IMG/VR virus record: IMGVR_UViG_3300049893_001162
Span: 1-45,724 of that record
Reading direction: 5' to 3' (one strand)
From: a virus
Length of the DNA: 45,724 bases
Shown here: one piece after another, positions 1 through 45,724 of the stretch
Position numbering within the stretch: the stretch's first letter is position 1
How the letters are laid out: every line of letters starts with the position of its first letter
The notes under the pieces: model-generated
Told to the model about the DNA's origin: nothing
Databases searched by the model: none
What the model saw: the letters and a program-made list of their open reading frames with translations, nothing else
Program-made: the position numbers and the translations under genes

Positions 1-127
1 AGGAATAAGACTGCTACCAATAAAACCTACAAGATCAGCAGCTTGTTTATTTTCCTTGTAGTACTGTCCCAGATCACTATCAAGCTCGCTTACCCATTCG
101 AATGCGTCATTGTATTCTTTTTCTGCT
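1..127. repeat. Left copy of 127-bp terminal direct repeat
   Basis: Bases 1-127 are identical to 45598-45724. The repeat lies within one continuous minus-strand reading frame, so joining the ends restores a gene. Its length equals a widely used assembler k-mer (127), which favours an assembly overlap of a circular map over a physical direct terminal repeat. A true packaged repeat is still possible. Confidence 0.95.
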
Positions 128-366
128 CCAAAGAAGTTTGCAATTGCAACTCCTGTGTTGTAGAAAGAGTTAGCTCCTGAGAGAACGCTAACTGCGGTAA
201 ACCTAGGGATGTTAGAGACGGTATCATACCAGTCAGCTGGCGAGAACCATGATTTTCCATCATTGCCTATGTTGTGATTATCAGCCGCAAGTAGGGTCGC
301 AGGGATGTTGTATAAAGCATCCTGCTGAGCTTCTACCGCTGCTGCAAACAAAGAAAGATCATTCAT
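1..366 (-). CDS. N-terminal 122 codons of giant virion protein (continues at 45597)
   Basis: This is the start of a protein that crosses the assembly junction. The minus-strand frame from ATG at 366 is open to base 1 and stays in phase at 45597, giving a total of 1,715 residues when the ends are joined. An in-frame stop lies upstream at 379-381. The ATG follows the TAG stop of the preceding internal-virion gene by only five bases, which suggests translational coupling; the only nearby Shine-Dalgarno-like sequence (AGG) is rather distant. The N-terminus begins MNDLSLFAAAVEAQQDALYN. See the entry for 40816-45724 for the body of the protein. Confidence 0.85.
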   Translation of the reverse strand, partial: MNDLSLFAAAVEAQQDALYNIPATLLAADNHNIGNDGKSWFSPADWYDTVSNIPRFTAVSVLSGANSFYNTGVAIANFFGAEKEYNDAFEWVSELDSDLGQYYKENKQAADLVGFIGSSLIP

Positions 367-371
367 GGCTA

Positions 372-1991
372 CTATTGTTTACCTGTAATAGTGTTAAAAA
401 GCACATTGAATGGATCGGTTCTGTTGCCAGCATTTCTCATCAATGCTGCCTTAACCTGAGTTACATCAAACAAGTTAACTGTAACTTTTCTGCCTAAATT
501 GTCGCCGGCAGGTACGGTAGTAAAGTATCCTGTCTGAGAGGGAAGGCCAACACTTCTATAGTTTTTATAAGTATTGTTATACGCCATAATCACAGCAGCG
601 TAATCTGCAATACTATCAGCAGCTTGCTCTAGTGTAAGCTTTTTAGTTGCAACGGCAGCAGCAGCTTGCTCAAATATACGCTCAGGAGGAAGATCTACAA
701 TTCCTGCATCTTCTTGCGCTTTTAAGACTGCTCCATACAGTGGAGTCTCTTGTACAGTTTTGCTTTTTACAAGAGAAGCAAAAGGAAGAGCTCCGTATAT
801 ATTGCTTGCATCTCCAGGCTTTATAAGTCTGTGTGCTTGCTTTGCATTTTCCAGTGCAGCAGAGTTTACGCCAGTAAGAATTTCCTCTGGCTTTGTAGCA
901 GCTTTACCTTGCAGAGTCTCTTTGTATTGTTTTGCTGATAGTTCAATAAACTCTTGCAGAGCACCTCTAGGATCACCAGGAGGAAAGCGTACACCAGCTT
1001 GATCAAATAAGACCATAGCTGCTGCTGGATTGTTAGCGATATGAGAAATTCCGGTACTCTTCTTAAGAGCACCAGAATCATACCACTGATCCATAAGAGC
1101 TTTAGCTTTTCCTCCTGTACGCATGTAACTATTGACTTCTGCTAGAGTCATAGGAGGAAGATTATAAACTGCGCGTCCTGCATTAACTGTGTCTACAAAG
1201 ACACGCTGTTCTTCTTCTGTTGCTTTATTTTGCCTCAGCTTCAGCTCATGCTCTTGCCTCTGTAGTCCATACATTTCTGTGGCACGAGCAATTTGTTCTG
1301 CTTGAAGCTGATTGGAATACTGTTGCTGGAGCACAGCAAGACCTTCTCTGTTAAGAGAAAGAACTTGTATTAAATCAGTAATATTGCTGCGCATATTATT
1401 TTGCTTTAGCACAGCTACTGCTTCTGCTCCTTTTGCTACGGCTTCCTCTACTCGATTCAGAACTGAAGCTTGAGTAACCTCTCGCTTCATTGCTTCATTT
1501 GTACGAAACTGAGTCTGAGCTGCCTGATTAAGCTGATTCAGACGCTGAGTTGCAGAAGCAGCAACACCAGTTTCTTCAACAGCAGTCTTTTCGTGGATAG
1601 GAATAGTAAACATGGCAGCTATACTGCCAAGTATATCTTCTCCGAACGGCTTGTTTCTTTTAGCTTCTGCTTTCTGTACTTCTGTGTTTGCTTTACGTAC
1701 AGCTTCCCTGGCAATAGTTGCAGTCTGCACAACTACGTTTTCAGGATCATCCATGTTAACGCCAAATGCTTTAGCAGCAGCACGATTTTCTTCTGCTGTC
1801 TGTAATGCAGCAGCAGCCTCAAGAGCAGTCTTGGCGATATTTATTTCACTTACAACCTTAGCTCGCGTCTCTTGCTCTCCCTGATCTTGACGAATCTCTG
1901 CATGAAGTTCAGCAGCAGCTTGACTAGTACCTCTAGTCTGATTTAGAAATGCATCCTGCTGCGCCATTAACTGCTTGAGGAGTTCGCTCAT
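372..1991 (-). CDS. Internal virion / ejection-type protein, 539 aa
   Basis: The protein is long, Ala/Gln/Glu-rich and strongly helical. The first roughly 280 residues look coiled-coil forming (many A-E-x-x-R/K and Q-rich stretches), with a short apolar patch around residues 120-130. This composition and its place between another structural gene and the giant virion protein are typical of podovirus internal core or ejection proteins that enter the host with the DNA. I recognise no enzymatic motif. The ATG at 1991 lies four bases after the upstream stop and has only a weak Shine-Dalgarno, so translation is probably coupled. The role is inferred from context and composition, not from a named family. 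Confidence 0.6.
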   Translation of the reverse strand: MSELLKQLMAQQDAFLNQTRGTSQAAAELHAEIRQDQGEQETRAKVVSEINIAKTALEAAAALQTAEENRAAAKAFGVNMDDPENVVVQTATIAREAVRKANTEVQKAEAKRNKPFGEDILGSIAAMFTIPIHEKTAVEETGVAASATQRLNQLNQAAQTQFRTNEAMKREVTQASVLNRVEEAVAKGAEAVAVLKQNNMRSNITDLIQVLSLNREGLAVLQQQYSNQLQAEQIARATEMYGLQRQEHELKLRQNKATEEEQRVFVDTVNAGRAVYNLPPMTLAEVNSYMRTGGKAKALMDQWYDSGALKKSTGISHIANNPAAAMVLFDQAGVRFPPGDPRGALQEFIELSAKQYKETLQGKAATKPEEILTGVNSAALENAKQAHRLIKPGDASNIYGALPFASLVKSKTVQETPLYGAVLKAQEDAGIVDLPPERIFEQAAAAVATKKLTLEQAADSIADYAAVIMAYNNTYKNYRSVGLPSQTGYFTTVPAGDNLGRKVTVNLFDVTQVKAALMRNAGNRTDPFNVLFNTITGKQ

Positions 1992-1995
1992 GAGA

Positions 1996-3189
1996 TTAGA
2001 ACCACTTCTTGAGAAGTTCTTCTAAGAAAGTCTGCTGATCGGTAGTAGAATTTCCACTGCTATTAACAGTCTCAGTAGTAGGAGCACCTGCTAATGCAGC
2101 AGCAGCGCCAGCACGAGCCATGAGATTACTTAAAAACAGTGCTTGATTACTGCCATTAAAAGTACCGGCAGCAGCACCTGGCCCCATAATTGACTGCATA
2201 CCGCTATTAGGATCTTCCATATATTTGCGGATGATCTCCATAATTGCTTCTGGAGAGAGTTGCGTCTGTTTAGTAGACGTTCCAGACCTACTGTCAGAAC
2301 GAGTCTCTCCGCCTCCAAATAAGGAGTTTATTCCTTTAAGGAGATCAGCTCCTTGTCTTACAACTTTTGCTGCATCGCCGACTGTGAAATTCATACCGCC
2401 CTCCGTAATTCCAGCAGGAATAACTCCAGAACCAACACCAGTACTTGCAGGCCCAGCTGCAGTTCCAGCTAAAATACCTTCTTCAAATCCACCCCAAGCA
2501 GCTCCCTGCGCTGTTCCAGTGGCTCCTATGCTTCCCATCCCTCCACCAACATTTACTACCATTTTATCTAATCCTGCTGGGGCAGTAACTCCGTAGCCAG
2601 CAGCTATACCGCCAATTCCAGCAGCAAGAACAGAGCCTAAACCTATATTTCTTGCTCTATTGGCTGCATTAGTATCAAAGCCAGCAGATGCACCAGTCAG
2701 TTTTGGAACCCACCAATCTCCTTGCCTTTCAAATTCTACTACTTCTCCAGTGTCTTTATTAGTTTTAACCAGCAACTGTTTTCTACCATCTTTAGTGGTA
2801 TTGAATCGCCAGTTGTTTGGATTTAAGTTATCCCACTGTGGGAAATATTTATTTACATTATGTAGATAGTTGTAATAATCACCAGTGTATTTATCCTCAA
2901 ACCCAGAACCCCAAGACTCAGGAGAAGCCTGTCTCCAAGCCAGAGTTCCGTCCCCTGTAGACGAATCCCATCCAGCTTCTTCTCCGGGAGTGTAATACTG
3001 GTCCTGCCAATCACCTATATGAAAGGCAGGAATGTACTGTCCAGAACTTAAACTAACTCCACTAGGGGCACCAGAGTAATTTACTCCACTAGCACCTCTG
3101 CCTTCTTTCCAGGCATCTAAAAATGGATTAGTTGAGGACTGAAACTGCGGCTCTCTTGTAGAACGTGGAGCAAAAGAAAGAGCGGCCAT
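1996..3189 (-). CDS. Structural / ejection-type protein, 397 aa
   Basis: The N-terminal half is aromatic-rich with many W/Y/D residues (about 60-165). It is followed by a glycine/alanine-rich, partly hydrophobic stretch (about 185-260) that could insert in a membrane or pack in the virion core. The C-terminal tail is Ser/Thr/Ala-rich and ends in a short helix (FLEELLKKWF). It starts at ATG 3189 immediately after the TAA of the upstream membrane-protein gene. The neighbouring genes (a coiled-coil protein and the giant virion protein) suggest a set of three internal virion proteins. No catalytic motif was seen; the function is inferred. Confidence 0.55.
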   Translation of the reverse strand: MAALSFAPRSTREPQFQSSTNPFLDAWKEGRGASGVNYSGAPSGVSLSSGQYIPAFHIGDWQDQYYTPGEEAGWDSSTGDGTLAWRQASPESWGSGFEDKYTGDYYNYLHNVNKYFPQWDNLNPNNWRFNTTKDGRKQLLVKTNKDTGEVVEFERQGDWWVPKLTGASAGFDTNAANRARNIGLGSVLAAGIGGIAAGYGVTAPAGLDKMVVNVGGGMGSIGATGTAQGAAWGGFEEGILAGTAAGPASTGVGSGVIPAGITEGGMNFTVGDAAKVVRQGADLLKGINSLFGGGETRSDSRSGTSTKQTQLSPEAIMEIIRKYMEDPNSGMQSIMGPGAAAGTFNGSNQALFLSNLMARAGAAAALAGAPTTETVNSSGNSTTDQQTFLEELLKKWF

Positions 3190-3609
3190 TTATGTATCCG
3201 ACTGAGTACGACGCCAGTAGCGAATTCCAAATGTTGCCAGAAACACAGAGCCTAACATAATTTGATACCACAGCGGAGTAAACTGCAATGCTTGAAATCC
3301 AGCAGCTACGTAGTATGCTCCGCCTTGCCATTCCTCAAAAGATTTAGGAATAAAACAGAGAATTGCTGGAATGGAGACTACGCCAAGTACATACTCATCT
3401 TTATGAGAGCCTTCTGCTTGACGAGCAAATTCCATTTCCCAATTCAAATCTGCTGTAAGTCCTTGACTGATAAGATTAACCTTACGTTGATGAAGTGCGT
3501 CCTCTAGCTCCAGTTTACGGAGTCGCTCAGTAGATTTAATCTTCTGGCGCTCTGAGAAATAAGTAGCTACTGCACCAGGAACACCAGAGAAAAGAGAAAG
3601 CAGGTTCAT
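3190..3609 (-). CDS. Two-TM membrane protein, candidate holin, 139 aa
   Basis: There are two clear hydrophobic segments near the C-terminus: about residues 75-90 (VLGVVSIPAILCFI) and about 112-130 (YQIMLGSVFLATFGI), followed by a positively charged RYWRR. The N-terminal 65 residues are charged and helical. Size and topology fit a phage holin or another small inner-membrane protein. The next gene upstream encodes a single-TM coiled-coil protein that could be a spanin. The endolysin is far away in the other operon (34284-34769), so assigning this as the holin rests on topology only. The start at 3609 has a GGGGAAA ribosome-binding site. Confidence 0.5.
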   Translation of the reverse strand: MNLLSLFSGVPGAVATYFSERQKIKSTERLRKLELEDALHQRKVNLISQGLTADLNWEMEFARQAEGSHKDEYVLGVVSIPAILCFIPKSFEEWQGGAYYVAAGFQALQFTPLWYQIMLGSVFLATFGIRYWRRTQSDT

Positions 3610-3613
3610 ACTG

Positions 3614-3946
3614 TTATTTCCCCACTTGATGATGCTTGTAATTATCTCGCTCTAGGTTAGTTATTCTTCCCTCTAGCTCTAGTATCTTCTTATCTCTTAC
3701 ATCAAAATCTCTACGTGCGTCAGCGGCTCTATACCTATCATCGGAAGCTGAAGAAAGTTGAACTTGCAGTGTCTGTACTGTAGCATTTACATTCGTCAGC
3801 ACAGCCTCTGAGCGTGTAATTCTATCTCGCATGTCTATGATTGTAGTTCCAGCCCACAGAAGCAATGCAAGACACACGGCCACAACAATTGTCTGAATGT
3901 GTTTTTCCACGTCAGTTTTTCGTCGGTCGTGCTGAAAGTTAGCCAT
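3614..3946 (-). CDS. Single-TM coiled-coil protein, possible i-spanin, 110 aa
   Basis: The protein has a short basic N-terminus, one transmembrane helix at about residues 18-36 (TIVVAVCLALLLWAG), and then a long charged, heptad-like helix to the end. This N-in/C-out layout resembles Rz-type inner-membrane spanins but also other small phage membrane proteins; no partner o-spanin lipoprotein was found. ATG 3946 is preferred over the in-frame TTG at 3949 because GAGGA is correctly spaced from it. The ribosome-binding site is part of a possible pseudoknot (3948-3990), so this gene may be translationally controlled. Confidence 0.5.
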   Translation of the reverse strand: MANFQHDRRKTDVEKHIQTIVVAVCLALLLWAGTTIIDMRDRITRSEAVLTNVNATVQTLQVQLSSASDDRYRAADARRDFDVRDKKILELEGRITNLERDNYKHHQVGK

Positions 3947-3947
3947 C

Positions 3948-3990
3948 AAAGTCCTCTTTACAGGTACAGCGAATAAGGACTTTTACCTGT
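3948..3990 (-). promoter_or_regulatory. Possible H-type RNA pseudoknot over the RBS of the 3614-3946 gene
   Basis: Read on the minus strand, ACAGGTA (3990-3984) can pair with TACCTGT (3966-3960), and AAAGTCC (3983-3977) with GGACTTT (3954-3948). The four arms interleave 1-2-1'-2', which is pseudoknot topology with two perfect 7-bp stems. The GGA of the second 3' arm is part of the GAGGA Shine-Dalgarno for ATG 3946, so folding would hide it. The complementarity is seen directly; the regulatory role is inferred. Confidence 0.45.
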
Positions 3991-4037
3991 ATGCAAGTTT
4001 AGCGTGACCACAGGAAAATTCCGAGTGGGGACTGTTA

Positions 4038-4292
4038 TTACGGAATTGTAATAGTTATTACGTTACCTACACGTGTAACTGTGACTCCTGCACCTACAAA
4101 ATTTAGTGTAAGTTCTATTCCAGGACTCCCCACATTGATGCCTTCATCCTGAAACTGTAGTTTTTCTAACTGAGCAGCAAGAGTAAAAATAGCAATATGA
4201 ATTGGACGCAGCAGTTTTAACAACTCCTCATCTTTAGTAGAAGGAGTTAGCGGTAACTCTTTTAACAGTGTGGAAGAATAGCTAAATGACAC
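4038..4292 (-). CDS. Small tail-associated protein, 84 aa
   Basis: This short protein follows the tail hub-like gene. The N-terminal half is helical; the C-terminal third is a glycine/valine beta-rich segment (GAGVTVTRVGNVITITIP) of the kind often found in phage tail and fibre accessory proteins. The start is GTG at 4292, sharing its G with the TAG stop of the upstream gene, so the pair is translationally coupled. About 90 untranslated bases follow it, holding the possible pseudoknot of the next gene. No named family was recognised. Confidence 0.6.
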   Translation of the reverse strand: MSFSYSSTLLKELPLTPSTKDEELLKLLRPIHIAIFTLAAQLEKLQFQDEGINVGSPGIELTLNFVGAGVTVTRVGNVITITIP

Positions 4293-5872
4293 TATACTCT
4301 CCCATGAGTAGAAAAAGTAAGTATGAGAGAGTTTATATCAAAGGGGCCGGTGAGAAAGAGTTTATGATTTAATCCTACCTGTAAGCCGTTAAAGATTTTT
4401 AATCCGCCAAGACTGTAGGTAGTAGTAGGAGTTGTGATATAGTTCGTAGTCTTTCCTTGTAGTGATGTATGTACAGTGCAAGCAGTATTAAAATCTTCCC
4501 TATTCTGTACCTCTATCTGCTGCAAAGCACACTTGGAACCACGAGTAAGTTGATAGTTTCCTAGTGCAAGTACAGCATCTGTAGGAGTTACAAACTCACT
4601 GGAACGAACTACGTATGCAGCGCCAGAGCTTTGTAAAAAGGCAATAGAGTTATCCTCACGCCAAGTAAATACATGAGTATGTACATGCTTTAGCATTCCC
4701 CAACGCTGGAGTGCGGTGTCATAAACAAAAGCAAACTGATAGGGAGTAGTGTCAGTTGGCCCAGTGCCGTCTCCTACAGAGATAGCTAAATATCGCTCAC
4801 CTACAAAGTTAAGGGCTACAGACCACCTAGTATTTGATCCAATTGTACTGTATAAAAATTGTCTTAAAGCAATATCATAATTTACAAGCACTCCATTTTT
4901 TATTAGCTCTGTCAGTTCTGGGAGTACTATATCTGCACGATTGCTAGTGATACGTAAGAATCCGCTAAGGGTATAAGCATAGTGAACATCTAGAGAATCA
5001 TCTCTAGTTACATGTCTGAAAGAAATAATGCCAGCAGAATTATAAAGTTCTCTGTATATGTAAGGATTAGCAATGTTTCCTGTAAACTCAGCAGCAATTA
5101 TGTTATACTGGCAGTATACAATAAAGCCCCAGAGAGTTTCTACACAGTAAACTATGTTTCCTTTTGCTTCCTGTACCTGCGTATTAAATGCACCAGTGAT
5201 AGTACTTGGAGCGTGATCTAGTGGATTCGTAAGACTACTTCCTCCTATAGTGGTGCTATTCCACCACATAAGGCGACCACGAGAAGCAAAGATTCCATCT
5301 AAGCGATTAGCAGGAAAGCCAGTCAGTAACCTACTTACACTCAACGGTATTGGCTCTACTTGAGTAAATTCATATATACCGCCAGGAGGTATATCTGTAG
5401 CATATGCAATAAATAATCTAGCGTTAACTTGTGCAGTGGTGAGGGTAAATCTATCTGTCTCAATACCACCAGTACCAGCAGGAGCATTTACAGCTATATC
5501 TATAGTTGCTCCATCTGAGGGAGCATTATGATATGCTGTTGCTCCAGTAAGAGTCCTAAGACTGAGTAGATGTATATTATCTACAGTAAGAAAGCCAGTA
5601 GATTCAGAAACAAATAGCTGGTCTGCTGCAGGAGGAAGTGCATTAAGTTTCTGTGTATATCCTACACTCTTATACCCATACTCTGTAGGAAGTACATTAT
5701 GCATATAAAATGCTTGCGGAAGTCCTTGATCTTTATCTTTATCTTCCTGACTAGCAAGCTTTCTCTGATAATCTTGATCAAGCCCAGTAATTATTACTGA
5801 GCGACCAAAATTATCTGGATCAAAAGGAAATCCTTTAGAACCAATATTTGCACGATACAGAATCTGTGCCAT
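4292..5872 (-). CDS. Tail hub / nozzle-like protein, 526 aa
   Basis: A large beta-rich protein with repeated short strands, for example RLDGIFASRGRLMWWNS (about 190-210) and similar W/Y/G-rich blade-like units up to about residue 430. This resembles beta-propeller-type proteins that close podovirus tails (P22 gp10-like stabilisation or nozzle proteins), and it sits in the usual place after the gp4-like adaptor and tailspike. The family assignment is by general resemblance and order only. It starts at ATG 5872, overlapping the TAA stop of the tailspike gene (TAATG), and ends overlapping the GTG of the next gene. Confidence 0.5.
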   Translation of the reverse strand: MAQILYRANIGSKGFPFDPDNFGRSVIITGLDQDYQRKLASQEDKDKDQGLPQAFYMHNVLPTEYGYKSVGYTQKLNALPPAADQLFVSESTGFLTVDNIHLLSLRTLTGATAYHNAPSDGATIDIAVNAPAGTGGIETDRFTLTTAQVNARLFIAYATDIPPGGIYEFTQVEPIPLSVSRLLTGFPANRLDGIFASRGRLMWWNSTTIGGSSLTNPLDHAPSTITGAFNTQVQEAKGNIVYCVETLWGFIVYCQYNIIAAEFTGNIANPYIYRELYNSAGIISFRHVTRDDSLDVHYAYTLSGFLRITSNRADIVLPELTELIKNGVLVNYDIALRQFLYSTIGSNTRWSVALNFVGERYLAISVGDGTGPTDTTPYQFAFVYDTALQRWGMLKHVHTHVFTWREDNSIAFLQSSGAAYVVRSSEFVTPTDAVLALGNYQLTRGSKCALQQIEVQNREDFNTACTVHTSLQGKTTNYITTPTTTYSLGGLKIFNGLQVGLNHKLFLTGPFDINSLILTFSTHGRV

Positions 5873-7197
5873 TAAGAAACTCGTATTTTTAATGTACTTC
5901 CTGTACGATAAAATCCATTCACTGGTACTCCAGCAGTAGCAGCAGCAGCGTCATCTACAGCACTAACTAAATTTGTTAAATTTGCATTGCGCACTTCTAA
6001 CAATCCACTCCCATTAATCCAACCCTGTACTGCACCTGTAGATGCATCACGAAATAAGAGCAAACGTGCGTTATTGCTGCCAGTACTACGTAAATCAAGT
6101 AATCCTTTCTGTGCATCATTTGGTGTATTGCCAACAATTTTTCTACTTTCAGATGTCTCATAACAATTTTGTGTACCAAGATCATTAATATTTGTGAGTT
6201 CTACACCAAAACCACGACCAAGCACTTCACATCGCAAAGAATTCGCAGTGAATTGAATTTCATAAGTGGATTGTCCTTGAACTCGTTCGAGTCGTGGATG
6301 CACAATAAGAATATTTTCTCCATGAATAACTGCTGCTACCGTATTTGTACTAGAGGGATGTGCATCTTCAAATTTTGGACCATAGAAGCGATGATTATTA
6401 ATTTTATTTGTGGCATCGTGTGTAACTTCTAGATTAAGTCCATTGTAATTTACAACATCGTATGTAGTAGTATGATTTAGAGATCCACCATACCAATCAC
6501 ATTCATTGCAATAACCACCACCAGCAGCATCGCTTACAATAAGCTGTATATTTGTTCTGTTATCGTGAATATAATCAAGATGTATATCGTTATATGTAAA
6601 GCCAAATCCATTGCCGTGACCTTTTACACCAACACGAAAATTTGAACAAGCACGAATATCTATATCACACCAAGCAAGATTTAGTAACTCAATACCAATA
6701 CTAGTTCCAGTGTAGTCAGTACTTGTTCTCTCTACTTTTATACCAGTAACATTAAGTTGAAATGTATTGGCGCTAGCTTTGCCAATTATGATGGCTGATT
6801 TATTTGATACACTTGATTCAATTCTACCAAAAAAATCAATAGTTGAGCCGTCAGGTAAATCAAATTGAATTGTATCACTAGTTAGATGTATACCAGGATC
6901 TAAAACAAAATGTGGAGCTATTAGTGTTTTTGCATAGGCGATAGCAGTCTGCAGAGCAACAGTTACATCAACTAATGCAGTGCCTGCTGCAACATCTACT
7001 CTCTGAGCAGAAGAATAGAAGTCACTTGCATACACAACTGCTCTTTCACGTTCTTGTAATTTTCTAAGAACAGCTCCTGTACCACCTTGTAGAAATCCGA
7101 TTAAGTCAGTTCCAGAAGCGCTAGCTAATTCAGTTAATGTAACATAATCATTTTCAGCAGGTGCGCCAGGAACTACTGCTCCCCACACAGTAGTCAT
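5872..7197 (-). CDS. Tailspike / tail fibre with beta-helix-like body, 441 aa
   Basis: The N-terminal region (about residues 1-60, with GAPAENDYVTLTEL and GFLQGGTGAVLRKLQERE) resembles the head-binding and linker part of phage tailspikes. It leads into a DFYSSAQRVDV...VDVTVALQTAI motif, the typical entry to a right-handed beta-helix (pectate-lyase-like) domain, which fills most of the rest. The C-terminus (SAVDDAAAATAGVPVNGFYRT) is a small module common at fibre ends. The likely role is recognition or degradation of host surface polysaccharide. ATG 7197 is preferred over an upstream in-frame start at 7227 because GGAGG lies nine bases before it and it follows the adaptor's TGA stop. Confidence 0.75.
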   Translation of the reverse strand: MTTVWGAVVPGAPAENDYVTLTELASASGTDLIGFLQGGTGAVLRKLQERERAVVYASDFYSSAQRVDVAAGTALVDVTVALQTAIAYAKTLIAPHFVLDPGIHLTSDTIQFDLPDGSTIDFFGRIESSVSNKSAIIIGKASANTFQLNVTGIKVERTSTDYTGTSIGIELLNLAWCDIDIRACSNFRVGVKGHGNGFGFTYNDIHLDYIHDNRTNIQLIVSDAAGGGYCNECDWYGGSLNHTTTYDVVNYNGLNLEVTHDATNKINNHRFYGPKFEDAHPSSTNTVAAVIHGENILIVHPRLERVQGQSTYEIQFTANSLRCEVLGRGFGVELTNINDLGTQNCYETSESRKIVGNTPNDAQKGLLDLRSTGSNNARLLLFRDASTGAVQGWINGSGLLEVRNANLTNLVSAVDDAAAATAGVPVNGFYRTGSTLKIRVS

Positions 7198-7198
7198 C

Positions 7199-7819
7199 TC
7201 AATATCCTCCAAGTTCAGCAAGACCAAGAACTTTTATCTGCTGCACATATCCAAGATCATTAGGATTACGAGGATCACCTTCTATAAGATTTCTCATTCT
7301 TGCTTCTTCTTCGTCTTTTCCAATAGTTTTGAAAATTGTGCGAGCCGCTTCATAGACGATTGCAAAGGGAAGTTCTTCTGCAATCCAGGAACTGTAACCT
7401 GGATCTAGAATGCTAGGATGCTGGTAGTAGCCGATGATAAAATTCTGTTCTTCACTACTGGAGCGAATATTAAGAGTACTGCCTGCCATATAGCAGACAT
7501 CTTCTCGATTAATAGACACTCCATCTACTACCATATCGACAGGTACGATAGTAAAAAATCCTGCCCCAGCTAAGGTGACAGGATCTATTTTACGCAGATA
7601 TTTAATGTTTCTCCAACGTGGAAACGTTGTTTTGTAATCGAAAGATTGTATAGTTTCTGCAGTTGGAAAGGAGATAGTAGTTTCTACCAAATCTTTGTAA
7701 TAGTAGTCAGTGCTATGCAACTTCAGTGTAGCTGCTTTTATTGCAGAGGTACTAGCAGCAGTAAGATCTGGCCGAGAAGTGACATTGTAAAGCTCAATTA
7801 GCAACTCAGCCAGAGTCAT
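7199..7819 (-). CDS. Head-to-tail adaptor, gp4-like, 206 aa
   Basis: The size, the N-terminal helix (MTLAELLIELYNVTSRPDL), the WIAEELPFAIVYEAARTIFKT helix near residue 150 and a C-terminal acidic/Arg segment match the general pattern of podovirus portal-adaptor proteins (P22 gp4-type). Its place between the capsid cluster and the tailspike fits that job. It would sit under the portal ring and connect it to the tail. The start codon at 7819 follows the previous stop by two bases with an AAGG Shine-Dalgarno. The call comes from pattern and order; no search was possible. Confidence 0.6.
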   Translation of the reverse strand: MTLAELLIELYNVTSRPDLTAASTSAIKAATLKLHSTDYYYKDLVETTISFPTAETIQSFDYKTTFPRWRNIKYLRKIDPVTLAGAGFFTIVPVDMVVDGVSINREDVCYMAGSTLNIRSSSEEQNFIIGYYQHPSILDPGYSSWIAEELPFAIVYEAARTIFKTIGKDEEEARMRNLIEGDPRNPNDLGYVQQIKVLGLAELGGY

Positions 7820-7821
7820 GA

Positions 7822-8313
7822 TTACGCCTTGTCAATTTCGTGAGCAGCAGGAACTCTAAATGGAACAACAGGAGTCACTTTAACGCCAGAATTACTTTGA
7901 GCAACATTACCTGCTAAAGTCTTAGGAGCAATGATATTTTGTGGAGTAGCATAACTACCACCATCTCTCACAAGTCGTCCAGCTTCCTCAAGCTCTTTCA
8001 GAAGCTCCGCTCGCGCACGGTTGCGAATTGCCCTGCGCTCTGCTTCTTTTGGATCTAACTCGTCTTGCGTTGCTTCTTTGAATTCTGGATCAACGAAGAT
8101 AAACCTAGTTCCACGACCTTCATTAAGTTGAATCTGAAATTCAGAGCAGACACGATCTAATTCTGCAATTTTCCTGGTATCATCTGTGTAATAAACACCT
8201 TTGATGAAAACTGCACACTGACCAGAAATTCCTGCATCACCAAAAACATACTGTGCAGACTCAGAAACATGCTTATAAACTCGAAACTTTTTCTGCTCTT
8301 CTACTTCACTCAT
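7822..8313 (-). CDS. Head-region protein of unknown function, 163 aa
   Basis: A soluble, charged protein with a mixed alpha/beta N-terminal half (residues 1-75), a highly charged helix (about 80-112, rich in E/R/A) and an extended Pro/Ala/Val tail. It lies between the capsid cluster and the adaptor, where podoviruses often encode minor head or head-completion proteins. I cannot assign a family. ATG 8313 has a good AGGAG ribosome-binding site. A structured stretch (8335-8380) lies immediately upstream. Confidence 0.6.
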   Translation of the reverse strand: MSEVEEQKKFRVYKHVSESAQYVFGDAGISGQCAVFIKGVYYTDDTRKIAELDRVCSEFQIQLNEGRGTRFIFVDPEFKEATQDELDPKEAERRAIRNRARAELLKELEEAGRLVRDGGSYATPQNIIAPKTLAGNVAQSNSGVKVTPVVPFRVPAAHEIDKA

Positions 8314-8334
8314 TTAAATCTCCTAATTTGGAAT

Positions 8335-8380
8335 CCAGGGAATCCGGTTTTTTATGCTAGACCCGGAAACTAGCCCCTGG
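8335..8380 (-). other. Inverted-repeat structure in the mRNA downstream of the capsid cluster
   Basis: CCAGGG (8335-8340) and CCCTGG (8375-8380) are complementary and enclose a GCTAG/CTAGC hairpin. No T-run follows on the minus strand, so it is not a standard intrinsic terminator. It may stabilise or process the capsid mRNA 3' end. Confidence 0.35.
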
Positions 8381-8388
8381 AGAGGTTC

Positions 8389-8502
8389 TTACCAGCTAAC
8401 TGCGCCTATCCAACCACCAGAAACTGCTTCCAGTTGTTCTGGAGTAAGTTCGACGAGTTCCACAGGTTCTACAGAGTCAGTAACTTCAGTAGTTTCGCTC
8501 AT
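8389..8502 (-). CDS. 37-aa microprotein with double-glycine-leader-like motif
   Basis: A very small frame starts four bases after the capsid stop codon (ATG 8502, TAA at 8389-8391). The first 18 residues are acidic. It then carries ELTPEQLEAVSGG, which closely resembles the L-x-x-E-x-L-x-x-V-x-GG cleavage-type motif of double-glycine leader peptides of bacteriocins and related secreted peptides, and ends WIGAVSW. It has no obvious Shine-Dalgarno, so expression would depend on coupling to the capsid gene. Known for the motif: it is recognised by C39 peptidase domains. A role for it in a virion operon is unexplained, and chance resemblance is possible. Similarly tiny genes after capsids can also encode decoration or assembly factors. 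Confidence 0.5.
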   Translation of the reverse strand: MSETTEVTDSVEPVELVELTPEQLEAVSGGWIGAVSW

Positions 8503-8506
8503 GATA

Positions 8507-9730
8507 TTAGCCAGCCGCAGCTGCCGTCAGGTTGAAGATCCAGCTATTTGCCGGAGGATTCTTAACAAGAGCAGTCAGTTCAGTAGTGAGAGTGCCACCT
8601 TCGGCATCAATACCATTGTCCTGAGCCACATTGCCAGAGCTGTTAAACTCTTTGTTCTCCGTACGACGAAGATAAGCAACATTGAAGCTAGACAGATCGA
8701 CAGCAACACCCATTTTCTGCCAATCAACGTTGCTGTTGAACAGTGGATGTTCCACCATCTTGAACGTACCACGAGGAGTACGGAACTCATCGAATTGCAG
8801 ACCATAAGCATTCTGCTTGCTTTCGATGTTGATTTGGTAGCCAGTAGCAAAACGAGCGATGTTAGTAATCACACGTTTCGCATTACCACCAACGAACAGA
8901 ACTCGCTGATTTCCAATTTTCGGATCAGTGTTCTGATTGAAGCAAACATCCAAGAAACCTTCAAGCTGAGCATACGTGGTAGTACCGCCAGCGGTAAACA
9001 CGTTAACTGCAGCCATGTAACTCGGATAGTAAGCCAGTGTATTGATAAAGCTGTGCAGACCATCCATAGTACGGAAAGGCTGACCATTACGCAGACCTTG
9101 AAACTTCTGTCCGAAGAACAGAGAAGTCTCAATGTCTTTTGCATGGAAACCAGCGCAGTCTTGACGGTTTTCTGCAACGTTAGTAACGCCAGCAAGCATT
9201 TGCGTGGCAGCAGCCGAACCAGAAATTGCCCAGCTATTGCGGAAGATCTGCGTCACGTTAGTCAGACGCACAGGCTGAACATTCTGAGCTTGCGGACGCA
9301 GCGAAGCTTCTTCAAATGCATTACCGATTTGATAGAGATTCACCGTATCAGCAATAGCAGCTGCAGCAACAGTACCGACACCGCGCTGAACTTGCACTTG
9401 CGTAGCAGAAATAACCTGGTTGATAAGAACAATTTCACCAGTGCTATTTGCACGCATCAGCATGCCTGGCAGTAAGTTAGCAGTGCTGGTCACAGTAAAG
9501 ACATTAACAACACCATCAGCAATGGCACCATTAAGCGTCATCTGTGGAAACAGCATCGTTTTGCTGAAGAAGCCATGCTCAACAGCAACAGCAGTTTCTT
9601 CTTTCAGCATACTCGTCATACCAAATAGCGGTGCTTCGCCATTCGGCATGAGCCGAGTAATCATACCAGCAAAGGACTTCTTTGCATGGTCTTGGGTAAA
9701 ATTACTAGTAAAAATAGTACCAGCAGCCAT
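8507..9730 (-). CDS. Major capsid protein, 407 aa
   Basis: Length, position directly after a scaffold-like gene and a small beta-rich head protein, and overall sequence character fit a HK97-fold major capsid protein. Features seen include an N-terminal helix (about 10-25, TQDHAKKSFAGMITRLMPNG), a central SWAISG segment, and a C-terminal beta/extended part with FLDVCFNQNTDP, VLFVGGNAKRVITNIARF and FKMVEHPLFNSN. It resembles the DUF5309-type capsid proteins I know. Codon choice is distinctly richer in CTG, CGT and GCG than in most of the genome, as expected for the most abundant virion protein. ATG 9730 has a GAGGA ribosome-binding site. Confidence 0.8.
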   Translation of the reverse strand: MAAGTIFTSNFTQDHAKKSFAGMITRLMPNGEAPLFGMTSMLKEETAVAVEHGFFSKTMLFPQMTLNGAIADGVVNVFTVTSTANLLPGMLMRANSTGEIVLINQVISATQVQVQRGVGTVAAAAIADTVNLYQIGNAFEEASLRPQAQNVQPVRLTNVTQIFRNSWAISGSAAATQMLAGVTNVAENRQDCAGFHAKDIETSLFFGQKFQGLRNGQPFRTMDGLHSFINTLAYYPSYMAAVNVFTAGGTTTYAQLEGFLDVCFNQNTDPKIGNQRVLFVGGNAKRVITNIARFATGYQINIESKQNAYGLQFDEFRTPRGTFKMVEHPLFNSNVDWQKMGVAVDLSSFNVAYLRRTENKEFNSSGNVAQDNGIDAEGGTLTTELTALVKNPPANSWIFNLTAAAAG

Positions 9731-9758
9731 GTTCTCAGTTCCTCTTTAGATTTTCAGA

Positions 9759-10163
9759 TTACAGACCGACACAATCGAACGTGGCAGTGCCAGTACGAAC
9801 GAGCAGGAAGTCACGAGAAGTAGTAGCAGAAACAGTAGCAGTACCAGTTACGGTAACGCCAGTGCCACCAAGAATCGTGAGAGTCTGCGCAGAACGATTG
9901 CTAATAGTGAATCTGTAGGAATCACCGATATCCATATTAGCAAAACCAGCAGCAGCAAGAATCTGAGCAGCAGTAGGAGTAGTATCACTCCGACCAACGC
10001 TCAGTCCGCTACGTGCATAAACACCACCAGCAAGATCAGAAATAGTAATGGTGCGGTTAGCATCAGTAGTGCTGAGACTTACAATAGGTTGCTGTGCGCT
10101 ATCTCCGGCACGAGCAGCACGCTGCAATGCACCGTCGAGAATCATATAACGAGCAAAACTCAT
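9759..10163 (-). CDS. Small beta-rich head decoration-like protein, 134 aa
   Basis: After a short N-terminal helix, almost the whole protein is Thr/Ser/Gly/Val-rich beta sequence (ISNRSAQTLTILGGTGVTVT). Residues about 85-134 look like repeated beta strands seen in decoration or fibre-head proteins. It lies between scaffold and capsid genes and shares their high-expression codon style. It could be a decoration (cement) protein or head fibre; the exact role is inferred. ATG 10163 has a GGAG Shine-Dalgarno at good spacing. Confidence 0.55.
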   Translation of the reverse strand: MSFARYMILDGALQRAARAGDSAQQPIVSLSTTDANRTITISDLAGGVYARSGLSVGRSDTTPTAAQILAAAGFANMDIGDSYRFTISNRSAQTLTILGGTGVTVTGTATVSATTSRDFLLVRTGTATFDCVGL

Positions 10164-10182
10164 GGTTTCTCCAACTTGTGGA

Positions 10183-10941
10183 TTAAGATTTCAGAAAGAG
10201 GTCCCAGTCTTGAGGACTGTTCTCTTGCTTTCCATTTCCACCTTTGGTCTTATCCTTAAGTCCAGCAGTTTCATCTGTCTGGAACAATTTGCCAAAGTTG
10301 GTCAGATACTCGACTACTTGCTTATGAAGCTCAGCCGGAGATGCAGTAGGATATTTAGCTGCAAACTGCGGAATAAGAGCTTGAATAAGCGGTTTAGCTG
10401 CCGGATGATTCAGCGCCGGATTCGCTCCTTGCAGTTCTTCATCAGTGCGAAGTTTGCGAACTAAGTCAGGAAGCATACTCTGAATCTGATCTGATGCAGT
10501 TTGCCGAGCTTTGCCAGCCATTTGAGATGCCAGCATTGCAGCATATGCATAATTAGTCTGATTCGAGCGATTTATGACTCGTAACATCGCTTGCATCGCT
10601 TCAGGCCCACCAGCGTTGATTTTCTCCATATCTTCCGCAGTCACGGAGTTCTTAAGAAAATCAACGGTGCGAGCTTGTTCAAGAACTTTGTTAGGATCTA
10701 CAGCAAAAGGATCAGCAGGGGCAGCAGGAGCTTTAGGGTCTATGGGAGTAGTTTGGAATAAATCCTTAAAAGCATCGAGCGGGGATACTGGAGTGGTAGA
10801 TTTGTTAGGATCAAGATTGGCAGCATTAGGATCAGGTTTAATGCCAGGATCAGGATTAGTAGTGCTAGTACCAGCGCCAGCGGATGTATTAGGCTGCGTA
10901 GTAGCAGGTTTAGTACCAAAGATAGCTTCGAAAATACTCAT
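10183..10941 (-). CDS. Capsid scaffolding protein, 252 aa
   Basis: The N-terminal about 85 residues are Pro/Asn/Ala/Thr-rich and probably disordered (repeated DPN and P-x-A segments). They are followed by alpha-helical segments (about 90-215) and a Lys/Gly-rich linker before a short acidic and helical tail (QDWDLFLKS). Low-complexity plus helical build, placement between portal and capsid and capsid-like codon use are typical of podovirus scaffolds. These proteins guide procapsid assembly and leave before maturation. ATG 10941 has GGAGAG upstream and lies two bases from the previous stop. Confidence 0.7.
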   Translation of the reverse strand: MSIFEAIFGTKPATTQPNTSAGAGTSTTNPDPGIKPDPNAANLDPNKSTTPVSPLDAFKDLFQTTPIDPKAPAAPADPFAVDPNKVLEQARTVDFLKNSVTAEDMEKINAGGPEAMQAMLRVINRSNQTNYAYAAMLASQMAGKARQTASDQIQSMLPDLVRKLRTDEELQGANPALNHPAAKPLIQALIPQFAAKYPTASPAELHKQVVEYLTNFGKLFQTDETAGLKDKTKGGNGKQENSPQDWDLFLKS

Positions 10942-10943
10942 TT

Positions 10944-11219
10944 TTACTCTCCAGTAGATTCTTGCTCTTGAGCCACAGCGGCTTCATTAGCAATGGATAG
11001 GTCAAGTAAATATTGCAAGGCATCTATTTGACCAGATAGATACGCTTGTTGTTGAAGTGAAGTTGTAAGCTTTTCAGAGTCTACAGTATGAGCAAGTTTC
11101 TGTTCTGCTACTTCTGCAAGATAATTCTGAATGTGCTGTTTTTGAGACTCAGAAAGAAGAAGTTTTTCATGATCCTCAAAAACATATTTATCGAATCTAG
11201 TTGCTACTCGTTTGCCCAT
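10944..11219 (-). CDS. Small helical protein between portal and scaffold, 91 aa
   Basis: A charged, mostly alpha-helical protein beginning MGKRVATRFDKYVFEDHEK and ending in an acidic/Gln tail. ATG 11219 is chosen because CTGGAGAAC lies just upstream and because longer starts would run far into the portal gene; as called it overlaps the portal 3' end by 23 bases. Its position suggests a head-assembly accessory role, but no family was recognised. Confidence 0.6.
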   Translation of the reverse strand: MGKRVATRFDKYVFEDHEKLLLSESQKQHIQNYLAEVAEQKLAHTVDSEKLTTSLQQQAYLSGQIDALQYLLDLSIANEAAVAQEQESTGE

Positions 11220-13158
11220 TTTGTTCTCCAGGAGTATAACCAAACTGCTGCGGTACCGGCTGTGGGGGATACGGCTGTTTTTGTTCAGCTTTCTCGTTAA
11301 TCTTAGCAATCTCAACTACTGCTTGTTGCCATGCCATCATAGCTTGTTCATAAGCCATTTGCTCTGGTGATTTCTCAAACTCGCGAAGATCAGCGCCACG
11401 CACCTTCATAAGATAAGACACCATTGGTGCCATATTATAACCAGCAGCTACTTGCGGAGAAGAACTAAAAAACTGCAGAGCTGCAATCCATTCATCACCA
11501 GAAATCAGTTTATCACTTGGAACAAGACCATCAGACATCTTAAACTCAAGAACTGCTTTTCTCAAAGCAACGGGATCTATTTGCACAATCTTTTTCTTCC
11601 CCTGCAACTGCAGAGAAGCAGCTCCTTGGTATTGTAGAATATTACTCTTAAGCATTTCCTTAAGAGGAGTCATTGTCTGAGATTCAATATGCATTGCTAC
11701 CATCTGATCACGAGCAGTAGCATTGCCCATTACATCCTGAAATTCCTGCTTGGTCTTATTTCCTTTTACAAACTGACCTTGACGAACAGGATTCTGCCCA
11801 CCCACCATATCAGAGAATCGCATAACGGCTGCAAGATCCTGCATATTATTTGCAGCCTGATCTTCTCGATAAGGGAAAGGAAATACAGCTTCTTTAATGT
11901 CTTTTCCAAAAGCAGCAGGACGTACAGGAATACGAGCAGCAGGATTATCGGAATTTATATCCTTGGCTGCTATTCGAGAAGGATCGAAAAGAATACGATC
12001 AGAGATAGCGCGTCTACGAGATGCCATATTGGCATTTACAAGAGCGCTGCTAAGATGCTGGAAAGGTTCTACATTTTCTGCAAGACTCTTAGTCTGATAG
12101 CCTAAACCATCATCATATGGCTGGCCTAAGAGAATTGGCAAATTGTCATGTATATTAGTCTGACGCTCTGCATATACTACGTGTTTGGAATTTACGATAC
12201 AGAATTTCCAGATTTGCGGAGTACGAAGTTGAGGCACGCGCATTCCAAATTCCACAGGAATAATGCGAGCATAGAGATGAGATACTTCATAAAGTTCCTT
12301 ATAATCAATCTTAGGACGGTATGAAGATTCTAATCCTGCCCACGCAAGCCAGTTCATACCACCAAATTTTTTACGATCTCCCTCAGTAGCCCACGTATCG
12401 CTGTTAATGCTGGGTATGTAATATGTATTATCTGTGGAAGATTCGAAAGCTGAAGCAAGACGGCCAGTCTGCTTATACTGAAGAGAATTTATATATCTTT
12501 TAAGTTCCACTCGTGACATGAGATCAGTGTAGCCAATAAAATCTCCACGAGTAGCTACATCTACAGGCTGATAGCGAGAGTCCCAAAAACAGTTATAAAG
12601 ATCTCTACGCTTTACACTGTTTCCTGCCCAAAGAGTTTGTTTTGCATTTACACTACCAACACTCACACCAGCTTCTAGAGTAGGAACAGTGATAGAGTCC
12701 CAAGAACACTCTAGAGCATGAAGATTATATTTTGCTCCATCACGGAAGAATTTAATAAACTCTGCAATCCATCCACCACGAATCTGCTGATTTGCAATTA
12801 CTGCTTCTAATTGCATTGCTTCATCCATAAACTGCGGAGAAGCAACTACACCAAAAATGGGATAGCCAGTAAGAAATACACCAGTTTGATAAGCAGTAGC
12901 AGATTCTACTTGTGGCATTACTATAGGTACTTGGATATTTTGAAACTTAGTAGGATCATAGTTGCGATTTGCTTGCTTTGCTCGCTGATGCTCTTGTGTA
13001 GCATCTAGTTCCCTTTGATATGTACGGTCTATTTGCTCGAACCGTTTACGCATACTGTAGTTAGTATTAAGCAACTCATATGCTTGTTTGAAAAATTCAA
13101 TAACAGCAGTATGAGAAACATCAGAAAGAGCAAACGGAGTAGCAGAAACTGCGCTCAT
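11197..13158 (-). CDS. Portal protein, 653 aa
   Basis: The size and place between terminase and scaffold match podovirus portals (about 500-800 aa), the dodecameric ring through which DNA is packaged and ejected. Seen in the sequence: an N-terminal helical section (about 15-60), a long alpha/beta core with many aromatic residues (RRDLYNCFWDSRYQPVD, about 180-205), a clip/stem-like middle, and a C-terminal Gln/Pro-rich flexible tail (about 605-653). ATG 13158 follows the upstream stop by one base with AGG upstream. The family is inferred from size, order and general pattern. Confidence 0.75.
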   Translation of the reverse strand: MSAVSATPFALSDVSHTAVIEFFKQAYELLNTNYSMRKRFEQIDRTYQRELDATQEHQRAKQANRNYDPTKFQNIQVPIVMPQVESATAYQTGVFLTGYPIFGVVASPQFMDEAMQLEAVIANQQIRGGWIAEFIKFFRDGAKYNLHALECSWDSITVPTLEAGVSVGSVNAKQTLWAGNSVKRRDLYNCFWDSRYQPVDVATRGDFIGYTDLMSRVELKRYINSLQYKQTGRLASAFESSTDNTYYIPSINSDTWATEGDRKKFGGMNWLAWAGLESSYRPKIDYKELYEVSHLYARIIPVEFGMRVPQLRTPQIWKFCIVNSKHVVYAERQTNIHDNLPILLGQPYDDGLGYQTKSLAENVEPFQHLSSALVNANMASRRRAISDRILFDPSRIAAKDINSDNPAARIPVRPAAFGKDIKEAVFPFPYREDQAANNMQDLAAVMRFSDMVGGQNPVRQGQFVKGNKTKQEFQDVMGNATARDQMVAMHIESQTMTPLKEMLKSNILQYQGAASLQLQGKKKIVQIDPVALRKAVLEFKMSDGLVPSDKLISGDEWIAALQFFSSSPQVAAGYNMAPMVSYLMKVRGADLREFEKSPEQMAYEQAMMAWQQAVVEIAKINEKAEQKQPYPPQPVPQQFGYTPGEQNGQTSSN

Positions 13159-13159
13159 A

Positions 13160-13462
13160 TTAGTAACCTGGAGTCCTATTTTTAATCATATTTTCAAAGC
13201 GAAGACTGTCTACATTGGAATCAACAGACGGATGCTTTGGTAGTGTGTTACCAAAAGGTATCAGTGGAGGAGAGTCTCCAGGTCCCTCAGAATACTTTGT
13301 ATGTTCTTTTTCTATAGTCTTTTCAGTTTCCTGCATCTCCGCTCTTTTTGGATTATGCATACTGTATAAGAGAACAATATTACGCATGAGTTCCTGAAGA
13401 GAAACTTCATGCTTGCGAAGCTGAGAGGAATTTACAGTAAAGGGATGATTAGTAGCGTCCAT
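13160..13462 (-). CDS. Small protein of unknown function, 100 aa
   Basis: The first half is helical and charged (RKHEVSLQELMRNIVLLYSM); the second half is Pro/Ser/Asp-rich and probably disordered. It sits between the metallopeptidase-like gene and the portal and ends one base before the portal start, so it is probably cotranslated with the portal. No motif or family was recognised. ATG 13462 has an AAGG Shine-Dalgarno. Confidence 0.55.
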   Translation of the reverse strand: MDATNHPFTVNSSQLRKHEVSLQELMRNIVLLYSMHNPKRAEMQETEKTIEKEHTKYSEGPGDSPPLIPFGNTLPKHPSVDSNVDSLRFENMIKNRTPGY

Positions 13463-13471
13463 TGCATACCT

Positions 13472-14515
13472 TTACTTGTAAATTGTAAAAATGAGTTTGT
13501 CTTGATTTACATCTCCTGGATGTCTCCAAGGAGGAGTTGCTAGAAGTTGCTCAGGAGTCATAAGAGCACGTTCACCAACTTGACGAGCTTCCTGTTCTCC
13601 TGCTAGATGGAGATACTGAAGATAGTTTTGAGAAAGTGGATCTGAGCCAGGTTTCAAGCGTCCAACTCGTTTTAGTTGTGATTCTAGTAATGATCCAGAT
13701 TTAATATCTGAATCACTATATATTTCTCCAGGCTTTTTAAGATTTACCTGCGCTCCAGAGTATTTTCCTGCGATCACATCAGAAATTGTATTTGCACTAC
13801 CACCAGTATTAAATCCTTCTTTTATTTGAATTGCATGCTGAATTTCATGCATTAAAGTTGAAATCAATGCATCTTTATTTTCTGCTTGAAGAACTATTTC
13901 ATTAATATCATTTCTATGATATCCAGTAGCAACTGTTCCCAGATTTGGATCCAGTACAAGAGTTACTTTAGTTCTTTCCAGAAATGGATAATTCTTAAAA
14001 AGTTCCGGATGATCTAGAAGTTCTTTAAGAGTTCCTTCTGCTCCAATTCTTCCTGGAGTACCATCGAAGTTAAATGGAGTAAAATTCTCTAACTTTACTT
14101 TGGCAGCTGTGTCTGGAATTTCAAAACGAACTTTTCCGTCTGCAAGTGGAGCTGCTGGACGAAATACTTGTTTACTACGTACTGCATCCATGTAACCAGT
14201 AGCACTCTGACCACCCCACACTTTTTTAACTGCAGGAACTGCTTTATTTCCTACAACACCTAGAACTACTTCAGAAAGAGAAGAAAGTAGTTCTTTGAAA
14301 CTCTTTTCTCCAGCTAAGAAAGGTGCAGCAGATACTGCAGTAGCAGCAGCCTGTCCTATGCCTGTAGGAGACAGAGAAAGAGGAGTAGCTACTGCTTCTG
14401 CAAATTCAGTGACAGGCTTATCTTTTTTAGGAGCACTAGCAATCGTAGGACCAGGACGCATGATTCCTGATTCCCATTTTTGCAGATCTTCTATAGATAG
14501 TCCTAATCCTGCCAT
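13472..14515 (-). CDS. HEIQH metallopeptidase-like structural protein, 347 aa
   Basis: Residues about 221-230 (TLMHEIQHAI) contain the HExxH zinc-binding motif of metallopeptidases. About 80 residues later, GEQEAR (about 306-311) supplies a plausible third zinc ligand. The same arrangement (HEIQHAIQ, then a Y-x-x-x-x-GE-x-EAR segment) is found in peptidase-like domains embedded in large polyvalent phage proteins. The N-terminal third is Ala/Pro/Ser-rich. Located between TerL and portal, it might mature a virion protein or act on the host after entry. Enzyme activity is predicted from the motif only. ATG 14515 has AGGAG at good spacing. Confidence 0.6.
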   Translation of the reverse strand: MAGLGLSIEDLQKWESGIMRPGPTIASAPKKDKPVTEFAEAVATPLSLSPTGIGQAAATAVSAAPFLAGEKSFKELLSSLSEVVLGVVGNKAVPAVKKVWGGQSATGYMDAVRSKQVFRPAAPLADGKVRFEIPDTAAKVKLENFTPFNFDGTPGRIGAEGTLKELLDHPELFKNYPFLERTKVTLVLDPNLGTVATGYHRNDINEIVLQAENKDALISTLMHEIQHAIQIKEGFNTGGSANTISDVIAGKYSGAQVNLKKPGEIYSDSDIKSGSLLESQLKRVGRLKPGSDPLSQNYLQYLHLAGEQEARQVGERALMTPEQLLATPPWRHPGDVNQDKLIFTIYK

Positions 14516-14524
14516 TGCTTGCTC

Positions 14525-16042
14525 CTAAAATGGAGAAGTCTCAAATACATCTGCAACTTGCTCGCTGGAAAATTCTTGATTTACCAACTCGTAGTTACTT
14601 GCTATAAATTCTGCGTAGAGTTCTGGAACTCGTGGAGCATAAGCAAGTAAGTCAAGAATTCCATCAGTATTGTCTCGTTTAAGTGGATTGAAGGAAGTAA
14701 TTTGATAATTTACAAGAGCAGAACAACTTGGATGTACACGAAGTTCTGGTTTTCCTGTAGTGGTACTAGGTAAGAGTTGCTTGAACATACCAATGATTCG
14801 AGAATTCTTACTATAGTGACCACTATAAATTTCTACTGCTTCAATTCCTGCAATTCCAAGCTGCTGACATATAACATCGAACCAGTATTTTAGAGTATAC
14901 TGATATGCAGTGCTTTCAATAACTACTAGACGATATCCTTTCGTTAAGCACATTGTAATCGCTTTACGAATTGTATCACCTGGGGAGAAGCGTCCACAGT
15001 CTAATTTTGTAAGTGAAGGAACTCCGTCATACATTTCAAAAAGACCAATACTTACATCATCTGCACCAGGCTTATCAGTAGCAGGATCAATGAGAATATA
15101 TCCACCCTGTGGCATATCTACATCTGTATATGGATAAGGTGGAATCTTATTTATGTCTATAAGATTATTTACAGAAGCATTTTCATCATTTAGAACTTCT
15201 GCATAAAAAATCTCTGCCTTTCCGGAATCTGCATCGTGACGGAACTCTTCTAGCAGTTGCTCCAGTGGATGCAATTCTTCCCACAGACTCTTTCCATCAG
15301 AAAGAATTCCACCTACTATGAATTTAGTCCAATGAGGATTTTGTTTAAGTTTACGGAGAATAGAGTGAGGTGTAGGATACATGTTTCCAATAAAAAGATA
15401 CATGCATCCAAATGGAGACTTGGCTTTCATTGCAGTGCCAAGCATCCAGTTATATATGTTTCGTGATTCAGTTTCAGAATCTGCTGCTTCACGAGTTTGT
15501 GCATCTTCAAAAATCATTACATCTGGACGACGATTCTTGAAGTTGATACCACGAATACTGGTGCCTACACCTACTGCACGGAGAATTATACTACGACCAC
15601 GAAATCCAAAAACTTTAAGATCTTGACGATCTATTTCTATGCCAAGACGCCAATCTCCGAATAGAGATTTAATATTTGGATCATCTAGCATTCCTACTAC
15701 GTCAAGCAGTATGGCTTCCGCAAGTCCACTATTTGCACTTATAATTGCTACAAACTGCTTACGTGTGTAGAGAATGCAGTAGAGTACAAAAAGTTTTATA
15801 ACTGTAGTCTTACCAAAACCACGAGGAAGGCCAAGAGCGAGCTTTGGAAATTTACGAACGAGATTAACTGTCTCCAGCAGCCATTTCCAGACTGCTAGAA
15901 ATATTGGTGGATAGAAGTAAATGAAAGCATCTTTAAGTGCAAGACCTGCAAAGAAATTGAGATCAGTCTTTCCAAGTTCTCTTACCTGGTCTGCATTAAA
16001 TGAAGCTTCTTTAACTTCTACTTCCGTATCCGATTGAAACAT
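14525..16042 (-). CDS. terL: Terminase large subunit, 505 aa
   Basis: This is the ATP-driven DNA-packaging motor and nuclease. A Walker A-type loop is at residues 71-80 (GLPRGFGKTT) and Walker B with catalytic acid at 174-180 (DVMIFED). A coupling-motif-like FIGN follows at about 217-220. The C-terminal RNase H-like nuclease begins with YILIDPATDKPGADD (about 315-329), carrying conserved Asp residues. Length is normal for the family. It overlaps the small gene upstream (16011-16217) by 32 bases. The arrangement of motifs is diagnostic. Confidence 0.9.
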   Translation of the reverse strand: MFQSDTEVEVKEASFNADQVRELGKTDLNFFAGLALKDAFIYFYPPIFLAVWKWLLETVNLVRKFPKLALGLPRGFGKTTVIKLFVLYCILYTRKQFVAIISANSGLAEAILLDVVGMLDDPNIKSLFGDWRLGIEIDRQDLKVFGFRGRSIILRAVGVGTSIRGINFKNRRPDVMIFEDAQTREAADSETESRNIYNWMLGTAMKAKSPFGCMYLFIGNMYPTPHSILRKLKQNPHWTKFIVGGILSDGKSLWEELHPLEQLLEEFRHDADSGKAEIFYAEVLNDENASVNNLIDINKIPPYPYTDVDMPQGGYILIDPATDKPGADDVSIGLFEMYDGVPSLTKLDCGRFSPGDTIRKAITMCLTKGYRLVVIESTAYQYTLKYWFDVICQQLGIAGIEAVEIYSGHYSKNSRIIGMFKQLLPSTTTGKPELRVHPSCSALVNYQITSFNPLKRDNTDGILDLLAYAPRVPELYAEFIASNYELVNQEFSSEQVADVFETSPF

Positions 16043-16217
16043 AAGAAATGGAATCTTTGGTAGCTGGTTTTTCTAAGGAATCACGAACCTTTAAAAGTAA
16101 CTGACGTGCGCGCTCGCGATCCTGTTTTAGGAAAGCAGTGTTAGAGATCGATTTCTTTAAGCTGCCCTCGGACACTGCTCGAAGAGCTTGCAATTCGCGT
16201 AAGCTGAGAGCTACCAT
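16011..16217 (-). CDS. Small helical protein overlapping both terminase genes, 68 aa
   Basis: A short, charged, helical protein (SLRELQALRAVSEGSLKKSI, then a K/R/E-rich helix). ATG 16217 is chosen because AAGGAAGG sits at good distance upstream; the longer in-frame start has no such site. It overlaps the end of the small terminase gene by 77 bases and the start of TerL by 32 bases in different frames. It may be a packaging accessory factor, but this is only positional. Confidence 0.55.
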   Translation of the reverse strand: MVALSLRELQALRAVSEGSLKKSISNTAFLKQDRERARQLLLKVRDSLEKPATKDSISYVSIGYGSRS

Positions 16218-16764
16218 TTTCAATTTCCTTCCTTTCTGTGAGCAGTGCAACTTTTTCTTTAAGTTTCTGCCCCTGACTTTCAGCAAGTAGAGCAGGCAAC
16301 TTGTGAGATTGTACAGTAATAAGTTGCTGCTCACCTGCTGATACTACACGATTATCTGGAGTGACTGTTAGTTGAAATTGTTGGACCAATTGTATAGGAA
16401 GTGTGAGAGATACGACATCATGTGTTTGCGTGATAGATTCTGGAGCACTTGCGCCGCGTCGTTTTGCAGCATTTACCACCTGTAAAATTCGTGTTGCTTC
16501 AATCGGTTTCATCACAAGCGGCAACAGATCTTTTAGTTTCTGAAGCGCTGAATCCTCAAGAGCATCTAGTGTAGCATCTCTTTCGTTATGTTGCTGTAAG
16601 CGCTGAAATCGAAGTTCCTGTACGCGAGCTGCAAACTCATCTCTACTCATGAGTTGAGAAATTGCAGACGGAGTCACTCCTAGAGCTAAAGCTACTTGCT
16701 CTTGAGAGATTCCTTGTCCTAGCAATTCCAATGCACGAGATTCAGTTGCAGTTACGGCATTCAT
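16141..16764 (-). CDS. terS: Terminase small subunit-like DNA-binding protein, 207 aa
   Basis: The N-terminus carries a helix-turn-helix (about residues 18-40, GISQEQVALALGVTPSAISQ), followed by a long helical oligomerisation-type region (about 45-110) and a beta/variable C-terminal part. This is the usual plan of small terminases that choose the packaging site. It is the first gene of the late minus-strand unit, directly upstream of TerL. ATG 16764 has GAGGAG about 11 bases upstream. A transcription regulator is an alternative reading of the HTH, but context favours TerS. Confidence 0.7.
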   Translation of the reverse strand: MNAVTATESRALELLGQGISQEQVALALGVTPSAISQLMSRDEFAARVQELRFQRLQQHNERDATLDALEDSALQKLKDLLPLVMKPIEATRILQVVNAAKRRGASAPESITQTHDVVSLTLPIQLVQQFQLTVTPDNRVVSAGEQQLITVQSHKLPALLAESQGQKLKEKVALLTERKEIENGSSQLTRIASSSSSVRGQLKEIDL

Positions 16765-16794
16765 GGCGGCTACGTCTCCTCTAGTACTTGTGAT

Positions 16795-16803
16795 ATTTTA
16801 GCA
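16795..16803 (-). promoter_or_regulatory. Candidate extended -10 promoter for the late unit
   Basis: On the minus strand the sequence TGCTAAAAT forms an extended -10 element (TG-n-TAAAAT) about 30 bases upstream of the terS start. No good -35 is present, as is common for extended -10 promoters. It is the only promoter-like site found in front of the long minus-strand unit. Confidence 0.4.
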
Positions 16804-16855
16804 GTTGCATAGCGGTGCGAAGCACGGGGATAGCTTGTAGAAAAAAGTTAAAAAG

Positions 16856-16883
16856 TTTAGAAAAATTTACGAGGCGCTATAGA
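16856..16883 (+). promoter_or_regulatory. Candidate sigma70 promoter for the early unit
   Basis: TTTAGA (16856-16861) and TATAGA (16878-16883) are separated by 16 bases and match the -35/-10 consensus at four and five of six positions. It would transcribe a leader of about 230 bases before the first gene at 17117, including a boxA-like element. Confidence 0.4.
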
Positions 16884-16930
16884 ACTACATGCGGTCAGCA
16901 ACCTAAAAAAGGGTCTACCCCCCGGCATCA

Positions 16931-16945
16931 GAATGATTCTCATTC
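16931..16945. promoter_or_regulatory. Dyad-symmetric operator candidate
   Basis: GAATGA and TCATTC form a perfect 6-bp inverted repeat with a TTC spacer, placed downstream of the candidate early promoter. Its AATGATTCTCATT core resembles Fur-type boxes, but a phage repressor site is equally possible. Only the symmetry is directly seen. Confidence 0.35.
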
Positions 16946-17038
16946 ACATCAACTAGCATCATCCGAACGGACTAGCGCATATGCGGTATGCAGGCAGGGA
17001 ACCTCTAGAACCTAGCTAAGTCTTACTCTCGCAGTCCC

Positions 17039-17051
17039 GCTCTTTAACAAT
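17039..17051 (+). promoter_or_regulatory. boxA-like antitermination element
   Basis: GCTCTTTAACAAT matches the boxA region of Escherichia coli rRNA operon leaders, and the similarity continues into the following TATC. In rRNA operons and lambdoid nut sites, boxA recruits NusB-NusE (S10) to prevent early termination. Here it lies in the leader of the long early unit, about 70 bases before the first gene, and is followed by hairpins. Function is inferred from the match. Confidence 0.55.
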
Positions 17052-17052
17052 C

Positions 17053-17097
17053 TATCCAGTTACACAAGATCGCACCTGCGATGGCGAGTGCTGGATA
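17053..17097 (+). promoter_or_regulatory. Leader hairpin following boxA
   Basis: TATCCAG (17053-17059) pairs with CTGGATA (17091-17097), enclosing a small hairpin ATCGC-acct-GCGAT (17069-17082). A hairpin just after boxA is reminiscent of a nut-site boxB, although the loop is not a typical GNRA-like boxB loop and the linker is longer. Confidence 0.4.
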
Positions 17098-17116
17098 ACT
17101 CATGGAAGGAATGGAA

Positions 17117-17818
17117 ATGACGCAAAGCAATAGCAACATCACTGCGGCCGGTGGCAACCTGGAAGCTGCCAGCCAGTTTGTGAAACTCTCCGCCCTCAAA
17201 AATAAGACGGTGGAAGGTGGCAAGCTGGCGCTCCGCATCATCAGCAAGGAGCGCACGGGAGAAGATGGGAAGAAATCACGAGACTTGCCGGAGTCTCTGG
17301 CACTCGTGATTCCTGATGATCTTGCACCGCTGTCGGAATGCTTCAAGTTTCCGGCAATTGCACAGTATCTGTATGATGCCGTGCATGAGGTGCAAGCCAG
17401 AATTGCCAAAGCAGCGGCAATGCGAGGTGAGGCTACTGTGTGGCATGTGCAATTGATGCCGCAGAAGCTTGAGGAGTTTCTCGTTGCCAGCAATGAAACG
17501 CTCGGCAGGCTTACACTGGCAGAAATCGCCGGCATTGTGGCTGGAAACTGGGAAATCGTGAAGGCAGCATATGAGACTGCTACGGAAAAACAGATTCCAG
17601 CAGACAAAATGCAGCAAGCGCAAAACTTCTGCCGCGGAATTCTGGAAAAACTCTGCGATGGCGCACCGATGCTGGCGAATGAGAAGCAAGAAACTTTCGC
17701 TCAGTTGGTTGCGGAGAGTGTGAGCGGAGAAATCGCAACAAAGCTGCAAAACAAGGTTGCAAAAGCTTTGGAGAATCGCAAAGTGATGCTTGCAGCTGCG
17801 GACGATCTCGGAATGTAG
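17117..17818 (+). CDS. First early-unit protein, unknown function, 233 aa
   Basis: A soluble, mainly helical, Ala/Glu/Lys-rich protein beginning MTQSNSNITAAGG. It is the first gene behind the boxA leader and is followed immediately by a strong terminator, so it forms its own transcript or regulates what lies beyond. Codon use (CTG, CGC, GCG) is richer in G/C-ending codons than in its neighbours, indicating strong expression. ATG 17117 is chosen over 17102 and 17111 because AAGGA is spaced seven bases from it. The layout (beta start, YLYDAVHEVQARI helix, long helical tail) weakly resembles the protein at 24331-24975; the two may be paralogues. No function can be assigned. Confidence 0.75.
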   Translation: MTQSNSNITAAGGNLEAASQFVKLSALKNKTVEGGKLALRIISKERTGEDGKKSRDLPESLALVIPDDLAPLSECFKFPAIAQYLYDAVHEVQARIAKAAAMRGEATVWHVQLMPQKLEEFLVASNETLGRLTLAEIAGIVAGNWEIVKAAYETATEKQIPADKMQQAQNFCRGILEKLCDGAPMLANEKQETFAQLVAESVSGEIATKLQNKVAKALENRKVMLAAADDLGM

Positions 17819-17835
17819 CACGCAGTGCTAGTTAG

Positions 17836-17885
17836 CACCCTCACAGTTTGCTGAGAAATCAGTAAATTGTGAGGGTGTTTTTATT
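17836..17885 (+). terminator. Strong intrinsic terminator after the first early gene
   Basis: CACCCTCACAGTTTGCTGA (17836-17854) pairs along its whole 19 bases (two G-U pairs) with the arm ending at 17877, closed by a GAAA tetraloop, and is followed by TTTTTATTT. There is no T-run on the other strand. Passage beyond it would require antitermination or a new promoter. Confidence 0.9.
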
Positions 17886-17905
17886 TGTATGCTGCATTGC
17901 CGCAT

Positions 17906-17941
17906 GTCAATATTGACGTTTTGACGTTTTGACGTTTTGAC
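17906..17941 (+). repeat. Iteron array A: palindrome plus three GTTTTGAC 8-mers
   Basis: The 12-bp palindrome GTCAATATTGAC (17906-17917) is followed by three exact tandem copies of GTTTTGAC (17918-17941). The last copy runs into TTGACAGC, the same octamer found at the -35 boxes of the two clear early promoters. The 8-bp spacing is the same as in array B, which lies 300 bp away in mirror orientation. Confidence 0.85.
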
Positions 17942-18011
17942 AGCGGCCCCCTTGCCCCATACCTCCGGGCACCCTCTCTGTTATTTTCTACCTTCTAGAG
18001 AGTTTCTCAAC

Positions 18012-18043
18012 TCCTCCTTACTTACTCAAATCCTCCTTACTTA
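18012..18043. repeat. 13-bp direct repeat in the non-coding region
   Basis: TCCTCCTTACTTA occurs at 18012-18024 and again at 18031-18043 (19-base period). Its reverse complement reads TAAGTAAGGAGGA, containing a Shine-Dalgarno-like AGGAGG, but no minus-strand gene follows. The role is unknown. Confidence 0.7.
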
Positions 18044-18133
18044 AAATGTTTTTCTTAAAAGTGTTATTTTTTTAGTAGGGGGGGCCGATATACTGAGGGG
18101 ACGCTAAGATGCAAGATGGTAATTACACATTGC

Positions 18134-18180
18134 CTTACTTATGCACTCTTATGGGAGTTAGCTGAGAGTGCATAAGTAAG
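18134..18180. repeat. Long hairpin with 16-bp perfect stem
   Basis: CTTACTTATGCACTCT (18134-18149) and AGAGTGCATAAGTAAG (18165-18180) are perfectly complementary with a 15-base loop. Two shorter hairpins follow: CGGC-tgt-GCCG (18181-18191) and GCAC-cagaa-GTGC (18198-18210). There is no T-run, so this is not a simple terminator. It lies between the two iteron arrays and could be an origin dyad or an RNase III site. Confidence 0.7.
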
Positions 18181-18232
18181 CGGCTGTGCCGCAGTAAGCA
18201 CCAGAAGTGCCCCGTTGACACCCAAAGGGGGG

Positions 18233-18271
18233 CATGTCAACATGTCAATCCGTCAACATGTCAACATTGAC
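18233..18271 (+). repeat. Iteron array B: four GTCAA 8-mers plus near-palindrome
   Basis: Four tandem 8-mers read CATGTCAA, CATGTCAA, TCCGTCAA, CATGTCAA (18233-18264). The last overlaps GTCAACATTGAC (18260-18271), which differs from the array A palindrome at one base. The order is the mirror image of array A. A further GTTGACA lies at 18214-18220. Confidence 0.85.
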
Positions 18272-18311
18272 GCGCGGCCTCGCCGCAAATCTTTTTTTGG
18301 AGTCTGAAACA

Positions 18312-18590
18312 ATGAAAACCACGAAAGTAGTTACTTGTGTTCCTTCTGCAGAAGCAGAAAGAATTGATGAATTGCAGAAAAAAGAAGAAAAGCAGTTCTT
18401 GAAAAACACAAAGATTTCTCTTATTAGTCTTTATCATTTCCTACCAAAACAAGAATTTTCAGCTCTCTGTGAACAACTCTCAGAAAGAAAAAACTATGAA
18501 ATCATTTTGCTAGACCTCAAGCTAGAAAGAGCAAAAGCGGAAAAAGAAATTCTAGATCGCCTAGCCTTTCGTAACAGCGGACTTAAATAA
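18312..18590 (+). CDS. Small charged early protein, 92 aa
   Basis: A Lys/Glu-rich helical protein (MKTTKVVTCVPSAEAERIDE at the N-terminus, a K/E-rich helix around residues 22-35, and a Leu/Lys-rich C-terminus). ATG 18312 is preferred over an upstream in-frame ATG at 18234 because GGAG lies nine bases before it and the longer frame would run through the iteron array. It is the first gene after the candidate origin. No family was recognised. Confidence 0.65.
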   Translation: MKTTKVVTCVPSAEAERIDELQKKEEKQFLKNTKISLISLYHFLPKQEFSALCEQLSERKNYEIILLDLKLERAKAEKEILDRLAFRNSGLK

Positions 18591-18598
18591 GGCAGAAA

Positions 18599-18748
18599 AT
18601 GAATCTCTTCTCTTCTCTCCCACGTGAGAAGTGTTCTGTATCTTCTCACTACTGGAATCTCTGCTGCCCTTTCTGCAATGGAAAGGCACCAAGGAAGCCT
18701 CGGAACTCGAAAAAGAAAACTCTCAGAACCCACAGGAGCGGAAAATGA
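18599..18748 (+). CDS. 49-aa basic protein with cysteine cluster
   Basis: A short frame begins at ATG 18599 with AAGG upstream and ends with TGA overlapping the ATG of the next gene (ATGA). The middle, KCSVSSHYWNLCCPFCNGKA, has a C-x5-H-x4-CC-x2-C pattern that could bind zinc. The C-terminal third is strongly basic (PRKPRNSKKK...RTHRSGK), suggesting nucleic-acid binding. The stop/start overlap and filled gap support it as real. Function unknown. Confidence 0.5.
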   Translation: MNLFSSLPREKCSVSSHYWNLCCPFCNGKAPRKPRNSKKKTLRTHRSGK

Positions 18749-18957
18749 TGTACATCAAGCTTGAAAACAAAAAAGAAGAAATCGTTGCATACATTGGAAA
18801 TCCTGATGTCCGTGCACTTGCACTAATCACTGAAGATGTGCAATGTGACGGAGACGAACTAGATCTTGCTTGCAGAATTCTGAATCGGGAAGTGAATGCA
18901 AGAGTATTCACTTTCTACGGAGATAATGCAAAAGAAATTGTTGGTAACTGGTCTTAA
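18745..18957 (+). CDS. Small protein of unknown function, 70 aa
   Basis: A compact acidic alpha/beta-like protein (MMYIKLENKKEEIVAYIGN, then ALALITEDVQCDGDE and VNARVFTFYGDNAKEIVGNW). ATG 18745 has GGAG six bases upstream and overlaps the preceding TGA. The sequence pattern suggests a small globular fold, but I recognise no family. Confidence 0.6.
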   Translation: MMYIKLENKKEEIVAYIGNPDVRALALITEDVQCDGDELDLACRILNREVNARVFTFYGDNAKEIVGNWS

Positions 18958-18984
18958 CTGAAGATAATAGAAGGAGTCTAGCAA

Positions 18985-19380
18985 ATGCCAATTGAACGAT
19001 ACAGACCCTCTCTAACGGCAGAACAGATAACTGCAATCTGTAATCTCTGTCGTGCAAATCCTTCCGGAGACTCTATAGACATTCTCCGAACTCTAATTCC
19101 TTTCGAAGCAAAAATTCGGGAAGGAATTAAGTCTCCAGTTTCTAGTGTAGAGACTCTAGATGAGAAGCTAGGCTGGCCTTCGGCAAAAACAACTCTACAA
19201 AGTCCAGCAACTAAGAGGCTACTAGCTTACCAGAAGTGGCAAGCAAATGTGCAAGAATGCACAGTGGAAGAACTAGAGCTTGCTAGAGATCATCGCTATC
19301 TAGCAGGGCTGATGACTCCACTAGAGAGTGTAGAATACGAAAATGAAATGAATCAGAAAAGTGAGCTGCCAAATGGATGA
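18985..19380 (+). CDS. Early protein of unknown function, 131 aa
   Basis: A soluble, mainly helical protein starting MPIERYRPSLTAEQITAICN, with a Cys pair (CNLC, about 19-22) and a Leu/Lys-rich middle. The ribosome-binding site AAGGAG lies upstream of ATG 18985. It overlaps the next gene's start by eight bases. Codon use is AT-rich with many AGA and CTA codons, unlike the highly expressed gene at 17117. No function could be assigned. Confidence 0.65.
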   Translation: MPIERYRPSLTAEQITAICNLCRANPSGDSIDILRTLIPFEAKIREGIKSPVSSVETLDEKLGWPSAKTTLQSPATKRLLAYQKWQANVQECTVEELELARDHRYLAGLMTPLESVEYENEMNQKSELPNG

Positions 19381-19567
19381 TGCACACAAAGCACGTGAAA
19401 CAGCTAGAGCAGCAGCTATGAAATGGTGGAATTCTCTTACTACTCTGCAAAAGTGGGAAGTATTCAGCAACAGTCAGGCATTTGATAAAGATTGGAGTTT
19501 TCAGATGTTTTCCGGTAGCACAAGGGAAATTGAGAAAGAGTTTCAAAGGCAGCAAGTAGGAAAGTAA
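19373..19567 (+). CDS. Small helical protein, 64 aa
   Basis: A short protein with MDDAHKARETARAAAMKWWN at the N-terminus and an aromatic-rich middle (WEVFSNSQAFDKDWSFQMF). ATG 19373 lies inside the tail of the previous gene, whose stop is at 19378-19380; the Shine-Dalgarno is weak, so coupling is likely. It ends ten bases before the first tRNA. Function unknown. Confidence 0.55.
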   Translation: MDDAHKARETARAAAMKWWNSLTTLQKWEVFSNSQAFDKDWSFQMFSGSTREIEKEFQRQQVGK

Positions 19568-19577
19568 TGCAACTACT

Positions 19578-19654
19578 GGCCCGTTAGCTTAATTGGTTAG
19601 AGCAGAGGACTCATAATCCTTTGGTTATAGGTTCGAATCCTATACGGGCTACCA
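19578..19654 (+). tRNA. tRNA with CAT anticodon (probably Ile-CAU, AUA-decoding; Met possible)
   Basis: A 77-base cloverleaf with acceptor GGCCCGT/ACGGGCT, an anticodon arm AGGA-CTCATAA-TCCT, a normal T arm (GGTTCGAATCC) and an encoded CCA end. The anticodon is CAT. Overall similarity to bacterial tRNA-Ile2, whose C34 is changed to lysidine to read AUA, is greater than to elongator tRNA-Met, and the phage's AT-rich genes use AUA often. The amino-acid identity is therefore an inference. Confidence 0.9.
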
Positions 19655-19665
19655 CTTTTTTACTT

Positions 19666-19751
19666 CCACCTATGGTGAAATCGGTAGACACAGCAGACTT
19701 AAAATCTGCCGCTCTTAGAGCATGCCAGTTCAAATCTGGCTAGGTGGACCA
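19666..19751 (+). tRNA. tRNA-Leu (TAA anticodon)
   Basis: An 86-base class II tRNA with acceptor CCACCTA/TAGGTGG, an anticodon arm GCAGA-CTTAAAA-TCTGC (anticodon TAA), a long variable arm (CGCTCTTAGAGC), a T arm (GCCAGTTCAAATCTGGC) and an encoded ACCA end. It reads UUA (and UUG), common leucine codons in the AT-rich phage genes. It lies 11 bases after the CAT tRNA and is probably cotranscribed. Confidence 0.93.
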
Positions 19752-19783
19752 GTTAACTTTCTCGTAATCTATGGAGTCCAGCA

Positions 19784-19963
19784 ATGAAAACCACTTGGCA
19801 AAAGATTTATTCCTTCTTCGGATTCTGGACTTACTATTCTCCATATTACAATGATCCAGAATACATATGGGAAAGAACTCTCTACTGGGTATGTCCAAAA
19901 TGGATGAGAAGTTTCTGGTACTGTAAGATAGATATTGTCTCTTGGAAAGTAAAGAACTTTTAA
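19784..19963 (+). CDS. 59-aa aromatic-rich small protein
   Basis: A short frame directly after the tRNA-Leu, with GGAG seven bases before ATG 19784. It is exceptionally rich in Trp, Tyr and Phe (for example SFFGFWTYYSPYYNDPEY and RSFWYC), which could mean membrane or interface association, though there is no clean transmembrane helix. It fills the gap between the tRNAs and the next gene. Unknown function. Confidence 0.5.
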   Translation: MKTTWQKIYSFFGFWTYYSPYYNDPEYIWERTLYWVCPKWMRSFWYCKIDIVSWKVKNF

Positions 19964-19995
19964 ATAATCCTTCACATCTCTGGAGTCTACCCGCT

Positions 19996-21039
19996 ATGAG
20001 AATCCTTTGTGCATATTCTGGCATAGAATTCAACTGTGATCACATGCCAGGATTTCTTTCTTCTCGTGAAGCTTTCCATCCTGTATTTTCGCTCCCTCCA
20101 CATAAGATACTTTCATACAGTGGAAAATGGGCAGCTTCTCAACTCACAGCCACCGATAGTTATTTGCTGTTTCTTGCAGGACTCCACAGCACAGAACTTC
20201 TAGAATGGAGAGTTCCTGTTGCACGTAGCGCACGCACTGATGCAATAGTTGCTCAGAATATGAAGCGACTATTTAGCGTACTTAGTAAGCTAGACGTAAT
20301 TAAAAATCCTAGCTTCGCTACTCCTCGCTACGTAATTTCTCAAGAGACTCGCTCACTTGAAAATGTACGTTATTGGATTGATGCATGGCTAGAAAGCTAT
20401 GAAGATTTTCAAGAAGGATATAAGAGCGTAAGTCTAAACCAGCAGATTCTTCGTAAAGAGCGTGCTCTTGAGCGTCTAATTAAAAATAGCTATCGCAGCA
20501 CTCTCAGTTATGCAGGAATTCTAGCAGATTGGGCAGCTCTAGCTGGTGAGTTTCCAACATTTGCAACTTCTGTACTGGATCCTCTCACAAAGCAACCTCT
20601 CACCTGTTCACAATACTGGAAATCTCTTATCATACAGTGTGGTAAGAGAGAGGCTCTGTGGAAAGTAAATGAAAAGGATCTGCAGGAACTCATAGAGCAT
20701 TGTGAACTCAACATAGAGGCAGGTACGATTTACAGTCATGAACTAATGACTTATCTTCGTACTGCATACCAGGAAATTACTAATCCTCTAGGTTTCGGTG
20801 CTCCAGGACTTAAAGGAACTCCATTTACTCTTCTTGATTCTGAAAATGCTAGTGTTGAAACTGCAAATCTCTTGGCAATAGTCGATAGTGCTCCTACTGA
20901 GGAACCACGCATAGAAAATTATCCTACAAAACTAGCATATCTCAAGGCAAAGATGGCTTATGGACTCGCACTCAAGCAACGCACAGACTCAACTAGCATT
21001 AGCAAAACTGTGCAGAGCAATGATAAATATGACATTTGA
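19996..21039 (+). CDS. Unknown early protein, 347 aa
   Basis: A medium-sized protein starting MRILCAYSGIEFNCDHMPGF, with the look of a soluble alpha-helical protein (many Leu/Glu/Arg helices around residues 85-270). ATG 19996 is preferred over an in-frame TTG start at 19942 because GGAG is placed ten bases upstream and the upstream small gene would otherwise be overlapped. No catalytic motif is evident. Its place at the start of a cluster leading to helicase suggests a DNA-metabolism link, but this is positional only. Confidence 0.65.
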   Translation: MRILCAYSGIEFNCDHMPGFLSSREAFHPVFSLPPHKILSYSGKWAASQLTATDSYLLFLAGLHSTELLEWRVPVARSARTDAIVAQNMKRLFSVLSKLDVIKNPSFATPRYVISQETRSLENVRYWIDAWLESYEDFQEGYKSVSLNQQILRKERALERLIKNSYRSTLSYAGILADWAALAGEFPTFATSVLDPLTKQPLTCSQYWKSLIIQCGKREALWKVNEKDLQELIEHCELNIEAGTIYSHELMTYLRTAYQEITNPLGFGAPGLKGTPFTLLDSENASVETANLLAIVDSAPTEEPRIENYPTKLAYLKAKMAYGLALKQRTDSTSISKTVQSNDKYDI

Positions 21040-21055
21040 ACTGGAGAAAATAGCC

Positions 21056-21385
21056 ATGACACCTTCAAGCATTTTGCTAGCAAAGCAAGGATATGAAAAG
21101 ACAGAAGTTCTTCACTCTCTCATAAATCACTGGGAACTTCCGCCACGTATGCGTGGAATTTGCAGTAAGTATTTTCTTCTACAGTGGAGTTCCCAGCATT
21201 TCTTTCAGCAAATACATGACGGAAAGCTAGTAGTAGATGATGTAGAATTCTGTGTAGTCTACAAATATAGTTCTCCTTCAAAGATTCGGAAATCAAATAC
21301 CGTATGGCTGTCTTTCCGATACTGTGAGATTATAGATGCAGCTTACGTACTTGTTCAACATACAGACCATGTGGAGGCAGTATGA
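21056..21385 (+). CDS. Unknown small protein, 109 aa
   Basis: A mixed alpha/beta protein (MTPSSILLAKQGYEKTEVLH at the N-terminus, VVDDVEFCVVYKYS around residues 60-75). ATG 21056 has GGAG nine bases upstream and follows the stop of the preceding gene by 17 bases; longer in-frame starts lie inside that gene. The stop overlaps the next ATG by four bases (ATGA). No family was recognised. Confidence 0.6.
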   Translation: MTPSSILLAKQGYEKTEVLHSLINHWELPPRMRGICSKYFLLQWSSQHFFQQIHDGKLVVDDVEFCVVYKYSSPSKIRKSNTVWLSFRYCEIIDAAYVLVQHTDHVEAV

Positions 21386-21933
21386 ATATCTTTCTTCTTT
21401 CCACCGATCCAGCAGAATGCGCACAAATGCATGCAGATAAGCATGTAGGTAAAATGCTGTTGGAAAGTTGTCAGATTCTCAGCACGGTACTTTCTTTTGA
21501 TCTTTTAGAAGATCAGCAAGAATTTATTAGATATTTTAAAGTTGTTCCGTACAAACCAACACATTTGAATCATCCATGCATTAAATGGGCAGCTAAGTCT
21601 TACAAAAATGCTTCTTGGCTATCAAAACTAGCAAAAAATTTAGCATTAGAATTTCGTTTTCGCTTTGAAAAAGAGCACGGTAGCGAACAACTTGCTCTAG
21701 CTTTTGCTAGAGATCATTCTTACGTAGCTCCACAACAACAAGATTTCTGCTGCTGTGTTCCTGAAGAATATCATCCACTAACAGCAACTCCCACTCCAGA
21801 ACAAGTAGTTTCTGCATATCGTACCTATTACCAGCTAGAGAAACGACATTTGCTACAATATACAAAACGGCAACCTCCTAGCTGGATTGAATCTCCTCTA
21901 GCAATCTGGAAAATCAACGAGATGCCTAAGTAA
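21382..21933 (+). CDS. Conserved-type phage protein with D-K-H-V-x-K-M motif, 183 aa
   Basis: The N-terminus MNIFLLSTDPAECAQMHADK followed by HVGKMLLESCQILST matches a widespread phage family that begins MNI(F/Y)-x-L-D-x-x-P-x-x-x-A-x-x-H-x-DKHV-x-KM-x-LE. A second typical block is THLNHPCIKWA (about 60-70). Members are sometimes annotated as DNA-glycosylase-like, but I know no firm function. It overlaps the preceding gene by ATGA and is followed by the promoter that drives the helicase. Confidence 0.6.
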   Translation: MNIFLLSTDPAECAQMHADKHVGKMLLESCQILSTVLSFDLLEDQQEFIRYFKVVPYKPTHLNHPCIKWAAKSYKNASWLSKLAKNLALEFRFRFEKEHGSEQLALAFARDHSYVAPQQQDFCCCVPEEYHPLTATPTPEQVVSAYRTYYQLEKRHLLQYTKRQPPSWIESPLAIWKINEMPK

Positions 21934-21942
21934 AAGCTTGTA

Positions 21943-22003
21943 AAAAGCGCGAAGGGGGTTGACAGCAGCCGCTAGCTGTGAGACAATCACCATTCGCGCT
22001 TTT
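21943..22003. repeat. 11-bp inverted repeat framing the helicase promoter
   Basis: AAAAGCGCGAA (21943-21953) and TTCGCGCTTTT (21993-22003) are perfectly complementary. The right arm ends in TTTTATTT, so the pair could terminate the upstream transcript, or form an operator around the promoter at 21959-21987. A smaller ACAGC/GCTGT repeat (21962-21966, 21975-21979) lies within the spacer. Confidence 0.65.
21959..21987 (+). promoter_or_regulatory. sigma70-type promoter for the helicase gene
   Basis: TTGACA (21959-21964, perfect -35) and GACAAT (21982-21987, four of six for -10) are separated by exactly 17 bases. The helicase ATG lies about 35 bases downstream. The TTGACAGC octamer is shared with the promoter at 24089. 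Confidence 0.75.
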
Positions 22004-22022
22004 ATTTCTGGAGTCTTTTGAG

Positions 22023-23822
22023 ATGCAAAAACCAAAATATACTGTTTCACCAGAGTTACTTAAAGCAATGGCAGCTCGCTTACGTACAGCGCAGCCAGCT
22101 AAAGTAGAGGAATCAGCATATGAATACACAGATGAGAAAGCGCAAGCATTCTTTTCTCCGCGGGAGAAAGAGTTTTTATTTCCCAAAAGTGAAGATTTTT
22201 CATCTCCATCCAATGACTCCAGCTCTCACAGAACCAATGGAGAAGATGGATCAGCTAATGAAAGACTGGGAACGGATCGTTTTGGAAAAGTCATCGAATA
22301 TAACGACAAGCAGCTGGAAGCCATAAAACTCGGAGGAACTGGTCAAGATTGTATCATCGTAGGTGCAGCAGGCACCGGTAAAACCACAGTTACCAAAGCT
22401 GTAATTGCTGAACTCATACACAATGGAAAAGCTGGAGTTTTAGGTAATACTTCTGGACACAAGTATCTGCAAGCAGGAACTCCAGGAATTGTCTGCGTTT
22501 CCTTTACTAGACGTGCAGTTACTAATCTGCGTCGCAATATGAGTGCAGATATGGCAAACAACTGCATGACTATTCATAAGCTTCTAGAGTATGCACCAGT
22601 TAAGTATGATGTAATCGATCCTGAGACTGGTAAAGAACGTACAATTATGCGTTTTGAACCGCAGAGAAATGCAATTCGTCCATTGCCAGGATCTTTGCGA
22701 GTAATTATTTTTGATGAAAGCAGTATGGTATCTGTGGAACTGTATAATCTAGTGATGCAAGCATGCTCCCATAAGATGCAAATAATTTTCCTTGGAGATA
22801 TTCAGCAGCTGCCACCTACTTTTGGAAGTGCAATTCTTGGATACAAAATGCTTGAGCTTCCTACAGTGGAACTCACGCAAGTATATAGGCAAGCTTTGGA
22901 ATCTCCAATTATTCGTCTTGCTCACCGCATACTGAGTGGAAAACCACTACCAGGAAAAGAATATCCTGAATGGCATTTTCCAAATCAGCTTAAACTGCAT
23001 CCGTGGGCTAAGAAAATCAGCGATGAAAATGCTTGCATCGTATATGCTGGCGCTCTTTGCCAACGTATAGAAGCTGGAGCATACGATCCTATTGAAGATA
23101 TGGTACTCTGTCCATTTAATAAGAGTTTCGGTACCATAGAACTTAATAAACATATTGCTCAGTATCTTGCACGTAAAGCAGATAGAGATGTTTACGAAGT
23201 AATTGCTGGCTTCAATAAACACTATTTTAGTGTTGGTGAGAAAGTTCTTTACGATCGTGAAGATGCAGTTATAACAGGTATTGTACGTAATGGAAACTAT
23301 AGTGGCGTATCTCCTCAAGTAGAATCTCCTACTCTTAGCTACTGGGGAATTGATTCTGGCCATGCTCCAGCTCACGGAGAAGATGACACAGATTTTCTTC
23401 TTCAGCAGCTTGCAGCAAAAGCTACAGGAGATGTAGAAGAACGTACTGCACAAGCATCTCATAGGCTTACAATAGAACTTCTAGATACTGGAGATACTGT
23501 AGAAATAGATACAGCAGCAGAGATAAACGCTCTTCTTATGGGCTATGCTCTCACCGTACACAAAGCTCAAGGATCTGAGTGGCGCAGAGTATTTCTTGCT
23601 CTTCACCAGTCTCATGCAATGATGACTAGTAGAGAACTTCTTTATACAGCAGTCACTCGTGCAAAAGAAGAACTTCACGTAGTCTGTGAACCAGAAACAT
23701 TTACAAAAGGAATTCTCAGTCAGCGTATTAAAGGAAATACATTGAAAGAGAAAGCTGAATTCTTCAAGGGTAAGCTTGAGGAAGGTGATGGAAAACTCTT
23801 TGCAGGTAACGGAGGTAAGTGA
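22023..23822 (+). CDS. SF1B DNA helicase (RecD/PIF1/Dda-like), 599 aa
   Basis: An ATP-dependent 5'-3'-type helicase likely used in replication or recombination. Seen: Walker A GAAGTGKTT (114-122), motif II IIFDESSM (228-235), motif III LGDIQQLPP (257-265), and C-terminal motifs TVHKAQGSEW (511-520) and YTAVTRAKEE (541-550) of the UvrD_C_2 type. About 90 N-terminal residues before the helicase core are low-complexity and variable. ATG 22023 is chosen because GGAG precedes it and it lies downstream of the clear promoter; an in-frame start at 21978 lies within the promoter. It overlaps the next gene by TGATG. Confidence 0.88.
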   Translation: MQKPKYTVSPELLKAMAARLRTAQPAKVEESAYEYTDEKAQAFFSPREKEFLFPKSEDFSSPSNDSSSHRTNGEDGSANERLGTDRFGKVIEYNDKQLEAIKLGGTGQDCIIVGAAGTGKTTVTKAVIAELIHNGKAGVLGNTSGHKYLQAGTPGIVCVSFTRRAVTNLRRNMSADMANNCMTIHKLLEYAPVKYDVIDPETGKERTIMRFEPQRNAIRPLPGSLRVIIFDESSMVSVELYNLVMQACSHKMQIIFLGDIQQLPPTFGSAILGYKMLELPTVELTQVYRQALESPIIRLAHRILSGKPLPGKEYPEWHFPNQLKLHPWAKKISDENACIVYAGALCQRIEAGAYDPIEDMVLCPFNKSFGTIELNKHIAQYLARKADRDVYEVIAGFNKHYFSVGEKVLYDREDAVITGIVRNGNYSGVSPQVESPTLSYWGIDSGHAPAHGEDDTDFLLQQLAAKATGDVEERTAQASHRLTIELLDTGDTVEIDTAAEINALLMGYALTVHKAQGSEWRRVFLALHQSHAMMTSRELLYTAVTRAKEELHVVCEPETFTKGILSQRIKGNTLKEKAEFFKGKLEEGDGKLFAGNGGK

Positions 23823-24046
23823 TGGAAAATACACCTAAATCAATGAGCACTCGTACAATTTTTATGTACAACTGGATTAAGCAAATCATTGTTCCAGTGC
23901 TGCAAGCGAAAGCCAGTTTTTCTCTTAAACAAAAGAATGCAGCAGATAGAAAGAATCGTGATCGTACTGCTGGAGATCCTAAGCCAGCAGGTACTAAGAT
24001 CTCTCGTATGGCAAAAGAAGGCAGAATCGGTAAATCTCACTGCTAG
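23822..24046 (+). CDS. Small basic protein, 74 aa
   Basis: A Lys/Arg/Ala-rich protein (KQKNAADRKNRDRTAGDPKP in the middle) likely to bind nucleic acid or be disordered; the N-terminal part is more hydrophobic (FMYNWIKQIIVPVLQ). It starts at ATG 23822 overlapping the helicase stop, with GGAGG upstream, so it is translated with the helicase. Function unknown. Confidence 0.6.
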   Translation: MENTPKSMSTRTIFMYNWIKQIIVPVLQAKASFSLKQKNAADRKNRDRTAGDPKPAGTKISRMAKEGRIGKSHC

Positions 24047-24075
24047 CAACTATCACAGCCCACAGCTAAATAAGA

Positions 24076-24309
24076 ATGCAGCCCCCTCTTGACAGCACCA
24101 CCGAGTCAGTGCATAATGACATTCCCCCGCCACTCGTGGGAGGTATATCTAAATACGAAGTCCAAGCAGCAGGAACTACAATTGAGATGACAACTTCTCA
24201 TATTGCAGCTCATGTAGCTTATGAGTCTTTATCTTGCCGGGATAAGACTCTGTTTCAGTACCTCGGCAATGGCAATAAAATTGTTCTTCGTTTTTACAAA
24301 CGCGCATAA
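24076..24309 (+). CDS. Possible small protein, up to 77 aa, start uncertain
   Basis: The frame is open from ATG 24076 to TAA 24309, but the strong promoter at 24089-24117 lies inside its beginning, so transcripts from it would miss that start. The most plausible start within such a transcript is ATG 24187, giving 40 residues (MTTSHIAAHVAYES, then CRDKTLFQYLGNGNKIVLRF). A GGGAGG at 24138-24143 looks like a ribosome-binding site but has no usable start codon at the right distance. The C-terminal part looks like a real small beta-containing peptide. Product unknown. Confidence 0.4.
   Translation: MQPPLDSTTESVHNDIPPPLVGGISKYEVQAAGTTIEMTTSHIAAHVAYESLSCRDKTLFQYLGNGNKIVLRFYKRA
24089..24117 (+). promoter_or_regulatory. 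Strong sigma70-type promoter
   Basis: TTGACA (24089-24094, perfect) and CATAAT (24112-24117, five of six) are separated by exactly 17 bases. It would drive the codon-optimised gene at 24331 and genes after it. It shares the TTGACAGC octamer with the helicase promoter. Confidence 0.8.
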
Positions 24310-24330
24310 TGCGCAGGAGATAGTTAGAAA

Positions 24331-24975
24331 ATGAATGCACCTGTTGAAGCTCCGGTCGCAACTGTTGTTGATGTTGTCCCTGTTAAATTCCACTTCAAGA
24401 CTAAGGAAGATGAAGTCACGAAACAAAAGACTCGTCGTCCTACGGTGGAACTGAAACTTCCGCTTGTTAATCTGAACGGCATTATCGAAATCATCAACAG
24501 CGGCGATGAGAAAATGATCACGCTAATGGTGGATTCGCTGCGTGAAGTGCAAGTTGGTCAAGCACGTAACGTGGTGAATGAGAAAGAAGATATCACGCAA
24601 GATAACTTCCCTCTCGATACTGTTGATTGGAAAGCAATTGCGTATCTGCCGCCTGCGCAACGTCGCGGTGCTGGTATTCCGAAAGAGCAATTCGACGAAT
24701 TTGCGAAAGACTATATCTCGGTTATGCCTGCTGTTACTGGTAAGACTGAGAAGCAAGTTGCGAATGCTGCTTTCTTCTTCCAGCAAAAACTGAATCCGCT
24801 GAAAGCGCATCCGGAAAAAGACAAGCATCTCTCGAAACTGAAAGAACAGCTTGCTCTGTACGCTGGCAATTCTGCCCGTGCTGAGGAATTCACCGATGTT
24901 ATCGAATTCCTGAACGATAAAGCAGATGCGCTCATTAAAGCAGATAGCATCAATGACGCTCTGCAGAACATGTAA
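24331..24975 (+). CDS. Highly expressed early protein of unknown function, 214 aa
   Basis: A soluble protein with a Val/Pro/Ala-rich N-terminus, a beta-strand pair (RPTVELKLPLVN, about 36-47), a helix (DEKMITLMVDSLREVQVGQA) and a long helical C-terminal half. Codons are conspicuously G/C-ending (CTG, CGT, GCG), as in the capsid gene and genes 17117 and 28560, and a near-consensus promoter lies upstream. A structured non-coding RNA region follows it. It may be a distant paralogue of the 17117 protein. ATG 24331 has AGGAGA upstream. No family was recognised. Confidence 0.75.
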   Translation: MNAPVEAPVATVVDVVPVKFHFKTKEDEVTKQKTRRPTVELKLPLVNLNGIIEIINSGDEKMITLMVDSLREVQVGQARNVVNEKEDITQDNFPLDTVDWKAIAYLPPAQRRGAGIPKEQFDEFAKDYISVMPAVTGKTEKQVANAAFFFQQKLNPLKAHPEKDKHLSKLKEQLALYAGNSARAEEFTDVIEFLNDKADALIKADSINDALQNM

Positions 24976-24984
24976 TTGCTGGGC

Positions 24985-25011
24985 CGAGAGCTGATGTAGG
25001 ATTACCTCTCG
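24985..25011 (+). other. Hairpin downstream of the 24331 gene
   Basis: CGAGAG (24985-24990) pairs with CTCTCG (25006-25011) with a 15-base loop, ten bases after the stop codon. There is no T-run, so termination is unlikely; mRNA protection or processing is possible. Confidence 0.4.
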
Positions 25012-25057
25012 TAAATAAACTTAATCCTTCTGTCCTGAGCATGACAATAAAAGGCTC

Positions 25058-25157
25058 TTTTAGTCTGCACTCTCCTGCAAGTAGAAGTTTAAATCCCGGT
25101 GTGAGCGCACGCTACGGAACCACTATAAAGTTCCAGCAGCGAGAGTGCAGTCTAAAA
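25058..25157 (+). ncRNA. Branched structured RNA of about 100 nt, unknown class
   Basis: TTTTAGTCTGCACTCTC (25058-25074) pairs with GAGAGTGCAGTCTAAAA (25141-25157) with one T-T mismatch. Inside, CTGC (25075-25078) can pair with GCAG (25136-25139), GTAG (25081-25084) with CTAC (25112-25115), and GGAAC (25116-25120) with GTTCC (25130-25134), giving a closed multi-helix junction. The first and last arms are A/T at the outer end and G/C inside. It has no T-run and no tRNA or familiar riboswitch signature that I can see. It lies in a 207-base gap between genes. It could be an independent ncRNA, an mRNA-processing site (RNase III) or a regulatory element for the next gene. Confidence 0.55.
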
Positions 25158-25182
25158 ATTTCTGCAATACCATAAGTGTAGT

Positions 25183-25419
25183 GTGAGGCAATATCAGGGT
25201 GTATGGGAAAAAATTAAACGAGAAGGCACAGCTTTCGTAGCTGCGCACCCATTGCTACATCCTAGAATTATAAAAGCAGTAACGAAAGAAAAGTATATGG
25301 ACTCGGTATACAAGTGGCAGCTCTCTGAGAATCTTCAGACTGCCACTCTTTCGCATTCTATAAAAGGAAGTAGAATTACATTCACACTTCGTAAATCAAT
25401 AGGATCGGATGATTTGTGA
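25183..25419 (+). CDS. Small protein of unknown function, 78 aa (GTG start)
   Basis: A basic, mixed alpha/beta protein whose start (VWEKIKREGTAFVAAHPLLH) and middle (IIKAVTKEKYMDSVYKWQLS) look like a genuine globular protein. The only suitable start is GTG 25183, 25 bases after the structured RNA, with a poor Shine-Dalgarno. That arrangement hints that the RNA may control it. It overlaps the next gene by TGATG. No family was recognised. Confidence 0.55.
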   Translation: MRQYQGVWEKIKREGTAFVAAHPLLHPRIIKAVTKEKYMDSVYKWQLSENLQTATLSHSIKGSRITFTLRKSIGSDDL

Positions 25420-25733
25420 TGACCACACCTGTGATGCCTACTGAACTCTCTCAAGCACAGCTTATAAAAGCAGAAATCTCCAAACTCCAGGAAGCTCTCC
25501 TCAAACAGATGCCAGAAATGCCTAGCATTCTGCGCACAATTCACAAGCAACTCAAAGAAAATCCAGACTGTGTTACGCTGCTAACTGAAGAAGAGATTGG
25601 ACAAATTGTTCTAGGTCTGGAAAAACATACAGGCGCTGTGATAGTTGCTGATACTGTGAAAAAGCAAAGCACTACTGGTGCTAAAGCAGTAAAAGCTAAA
25701 GTCGCACAGATGAATCTGGATGAAGACCTGTGA
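25419..25733 (+). CDS. Small helical protein, 104 aa
   Basis: A charged, Lys/Glu/Leu-rich helical protein (SQAQLIKAEISKLQEALLKQ) ending in an acidic MNLDEDL tail. ATG 25419 overlaps the previous stop (TGATG), so coupling is likely. It overlaps the next frame by 14 bases. It lies before a nuclease/ATPase recombination cluster. Function unknown. Confidence 0.6.
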   Translation: MTTPVMPTELSQAQLIKAEISKLQEALLKQMPEMPSILRTIHKQLKENPDCVTLLTEEEIGQIVLGLEKHTGAVIVADTVKKQSTTGAKAVKAKVAQMNLDEDL

Positions 25734-26181
25734 AGCAGCCTACATCCTTTCTCTCCGATCTACTTGTAGCTTACAGAATTATAAGAAAATTGCGGAGTGG
25801 CTCGGAGACTATAGCTACATCAGGCCAGCTGACCGGAGACTTTGCAAAGCTTTTCGGGAAGCAGTACAGAGTTATCTCATTGCACGGTACGGTGATTCTA
25901 CATCCACGCAGTTCCGAGTATTTCTTGCACTCGATATTGCAGAAACTTCGCTCAGTTTTGTAGGGCAACAGGAACTTGCAGAATGCATCCAGAACTTAGC
26001 AAACTCAGTCACTCCAGTCGTCTTACGCTCCATGAATGCCCTAGACGCTTCCAACTTTACAGACTTGCCAGAAGTGAAGCAGCCCCAAATACAGATGACG
26101 AAGAAGGTACTTTTGGATTCGGACACCTTGTCGGCTCTGGTATCCAAAATTGCCTCATCGGGAAAAGTTTACAACAGGTAA
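25720..26181 (+). CDS. Possible 153-aa protein overlapping the Cas4-like gene
   Basis: The frame has gene-like codon character (GAA, GCA, CTT frequent, many G-first codons) and a plausible helical sequence (YKKIAEWLGDYSYIRPADRR). It begins inside the previous gene and its 3' 199 bases overlap the Cas4-like gene in another frame. No good Shine-Dalgarno is visible. An alternative is a 77-aa frame from GTG 25730 to 25963, which avoids the overlap but has poorer codon character. One of the two probably fills this gap; this one is preferred. Confidence 0.45.
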   Translation: MKTCEAAYILSLRSTCSLQNYKKIAEWLGDYSYIRPADRRLCKAFREAVQSYLIARYGDSTSTQFRVFLALDIAETSLSFVGQQELAECIQNLANSVTPVVLRSMNALDASNFTDLPEVKQPQIQMTKKVLLDSDTLSALVSKIASSGKVYNR

Positions 26182-26939
26182 TTTGGGAGGCTTTTCTTGC
26201 ATACACTTCGGATCTCTTTTATTTGGACGATAGAAGAAAAAAATCCTTCTGGCATGGTGTCTTTGCTATTAAAAAGTTTTTTGCATTACGAAGCGCAGGA
26301 TTCCTCAAGGACTACGAACTTGTATACTACGATGGTAAACCTGCCTGCGAGCTTGGTTTCAGAATACATCTCCCAGGAAACTTCTCGTATAGAGGATACG
26401 TTGATGTCGTACTTAAACACAAAACAAGTGGTGAAGTCCTAGTCCTCGAAATCAAAACTTCTAGCTGGCCGGTGGTCGCAAATGCTTTCAAAAATTCTGG
26501 ACAAGCACTTGGATACAGTGTTGTGCTGGATCATATTTTCTTGGGTCTTAGTAGTTATAAAGTCCTTTACCTAGTATATAAGACAAGAGAATATGAATTC
26601 GAGCCAGTGGAATATACAAAGACTCTATATCAGCGAGCACTCTGGCTGAATGAGCTTCTTTTGGATACACAGAATATTCAGAGATATTCAGATGTAGATG
26701 TCTTTCCTATGCACGGAGAGAACTGCATAAATAAATTCGGCAAAGAATGCAAGTTCTTCGGCTTGTGTACCATGAATACTGCAAGTCTGGTAGCTCGTGC
26801 GCAGGTGAAGGAAGTAGTGGAAGAAAGTTACGATTTCGAAATTCCTTTCGAGCAACTAGTGAATACACAACTAGGCACTCAAGATCACGCACCTCAGAAT
26901 ACGCAATACATTCCTGGAGATACAGATGTTACTCTCTGA
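25983..26939 (+). CDS. Cas4/RecB-like PD-(D/E)xK nuclease with putative Fe-S cysteines, 318 aa
   Basis: The N-terminus LSHSSRLTLHECPRRFQLYR matches the start of phage Cas4-like/RecB-type exonucleases. The nuclease core has H48 (GFGHLVGSG), D141 (GYVDVV), E156-x-K158 (LEIKTS) and a QALGY motif (174-178). C19 together with C248, C256 and C262 has the 1+3 spacing of the Fe-S cluster in Cas4/AddB-type enzymes. It probably resects DNA ends for the nearby RecA-like protein in recombination or replication. ATG 25983 has AGGA upstream. Activity is inferred; the motifs are seen. Confidence 0.85.
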   Translation: MHPELSKLSHSSRLTLHECPRRFQLYRLARSEAAPNTDDEEGTFGFGHLVGSGIQNCLIGKSLQQVIWEAFLAYTSDLFYLDDRRKKSFWHGVFAIKKFFALRSAGFLKDYELVYYDGKPACELGFRIHLPGNFSYRGYVDVVLKHKTSGEVLVLEIKTSSWPVVANAFKNSGQALGYSVVLDHIFLGLSSYKVLYLVYKTREYEFEPVEYTKTLYQRALWLNELLLDTQNIQRYSDVDVFPMHGENCINKFGKECKFFGLCTMNTASLVARAQVKEVVEESYDFEIPFEQLVNTQLGTQDHAPQNTQYIPGDTDVTL

Positions 26940-27153
26940 AAAGCTTTTGGCTTGTGCGGAATATGCACTTGAGAATCCAGATCACTTAGCTATAGATGTA
27001 GAAGAATTTTTATTCAAGAGTGATTTAGATGTATTTAATGAAATGGAAAATATTTTTTCTTCTAGTTTCAGAGATTTAAATTGGCCGCGGCTGCGAGGAG
27101 AAGAAGCATGTATTGCTTTCCTCTTGTGTAGAGAGGTGAATGCAAATGCCTAA
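26926..27153 (+). CDS. Small acidic protein, 75 aa
   Basis: A compact acidic helical protein (MLLSEKLLACAEYALENPDH, then IDVEEFLFKSDLDVFNEMEN). ATG 26926 lies 14 bases before the end of the nuclease gene, with GGAG six bases upstream, so it is cotranslated. It also overlaps the start of the next gene by eight bases. It sits in a recombination cluster. Function unknown. Confidence 0.65.
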   Translation: MLLSEKLLACAEYALENPDHLAIDVEEFLFKSDLDVFNEMENIFSSSFRDLNWPRLRGEEACIAFLLCREVNANA

Positions 27154-28009
27154 ACTCTCCACTGTTGCTGCAAGCGCATGGCAACATGTTCTAGTATTCG
27201 GTCCACCAAAATCAGGTAAAACTCGTCTAGTAGGTGAACTTGCGGAGCATGGCTATGAGCTTGTATGGTTTGATCTTGAATCTGGATTCAATACTCTTCG
27301 TCAGCTTACACCGACTGCGCAGGAGAGAATCAATCTTATACAACTTCCTGATTCACCATCCTATCCGATTGCTGTTGAGACTTGCCTTAAGGTTATTAAG
27401 TCTCCTACTGTACCTGGTACGTTTCATGAAATATGTGCAACACACGGGAAGGTTGCCTGCCCTGTTTGCAAGAAAGATGAAAGTAGTGTCTGGGAAAAAG
27501 TAAATCTATATATTCCAACGCCTGAGCGAATCTATGTATTCGACAGTGTAACTCAGCTTGTGCAATCCGCAGTGAATCACATGCGGAAAGGTAAACCAGA
27601 GGATTATAAATTTGAATGGGATGATTGGGGAGCACTTGGCTTTCTCATGGATCGCTTTCTTTCTCATGTGCAAACTGCTCCTGCTCACATCATTTGCATA
27701 AGTCATGAAACAGAAGTGGAGATGGAAGATGGAAAAAATAAACTGGTTGCTACCGCAGGCACTAGGAATTTCTCCCGTAACTCTGCTAAGTATTTCGATC
27801 ATGTGGTTTATGCTGAGGTTAAAAACAAATCACACGTCGCCGGAAGTAGTACCACTTACTCTAACAATATACTCACAGGCTCTCGCCTTGCTGTTGCTAC
27901 CGAGTCAAGTGATAAGCCAACTCTCATAGATATTTTCAAAGGGAGGATTGGTAGCGCACAGGTACAGCCATCGGTACTGAAAAATCTCACAGGAGCACTT
28001 AAGAAATGA
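27146..28009 (+). CDS. RecA-like ATPase, Sak4-type single-strand annealing candidate, 287 aa
   Basis: A RecA-fold (AAA_24) ATPase: Walker A GPPKSGKT (19-26), a YELVWFDLESG segment (37-47), and Walker B IYVFDS (129-134), followed by a typical IICISHETE segment. Known family members from phages (Sak4) act in DNA annealing and recombination, often next to nucleases, as here. An unusual insertion HEICATHGKVACPVCKK (about 94-110) has C97/H100/C105/C108 and may bind zinc. ATG 27146 is preferred over 27140 because of GAGG spacing. The stop overlaps the next start (ATGA). Confidence 0.8.
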   Translation: MPKLSTVAASAWQHVLVFGPPKSGKTRLVGELAEHGYELVWFDLESGFNTLRQLTPTAQERINLIQLPDSPSYPIAVETCLKVIKSPTVPGTFHEICATHGKVACPVCKKDESSVWEKVNLYIPTPERIYVFDSVTQLVQSAVNHMRKGKPEDYKFEWDDWGALGFLMDRFLSHVQTAPAHIICISHETEVEMEDGKNKLVATAGTRNFSRNSAKYFDHVVYAEVKNKSHVAGSSTTYSNNILTGSRLAVATESSDKPTLIDIFKGRIGSAQVQPSVLKNLTGALKK

Positions 28010-28563
28010 TTCTTATCGGACTTAGTGGCCATGCTGGTACCGGAAAAGATACTGCTGCCACGTACTTGAATAGGACTCAAGGGCTTAAGATATACCATTT
28101 TGCAGACGCTCTTAAAGAAGCATGTGTAGCAGCTTTTGGTATGGGACTAAATGCATTTACTGAACAGCAATATAAGAATGTTCCTGATCCATACTGGAAC
28201 TACACTCCTCGCCAACTTGCACAGCTGGTAGGAACTGAACTGTTTCGTACGCGTTTCGGAGATAATTTCTGGATTCGTCGGCTGGAACTAGAATTTCGTA
28301 AAGCTCCACCTACTGGAGCAATAATTGCTGATGTTCGTTTTCAGAACGAAGCTAATTGGATTTGGGAACAAGGTGGATATATTATTAATCTAACTCGTCT
28401 TGGCTGTACTGGTAATGTAGGTATTGAAAATCATGCAAGTGAACAAGGCTTTTCTGTTCCTAACGAATTTTCTAGGAGGTTTTATGCACTAGCAAACAAC
28501 GATACTGTAGAAGAATTGTATGCAAATCTGCATCATCTCTATCGTAATCAAATCTCTAAATGA
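28006..28563 (+). CDS. Deoxynucleoside monophosphate kinase, 185 aa
   Basis: The N-terminus MILIGLSGHAGTGKDT contains a P-loop (GHAGTGKDT) typical of phage dNMP kinases of the T4 gene 1 type. YHFADALKEACVAAFGM and a later IIADVRFQNEANWI (about 105-118) are other hallmarks of this family. It would phosphorylate dNMPs to feed phage DNA synthesis, alongside ThyX and the MazG-like protein. It is coupled by ATGA overlaps on both sides. Length is normal. Confidence 0.85.
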   Translation: MILIGLSGHAGTGKDTAATYLNRTQGLKIYHFADALKEACVAAFGMGLNAFTEQQYKNVPDPYWNYTPRQLAQLVGTELFRTRFGDNFWIRRLELEFRKAPPTGAIIADVRFQNEANWIWEQGGYIINLTRLGCTGNVGIENHASEQGFSVPNEFSRRFYALANNDTVEELYANLHHLYRNQISK

Positions 28564-29042
28564 GCAAAGTGAGTAAACAAATGAGCAAAGACCAAACTCT
28601 TGATGACGGCCTGCTGGATTCCGCTCTTGATGATCTGTCTGATCTTCCTGAGTTTAAGCCGTTTCCTGCTGGTGCATATCGTGTTGCTTTCGAATTCACT
28701 GAAAAGAAAGTGAATGATAAACCATCAGTGGAACTGAAGATGAAGTGTCTGGAAGTTCTCGAGCTGGCAGAAGAACAGGAAGAGAAAGATGTTCCGGTTG
28801 CTGGTAAATCGGAAAGCTCTGTTCTTATGATTCTGAAAAACAACGATGGCTCTCGCAATGAAATCGCGGAAGGTCAGCTGAAGAACATTCTGAAATCAAT
28901 TCAGCCTGTTGTTGGTGGTGCCAATATCCGCGAAGTCATGGCAAATGCCAAAGGTGCGGAATTCAACGTGGTACTTAAGACGAAGTTGGATAAGAAGAAT
29001 GATGTTCTGCGTCAGCAGATTCATGAAATCATCACCGGCTAG
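28560..29042 (+). CDS. Candidate ssDNA-binding protein, 160 aa
   Basis: An acidic start (TLDDGLLDSALDDLSDLPEF) leads into a beta-rich segment (FPAGAYRVAFEFTEKKV, PSVELKMKCLEVLEL) that looks like an OB-type fold, and a later FNVVLKTKLDKK strand pair. Position within the recombination/replication cluster and strong codon bias (CTG, CGT) fit an abundant ssDNA-binding protein, but the typical acidic C-terminal tip of SSB is absent (the end is HEIITG), so the call is tentative. Start is ATG 28560 (ATGA with the previous gene) or ATG 28581; both sit in a repeated ATGAGCAAAG. Confidence 0.55.
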   Translation: MSKVSKQMSKDQTLDDGLLDSALDDLSDLPEFKPFPAGAYRVAFEFTEKKVNDKPSVELKMKCLEVLELAEEQEEKDVPVAGKSESSVLMILKNNDGSRNEIAEGQLKNILKSIQPVVGGANIREVMANAKGAEFNVVLKTKLDKKNDVLRQQIHEIITG

Positions 29043-29056
29043 GCTGGCTAAGTAGC

Positions 29057-29102
29057 TCGCTAGCAGCGACTGGTTTGCTAGGTTCCAGATAAAAACCTAG
29101 CA
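29057..29102 (+). other. Two hairpins downstream of the candidate SSB gene
   Basis: TCGCT-agc-AGCGA (29057-29069) is followed by TGCTAGGTT (29076-29084) pairing with AACCTAGCA (29094-29102). No T-run follows. Like the structures after 24975, these lie just behind a codon-optimised gene and may protect or process its mRNA. Confidence 0.5.
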
Positions 29103-29130
29103 CTTCTGTGAACTCTGGAGATCAGTAATT

Positions 29131-29322
29131 ATGAAAGTATACAGTATTACTATATCTCTTGCTGAATTGCAAGAAGCTCTGCGAGACTATGCAGAAAAGC
29201 ATGCTATAGCTCAGCCTACTGCAGTGTATATAGAAAGTTTTGATAAAGTTAGACTTTCTGTGGAACTTATTCCCAATGGACTTGTAGAGAGTTTCGGTGA
29301 ATTCAAGCACAGGATACACTAA
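29131..29322 (+). CDS. Small protein, 63 aa
   Basis: A short alpha/beta protein (MKVYSITISLAELQEALRDY, then VRLSVELIPNG). It begins after the structured region with GGAG ten bases before ATG 29131 and ends overlapping the next ATG (TAATG). Product unknown. Confidence 0.6.
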   Translation: MKVYSITISLAELQEALRDYAEKHAIAQPTAVYIESFDKVRLSVELIPNGLVESFGEFKHRIH

Positions 29323-29540
29323 TGAAAGTCTTTAAGTATAAAGATGAAGAGTATATACAAATTGCTCCTGCTAAAGCTCTTTTCAAAAGCACCACTATAT
29401 GGGAAGTAGTCAATCGTGGTGATGTTTTTGCAATGAGAGTCAGTGATCAAGTATTTACTGTGATTCCTGGAAAAGCAGCAGTTGAAATTCTTTGGTTTGC
29501 TGCTGGAAAAATTACTATTACTCCTCCTGATTCAGAATGA
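29322..29540 (+). CDS. Small protein, 72 aa
   Basis: A beta-rich small protein (MKVFKYKDEEYIQIAPAKAL, TTIWEVVNRGDVFAMRV, QVFTVIPGKAAVEIL). Tight TAATG overlap with the previous gene and ATGA overlap with the next show a translationally coupled chain. No family was recognised. Confidence 0.6.
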   Translation: MKVFKYKDEEYIQIAPAKALFKSTTIWEVVNRGDVFAMRVSDQVFTVIPGKAAVEILWFAAGKITITPPDSE

Positions 29541-29785
29541 ACCACCCACAGTTTCTTAAGTACGGTACTCCTATTACAAAAGTAATAGAAGAGTGCTCTG
29601 AACTTATTCAGATTCTCTGTAAAGTAGAGCGCTTTGGCTGGTTTTCTTTTAATCCTCTAGTTCCTAACAGTGAGAATAATTTTGAACTCACAAAGAAAGA
29701 AATGGATGATGTAGTGGAAGCTATAGAAAGACTACAAGAAGAAATGCGTCAAATTAAGTACGATCATTTTCTTGAACAAAAATGA
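29537..29785 (+). CDS. MazG-like nucleotide pyrophosphohydrolase-type protein, 82 aa
   Basis: The sequence ITKVIEECSELIQILCKVER (13-32) matches the E-E-x-x-E metal-binding helix of MazG-like proteins, and ELTKKEMDDVVEAIERLQEE (about 50-69) matches the second helix with its acidic pair. The RFGW and FNP between them are common in the phage versions. Such proteins hydrolyse nucleoside triphosphates or lower alarmone levels. At 82 residues it is a short version. It overlaps both neighbours by ATGA. Confidence 0.7.
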   Translation: MNHPQFLKYGTPITKVIEECSELIQILCKVERFGWFSFNPLVPNSENNFELTKKEMDDVVEAIERLQEEMRQIKYDHFLEQK

Positions 29786-32037
29786 CCACCGAAAAAACTC
29801 TTGGCCTAGTCTGCACTCAGGAAGAATTAGAATCCTACGGCAGAAATCTTAAAGCTCTCGTAGGCCAAGCGAAAGTATTTGTTCGTACAGATTCAGAATT
29901 TCCAGTTCTTACTGGCCTAGAAGCATGGGCTAAGCAACGTGGAATTACTGGAATCTTCACTACCCGCTCTGATGTACTGGCAAAACTCATTCATGTAGAT
30001 AGTAAGCCTAATCTGGATAACTATCAGGGCAGCTATTTCAAGAGAAACGATCTGGAATGGGTAATACTTCCTCCACTGGAACAGACACAGACGGTGCCAT
30101 ATGGAAAATTCATCAGCGGAAGATTTCTATCGAAACTTACAGAACCTGATTCTTGGCAAAGAGTACCAGAATTCTCTTACTCTCTTTTCGAACCGGGTAA
30201 TGCGGAATCTACCTTTGAAAGATTTCGAACTACAGACCTTATCGCAATTGATATTGAAACCAGGCCAGACCTTACCATATCGTGCGTTGGATACACGGCT
30301 GTATTTTTGGAGGGGAGTAGCGGTAGGATTTCTACTCTCAGTTATACCGTTCCTCTTACTGACCTTGCGGCTCTGGCTTGGATCAGGAAACTAAATGCCT
30401 TACCAATACCTAAAGTGTTCCAGAACGGGAAATACGACTGCGCATATCTTTCAAGATATAACGCAGTTCCCGAGTGGTACTTATTTGACACGGCAAATGC
30501 AATGCATAGTTGGTATGCAGAGCTTCCAAAAGATCTGGGATTTATCCAGTCATTCTTTGTACGAACAGCAGCTTATTGGAAAGATCTTGCCAAAACTGGA
30601 AACTTGGCAGACCACTATTTATATTGCGCAAAAGACACTTGGGCAACAGCCATCGGTTTCTGTTATTGGCTTATTGAAGCACCAGAATGGGCAAAGCGAA
30701 ACTACGCAATGGAGTTTCCAGTTGTTGCTCCTTCCCACTTTTGTGAGCTTCTGGGAATACGTGTGGATTTTGCAGCTCTGCAAAGAGCACGACAGAATTA
30801 TTCCACCAAGCTGGAAGAGAAGCAAGAATCTCTTAATAAAATGCTCGGCGGCAAGCAGTTCAATACAGGAAGTCCGAAGCAGAAGTTAGCATTGCTTGCA
30901 GCTCTTGGCTACCAGTTTCCAAAAAATCGTAAACCTAGTACGAAAGAACAGGAACTCAAAAAAGCTGCATTCCAGCATCCACTTAATGCTAGGATACTTA
31001 ATAAAGTAATTGAGATTCAGAAAGACCGTAAACTTCTAAGCACCTATCTCTGGGATAAAGACGATCCTACTAACAGAAAGGAATTCCATGGCAGAGTTCT
31101 TTATTCTCTCAATCCGCATGGAACAGATACAGGAAGAAATGCCAGTAGAGAGGGACAATTTTGGTCTGGAATCCAGATCCACAATGTTCCGCGTGGAGAT
31201 GCTGTTAAACAGATCTTCGTTGCAGATGCCGATTTCTTATTTGGCGAATGCGATCTGGAACAAGCCGAGTCAAGAGATACAGCTTACATATCCGGGTGCG
31301 AGTCTCTTATCAGAGCTGTATCAGGAGATAAAGACTTTCATTCCGTCAATGCTAGTGCATTTTTTGGAATCCCATACGAGGCAATCTATGACTCTGCTAA
31401 AAGGAAAACGCTGGACAAACCATTGCGTGACTTATCCAAGCGGGTTAATCATGGTGCAAATTACAACATGGGAGCAGCAGTATTAGTAGACACAATGGGA
31501 TACGAGAAAGTAATGGAAGCAAAAAAGCTTCTAAAACTTCCTGCTTATTGGGATATGCTGGCTGTTGCAGAACATCTACTTGCATGCTTTCATAAGACAT
31601 ATCCGGAGATTTCGAAAGTATACTATCCGTGGGTTTGCAGGCAGATTGCAGAAAATAAGATGCTTACTTGTGCAACTGGCTGGACTCGCTACTGTTTCTC
31701 TGATCCCTCTAAATCTAAGCAGGCACTCAATGCATACGTTGCGCATCCTCCGCAGTCGCTTAATGCTATGGTTCTTAATAGGGCATTTGTACGTGTGTTC
31801 TTGGATTTGCAAATGCACTCGGAACACTCTAGGAATTTCAGACTCCTCGCGCAAATTCACGACTCGATACTTTTTCAATATAGAAAAGGACATGATTACT
31901 TATGCAGAGAGGTTAAAAAGAGGATGGAAATCCCTGTCACAGTCACAGGAGCAGATGGAAAAGTAAGAACATTCACAGTACCTGCAGCAGTAAAAACTAG
32001 TCCGAATGCAACACATTGGAATCTTACTGGAGATTAG
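29782..32037 (+). CDS. Family A DNA polymerase with 3'-5' exonuclease, 751 aa
   Basis: Replicative polymerase. Exonuclease motifs: AIDIETRPD (D157, E159), FQNGKYDCAYL (N215, D219) and YCAKDTWAT (D285). Polymerase: TGR at 450-452, motif A ECDLEQAESR (489-498, D491), motif B R549-x3-K553-x3-H557-x3-Y561, and motif C QIHDSILFQ (H693, D694). The O-helix has His where Escherichia coli Pol I has Phe762 and Asn where it has Gly767, and motif C is HDS instead of HDE. Length fits phage polymerases lacking the 5'-3' nuclease. The start overlaps the MazG-like stop (ATGA). Confidence 0.92.
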   Translation: MTTEKTLGLVCTQEELESYGRNLKALVGQAKVFVRTDSEFPVLTGLEAWAKQRGITGIFTTRSDVLAKLIHVDSKPNLDNYQGSYFKRNDLEWVILPPLEQTQTVPYGKFISGRFLSKLTEPDSWQRVPEFSYSLFEPGNAESTFERFRTTDLIAIDIETRPDLTISCVGYTAVFLEGSSGRISTLSYTVPLTDLAALAWIRKLNALPIPKVFQNGKYDCAYLSRYNAVPEWYLFDTANAMHSWYAELPKDLGFIQSFFVRTAAYWKDLAKTGNLADHYLYCAKDTWATAIGFCYWLIEAPEWAKRNYAMEFPVVAPSHFCELLGIRVDFAALQRARQNYSTKLEEKQESLNKMLGGKQFNTGSPKQKLALLAALGYQFPKNRKPSTKEQELKKAAFQHPLNARILNKVIEIQKDRKLLSTYLWDKDDPTNRKEFHGRVLYSLNPHGTDTGRNASREGQFWSGIQIHNVPRGDAVKQIFVADADFLFGECDLEQAESRDTAYISGCESLIRAVSGDKDFHSVNASAFFGIPYEAIYDSAKRKTLDKPLRDLSKRVNHGANYNMGAAVLVDTMGYEKVMEAKKLLKLPAYWDMLAVAEHLLACFHKTYPEISKVYYPWVCRQIAENKMLTCATGWTRYCFSDPSKSKQALNAYVAHPPQSLNAMVLNRAFVRVFLDLQMHSEHSRNFRLLAQIHDSILFQYRKGHDYLCREVKKRMEIPVTVTGADGKVRTFTVPAAVKTSPNATHWNLTGD

Positions 32038-32040
32038 GAA

Positions 32041-32292
32041 ATGGGTGGAAGTACTGGACTTGGTGCTCGTATTTCAGAAGCACTAGAATCAGATTGTCTC
32101 ACTGAGTGGGAAAAGAATTTTCTGGTAAGTATAAAAACTCAACTCAATCAGAAAGGAACGCTCAGCGCAAAACAGATTAAGGTGCTGATGAATATTGAGG
32201 AGAAAATTGAGAAAGAAGGAGGTACTGCTGAAAAAGATGAAGAGCCGCCACTGAAGGCAGTAGATGACTTCGTGAATAATAGCCCATTCTGA
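32041..32292 (+). CDS. Small charged protein, 83 aa
   Basis: A short helical, charged protein (SDCLTEWEKNFLVSIKTQLN, then KQIKVLMNIEEKIEKEGG) with an acidic C-terminal part. It directly follows the polymerase, with GGAG upstream of ATG 32041. The pattern (E-K-N-F-L ... L-S-x-K-Q) recalls small proteins encoded next to phage polymerases, possibly an accessory, but no firm family. Confidence 0.6.
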   Translation: MGGSTGLGARISEALESDCLTEWEKNFLVSIKTQLNQKGTLSAKQIKVLMNIEEKIEKEGGTAEKDEEPPLKAVDDFVNNSPF

Positions 32293-32322
32293 TTCTAAAT
32301 CCTGTGAGAGAGGAAGGAAATA

Positions 32323-32736
32323 ATGACTCCTATTGACATGACTCAAATACATGATCCGGAAAAAGAAATTTATGGAGATTGTTATAGAGCTTGTCTTGCA
32401 AGCTTACTAGAACTATCTCCAGATGTTTTTCCTGCACCTAAAAGTCCTGATCTTCCAACAGAAGAATGGCATAAAGATTACAAACAAAAATTACGTGAGT
32501 ATGGAATTTATGCACTTAGTTTTGAAGTAGATAAACATATAGAAACTTGGTTTAAACTTTTTAAGGAAGAAGGCATAAAAATTTATCATACTCTAACTGG
32601 AGATTCCCCTAGATTTCCTGGAACAAGTCACAGTGTAGTTGCTTGCAACGGTGAAATTGTACATGATCCTCATCCTAGTAGAGCAGGATTACAAAAGATC
32701 ACACACGTAGAATTTTATCTTGCTTTTGTAAAATAA
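32323..32736 (+). CDS. Papain/C39-like cysteine protease-fold protein, 137 aa
   Basis: The motif YGDCYRACLASLLEL (18-32, C20), a later SHSVVACNG (H103) and IVHDPHPSRAG (D115) are arranged like the Cys-His-Asp triad of small papain-like/C39-like proteins; this conserved combination (GNC-x-x-AC-x-AS-x-LE, HSVV, VHDPHPS-x-x-GL) recurs in hypothetical proteins of phages and bacteria. The substrate is unknown. ATG 32323 has AGGAAGG upstream. Assignment to the protease fold rests on the motifs only. Confidence 0.6.
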   Translation: MTPIDMTQIHDPEKEIYGDCYRACLASLLELSPDVFPAPKSPDLPTEEWHKDYKQKLREYGIYALSFEVDKHIETWFKLFKEEGIKIYHTLTGDSPRFPGTSHSVVACNGEIVHDPHPSRAGLQKITHVEFYLAFVK

Positions 32737-32763
32737 AGTTATAATTCACAGGAAGGAACTGCA

Positions 32764-33027
32764 ATGCTTAGCATGAAAGTAGCCTTTACATTTACTGAAG
32801 GCGGGAATTGGTTTGAAACAACTCTTACTACGGAGGAGTATACAGAAGTTCTGAATTCTGGATTCATTAAAGTTTCAGACAGTCCTAGTCCTCAACGCAT
32901 AAAAATTGCAGCAATTCGTCTCGTGCAGTACGAAGAAGATGATGGTAGTGAAGCTAGTGTAATCTACGATTTCATCCTTAAAGGATTTCGTATAACTACA
33001 GTAAATGTAGAATCTCAGGAAACATAA
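32764..33027 (+). CDS. Small beta-rich protein, 87 aa
   Basis: A short protein with strands such as SMKVAFTFTEGGNWFETTLT and SVIYDFILKGFRITTVNV. ATG 32764 has GGAAGGA seven bases upstream; ATG 32773 is an alternative. It lies between the protease-like gene and the D5-like ATPase. No family was recognised. Confidence 0.55.
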   Translation: MLSMKVAFTFTEGGNWFETTLTTEEYTEVLNSGFIKVSDSPSPQRIKIAAIRLVQYEEDDGSEASVIYDFILKGFRITTVNVESQET

Positions 33028-33048
33028 TATCGCAGAGAGGAGTTCCCC

Positions 33049-34287
33049 GTGCGGGATTTTTTTGACTCCTATCTGCACTATGTGCAAAACACAGAACCTC
33101 CAGCTTTCTTCCATCGCTGGAGTATGATTGCGTCTATAGGAGCGTTACTGGAACGACAATATTTCTTTCAACATGGACATTTTGAAATCAATCCCAATAT
33201 CTATTGCATGCTCATTGGCGTTCCTGGTACACGAAAATCAACCGCAATCAAACTAGCAACTCGTACATTAAAGGCAGCGGGCTATGCAACCTTTGCAGCA
33301 GAGAAAACTTCAAAGGAAAAGTTTATTCTTGACTTGGCTGAAGGACATGCTAATGGAGAGGACATCCTTAACGAGAGTTTATTTGGCCCAGACCCTACTT
33401 CCTGTACTCCATGTTTTATTGCTGCTGACGAATTCAATGACTTTTTTGGTAACAATAATCTTGAATTTATTTCTCTATTGGGTAGTCTCTGGGACTACAC
33501 TGGATCCTATGAATCACGTCTTAAGAACTCAAAGAGTGTGGTTATTCATAATCCTACCATATCTATTCTTGGTGGTAACACTCCTACTGCTTTTTCCATT
33601 GCCTTCCCACCTGAGTCTCTAGGACAAGGATTCTTCTCTCGTCTGCTTCTTGTGTATAGTGATCCAAGTGGAAAGAAGTTTACGTTTCCAAAAGTACCTC
33701 ATGCATCGGAGACAGCAGCAGTAGTGGCTTCTTTGCAGCGTATAAAGTTACAGGCAGTAGGTAATGCAGTACTAACTCCTGGAGCGGAGAGTCTATTAGA
33801 TAGGATTTATAAAAGCGATCAGGAGCTTACGGATGTACGATTTGCAAGCTATTCCACGAGAAGATTTACCCACTTACTTAAACTCTCTCTTATTCAGAGC
33901 GCTGCCGCATTCGCAAATAAAATTGACGAGACAGCAATTATTAGAGCTAATACAGTGCTTCACTTCACAGAGCGTTTTATGCCCAAAGCTCTTGGAGAAT
34001 TTGGAAAAAGTAGACACAGTGACACTACACATAAAGTAATCTCGTATATTGAGAATAGCTATAAGGTAGTAACATTTGCAGAGCTCTGGAAGCAAGTGCA
34101 TAATGATTTGGAAAGAATGTCTGATCTGCAGACGATCATACAGAATCTTCTAGCAGCAGACAGAATTCAGCCAGTGAACAAACCAATAAATGGATGGCTT
34201 GCTAAGAGAGCAATGGTAAGACAACCTGCCAGCGATACAGTGGATTGGGATTACTTAAGCGAGGAAGAAAGGAAGATGGAACTATGA
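33049..34287 (+). CDS. DUF3987/D5-like ATPase, probable replicative helicase-type, 412 aa
   Basis: A P-loop ATPase: Walker A GVPGTRKST (57-65) and Walker B CFIAADEFNDFF (about 122-133). The preceding region (FFHRWSMIASIGALLERQYF) and the later ILGGNTPTAFSIAFPPESLG-type and GFFSRLLLVYS (about 195-220) segments match phage/plasmid DUF3987-like proteins, which are related to D5-type primase/helicases. A primase domain is not apparent, so it may be the helicase half. The start is GTG 33049, chosen because GAGGAG precedes it and ATG codons lie well inside the conserved part. It overlaps the endolysin start by ATGA. Confidence 0.75.
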   Translation: MRDFFDSYLHYVQNTEPPAFFHRWSMIASIGALLERQYFFQHGHFEINPNIYCMLIGVPGTRKSTAIKLATRTLKAAGYATFAAEKTSKEKFILDLAEGHANGEDILNESLFGPDPTSCTPCFIAADEFNDFFGNNNLEFISLLGSLWDYTGSYESRLKNSKSVVIHNPTISILGGNTPTAFSIAFPPESLGQGFFSRLLLVYSDPSGKKFTFPKVPHASETAAVVASLQRIKLQAVGNAVLTPGAESLLDRIYKSDQELTDVRFASYSTRRFTHLLKLSLIQSAAAFANKIDETAIIRANTVLHFTERFMPKALGEFGKSRHSDTTHKVISYIENSYKVVTFAELWKQVHNDLERMSDLQTIIQNLLAADRIQPVNKPINGWLAKRAMVRQPASDTVDWDYLSEEERKMEL

Positions 34288-34769
34288 GCACAGAACAGCG
34301 ACCAATAGAATTTCATAAAGTAATGCAATTTATCTTACGTCCTGATATTGAAGGAGGTTACAGTAATCACCCTAAAGATCCAGGCGGTGCCACTAACTAT
34401 GGAATTACACAGCGTACATATGATTACTGGAGAGAGAAGCATGGTTTGGAGAAGCAGCCAGTAAGCAATTGTACTAAACTGGAGGCTCTAGATATTTACT
34501 GGGAAGAGTACTGGAAGCAAGAGTGGGAAAATTTAGAATTCGGAATTGCTGCTGTTCTCATGGATACGGCAGTGAACATGGGACCTACAGCTGCTGCAAG
34601 ACTTTATAAGCAAGGTAATGGAACAGTAAAAGAAATACTTGAAGCACGCAGAAAGCTATACAGAAAGATTGTAGAAGTACGGCCTACTAGTAGTGTGTTT
34701 ATGAGAGGCTGGATGGCAAGAGTTGATAAACTGCAGGAGTTTGTAGATGCAAACAAAAACATTGGTTAA
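34284..34769 (+). CDS. Endolysin, GH108-type N-acetylmuramidase, 161 aa
   Basis: The signature EGGYSNHPKDPGGATNYGIT (23-42) is diagnostic of glycosyl hydrolase family 108 phage lysozymes, with E23 the likely catalytic acid. The rest includes WREKHG, an AAVLMDTAVNMGPTAAARL helix of the peptidoglycan-binding (PG_binding_3) half and a normal C-terminus. No signal peptide or membrane anchor is seen, so export needs a holin. ATG 34284 is preferred over an in-frame TTG at 34245 because of GGAAG upstream and the ATGA overlap. It is unusual that it lies in the early/middle unit rather than next to the holin candidate. Confidence 0.88.
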   Translation: MSTEQRPIEFHKVMQFILRPDIEGGYSNHPKDPGGATNYGITQRTYDYWREKHGLEKQPVSNCTKLEALDIYWEEYWKQEWENLEFGIAAVLMDTAVNMGPTAAARLYKQGNGTVKEILEARRKLYRKIVEVRPTSSVFMRGWMARVDKLQEFVDANKNIG

Positions 34770-35586
34770 TGTTCTAGATCACGGCTATGTTCGTTTAGTT
34801 TCCAGTATGGGAGATGATCTTTCTATTGTACGAGCTGCTAGAGTTTCGTATGATGCAGACTGGCGTACTGGAGAAGATGCAGGAAAAGATGAGAAGTTAC
34901 TTGCATACCTGCTACGTAACAGGCACACCAGTCCATTTGAATCTGTAGTTTTTACTTTTGAAATCAAAGCTCCTATCTTTGTAGTTCGCCAATGGCACAG
35001 GCATAGGACTTGGGCATATAATGAAGTGAGTGCTAGATATACGGAATTGCCGGAAGAGTTTTATGTTCCGGAAGTGTCGCAGATTACTACACAAAGCAAT
35101 AGCAATAAACAAATGAGAAGCTTTCAAGTTATTGATGAGCCCGAAGCTGCTATCAATATGATGAGAGCTCTTAATGAGCGTGCATTTGATATATACAAAA
35201 GTTTTATTGCTGCAGGAATGGCAAGAGAACTAGCTCGCACAGTTCTTCCTCTTGCTACCTATACTCGATTCTTCGGAACTGTAAATCTTCATAACCTTCT
35301 TCATTTCCTGTCTCTGCGACTGCATGAGCATGCACAATATGAAATCCGAGTTTACGCAGAAGCAATTCGAGAACTCATCAGAACTGTCGTCCCAATCACA
35401 ATCCAGCATTGGGAAGAAATACAAGCGCAGTCTGGAAAGCAAGATAAGAAAACAGAAAAAAGCTCGAATAGCGAGCGGACTACTATTCAAGCCACCACAG
35501 AGTGTGCACATGTTTGGTCCACAAGCTACGATGGAGCGAAAAAATGTCAACAGTGTGGTACTTTCATTCCTCCAGCATTTACCTGA
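34747..35586 (+). CDS. thyX: Flavin-dependent thymidylate synthase with Zn-ribbon-like tail, 279 aa
   Basis: Converts dUMP to dTMP using FAD. The ThyX signature RHR-x7-S-x-R is present (RHRTWAYNEVSAR, 85-97), with HTSPFE (60-65) and the C-terminal substrate-binding segment ALYP-like region. The family usually ends near residue 230; here a hydrophilic linker (QDKKTEKSSNSERTT) is followed by C253-x-H255 and C267-x2-C270 (KCQQCG), a possible zinc-binding ribbon. It begins 23 bases before the endolysin stop, with AGGAG upstream. The extension is atypical. Confidence 0.88.
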   Translation: MQTKTLVNVLDHGYVRLVSSMGDDLSIVRAARVSYDADWRTGEDAGKDEKLLAYLLRNRHTSPFESVVFTFEIKAPIFVVRQWHRHRTWAYNEVSARYTELPEEFYVPEVSQITTQSNSNKQMRSFQVIDEPEAAINMMRALNERAFDIYKSFIAAGMARELARTVLPLATYTRFFGTVNLHNLLHFLSLRLHEHAQYEIRVYAEAIRELIRTVVPITIQHWEEIQAQSGKQDKKTEKSSNSERTTIQATTECAHVWSTSYDGAKKCQQCGTFIPPAFT

Positions 35587-35905
35587 TGCATGCACAGACT
35601 CAGAGCTACATCTGATTTGGCAAAGTAAAGTCTCTGATCTTGCAAAGATTCAAAAGACTAAATATGGCTTACTGATGTTTCTTACAAGACTCCTAGACGG
35701 AGCTACGTACAGTGCAATATATGAATGGATAAGAGGTAAGAATCTAGCACCAGTTCCATTTCTTGAAACTCTTGGTTATACTTCAGTAACAGTATATGTT
35801 AAAAAGGAGAAAGTAAATGAATTTAAGCTTCTACAGCCTGGACAAGCCGCATGTTATGCTCGACTTGGAGACTTTAAGCCTCAGATCAGATGCGATGATT
35901 CTTAG
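35531..35905 (+). CDS. Unknown protein, about 124 aa, overlapping thyX and the exonuclease
   Basis: The frame fills the 230-base gap between thyX and the exonuclease gene. The central part (HLIWQSKVSDLAKIQKTKYG, FLTRLLDGATYSAIYEWIRG) reads as a genuine helical protein. ATG 35531 is a guess; it lies inside the thyX 3' end and lacks a good Shine-Dalgarno, and the stop lies 89 bases inside the next gene. The true start could be later. Function unknown. Confidence 0.45.
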   Translation: MERKNVNSVVLSFLQHLPDACTDSELHLIWQSKVSDLAKIQKTKYGLLMFLTRLLDGATYSAIYEWIRGKNLAPVPFLETLGYTSVTVYVKKEKVNEFKLLQPGQAACYARLGDFKPQIRCDDS

Positions 35906-36389
35906 TATTGGCGCCTGCATGGTGCAGAGGAGTGATGACGGATTTTACAAGAAGCTGCTACCATATGAGTTTGAGGTTAGTCTTTTTCATGTAGATAAAA
36001 AAACTATTGACTGGTGGCAAACTCAACCGGAAGAAGCTAGGAAAGAAGCATTCTCTGGTCAGGAACTGCTTCATAAAACACTAGATGATTTCTCTGCTTG
36101 GTTTCCTGCCGATGCAATCATTTGGAGCAATGGAGCTTCTTTTGATATTCCTATTCTCACGTATGCTTATGGAGTACTAGGTAAGAAAGTTCCTTGGGGT
36201 TATAGAAATATGGGATGCTATAAAACTCTCAGGCAACTTCTTGATTATAAAGAAGAAAGGCCAGCAGACGCACCTAAGCATATAGCAATCTATGATGCGA
36301 AATTTCAAGCAGAGTGTTTGCTGAAGATGCTACACAAACTTCATTTTGAATATCGTCACGAAGGAGAATTCTTTGGCACTCACGATTAA
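35817..36389 (+). CDS. DEDD-type 3'-5' exonuclease (Rv2179c-like), 190 aa
   Basis: HVMLDLETLSLRSDAMILSIG (12-32) carries the D16-x-E18 motif of RNase T/DnaQ-fold exonucleases, in the form typical of the Rv2179c-like (DUF5051) exoribonuclease family. A second motif (IIWSNGASFDIPIL, about 100-113) supplies the next Asp, and later HIAIYDAKFQAECL supplies HD-type residues. It could degrade RNA or DNA ends. ATG 35817 has GGAG seven bases upstream. It overlaps the next gene's start. Confidence 0.8.
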   Translation: MNLSFYSLDKPHVMLDLETLSLRSDAMILSIGACMVQRSDDGFYKKLLPYEFEVSLFHVDKKTIDWWQTQPEEARKEAFSGQELLHKTLDDFSAWFPADAIIWSNGASFDIPILTYAYGVLGKKVPWGYRNMGCYKTLRQLLDYKEERPADAPKHIAIYDAKFQAECLLKMLHKLHFEYRHEGEFFGTHD

Positions 36390-36633
36390 ACTCTTTGAAC
36401 CTCAACTCATAGCACTGAGTGAGGAAATTACTTACCATCCTAAACTACAGGAGATTCTTCAATGGCCAGAAAATAGTAATCTTGATGCAACAGACAAGCT
36501 AGTAACTATTGCTAGCTACTGCCAGATTGAGATGAGAGCTGGATTTTACACGGAGCAAGAGCTGCTTGCAATTGCAGACTTGTGTGTTCAGAAGTTGAGG
36601 AAGATGAGATCAGAAATTATCATTGTTTCGTAG
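36373..36633 (+). CDS. Small helical protein, 86 aa, TTG start
   Basis: The last gene of the plus-strand unit. The helical sequence (IKLFEPQLIALSEEITYHPK, LLAIADLCVQKLRKM) looks genuine. TTG 36373 is preferred to an upstream TTG at 36346 because AAGGAG is correctly spaced from it. It overlaps the exonuclease 3' end and stops just before the convergent terminator. Product unknown. Confidence 0.5.
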   Translation: MALTIKLFEPQLIALSEEITYHPKLQEILQWPENSNLDATDKLVTIASYCQIEMRAGFYTEQELLAIADLCVQKLRKMRSEIIIVS

Positions 36634-36635
36634 AC

Positions 36636-36664
36636 AAAAAAAAATGCCCGCCATTGCAGCGGGC
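36636..36664 (-). terminator. Intrinsic terminator ending the minus-strand unit
   Basis: Read on the minus strand, GCCCGC-tgcaatg-GCGGGC is followed by A and nine T residues. This is a classic terminator, about 50 bases downstream of the last tail gene (stop at 36713). It also lies just beyond the last plus-strand gene. Confidence 0.9.
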
Positions 36665-36670
36665 TAAATT

Positions 36671-36691
36671 CCTGCGGGAGACATTCGCAGG
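36671..36691. other. Second hairpin at the convergence point
   Basis: CCTGCG (36671-36676) pairs with CGCAGG (36686-36691), next to the main terminator. It lacks a T-run on either strand; it may help end transcription from the plus-strand side or protect the mRNA end. Confidence 0.5.
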
Positions 36692-36712
36692 CCGGTCACA
36701 AGGTAGATTTTA

Positions 36713-37522
36713 CTATTGCATTTTCGTTCTTGTATGCCTTCTAATCTTCCGATATTCTTGCACAGCTCCACCAATATTTTGAAAACTCCAAGTACCTGCA
36801 CCGCCAAAAGTAATACCACCAACTGCAGTAGGTAATACACCAGCACTAGATGTTCCTATTCCATCAAACACTATTCCTCCAGTGGGAGAAGCAGTGAATG
36901 ACTGAAGCCCAGAGCTACTTACATCTCCAACACCTGCGAACTGAATACCTCCTGCAGGTGATTGAGTTACAGACTGAACAAGCTCCCCTACTCCACCAAA
37001 TTGTAGTCCACCAGTCGGAACTTGTGTCACTGCCTGCACAAATAGACCTGTGCCGGAAAATTGCAGACCGCCAGAAGGAGATTGGATTACTGATTGCAGA
37101 AGTTCAGAAGCTCCAGCAAACAAAATCCCACCAGTCGGATTAGCAGTAAAACTCTGCAAGCCGCTGCTAGAGACATCACCAGCACCAGCAAAGATCATTC
37201 CTCCAACTGGTGCTGGTAACACTCCTATATTCTGTGTAGCAACTCCTGAAAATACTATTCCACCTGTAGGTGCTGGAGCAGCAAATCCATTATTCTGTAC
37301 TGCACCTCCTGCAAAAGTTAGGCCACCTACTGGAGTCTGAGAAACTCCTCTTGTGCTAACTGCCGCACCTGCAAAAATTATTCCACCAGCAGGTACTGCA
37401 TTTGCAGCTCTCACTACATCTGCTACACCAGCAAATACAATTCCTCCTGTTGGAGTAGCAGTAAAACTCTGCGTACCTCCAGCGTCGCTGCTGCCTACGT
37501 AAGAATAACCTACGTAGCTCAT
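36713..37522 (-). CDS. Repeat-rich tail/appendage protein, 269 aa
   Basis: The protein consists almost wholly of about eleven repeats with consensus P-x-GG(I/L)-x-F-x-G-x-(A/G), spaced about 20-24 residues apart (for example PTGGIVFAGVA, PVGGMIFAGAG, PSGGLQFSGTG). The longer unit GDVSSSGLQSFTA occurs twice. Such glycine-rich beta repeats suggest a fibrous or solenoid surface structure. It is the last late gene, and ends in a basic tail (EYRKIRRHTRTKMQ). It starts at ATG 37522 overlapping the previous TGA (ATGA). Its exact place in the virion is unknown. Confidence 0.7.
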   Translation of the reverse strand: MSYVGYSYVGSSDAGGTQSFTATPTGGIVFAGVADVVRAANAVPAGGIIFAGAAVSTRGVSQTPVGGLTFAGGAVQNNGFAAPAPTGGIVFSGVATQNIGVLPAPVGGMIFAGAGDVSSSGLQSFTANPTGGILFAGASELLQSVIQSPSGGLQFSGTGLFVQAVTQVPTGGLQFGGVGELVQSVTQSPAGGIQFAGVGDVSSSGLQSFTASPTGGIVFDGIGTSSAGVLPTAVGGITFGGAGTWSFQNIGGAVQEYRKIRRHTRTKMQ

Positions 37523-38493
37523 GCATTACTCCCAATCACGAAGCCTACGGATGCACTGTAAGAAGCAGGAATACTAGTTACAAAAGCAGTTCCAGCATTG
37601 CTGGTAGTTGTTCCATTTACATTTGTAGCTTTGCAACGATAGTTTCTTCCAGCGTCACTAGCCTTGCTAAGAGTAGGAGTAGTATAATTTGCAGTCGTAG
37701 CTCCGCTTCCTCCAGTTACATTACTCCAAGTTCCACCTCCAGGAGCTTGAGTTTCCCATTGATAACTTGTAGCTCCGCTGGCTGTTATTGAAAAAGTTCC
37801 AGCAACTCCATCTGCAATTATTTGATTAATTGGTTGTACAGTGATTACAGGAAGTGCTGTACTTTCTCTAAATGATGCAGCCAAAGCTGCCCAGTCCATT
37901 GATGCTGAAGCAGTAGCTACTGGATCAATAGGACTTGTTGTTTCTGCGCCCCTAGATTGTCCAAGAGTAGAATTTACTGCTGATCCATCATCCCAATCTT
38001 CAGTCCATCCTGTTCCTGGAGTCCAAGTAGCAGCAACAAATTCTGCTACTCCCATAAAAGATACAATAGACTCACTTAATGCATTTATTAACGAACCAGC
38101 ATCAACTGCAGTTCCAGTTCCATTAGCAAATTCTTCATCAACTAAATCTATCTCACCAGAAGTAGCATTAACTAACCAAACTAAAAGAGTTCTAAATTCT
38201 GTAGCTGCGTTTGTTGTAAGTGTTACAGTATGTCCAGTTCCAGGAGATCCAATTTTTACATAATGCAATTCTCCCCAACTGCTATTACCGCCACCTACTT
38301 GCTGTTGCTGTAATTTAGTAAAAGCTGGACTACTTTTATTATCACTGCAAGTTGCACCAGAGGCATTATTTACTTCGTGTTTAGTAAAACAAACAATATG
38401 AGTATATCCAGTTGAATCAAATGTAGCACTTGTCAGCGTTGCGCCAGCTGACGCTATCTCTGATCCAGTAGAAAATACTTTAGAGATAGACAT
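37519..38493 (-). CDS. Ig-like domain virion protein, 324 aa
   Basis: The C-terminal about 95 residues (VITVQPINQIIADGVAGTFS, TSYQWET, SDAGRNYRCKATN) show the W and Y-x-C pattern of an immunoglobulin-like fold found in many phage surface proteins. The N-terminal about 220 residues are beta-rich (FDSTGYTHIVCFTKHEV, LLVWLVNATSG) and may form a jelly-roll-like domain. Likely a tail or capsid appendage that aids surface binding. It is coupled to the repeat-protein gene downstream. Confidence 0.7.
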   Translation of the reverse strand: MSISKVFSTGSEIASAGATLTSATFDSTGYTHIVCFTKHEVNNASGATCSDNKSSPAFTKLQQQQVGGGNSSWGELHYVKIGSPGTGHTVTLTTNAATEFRTLLVWLVNATSGEIDLVDEEFANGTGTAVDAGSLINALSESIVSFMGVAEFVAATWTPGTGWTEDWDDGSAVNSTLGQSRGAETTSPIDPVATASASMDWAALAASFRESTALPVITVQPINQIIADGVAGTFSITASGATSYQWETQAPGGGTWSNVTGGSGATTANYTTPTLSKASDAGRNYRCKATNVNGTTTSNAGTAFVTSIPASYSASVGFVIGSNA

Positions 38494-38499
38494 TAGATA

Positions 38500-38856
38500 T
38501 TAATTGATTTCTACAGATACTGCTGTGGTCATCGCTATAGATAAATTAATTCTAACTTCTGCTCTATCTCCTGCTTGAGCAAGATTTTGTAATGACATAG
38601 TAGCAGAGAGTGGAGATATAATTACACCTTGTCGTCTAGATACTTTATGTTGAAATTCTACTTCCCAAACTTTATCAAACGGTCCACCTTGACGAGAAAT
38701 AAAAATTTGTAGTATTGCACTACCGTCAGATACATCAGGCCAACCTGGTGTAGTATAACGTAATCCTATATACTTAGTTCCAACAGGAAGATTAAATGGA
38801 CCTAAAATCTGCTGTCCTAAAGGATAAGTAGTTTCTGGTAAATTAATTACTTTCAT
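38500..38856 (-). CDS. Small tail-region protein, 118 aa
   Basis: A beta-rich small protein (PVGTKYIGLRYTTPG, ILQIFISRQGGPFDKVWEVE, AEVRINLSIAMTTAVSVEI). It lies among appendage genes and has AAAGG before ATG 38856. No family was recognised; a minor tail or fibre-accessory role is likely from context. Confidence 0.6.
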   Translation of the reverse strand: MKVINLPETTYPLGQQILGPFNLPVGTKYIGLRYTTPGWPDVSDGSAILQIFISRQGGPFDKVWEVEFQHKVSRRQGVIISPLSATMSLQNLAQAGDRAEVRINLSIAMTTAVSVEIN

Positions 38857-38874
38857 ATTATGAACCTTTGTATT

Positions 38875-39762
38875 TTAAGCCATTCTACGAACACGCATCA
38901 TTGTACGATTACTTCCTCTGATAGTAATCTGAGAAGCAGCAATTTCTGATCTTGCTTGCAGCTGTACAGTTCCTGGCGTAGAACCATTTACAATAATCCA
39001 ACTTCCACGAAATGGAACATCTGAAGTAGCAGCATCAACTCCAGCAGTGCCAGTTCCAATTATAGCTGCGTCAGCTCTTTGAAGTGCAGAACCTAAAGCA
39101 GTTCCAGAAGTTGGATGCCATATCATTCCAACAACACTACCTGCACTGGGTATATCAAATGCTAGACCCATACCAGTAGTAGTTGCTGCTGATTGCATTA
39201 CACCAATTACATCTACCTGATAAACTCCATTTGCTGCAGCTTCAAACGCAAGTCCTGTGACATTGGAAAGAGTAGTAGTACTATTAGTATAATCCGATCC
39301 AGAGAGTAGATAGTTACATTCATGATCTTGGTGTACAATTCGCATATCAGTGATCTGATCTGCACTGATTGTAGTATCGTTTGCTGGCACATAAACTATT
39401 GCAAGAACCACATCATTTGCAGTTCTTGCAGGAGGTTTAGGAGCAGCTGCTGCCGTACCAGCTCTTACAGCAATAGCTCCACCACTGGTAATAACTACTA
39501 AATCTAGACGTGGGTTTGTAGCATTTGCTGTAGTAATTGTAGCATTACCTGCAGTGAAATTCTTAAGTACACCATTACTAACTACCTGTCCTGCAGAAAC
39601 TGCAACAGTCATATCTGGTGTACCTTGAGCAGTTACAGCAGCACCAGTTATGACATAGTTAGTTCCAGCAAGTCCTTCAACAAGAATCTCTAGCTGCTCT
39701 TGGAACAGAATGCTTTGTATGTCATTCTGTCCCTCTCCCTTGTCTGGAATAGTCCAAGGCAT
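38875..39762 (-). CDS. Tail appendage/fibre protein, 295 aa
   Basis: The N-terminal half (MPWTIPDKGEGQNDIQSILF, then VTAQGTPDMTVAVSAGQVV and VVLAIVYVPANDT) is of the kind found in phage tail-associated baseplate or fibre proteins, with repeated beta strands. The C-terminal half (NYLLSGSDYTNSTTTLSNVT, GVYQVDVIGVMQSA) resembles a C1q/TNF-like or jelly-roll fibre-head fold. ATG 39762 has AGGAA upstream. The role in host contact is inferred from context. Confidence 0.6.
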   Translation of the reverse strand: MPWTIPDKGEGQNDIQSILFQEQLEILVEGLAGTNYVITGAAVTAQGTPDMTVAVSAGQVVSNGVLKNFTAGNATITTANATNPRLDLVVITSGGAIAVRAGTAAAAPKPPARTANDVVLAIVYVPANDTTISADQITDMRIVHQDHECNYLLSGSDYTNSTTTLSNVTGLAFEAAANGVYQVDVIGVMQSAATTTGMGLAFDIPSAGSVVGMIWHPTSGTALGSALQRADAAIIGTGTAGVDAATSDVPFRGSWIIVNGSTPGTVQLQARSEIAASQITIRGSNRTMMRVRRMA

Positions 39763-39777
39763 TGCAGTTCCTAGACG

Positions 39778-40182
39778 CTAGTCTGCATTGATCTTCGGAG
39801 TCACAGTGTAAGTGTCTCCATTGTTTGCAGGAGTAAATGATGTAGTTGTTTCCACATACATAAGAATTCCACTTACAGCCTGGTGCAATCCGTAACCGAA
39901 GATAGTAGGATTCGTAGTAAGTGGACCAGTGAAAGTAAACACTTGTGCAGCATTATATGTAGCATCTGTAGGACTGGTAGTACCGAAAGTCCAGTTTGCT
40001 CCAGTAAGACTCTTATCTGCATAGCCACCGCCAGTAGCTTTTGTGTAGCTACTAATAGTGTCAGTTTCTGCTGGCGTTATATTATTTGCAAAAAGAAATA
40101 GCGTCTGGTTCTGTGGAGCAGTCTGATTCAGAAAGTTACGCAGTGCCAGTTCTTCGCCATCCTGAGGAACAAAGATAGTCAT
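39778..40182 (-). CDS. Tail-region protein, 134 aa
   Basis: A beta-rich protein (FVPQDGEELALRNFLNQ at the start, NQTLFLFANNITPAETDT, IFGYGLHQAVSGILMYVETT) that looks like a fibre- or appendage-type protein. ATG 40182 has AGGAG at good spacing. No family was recognised. It lies in a chain of short appendage genes. Confidence 0.6.
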   Translation of the reverse strand: MTIFVPQDGEELALRNFLNQTAPQNQTLFLFANNITPAETDTISSYTKATGGGYADKSLTGANWTFGTTSPTDATYNAAQVFTFTGPLTTNPTIFGYGLHQAVSGILMYVETTTSFTPANNGDTYTVTPKINAD

Positions 40183-40190
40183 GTCTGCTC

Positions 40191-40493
40191 CTAGTCAAAA
40201 TAGCCAAATTTAGCTGCACGCTCAGGAGTAGGACGCCGTTTTTCAGGAATCTCACTGAGTTTAGCTTGACGTAGAAGCATAAGATCAAAAATCATTTCTT
40301 TAGCAACAGTAGTTCCTTCTACTGGATCACAGAAATGAATCTCTACTGCTCCATTAGTAGGATTGAAGTCAGCAAGAATACCTATATCCTTACCTCTCAT
40401 GACCCACATACCACGACGAATCATGATACGTGTAGGAAGTACAAGTTGCGCATTTTCCTCTGCTTTTTTCTTAAAGAAGTTTCCGAAGATCAT
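40191..40493 (-). CDS. Small protein, 100 aa
   Basis: A basic, soluble protein with a beta-strand core (RIMIRRGMWVMRGKDIGILA, VEIHFCDPVEGTTVAKE) followed by a helical part rich in Lys/Arg/Glu. The middle resembles an SH3-like barrel, but that is impressionistic. ATG 40493 has GGAG upstream and overlaps the end of the preceding gene closely. Function unknown. Confidence 0.55.
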   Translation of the reverse strand: MIFGNFFKKKAEENAQLVLPTRIMIRRGMWVMRGKDIGILADFNPTNGAVEIHFCDPVEGTTVAKEMIFDLMLLRQAKLSEIPEKRRPTPERAAKFGYFD

Positions 40494-40495
40494 GA

Positions 40496-40816
40496 TTATA
40501 CTCCATCCCCTTCAACAATGTGCAAAGTGTTGCCTGCAACATCACCTATACATGTAAAGTGAGTTACAGAGAGTGGATCAAGATTAAATACTTCCACAGA
40601 ATTAGGAAGCATACGAATTCCGTTTGCAGAAGTCGCAGGACCAACACCGCTACCACCAAAAAGAATCCAGGTAGTATTAGCTCCAGCATTTACTACTCGT
40701 AAAGCACTCAGATGAGAGCTGCGATTAAGAGCAGTAGCTGCACTAGAAACTACACCTACTGCTACGTTTACTGGAGTGTAATCAATCTTTGGATAGAATG
40801 CTTTATTTGAATACAT
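40496..40816 (-). CDS. Small virion-associated protein, 106 aa
   Basis: A beta-rich protein (YTPVNVAVGVVSSAATALNR, NTTWILFGGSGVGPATSANG, NSVEVFNLDPLSVTHFTCIG) similar in style to small head or tail decoration-type proteins. It begins at ATG 40816, overlapping the TAA of the giant protein gene (TAATG), so the two are coupled. No family was recognised. Confidence 0.6.
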   Translation of the reverse strand: MYSNKAFYPKIDYTPVNVAVGVVSSAATALNRSSHLSALRVVNAGANTTWILFGGSGVGPATSANGIRMLPNSVEVFNLDPLSVTHFTCIGDVAGNTLHIVEGDGV

Positions 40817-43800
40817 TACTGATAACTCCTTCCATCTGCGTAAGGTTCGCTTCCCATAAGAAGCTGCATTTGTTGCGAGGTCGGTGACTTAAGATTTTCT
40901 GCAATTCTATTTACCTGTGACTCTTTTGCATTTTTTACTTGCTCCATCATCCACTTATTAAAATTCCTTCCATCACCGCCACGCTCAGTATACGCTTTAG
41001 CGAAGTTTTCAATCTGCTGGGGATTGGGCATCTCACCATCTATAGTGACTGTCTTAAATGCTTCACCAAGCGCAAGTCTTTTACGACGATCATAAGCAGC
41101 ATAACCAAGGAATCTATGCATTGCGTCTATGAGTCGTGCCTCATCAAATGGCTTACCTCCACTCAGACGTATTAGACTGGAGTAGGAAAAGAGATCATTA
41201 GCACCAAGAATATTTCCACGAGTACTGGTACTGTAAACTGGTCCACCGTCCACTCCACGAAGAACTTGAGAAAGTCCTGCAAGTGGACGATTAATTCCTG
41301 AATGCTCAATTCCTTGAAGTACACTTTCCCAAACTGCACCACCATTGGCAACCTTAGAAAAACTTTCCTGCATACTACCAATGAATTTTCCAAAGACACT
41401 AACAATTGGAATATCTAGTGGATTTACTGGAATTATTGTAGGATGCCGAGGGTTAATATCTCCACGAGTATAGAGATTAGCTCCTAAGACATTACTAGGA
41501 ATCCCATACATGAGGAAATCAGCAGCAGTATTACCAAATACTCCATAAGTCGCAGTATAAAGATCTCTGTGTTGTGTATTTCCAGATGCGGTACCAATAA
41601 TATGCTGATTAATAAAACTAAAACCAGGAAGTCCATTAAGACCGTAAATAGTTCCTTGTAAGCCAAGAAGCATTGCTGCATCTTTTGCACTTCCCTCTCC
41701 TACGTAACGTAAAAGTTGTTGGAGAAGATTGAACTGATAGGTCTGGAAAAGACCAACAGCTTGACCAATGGGTCCTTGGAAAACTAGCGGTCTCTGGCTA
41801 GCAAGAATGTTTCCTTGAGTACGATTTACAAAAGTACGAATATATGTAATTGCTTCATCAGCACTTATAACTCCCACCTGCTCTGCAACATCTGTGATCT
41901 GCTTCATTACATGGGCTGCAACAAAGCGATTCATTTCTTCTGCATGAGAGTTACCAGTCCACTTCTCTCCTAAGTCTCCAAGTTTCTTAGCTGCAGCAAA
42001 TGCTCTGCCCATACGAGCATTAAGATCAGTAACATTCTCGCTTCCACGAAGTGTAAGTTCATCAAGCATCCTGTGATACTGATTAGTGAGATCAGTCACA
42101 TAACCTAGTCGCTTAAATTCATCAAGCAATGCTGGATTTTGAACAGCAGAAATGTAATCTGCATGAGCTTTTGCAATCATTTTCCCAGCAGATTTAAGTT
42201 GTACAGTGGAGCCAGGAATTGGAGTGCTCATAAGTTCTGCCAGCTTTCCTGCAGCTGCAGAATCATTTGCTTCTATTGCTTTAAGCAGTGAACGGGTCTC
42301 TGCTCCAAGCATTACTTGAGAACCCACTGCATTGTTTATTGCATTCAATGGGTCCCAGCGAAGAATTGTAGTTGCGAGTACAGCATTAGCCTCTCGTACA
42401 AATTTACTAAGAGCACCACGAGGAGCAGTGTGATTTGCAGCAATAAGAGACTCAACACTGTCATATGCAGTCTTAAGTCCATATCGCTCCATAGCAGAAT
42501 TTACTGCATTCAAATCATCTACTGTGTAAGTCTTGTTCCAAGCACCACCAACTGCACGAGCTGCTTCACTAAACGCACGATCAATCATGCGATTAGCTGC
42601 ACTCAGCATTGGATACTCTTGAATCTTACTGATATCCAGAGCTGTTTTAATGTAGTTTACATACGGATTTTTTACAATGTTCTCTGCAAATTTTCTATCG
42701 TATGCGTAGCGAGAAAGTGCAATGCCAGTATATTGTTCTCCAAGTTTTTCAAGTTCTGCAAACTCTTTCTCGTATCTCATGCTCACCATGTCGCGAGCAG
42801 CAATATCTTCCTGGCGCAGATGCCAATTCATGAGATCATCTGCAATTTGCTGTGGATCAGTTTTTGGAAGAAATTGACTATTCACACCACGACGTTTAAG
42901 ATTTATATCGATATTACTATTGTGGAGTGTACGCTCGTAATCATACTGACCAATGGCTTTATAGTATTCTTCAGTCTCTCCTTTTGTAACTATTTTGTAT
43001 TCTGAAGGAATACGATTCTTAAGCGCTTCCAGATCTTTAGCTGTAGCCGCATGCACCATGCGTACACGACCACTAGCTTCAGCAGTTACAGTCTCATCTA
43101 CGACAAAGAAGAAATGATTGTAATCTCGTGGATCAGGTTTAGGAACATATACAACATCATGACGAAGAGATTGTTCTAAACCCTGTACTGCTCTACGTTC
43201 CTGTTGCGCAAGAAGTCTTTCACCATTACGCTGTACGTGATTACGAATTACTTCCAGAGTTTCTGGATTAGCAATCTGAATCTGTAGCGGAGCACCTTCC
43301 TGCACAGGTTTGAATTCTATGTTTCTTCCTGCACGTACTGCAGTTTCCCACTCTACTAATCGCTGAGGACGCAGCATACCATCTGGCATGAGAACATAGT
43401 TCTCTGCAGTACTGGCAAGACGTTGAAATATTGCTTGAAGTTCTAAAGCAGCTTCACTGTTTCCTTTAAGCTTAATGAGTGAAGGTTCTATAGTTCCACG
43501 AGCTATATCTCGTAAATTGTTTTTAAGTGCATTAGTGCTGGCTCCAATGCTTTCCATCATGGAAGCAAGAGAGCCATAGTTACCATTAGCAAAAGAAAAT
43601 AGTCCACTACCTGCACCAAAGCGATTGGCACCAAGAATTGCTTGTTCTGGAATATCAAAAAACTGATCAAAGAAAGCACCAAACTGACTTGGAGCAGCAA
43701 GCACGTGATTAACTTGCTGCATGTGCAATTTTTCTTTTGCTTTCAGATAAGCAAGTCCACGTAAGAAGTCACCATTTTCTTTAATAATGTCTTGCTTATA

Positions 43801-45724
43801 CCCGATCTGTGCCCACTGTGGAAGTTTATACAGATCATACTGTCCACGTTCCTCTTTCCATAAACCCTTAGCAATAAGATCAGCTTGGTATTCTTTCTGG
43901 TAGCTTTGGTATGCAAAGAGATCACGAGTCACATCATCAGATACTGCACCTTCTAGATAAGTTCTACGAACATTAAGAAGTTTTGCAATGTCGTCAGAAT
44001 TTAGTGCTTCTCGTAATCTTTTCTGCAAAGATCTAGCTTGTGCATCACTGATGTTTCCACTCAAGAGATTCTTAACATGCAATCTCTCGCGAAGCAGATT
44101 AGCTGCAATCTCTTCTTTAGTCTGTGCAATATGAGAAAACAGAAGTCTGCCTTCAGCTTCAAAAACTTCTCCACTAAAAGCTTGTATCTTTACTCTTTTT
44201 CCTAATTCATACGCACGCTCAAGAAGAGGAAAGTCAGTAGCTTTTATAACATCTGGCAGAATCTCCCCAGTCACTGAACGTGCCCAGATGTATCTAGCTT
44301 CTACTTTCAGCGGATTGCTAAGAAGAGTATCTAAACCAATACTCTCTTTTACACTGAATAGCTGCTTTCTAATGAATCCATCTAAGTCTTTTTCCGTGTC
44401 AGAAATACCTATAACACGTGGTTTCTCACCAACTACCTTACCAGCATCATCTCCCCAGAGTTTAACATACATAATGCTCTTAAGTTGCTTAGCTTCTGCA
44501 GCCATACGCAACTCATAGACATTATCAATAAAACCAGTTGCATCTACTAGCTTACCACGATTAATAGAAGAGATTGCTTCATCTATATTTCTTACAATCT
44601 CATCCTGCTCATCTCCTCTGTAGATCTTTTTAAATCTCTCCAGTCTACGAATAAGACCTTTAGGAGAAAGTTTTTCCAGCTCCTCGCTTTCAAATGCTAC
44701 TGCAGTACTTTGTTTAACTGCAGTATTACGCTTTATAAGTCTCTGTAGAGAACTAGAAATATCATCAACAGCTTGCAGAGAAACAGATTCATCACGAGCA
44801 ATTTCTTTAGAAAGCTTAAGAATATCATTAACTCTGCCTACTTGCACAGAGCCAAGAATATTCTTCATTACCTGATCTGAATCCATTCCACGTAAAGCAT
44901 TATACATGGATTCAGTTAAAATTTGGTCTCCTCCAGCCATCTCACCAAGCTGAGTACGAACAGCATTCCAGATACTATTATTACGTGTAGCTGCTTGCTG
45001 AGTGAATCGCTTAACAAAATCCTGCATAGCAGAATCTTGTCCAAGTTTCTTTGTTGCAAGTGCTGCGCCAATTTCTGGCTCTGGAGTATTCTTTAGTGCC
45101 TCAAGCCAAGTAACAATCCTATCAGAAGGAGAAACACCAGCACTAAGTTCCGGAGTAAAAGTATAAGCCTTTTCGATTTCATCTACTGCACTTACAGTCT
45201 TTTTGATTGTGCCAAAAGTCTTAGCAGCTGAAAATACACCGCCAATACCTGCACCTAGTACAGTACCTAATGCAATGTTTTTAACAATATCATCAATCTC
45301 CATATCTTCAAGGACAGGAGATTTGAACATGGTAGCAGCTACAGCAGTTTCAAATGCTGCACTCTGTAAAGCAGCATCTCCAAAACCACTGGCTATTGCA
45401 CGAATAGTATTAGCATTGATGGAAGAGAACGTAGTCTGCGCTGTAGCAATCTGCCGTACACTCTGTGCAGTCCAGTAATCTACAGAAGGATTAAGAAGTC
45501 CTACTGCTTTACCTAGTGTACTGCCAATTCTACCAGTTTCTTTAGCAGCAAGTAAAGCTTTTTGCCCAGCACTAAGAACTTTAACACCTGCAAGACCAGG
45601 AATAAGACTGCTACCAATAAAACCTACAAGATCAGCAGCTTGTTTATTTTCCTTGTAGTACTGTCCCAGATCACTATCAAGCTCGCTTACCCATTCGAAT
45701 GCGTCATTGTATTCTTTTTCTGCT
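40816..45724 (-). CDS. Giant virion protein (1,715 aa in total), body; continues at 366
   Basis: The minus-strand frame is open from the stop at 40816 to the window end and continues at base 366 when the ends are joined. The part shown before the end is residues about 123-1715. An internal apolar stretch (IALGTVLGAGIGGVFSAA, about residues 229-246) could contact membrane. The C-terminal third is helical with conserved-looking WDPLNAINN, NRTQGNILASQRPLVFQG, GLFQTYQFNLLQQLL segments, like the large-polyvalent-protein-associated (LPD38-type) C-terminal domains in giant phage proteins. It is probably ejected with DNA as an internal core protein. No catalytic motif was found. The function is inferred. 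Confidence 0.8.
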   Translation of the reverse strand, partial: AEKEYNDAFEWVSELDSDLGQYYKENKQAADLVGFIGSSLIPGLAGVKVLSAGQKALLAAKETGRIGSTLGKAVGLLNPSVDYWTAQSVRQIATAQTTFSSINANTIRAIASGFGDAALQSAAFETAVAATMFKSPVLEDMEIDDIVKNIALGTVLGAGIGGVFSAAKTFGTIKKTVSAVDEIEKAYTFTPELSAGVSPSDRIVTWLEALKNTPEPEIGAALATKKLGQDSAMQDFVKRFTQQAATRNNSIWNAVRTQLGEMAGGDQILTESMYNALRGMDSDQVMKNILGSVQVGRVNDILKLSKEIARDESVSLQAVDDISSSLQRLIKRNTAVKQSTAVAFESEELEKLSPKGLIRRLERFKKIYRGDEQDEIVRNIDEAISSINRGKLVDATGFIDNVYELRMAAEAKQLKSIMYVKLWGDDAGKVVGEKPRVIGISDTEKDLDGFIRKQLFSVKESIGLDTLLSNPLKVEARYIWARSVTGEILPDVIKATDFPLLERAYELGKRVKIQAFSGEVFEAEGRLLFSHIAQTKEEIAANLLRERLHVKNLLSGNISDAQARSLQKRLREALNSDDIAKLLNVRRTYLEGAVSDDVTRDLFAYQSYQKEYQADLIAKGLWKEERGQYDLYKLPQWAQIGYKQDIIKENGDFLRGLAYLKAKEKLHMQQVNHVLAAPSQFGAFFDQFFDIPEQAILGANRFGAGSGLFSFANGNYGSLASMMESIGASTNALKNNLRDIARGTIEPSLIKLKGNSEAALELQAIFQRLASTAENYVLMPDGMLRPQRLVEWETAVRAGRNIEFKPVQEGAPLQIQIANPETLEVIRNHVQRNGERLLAQQERRAVQGLEQSLRHDVVYVPKPDPRDYNHFFFVVDETVTAEASGRVRMVHAATAKDLEALKNRIPSEYKIVTKGETEEYYKAIGQYDYERTLHNSNIDINLKRRGVNSQFLPKTDPQQIADDLMNWHLRQEDIAARDMVSMRYEKEFAELEKLGEQYTGIALSRYAYDRKFAENIVKNPYVNYIKTALDISKIQEYPMLSAANRMIDRAFSEAARAVGGAWNKTYTVDDLNAVNSAMERYGLKTAYDSVESLIAANHTAPRGALSKFVREANAVLATTILRWDPLNAINNAVGSQVMLGAETRSLLKAIEANDSAAAGKLAELMSTPIPGSTVQLKSAGKMIAKAHADYISAVQNPALLDEFKRLGYVTDLTNQYHRMLDELTLRGSENVTDLNARMGRAFAAAKKLGDLGEKWTGNSHAEEMNRFVAAHVMKQITDVAEQVGVISADEAITYIRTFVNRTQGNILASQRPLVFQGPIGQAVGLFQTYQFNLLQQLLRYVGEGSAKDAAMLLGLQGTIYGLNGLPGFSFINQHIIGTASGNTQHRDLYTATYGVFGNTAADFLMYGIPSNVLGANLYTRGDINPRHPTIIPVNPLDIPIVSVFGKFIGSMQESFSKVANGGAVWESVLQGIEHSGINRPLAGLSQVLRGVDGGPVYSTSTRGNILGANDLFSYSSLIRLSGGKPFDEARLIDAMHRFLGYAAYDRRKRLALGEAFKTVTIDGEMPNPQQIENFAKAYTERGGDGRNFNKWMMEQVKNAKESQVNRIAENLKSPTSQQMQLLMGSEPYADGRSYQ
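45598..45724. repeat. Right copy of 127-bp terminal direct repeat
   Basis: Identical to bases 1-127; see the left copy. The unique circle length is 45,597 bp. Confidence 0.95.

Follow-up and report, generated by a model that had tools for sequence, protein, structure and literature searches.

The question raised by this locus is whether two mirror-image arrays of 8-bp repeats lying between the late and the early genes of an uncultured phage form a replication origin, a master control site, or both. The window, that is, the whole stretch of DNA that was analyzed, is a complete virus record of 45.7 kb with a 127-bp overlap between its ends; its late genes run leftward from 16.76 kb and its early and replication genes rightward from 17.1 kb. 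By protein comparison, the window is a podovirus and distant kin of Fredfastierviridae: identity is ~27-44% between its TerL, portal, polymerase, helicase, and primase and their counterparts in Aeromonas phage P5, Polaromonas phage Tiera, EBPR podovirus 3, and Pseudomonas phage PaMx41. All four of these genomes were searched without turning up a comparable array, and the analysis found no cultured member of the window's own clade. PaMx41 (L010) carries 10-bp-period repeats of the type GGTAGRTCAA at ~43361-43410, near the right end of its record and upstream of gp55, which are a possible counterpart of the arrays in Fredfastierviridae.

Array A (17906-17941, plus strand) consists of an inverted GTCAA (17906-17910) followed by four copies of TTGAC at 8-bp spacing (17913, 17921, 17929, and 17937), and contains three exact GTTTTGAC units at 17918, 17926, and 17934, so that the palindrome and the three 8-mers described by the original prediction are indeed present. 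Array B (18236-18271, plus strand) has four copies of GTCAA at the same spacing (18236, 18244, 18252, and 18260) and ends in an inverted TTGAC (18267-18271). Four like 8-mers had been claimed at 18233-18271; the array and its inverted end are there, but the third unit reads TCCGTCAA rather than CATGTCAA. The two arrays are mutually inverted, with 65-nt arms (17890-17954 and 18223-18287) that are 72% complementary, which bears out the proposed common core, 8-bp period, and opposite order and orientation. Arrays A and B are the only period-8 5-mers with at least four copies in the window genome, none of 200 simulated Markov-1 genomes contains any, and the other periods between 5 and 15 give no 5-mer run of at least four copies in the window genome. 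The units are found nowhere else in this genome, as expected for a single cis-acting site; regularly spaced short repeats unique to one locus are also a property of iteron-type origins.

The original prediction had suggested aligning related phages to see whether the array is conserved even where the sequence drifts. Scans with the window's X or TerL as single proteins retrieved no relatives, and every contig matched by the exact octamer pattern lacked detectable protein similarity to the window, but profile scans were successful: a TerL profile yielded 80 IMG/VR relatives with 50-77% identity. Period-8 arrays are present upstream of TerL in 22 of 40 loci, and 39 of them lie 1.5-3.2 kb upstream of this gene versus nine in the other 528 kb (8-fold more sequence), and none of the other periods between 5 and 30 shows comparable enrichment there. 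When the TerL-anchored panel was widened with genomes reached through primase to 95 regions, 25 regions showed inverted period-8 array pairs, compared with 0-5 at other periods and 0 in shuffles. A further panel, built around gene Z (19942-21039) and having some contigs in common with the first, contained such pairs in 22 of 65 regions upstream of gene Z versus 0 of 65 downstream controls; because both panels hold related phages and overlapping contigs, these counts should not be treated as independent. In each panel, over half of the regions fail the strict pair test; only some of these were read by eye, and most of those that were read contain degenerate arrays in the same places.

Across phages the two arrays lie ~230-460 bp apart, and their cores include TTGAC, TGACT, GACTG, TAGAC, TGACA, TGCCA, TCCTA, TATCC, and others. 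Arrays A and B of one phage share a core, as reverse complements, while cores differ between phages, indicating that the two arrays change together. The proposed comparison was thus passed, the layout being kept while the core words change. Together, these comparisons show a conserved cis-acting module made up of a promoter, paired inverted 8-bp arrays, and an AT-rich middle. In one relative (L207), both arrays have a 9-bp period (at ~80-115 and 395-425 bp beyond the gene X end at position 3663), and the spacing seems to have changed together in the two.

The promoter component is located at array B, which lies over a promoter of the sigma70 type (TTGACA-17-nAnnnT) directed into the early operon. 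The -35 box TTGACA (18215-18220, plus strand) is conserved in relatives with a different core word, and the -10 box CAACAT (18238-18243, plus strand), weak and of the extended TG type, follows 17 bp after it and overlaps array B. Since TTGACA persists in phages with a TGCCA or TATCC core, comparison identifies the hexamer at 18215 as a -35 box and not as an iteron. With a call requiring at least five of six consensus bases and a -10 candidate 16-18 bp further on, a -35-like hexamer with its -10 candidate was observed at array B in 24 of 25 loci of the TerL panel (one of them, L025, entered manually), and all 22 pairs of the gene Z panel showed TTGAC-N-(16-18)-nAnnnT; the background rate of the promoter pattern is 1.9% of random 90-bp windows from those loci. 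The array units overlap the spacer and the -10 box in TGCCA-type phages and start several bases past the -10 box in GACTG-type phages. A generic promoter scan did not flag the window promoter, so that the case for it rests on conservation, and array A has no consistent promoter across loci. As in operators, the sites of array B overlap the -10 box or the start region of a conserved promoter, and a role as operator on the early promoter is well supported by this comparative evidence.

Further examination of the surroundings confirmed what had been reported there. An intrinsic terminator of gene 17102 (17834-17886, plus strand) ends just before array A, no convincing gene among the window open reading frames overlaps the locus, and no Rfam family was found at it. 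Between the arrays, the 13-bp direct repeat (18003-18040, spaced 19 bp), the T-rich stretch (near 18060-18076), and the hairpin with perfect 16-bp arms (18134-18180; arms 18134-18149 and 18165-18180) are all present. An AT-rich core followed by a G run (18040-18085) is a candidate unwinding element. The best 40 bp between the arrays are 72-93% AT across loci (85% in the window), and in relatives the AT-rich stretch often lies beside a G or C run. AT-rich DNA stands beside the arrays as an unwinding region would, though its presence does not demonstrate melting. Long hairpins with unrelated sequence lie between the arrays in several phages, the window included, and the window's hairpin sequence is not conserved among relatives. 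In L026, the middle of the inter-array region (~3925-3990) holds a perfect AT palindrome of 30 bp between CCCCACT and AGTGGGG. On the other side of array B, a GC hairpin followed by a T run (18274-18298, plus strand) precedes gene 18312 and is a possible attenuator.

We also checked strand asymmetry, as had been proposed. The plus-strand GC skew at fourfold sites changes sign across the locus, from positive on the left (+0.13 in X and +0.26 in the TerL region) to mostly negative in the early genes on the right. X and the early genes share one direction of transcription; thus, transcription alone does not explain the sign of its skew. The switch is present, but two caveats attach to it: codon bias of X could give the sign of its skew, and the paralogue at 24331 is also positive though on the early side. 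The skew switch is suggestive of an origin, and together with the AT-rich core and the position at the early/late divergence it makes an origin role plausible. The two halves of the original idea fared differently: the control half is well supported by the placement of array B on a conserved early promoter, whereas the origin half is plausible, with moderate support.

On balance, we regard the locus as probably an early-control site in which a cooperative operator on the early promoter is likely to double as a replication origin. A phage-encoded protein would bind the units side by side at 8 bp per unit, for which MetJ and omega, with 8- and 7-bp repeats, serve as models. It would occupy both arrays, possibly bridging them, and the bound protein would repress or time the early promoter. 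With less certainty, the same complex may help to melt the AT-rich core, so that the locus would also be a replication origin, and may couple early transcription to replication. A rival account, to which we give a real but clearly minor chance, is that the arrays only bind a repressor or timing factor of the early genes, that replication starts elsewhere, and that the AT-rich core and hairpin are nothing more than usual intergenic DNA. Of all conserved associations, the one with the early promoter is indeed the strongest, and lambda-type control regions need no origin. However, array A lies ~300 bp away and has no promoter (a bridging repressor could nevertheless explain it without an origin), and the AT-rich middle recurs in relatives.

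Packaging was retained as a rival in view of the contig ends that cluster shortly after gene X. In the pac region of SPP1, DNA is cut between sub-sites; a pac-like site here would have TerS bound to both arrays and the cut made between them, which we consider improbable. TerS is the only clear helix-turn-helix protein above the cut-off, with its gene ~1.2 kb away, and the first 520 bp after gene X hold an excess of contig ends (nine versus eight in the next 2.5 kb), possibly as an assembly artefact; moreover, the full-length G044 contig (L181, L197) starts and stops between its arrays. On the other hand, assemblies can break at the microsatellites, G/C runs, and hairpins of the middle, and the exact placement on the early promoter would be left unexplained. 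TerS was also set aside as the array reader, since changes in its recognition helix do not parallel those in the cores: TPARIS occurs with both TGACA and TGCCA, and the TTGAC core is common to the window (helix TPSAIS) and L030 (STSRIS). The excess of contig ends is also seen in several X-anchored contigs and may reflect an assembly barrier or physical genome ends. Neutral tandem repeats produced by slippage in intergenic DNA have very little to recommend them. Octamers of the same word do occur in unrelated contigs, and other microsatellites are found in the same stretch of relatives, but slippage predicts neither recurring inverted pairs that share a core at one period and one position nor a fixed relation to the promoter while the core changes.

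The neighboring genes were examined as possible sources of the binding protein. In most loci, gene X (17102-17818, plus strand; its start may be at 17117) has its end immediately ahead of array A, the exceptions being L188, where it is the first early gene on the other side, and L051, where it is inverted; it was not detected in two array-bearing genomes. Its product, proposed earlier as a binder, is acidic and belongs to a conserved neighbor of the arrays, but no recognizable DNA-binding fold was found in it, and searches of Pfam, PHROG, and PDB gave no convincing match. A homologue modeled with 55 sequences has a confidently predicted, novel fold (pLDDT 91.7), with no structural match in PDB or BFVD. 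The window's X is a very divergent family member (16% identity), assigned to the family mainly because of its position and weak similarity. Profile comparison (E about 1e-6) makes the families of X and of the 24331 product distant paralogues; the latter is present in 13 of 13 early regions compared, and a profile search of four distant isolate genomes found neither family, a weak negative. Fourfold-site usage in the 24331 gene (24331-24975), whose product has no known domain, resembles that of the major capsid gene, which suggests very high expression.

The 18312 and 18599 products, also put forward as binders, come from the first early genes after array B, which are hypervariable and not conserved in relatives; gene 18312 (18312-18590, plus strand, 92 aa) is the first after the early promoter and occupies such a hypervariable position. 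The start of its product raised the suspicion of a ribbon-helix-helix (RHH) regulator, but a search for the family was empty and the single-sequence fold had low confidence. RHH (PF01402) had no match in 11 phage genomes versus matches in 10 of 14 control genomes, a search that a divergent or host-encoded RHH protein could escape. The conserved neighbors X, Y (18985), and Z have no known domain, and trees of X and TerS do not show which gene travels with the core class. In G018 (33954-34955), gene Z is interrupted by two TAA codons. A more far-reaching proposal, which we regard as doubtful, is that a phage protein without a recognizable DNA-binding fold (the X/24331 family or Z) reads the arrays, that the switching cores are specificity classes comparable to repressor immunity groups, and that the locus serves as origin, operator, and incompatibility site in a non-integrating podovirus clade able to persist as an episome.

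Several known systems resemble the locus in part. In plasmid and phage lambda iteron origins, the iterons adjoin an AT-rich segment and lie close to an early promoter and to replication genes, and the same elements stand together here; such origins usually have longer iterons and a recognizable initiator, whereas no initiator was recognized here, the two arrays are inverted, and the core switches between relatives. Omega, the ParB of plasmid pSM19035, binds cooperatively to arrays of the 7-bp heptad WATCACW (PMC9499535). Like the present units, heptads are short and non-palindromic, follow one another without gaps in direct or inverted order, and overlap promoters; cooperative binding with gene regulation plus a second role in DNA maintenance would be a further likeness, suggested here by the layout. 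However, omega is an RHH protein of a plasmid system with 7-bp WATCACW sites, while this is a phage with 8-bp units, changing cores, and no RHH detected. MetJ metboxes are likewise 8-bp units placed at promoters, each bound by one dimer, with at least two needed for repression (PMC3228920), but they are palindromic, follow one consensus, and serve a regulon rather than a single locus with two inverted arrays and cores varying between phages. Apl of phage 186, an early-region regulator, binds direct repeats between the major early promoters (PMC7498355). A phage regulator of the early region acting on repeats at early promoters is what we infer here as well; in the case of Apl, the repeats are one helical turn apart and the phage integrates, with Apl serving as its excisionase too, while no integrated copy was seen for the present clade.

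With regard to lifestyle, no relatives with obvious host flanks were found among bacterial genomes, and the four relatives that turned up in bacterial assemblies are MAG-labeled contigs of 42-55 kb with no sign of integration, as judged from size alone. Shea, a distant relative within Fredfastierviridae, is reported to be an episomal pseudolysogen without known lysogeny genes (PMC13348215), and an operator/origin of the present kind would make such non-integrating persistence testable. These lifestyle observations give context and do not count as evidence on the locus itself. The locus marks the likely early switch of the clade, and its arrays could be used as bait for finding the regulator. 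A fixed layout with drifting cores in many uncultured podoviruses is also a natural experiment, one that shows how a DNA-binding protein and its sites evolve together. Elsewhere in the early region, the window carries genes for tRNA-Met (CAT) and tRNA-Leu (TAA) at 19578-19751, and the same two tRNA types (Met and Leu) are present in EBPR podovirus 3.

Follow-up and report, generated by a model that had tools for sequence, protein, structure and literature searches.

T7-like phages possess RNase III processing sites between their early genes, and the frameshift pseudoknots of the luteovirus type combine a one-nucleotide loop 1 carrying a conserved C with a short stem 1 and an A-rich loop 3. The leader pseudoknot of T4/T2 gene 32 is the operator of the phage ssDNA-binding protein, and it offers a precedent for translational control (PMC3014915). 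STAXI RNA is a small pseudoknot motif found in two or three tandem repeats, sometimes near DNA-handling genes (PMC2864571).

The window, by which we mean the whole stretch of DNA analysed here (45,724 nt), is the entire virus record IMGVR_UViG_3300049893_001162. On its + strand, a compact H-type pseudoknot (25031-25057) lies directly upstream of a branched hairpin (25058-25157); the sequence-only reading had marked the hairpin, and the pseudoknot falls outside it. The locus resembles the T7-like RNase III sites in having a long intergenic stem in an early operon, whose sequence is free to change. Unlike those sites, its stem is preceded by a pseudoknot and has a branched interior, and cleavage here is putative. 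The pseudoknot has the same one-nucleotide loop 1 C, short stem 1 and A-rich loop 3 as the luteovirus type. Like that of gene 32, it is a phage H-type pseudoknot in untranslated mRNA, and one copy in the Synechococcus phage S-EIVl precedes the gene of an ssDNA-binding protein. Unlike that of gene 32, however, it occurs near many unrelated genes and tRNAs, stands behind stop codons, and is conserved in sequence across phages of distant hosts. No gene 32-type placement was found in the window, where the pseudoknot precedes a 78-aa gene whose product has no PHROG match and only Pfam matches below the cut-off. With STAXI it shares the form of a small pseudoknot motif and an occasional place close to DNA-handling genes. 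It differs from STAXI because it is mostly single, with one copy in the window, and our Rfam scans gave no STAXI match.

The terminase and helicase of this genome share 32-39% identity with those of Polaromonas phage Tiera, Aeromonas phage P5, EBPR podovirus 3 and the Pseudomonas PaP2/119X group. No relatives were found by a DNA search or with the 214-aa protein alone, and near relatives may be absent from the collections searched; relatives were obtained via the helicase and alignment A1. The window also has tRNA-Met and tRNA-Leu genes at 19578-19654 and 19666-19751 (+). The gene upstream of the element (24331-24975, +) encodes the 214-aa protein, which is conserved in the phage family (alignment A1, 24 sequences) and matched no PHROG or Pfam family. 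The downstream gene (25183-25419, +) encodes the 78-aa protein from a GTG start. Our analysis bore out the gene-free gap of 207 nt between them (24976-25182) and the 25 nt between the hairpin and the GTG gene, which is real, as its protein family could be aligned in 26 sequences including the window (alignment A2). The poor ribosome-binding site reported for this gene was also found, as no evident Shine-Dalgarno sequence precedes it. By eye, its relatives mostly lack one too.

The arms of the hairpin (25058-25074 and 25141-25157, +) are separated by 66 nt and are 94% complementary, with one U-U mismatch, as had been claimed for 17-nt outer arms. The predicted fold is a three-way junction, in keeping with the multi-branch junction proposed earlier, and consists of an outer stem (25059-25063/25152-25156 and 25065-25074/25141-25150), an inner helix (25075-25078, with its partner at 25136-25139) and two internal hairpins (25098-25113 and 25116-25134). 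The 15 outer pairs with one mismatch, together with the 4 inner pairs, reach the approximately 20 bp expected of an RNase III site. The claim of high structure also held for this stretch, which had originally been chosen by eye: its minimum free energy is -40.4 kcal/mol, against -21.1 kcal/mol (sd 3.2) for 200 dinucleotide shuffles, none of which was as low (z -6.1). Less favourable are the z of -4.8 for the best 100-nt segment of the 207-nt gap and that of -1.8 for the whole 225-nt stretch. Among non-overlapping 100-nt segments on both strands of the genome, the hairpin ranked 12th by energy. Four of the eleven more stable segments are on the + strand at 17.1-18.2 kb, where 17801-17900, 18131-18230 and 17141-17240 have very stable folds with energies below that of the hairpin. 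The minus strand of the hairpin stretch is nearly as stable (-39.4, z -4.9), so the strand cannot be told by folding energy alone.

The near-perfect inverted repeat might be taken for a mobile repeat, and a small frame (25041-25175, 44 aa) is open through the element. However, the repeat is present in a single copy in the genome and in none of the other loci searched. The frame has no ribosome-binding site, and in relatives its counterpart soon meets a stop codon, after 2 codons in L002 and L032 and after 7 in L030. We therefore regard a mobile repeat or a coding frame as a very remote explanation.

No ARAGORN match and no Rfam tRNA or tmRNA match was found at the hairpin, which agrees with the earlier statement that it is not a tRNA. 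Nor did it resemble a familiar riboswitch: at E up to 10 there was no noteworthy match to a riboswitch, ribozyme or sRNA, and the three Rfam hits within this limit are far below the gathering score and lie outside the hairpin or across its edge. A covariance model of the hairpin (R3) was run against 95 + 99 other loci and detected no relative; its sole match, in L044, had an E of 4.8, which is at chance level. Thus, the proposal of an uncatalogued structured RNA in the gap is supported, but a class formed by the branched hairpin itself is not, as the hairpin had no relative in the 194 other loci. The stable, compact and branched fold would suit a free small RNA that is released from the transcript and acts in trans. 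We consider this improbable, because the hairpin has no relative and no promoter-like site was found nearby on the + strand.

In the nearest relative, the sequence match to the window lies just before the hairpin and not within it. This region forms the H-type pseudoknot. Stem 1 has 4 bp (25031-25034/25043-25046), loop 1 is a single nucleotide (C25035), and stem 2 has four standard pairs (25037-25040/25054-25057) with non-standard ends (U36-U58 and A41-G53). One nucleotide (U25042) lies between the stems, and the A-rich loop spans 25047-25053. A tight scan pattern was derived from five relatives (NNUC-C-UGRRCA-U-GANN-NUAAAC-UGYYCA), and the window pseudoknot bears every fixed letter of it. The covariance model R1, among whose 101 sequences the window is included, gave 43 bits at 25029-25060 (E 2.5e-9 over 741121 bases).

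Alignment A3, which holds the window and 100 of 206 distinct pseudoknots, showed clear covariation. In these 101 aligned sites, 116 cells were changed on both sides of a pair, compared with 41.0 (sd 5.6) in shuffles and at most 26 in slid versions. The covariation score was 0.304, compared with 0.131 (sd 0.009) and at most 0.088, respectively. Because the tight pattern fixed part of the stems, we rescanned with three of the six stem 2 pairs and three of the four stem 1 pairs left free (six of ten in total), and counted only new loci among the matches listed (82 distinct of 86). In these, the free pairs of stem 2 were formed in 77, 82 and 82 of the 82 sites, while the highest values in 200 shuffles were 69, 73 and 74; those of stem 1 were formed in 82, 80 and 61, against 54, 50 and 44. 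Many compensatory changes were seen among the matches listed: all five inner free pairs were formed in 76/82 sites and all six in 56/82, and one stem 1 pair was AT in 55, TA in 15, CG in 10 and GC in 2 of the 82. The pair just beyond stem 1 was formed in 21/82 of these sites, with a shuffle mean of 33.6. Compensatory changes were also found in relatives L275, L331 and L332. The covariation indicates an element that works at the RNA level and is read from the + strand of the window, and the pseudoknot family is a robust result.

The pseudoknot is widespread. The tight pattern matched at least 120 stretches in viral contigs, where the pattern in reverse, with its composition unchanged, had 0 matches. 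It also matched 106 stretches in bacterial genome contigs, the reversed-pattern control covering viral contigs only. These matches are in records of Deltaproteobacteria, Omnitrophota, Clostridia, Saccharibacteria, Bacteroidales and Paenibacillus. The free pairs tested were formed in 100/108 genome-contig sites, and the remaining eight may be chance matches. Of 136 phage records matched, six named phages were examined and all six scored with R1, their hosts being Nostoc, Lactobacillus, Mycobacterium, Synechococcus, Microcystis and Arthrobacter; the Staphylococcus and Vibrio matches among the other records were weak where listed. Cultured carriers include S-EIVl, with six copies, and Arthrobacter phage Molivia. 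Some phage records have several copies: L117 has 8, and L358 has three low-scoring ones about 316 nt apart. Rfam 15 scans of the window and its relatives gave no above-threshold match on the pseudoknot or the hairpin. The LOOT RNA hit that overlaps the pseudoknots of L036 scored 11.6 bits, with a cut-off of 46.4. A literature search on the pseudoknot by sequence and topic found nothing; most subscription journals were outside its scope, and prior publication is possible. It is thus well supported that the pseudoknot is an RNA family with no above-threshold Rfam match.

Our deep search found 107 loci with both flanking genes, which yielded 86 distinct gaps besides that of the window after repeats and lengths outside 20-1500 were dropped. 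The best segment had a z below -4 in 51/87 gaps but in only 7/84 coding controls, partly through terminator-like hairpins. The pseudoknot was found in 16/87 gaps and also in L029, L035, L348, L349 and L350. L310, a doubtful case, was kept among the 16 despite one mispair and no R1 match, while a fuzzy match in L313 was dropped. A stem of at least 16 bp (with at most 3 mismatches) starts within 37 nt of the pseudoknot at 11/21 family sites, compared with 5/240 controls, and is absent at the other 10/21. These 21 sites (20 genomes) were compiled manually and are not independent, as L300 and L311 have the same pseudoknot; L029 is cut by the contig end. In L349, which was excluded, the pseudoknot is 273 nt before a long-stem RNA. 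In the same test, 6/111 of the pseudoknots listed from other phages had such a stem. The long stem is thus rare behind the pseudoknots of other phages, and the tandem is not general.

Among relatives, the long stem measures 14-22 bp and drifts freely in sequence. It is all that the relatives share at the place of the hairpin, and the stems of L002 (14 pairs) and L030 (22 pairs) enclose different interiors. What is preserved behind the pseudoknot is the long stem, not its interior. In L030 (1560-1680), by eye, the loops GUACUG and CAGUAC of the long-stem RNA are perfectly complementary and could kiss.

The commonest long-stem RNA at this place is a family with a fixed core, CUGGUAA-[hairpin]-RUCAAUGCAGAAAU, found in 14 genomes and termed M2 here (L311:3712-3789, L322:1355-1449, L327:3989-4066 and others, as well as the RNA of L349 mentioned above). 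A fifteenth M2 genome, L347 (5671-5759), has no match to the 78-aa family. M2 covaries very strongly: 20/26 pairs have both partners changed in at least one row, and the covariation score is 0.720 against 0.188. No Rfam match to it was found. Several M2 apical loops hold CCUCC, which resembles an anti-Shine-Dalgarno sequence. L300:3712-3809 and L311:3712-3789 have the pseudoknot and the M2 outer stem in common, while their inner hairpins differ. The window hairpin has the same place after the pseudoknot and an equally long outer stem, but not the M2 core. Its assignment to M2 was rejected, since model R2 with filters off matched the outer stem only (11.2 and 11.0 bits on the two strands).

The pseudoknot and hairpin could instead control translation of the 78-aa gene, as an operator or a ligand-binding leader over a start without a Shine-Dalgarno sequence. 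By eye, the start codon is located at the base of the 3′ arm in L029, L035, L311, L322, L331 and L349; the fixed core of M2 resembles ligand- or protein-binding RNAs, and gene 32 provides the precedent. In the window, however, 25 nt separate the stem from the start codon, and in other loci this pseudoknot is followed by tRNA genes and terminator-like hairpins. Translational control is therefore unlikely, but it is the strongest alternative because of the start at the stem foot in at least six relatives.

The pseudoknot prefers a place behind stop codons. Among the viral sites listed, an ORF end is within reach upstream in 127/179, compared with 153/895 control positions. The stop-to-CCT distance in these 127 has a sharp onset at 8 nt (5 nt before stem 1), with only 8/127 sites closer. 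The six copies in S-EIVl are all intergenic and on the coding strand, four of them 8-9 nt behind an annotated stop. Read-through or frameshifting is not supported and was rejected: among the viral sites listed, the stop before the pseudoknot is TAA in 92/127, a second stop follows at once in 9/127, and most of the frames that come after it are short.

The ribosomal helicase reaches beyond the A site by a distance that matches the 8-nt onset. This onset would suit a role of the pseudoknot in termination on the upstream gene, as an insulator against drifting or re-initiating ribosomes, with the hairpin as a separate part. Such a role seems rather improbable, however, as 52/179 viral sites listed have no ORF end within reach, and the distance is far larger in the window, where 58 nt separate the pseudoknot from the stop of the 214-aa gene, and in most members of its phage family (43-113 nt).

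In L044, L106, L145 and L149, the pseudoknot is 5-12 nt before a tRNA gene. L351 and L356 also have it directly before phage tRNA genes, although the feature annotated as tRNA-Pseudo in L351 was not recognised as a tRNA by ARAGORN. By eye, terminator-like hairpins follow the pseudoknot in L158, L192, L201, L224 and L227. Those seen by eye in some syntenic gaps of the relatives might suggest a transcription attenuator or antiterminator. This has a low probability in our view, since no U-run follows the hairpin. The lack of a terminator T-run noted earlier agrees with our finding of no + strand terminator call in 24800-25500. Moreover, no conserved U-run was found behind the pseudoknot in 118 sites among the matches listed. 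A promoter before the pseudoknot was rejected, as these 118 sites have no promoter-like conserved column upstream; the site set as a whole used 125 of 132 matches listed, those dropped being too near an end or repeated.

The orientation of the neighbouring genes favours the upstream gene in bacterial genomes (17 vs 4 of 86 sites) but not in viral contigs (10 vs 14 of 110 sites listed), with 13 and 14 of these sites, respectively, being inside gene proxies. In 31/108 bacterial sites, a tiny ORF with an HCxxGC-like end precedes the pseudoknot, as judged by a loose DNA pattern. Tiny ORFs with a ribosome-binding site (L167, L186, L217, L227, L231 and others) read about M...RYMLRPVAHCKEGC, and their GC codons are 9 nt from the pseudoknot where checked by eye. 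In four Omnitrophota-like loci, by eye, the pseudoknot is before an Rrf2-like regulator gene.

Of the roles offered earlier, namely a new ncRNA, a cis-regulator or a processing site, the best fit is an element that acts in cis or serves processing. Our preferred explanation, which we put forward tentatively, is a cis-acting boundary between messages that has two parts, with the hairpin as its 3′ half. Transcription would cross the gap, giving a + strand message in which the pseudoknot comes first and the abutting hairpin second, between the 214-aa and 78-aa genes. A host double-strand ribonuclease of the RNase III type would cut the long stem, and the pseudoknot would then block 3′-to-5′ exonucleases and keep the upstream message stable. 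As a result, the two genes would be expressed apart. This boundary is suggested by the covariation of the pseudoknot and by its place behind stops and, in four loci, directly before a tRNA, another cleaved RNA. It is also suggested by the drifting long stem right after the pseudoknot at about half of the family sites. A freely drifting stem of some twenty pairs is what is expected of an RNase III substrate, and a tight pseudoknot after a coding region could shield a 3′ end. A link to the upstream gene is favoured by the neighbour orientation in the 106 bacterial-genome loci. The neighbour orientation in viruses, the 43-113 nt from the stop, the tandem not being general, the ten family sites without it, the dependence among related sites and the start codon at the stem foot in relatives count against the boundary.

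More broadly, phages and bacteria of many phyla probably share the pseudoknot as an uncatalogued class of RNA, placed at the shortest distance behind stop codons that a terminating ribosome permits and having a general function at the ends of messages. Within this phage family, its partner would be a long-stem RNA that changes quickly, the window hairpin and M2 being two versions of it. If this is true, a 27-nt pseudoknot would be a common message-end part that annotation has missed, carried by phages of Nostoc, Mycobacterium, Lactobacillus and Arthrobacter hosts and by contigs of several bacterial phyla. If the pseudoknot protects 3′ ends, it would help to explain how neighbouring phage genes reach unequal levels without promoters.
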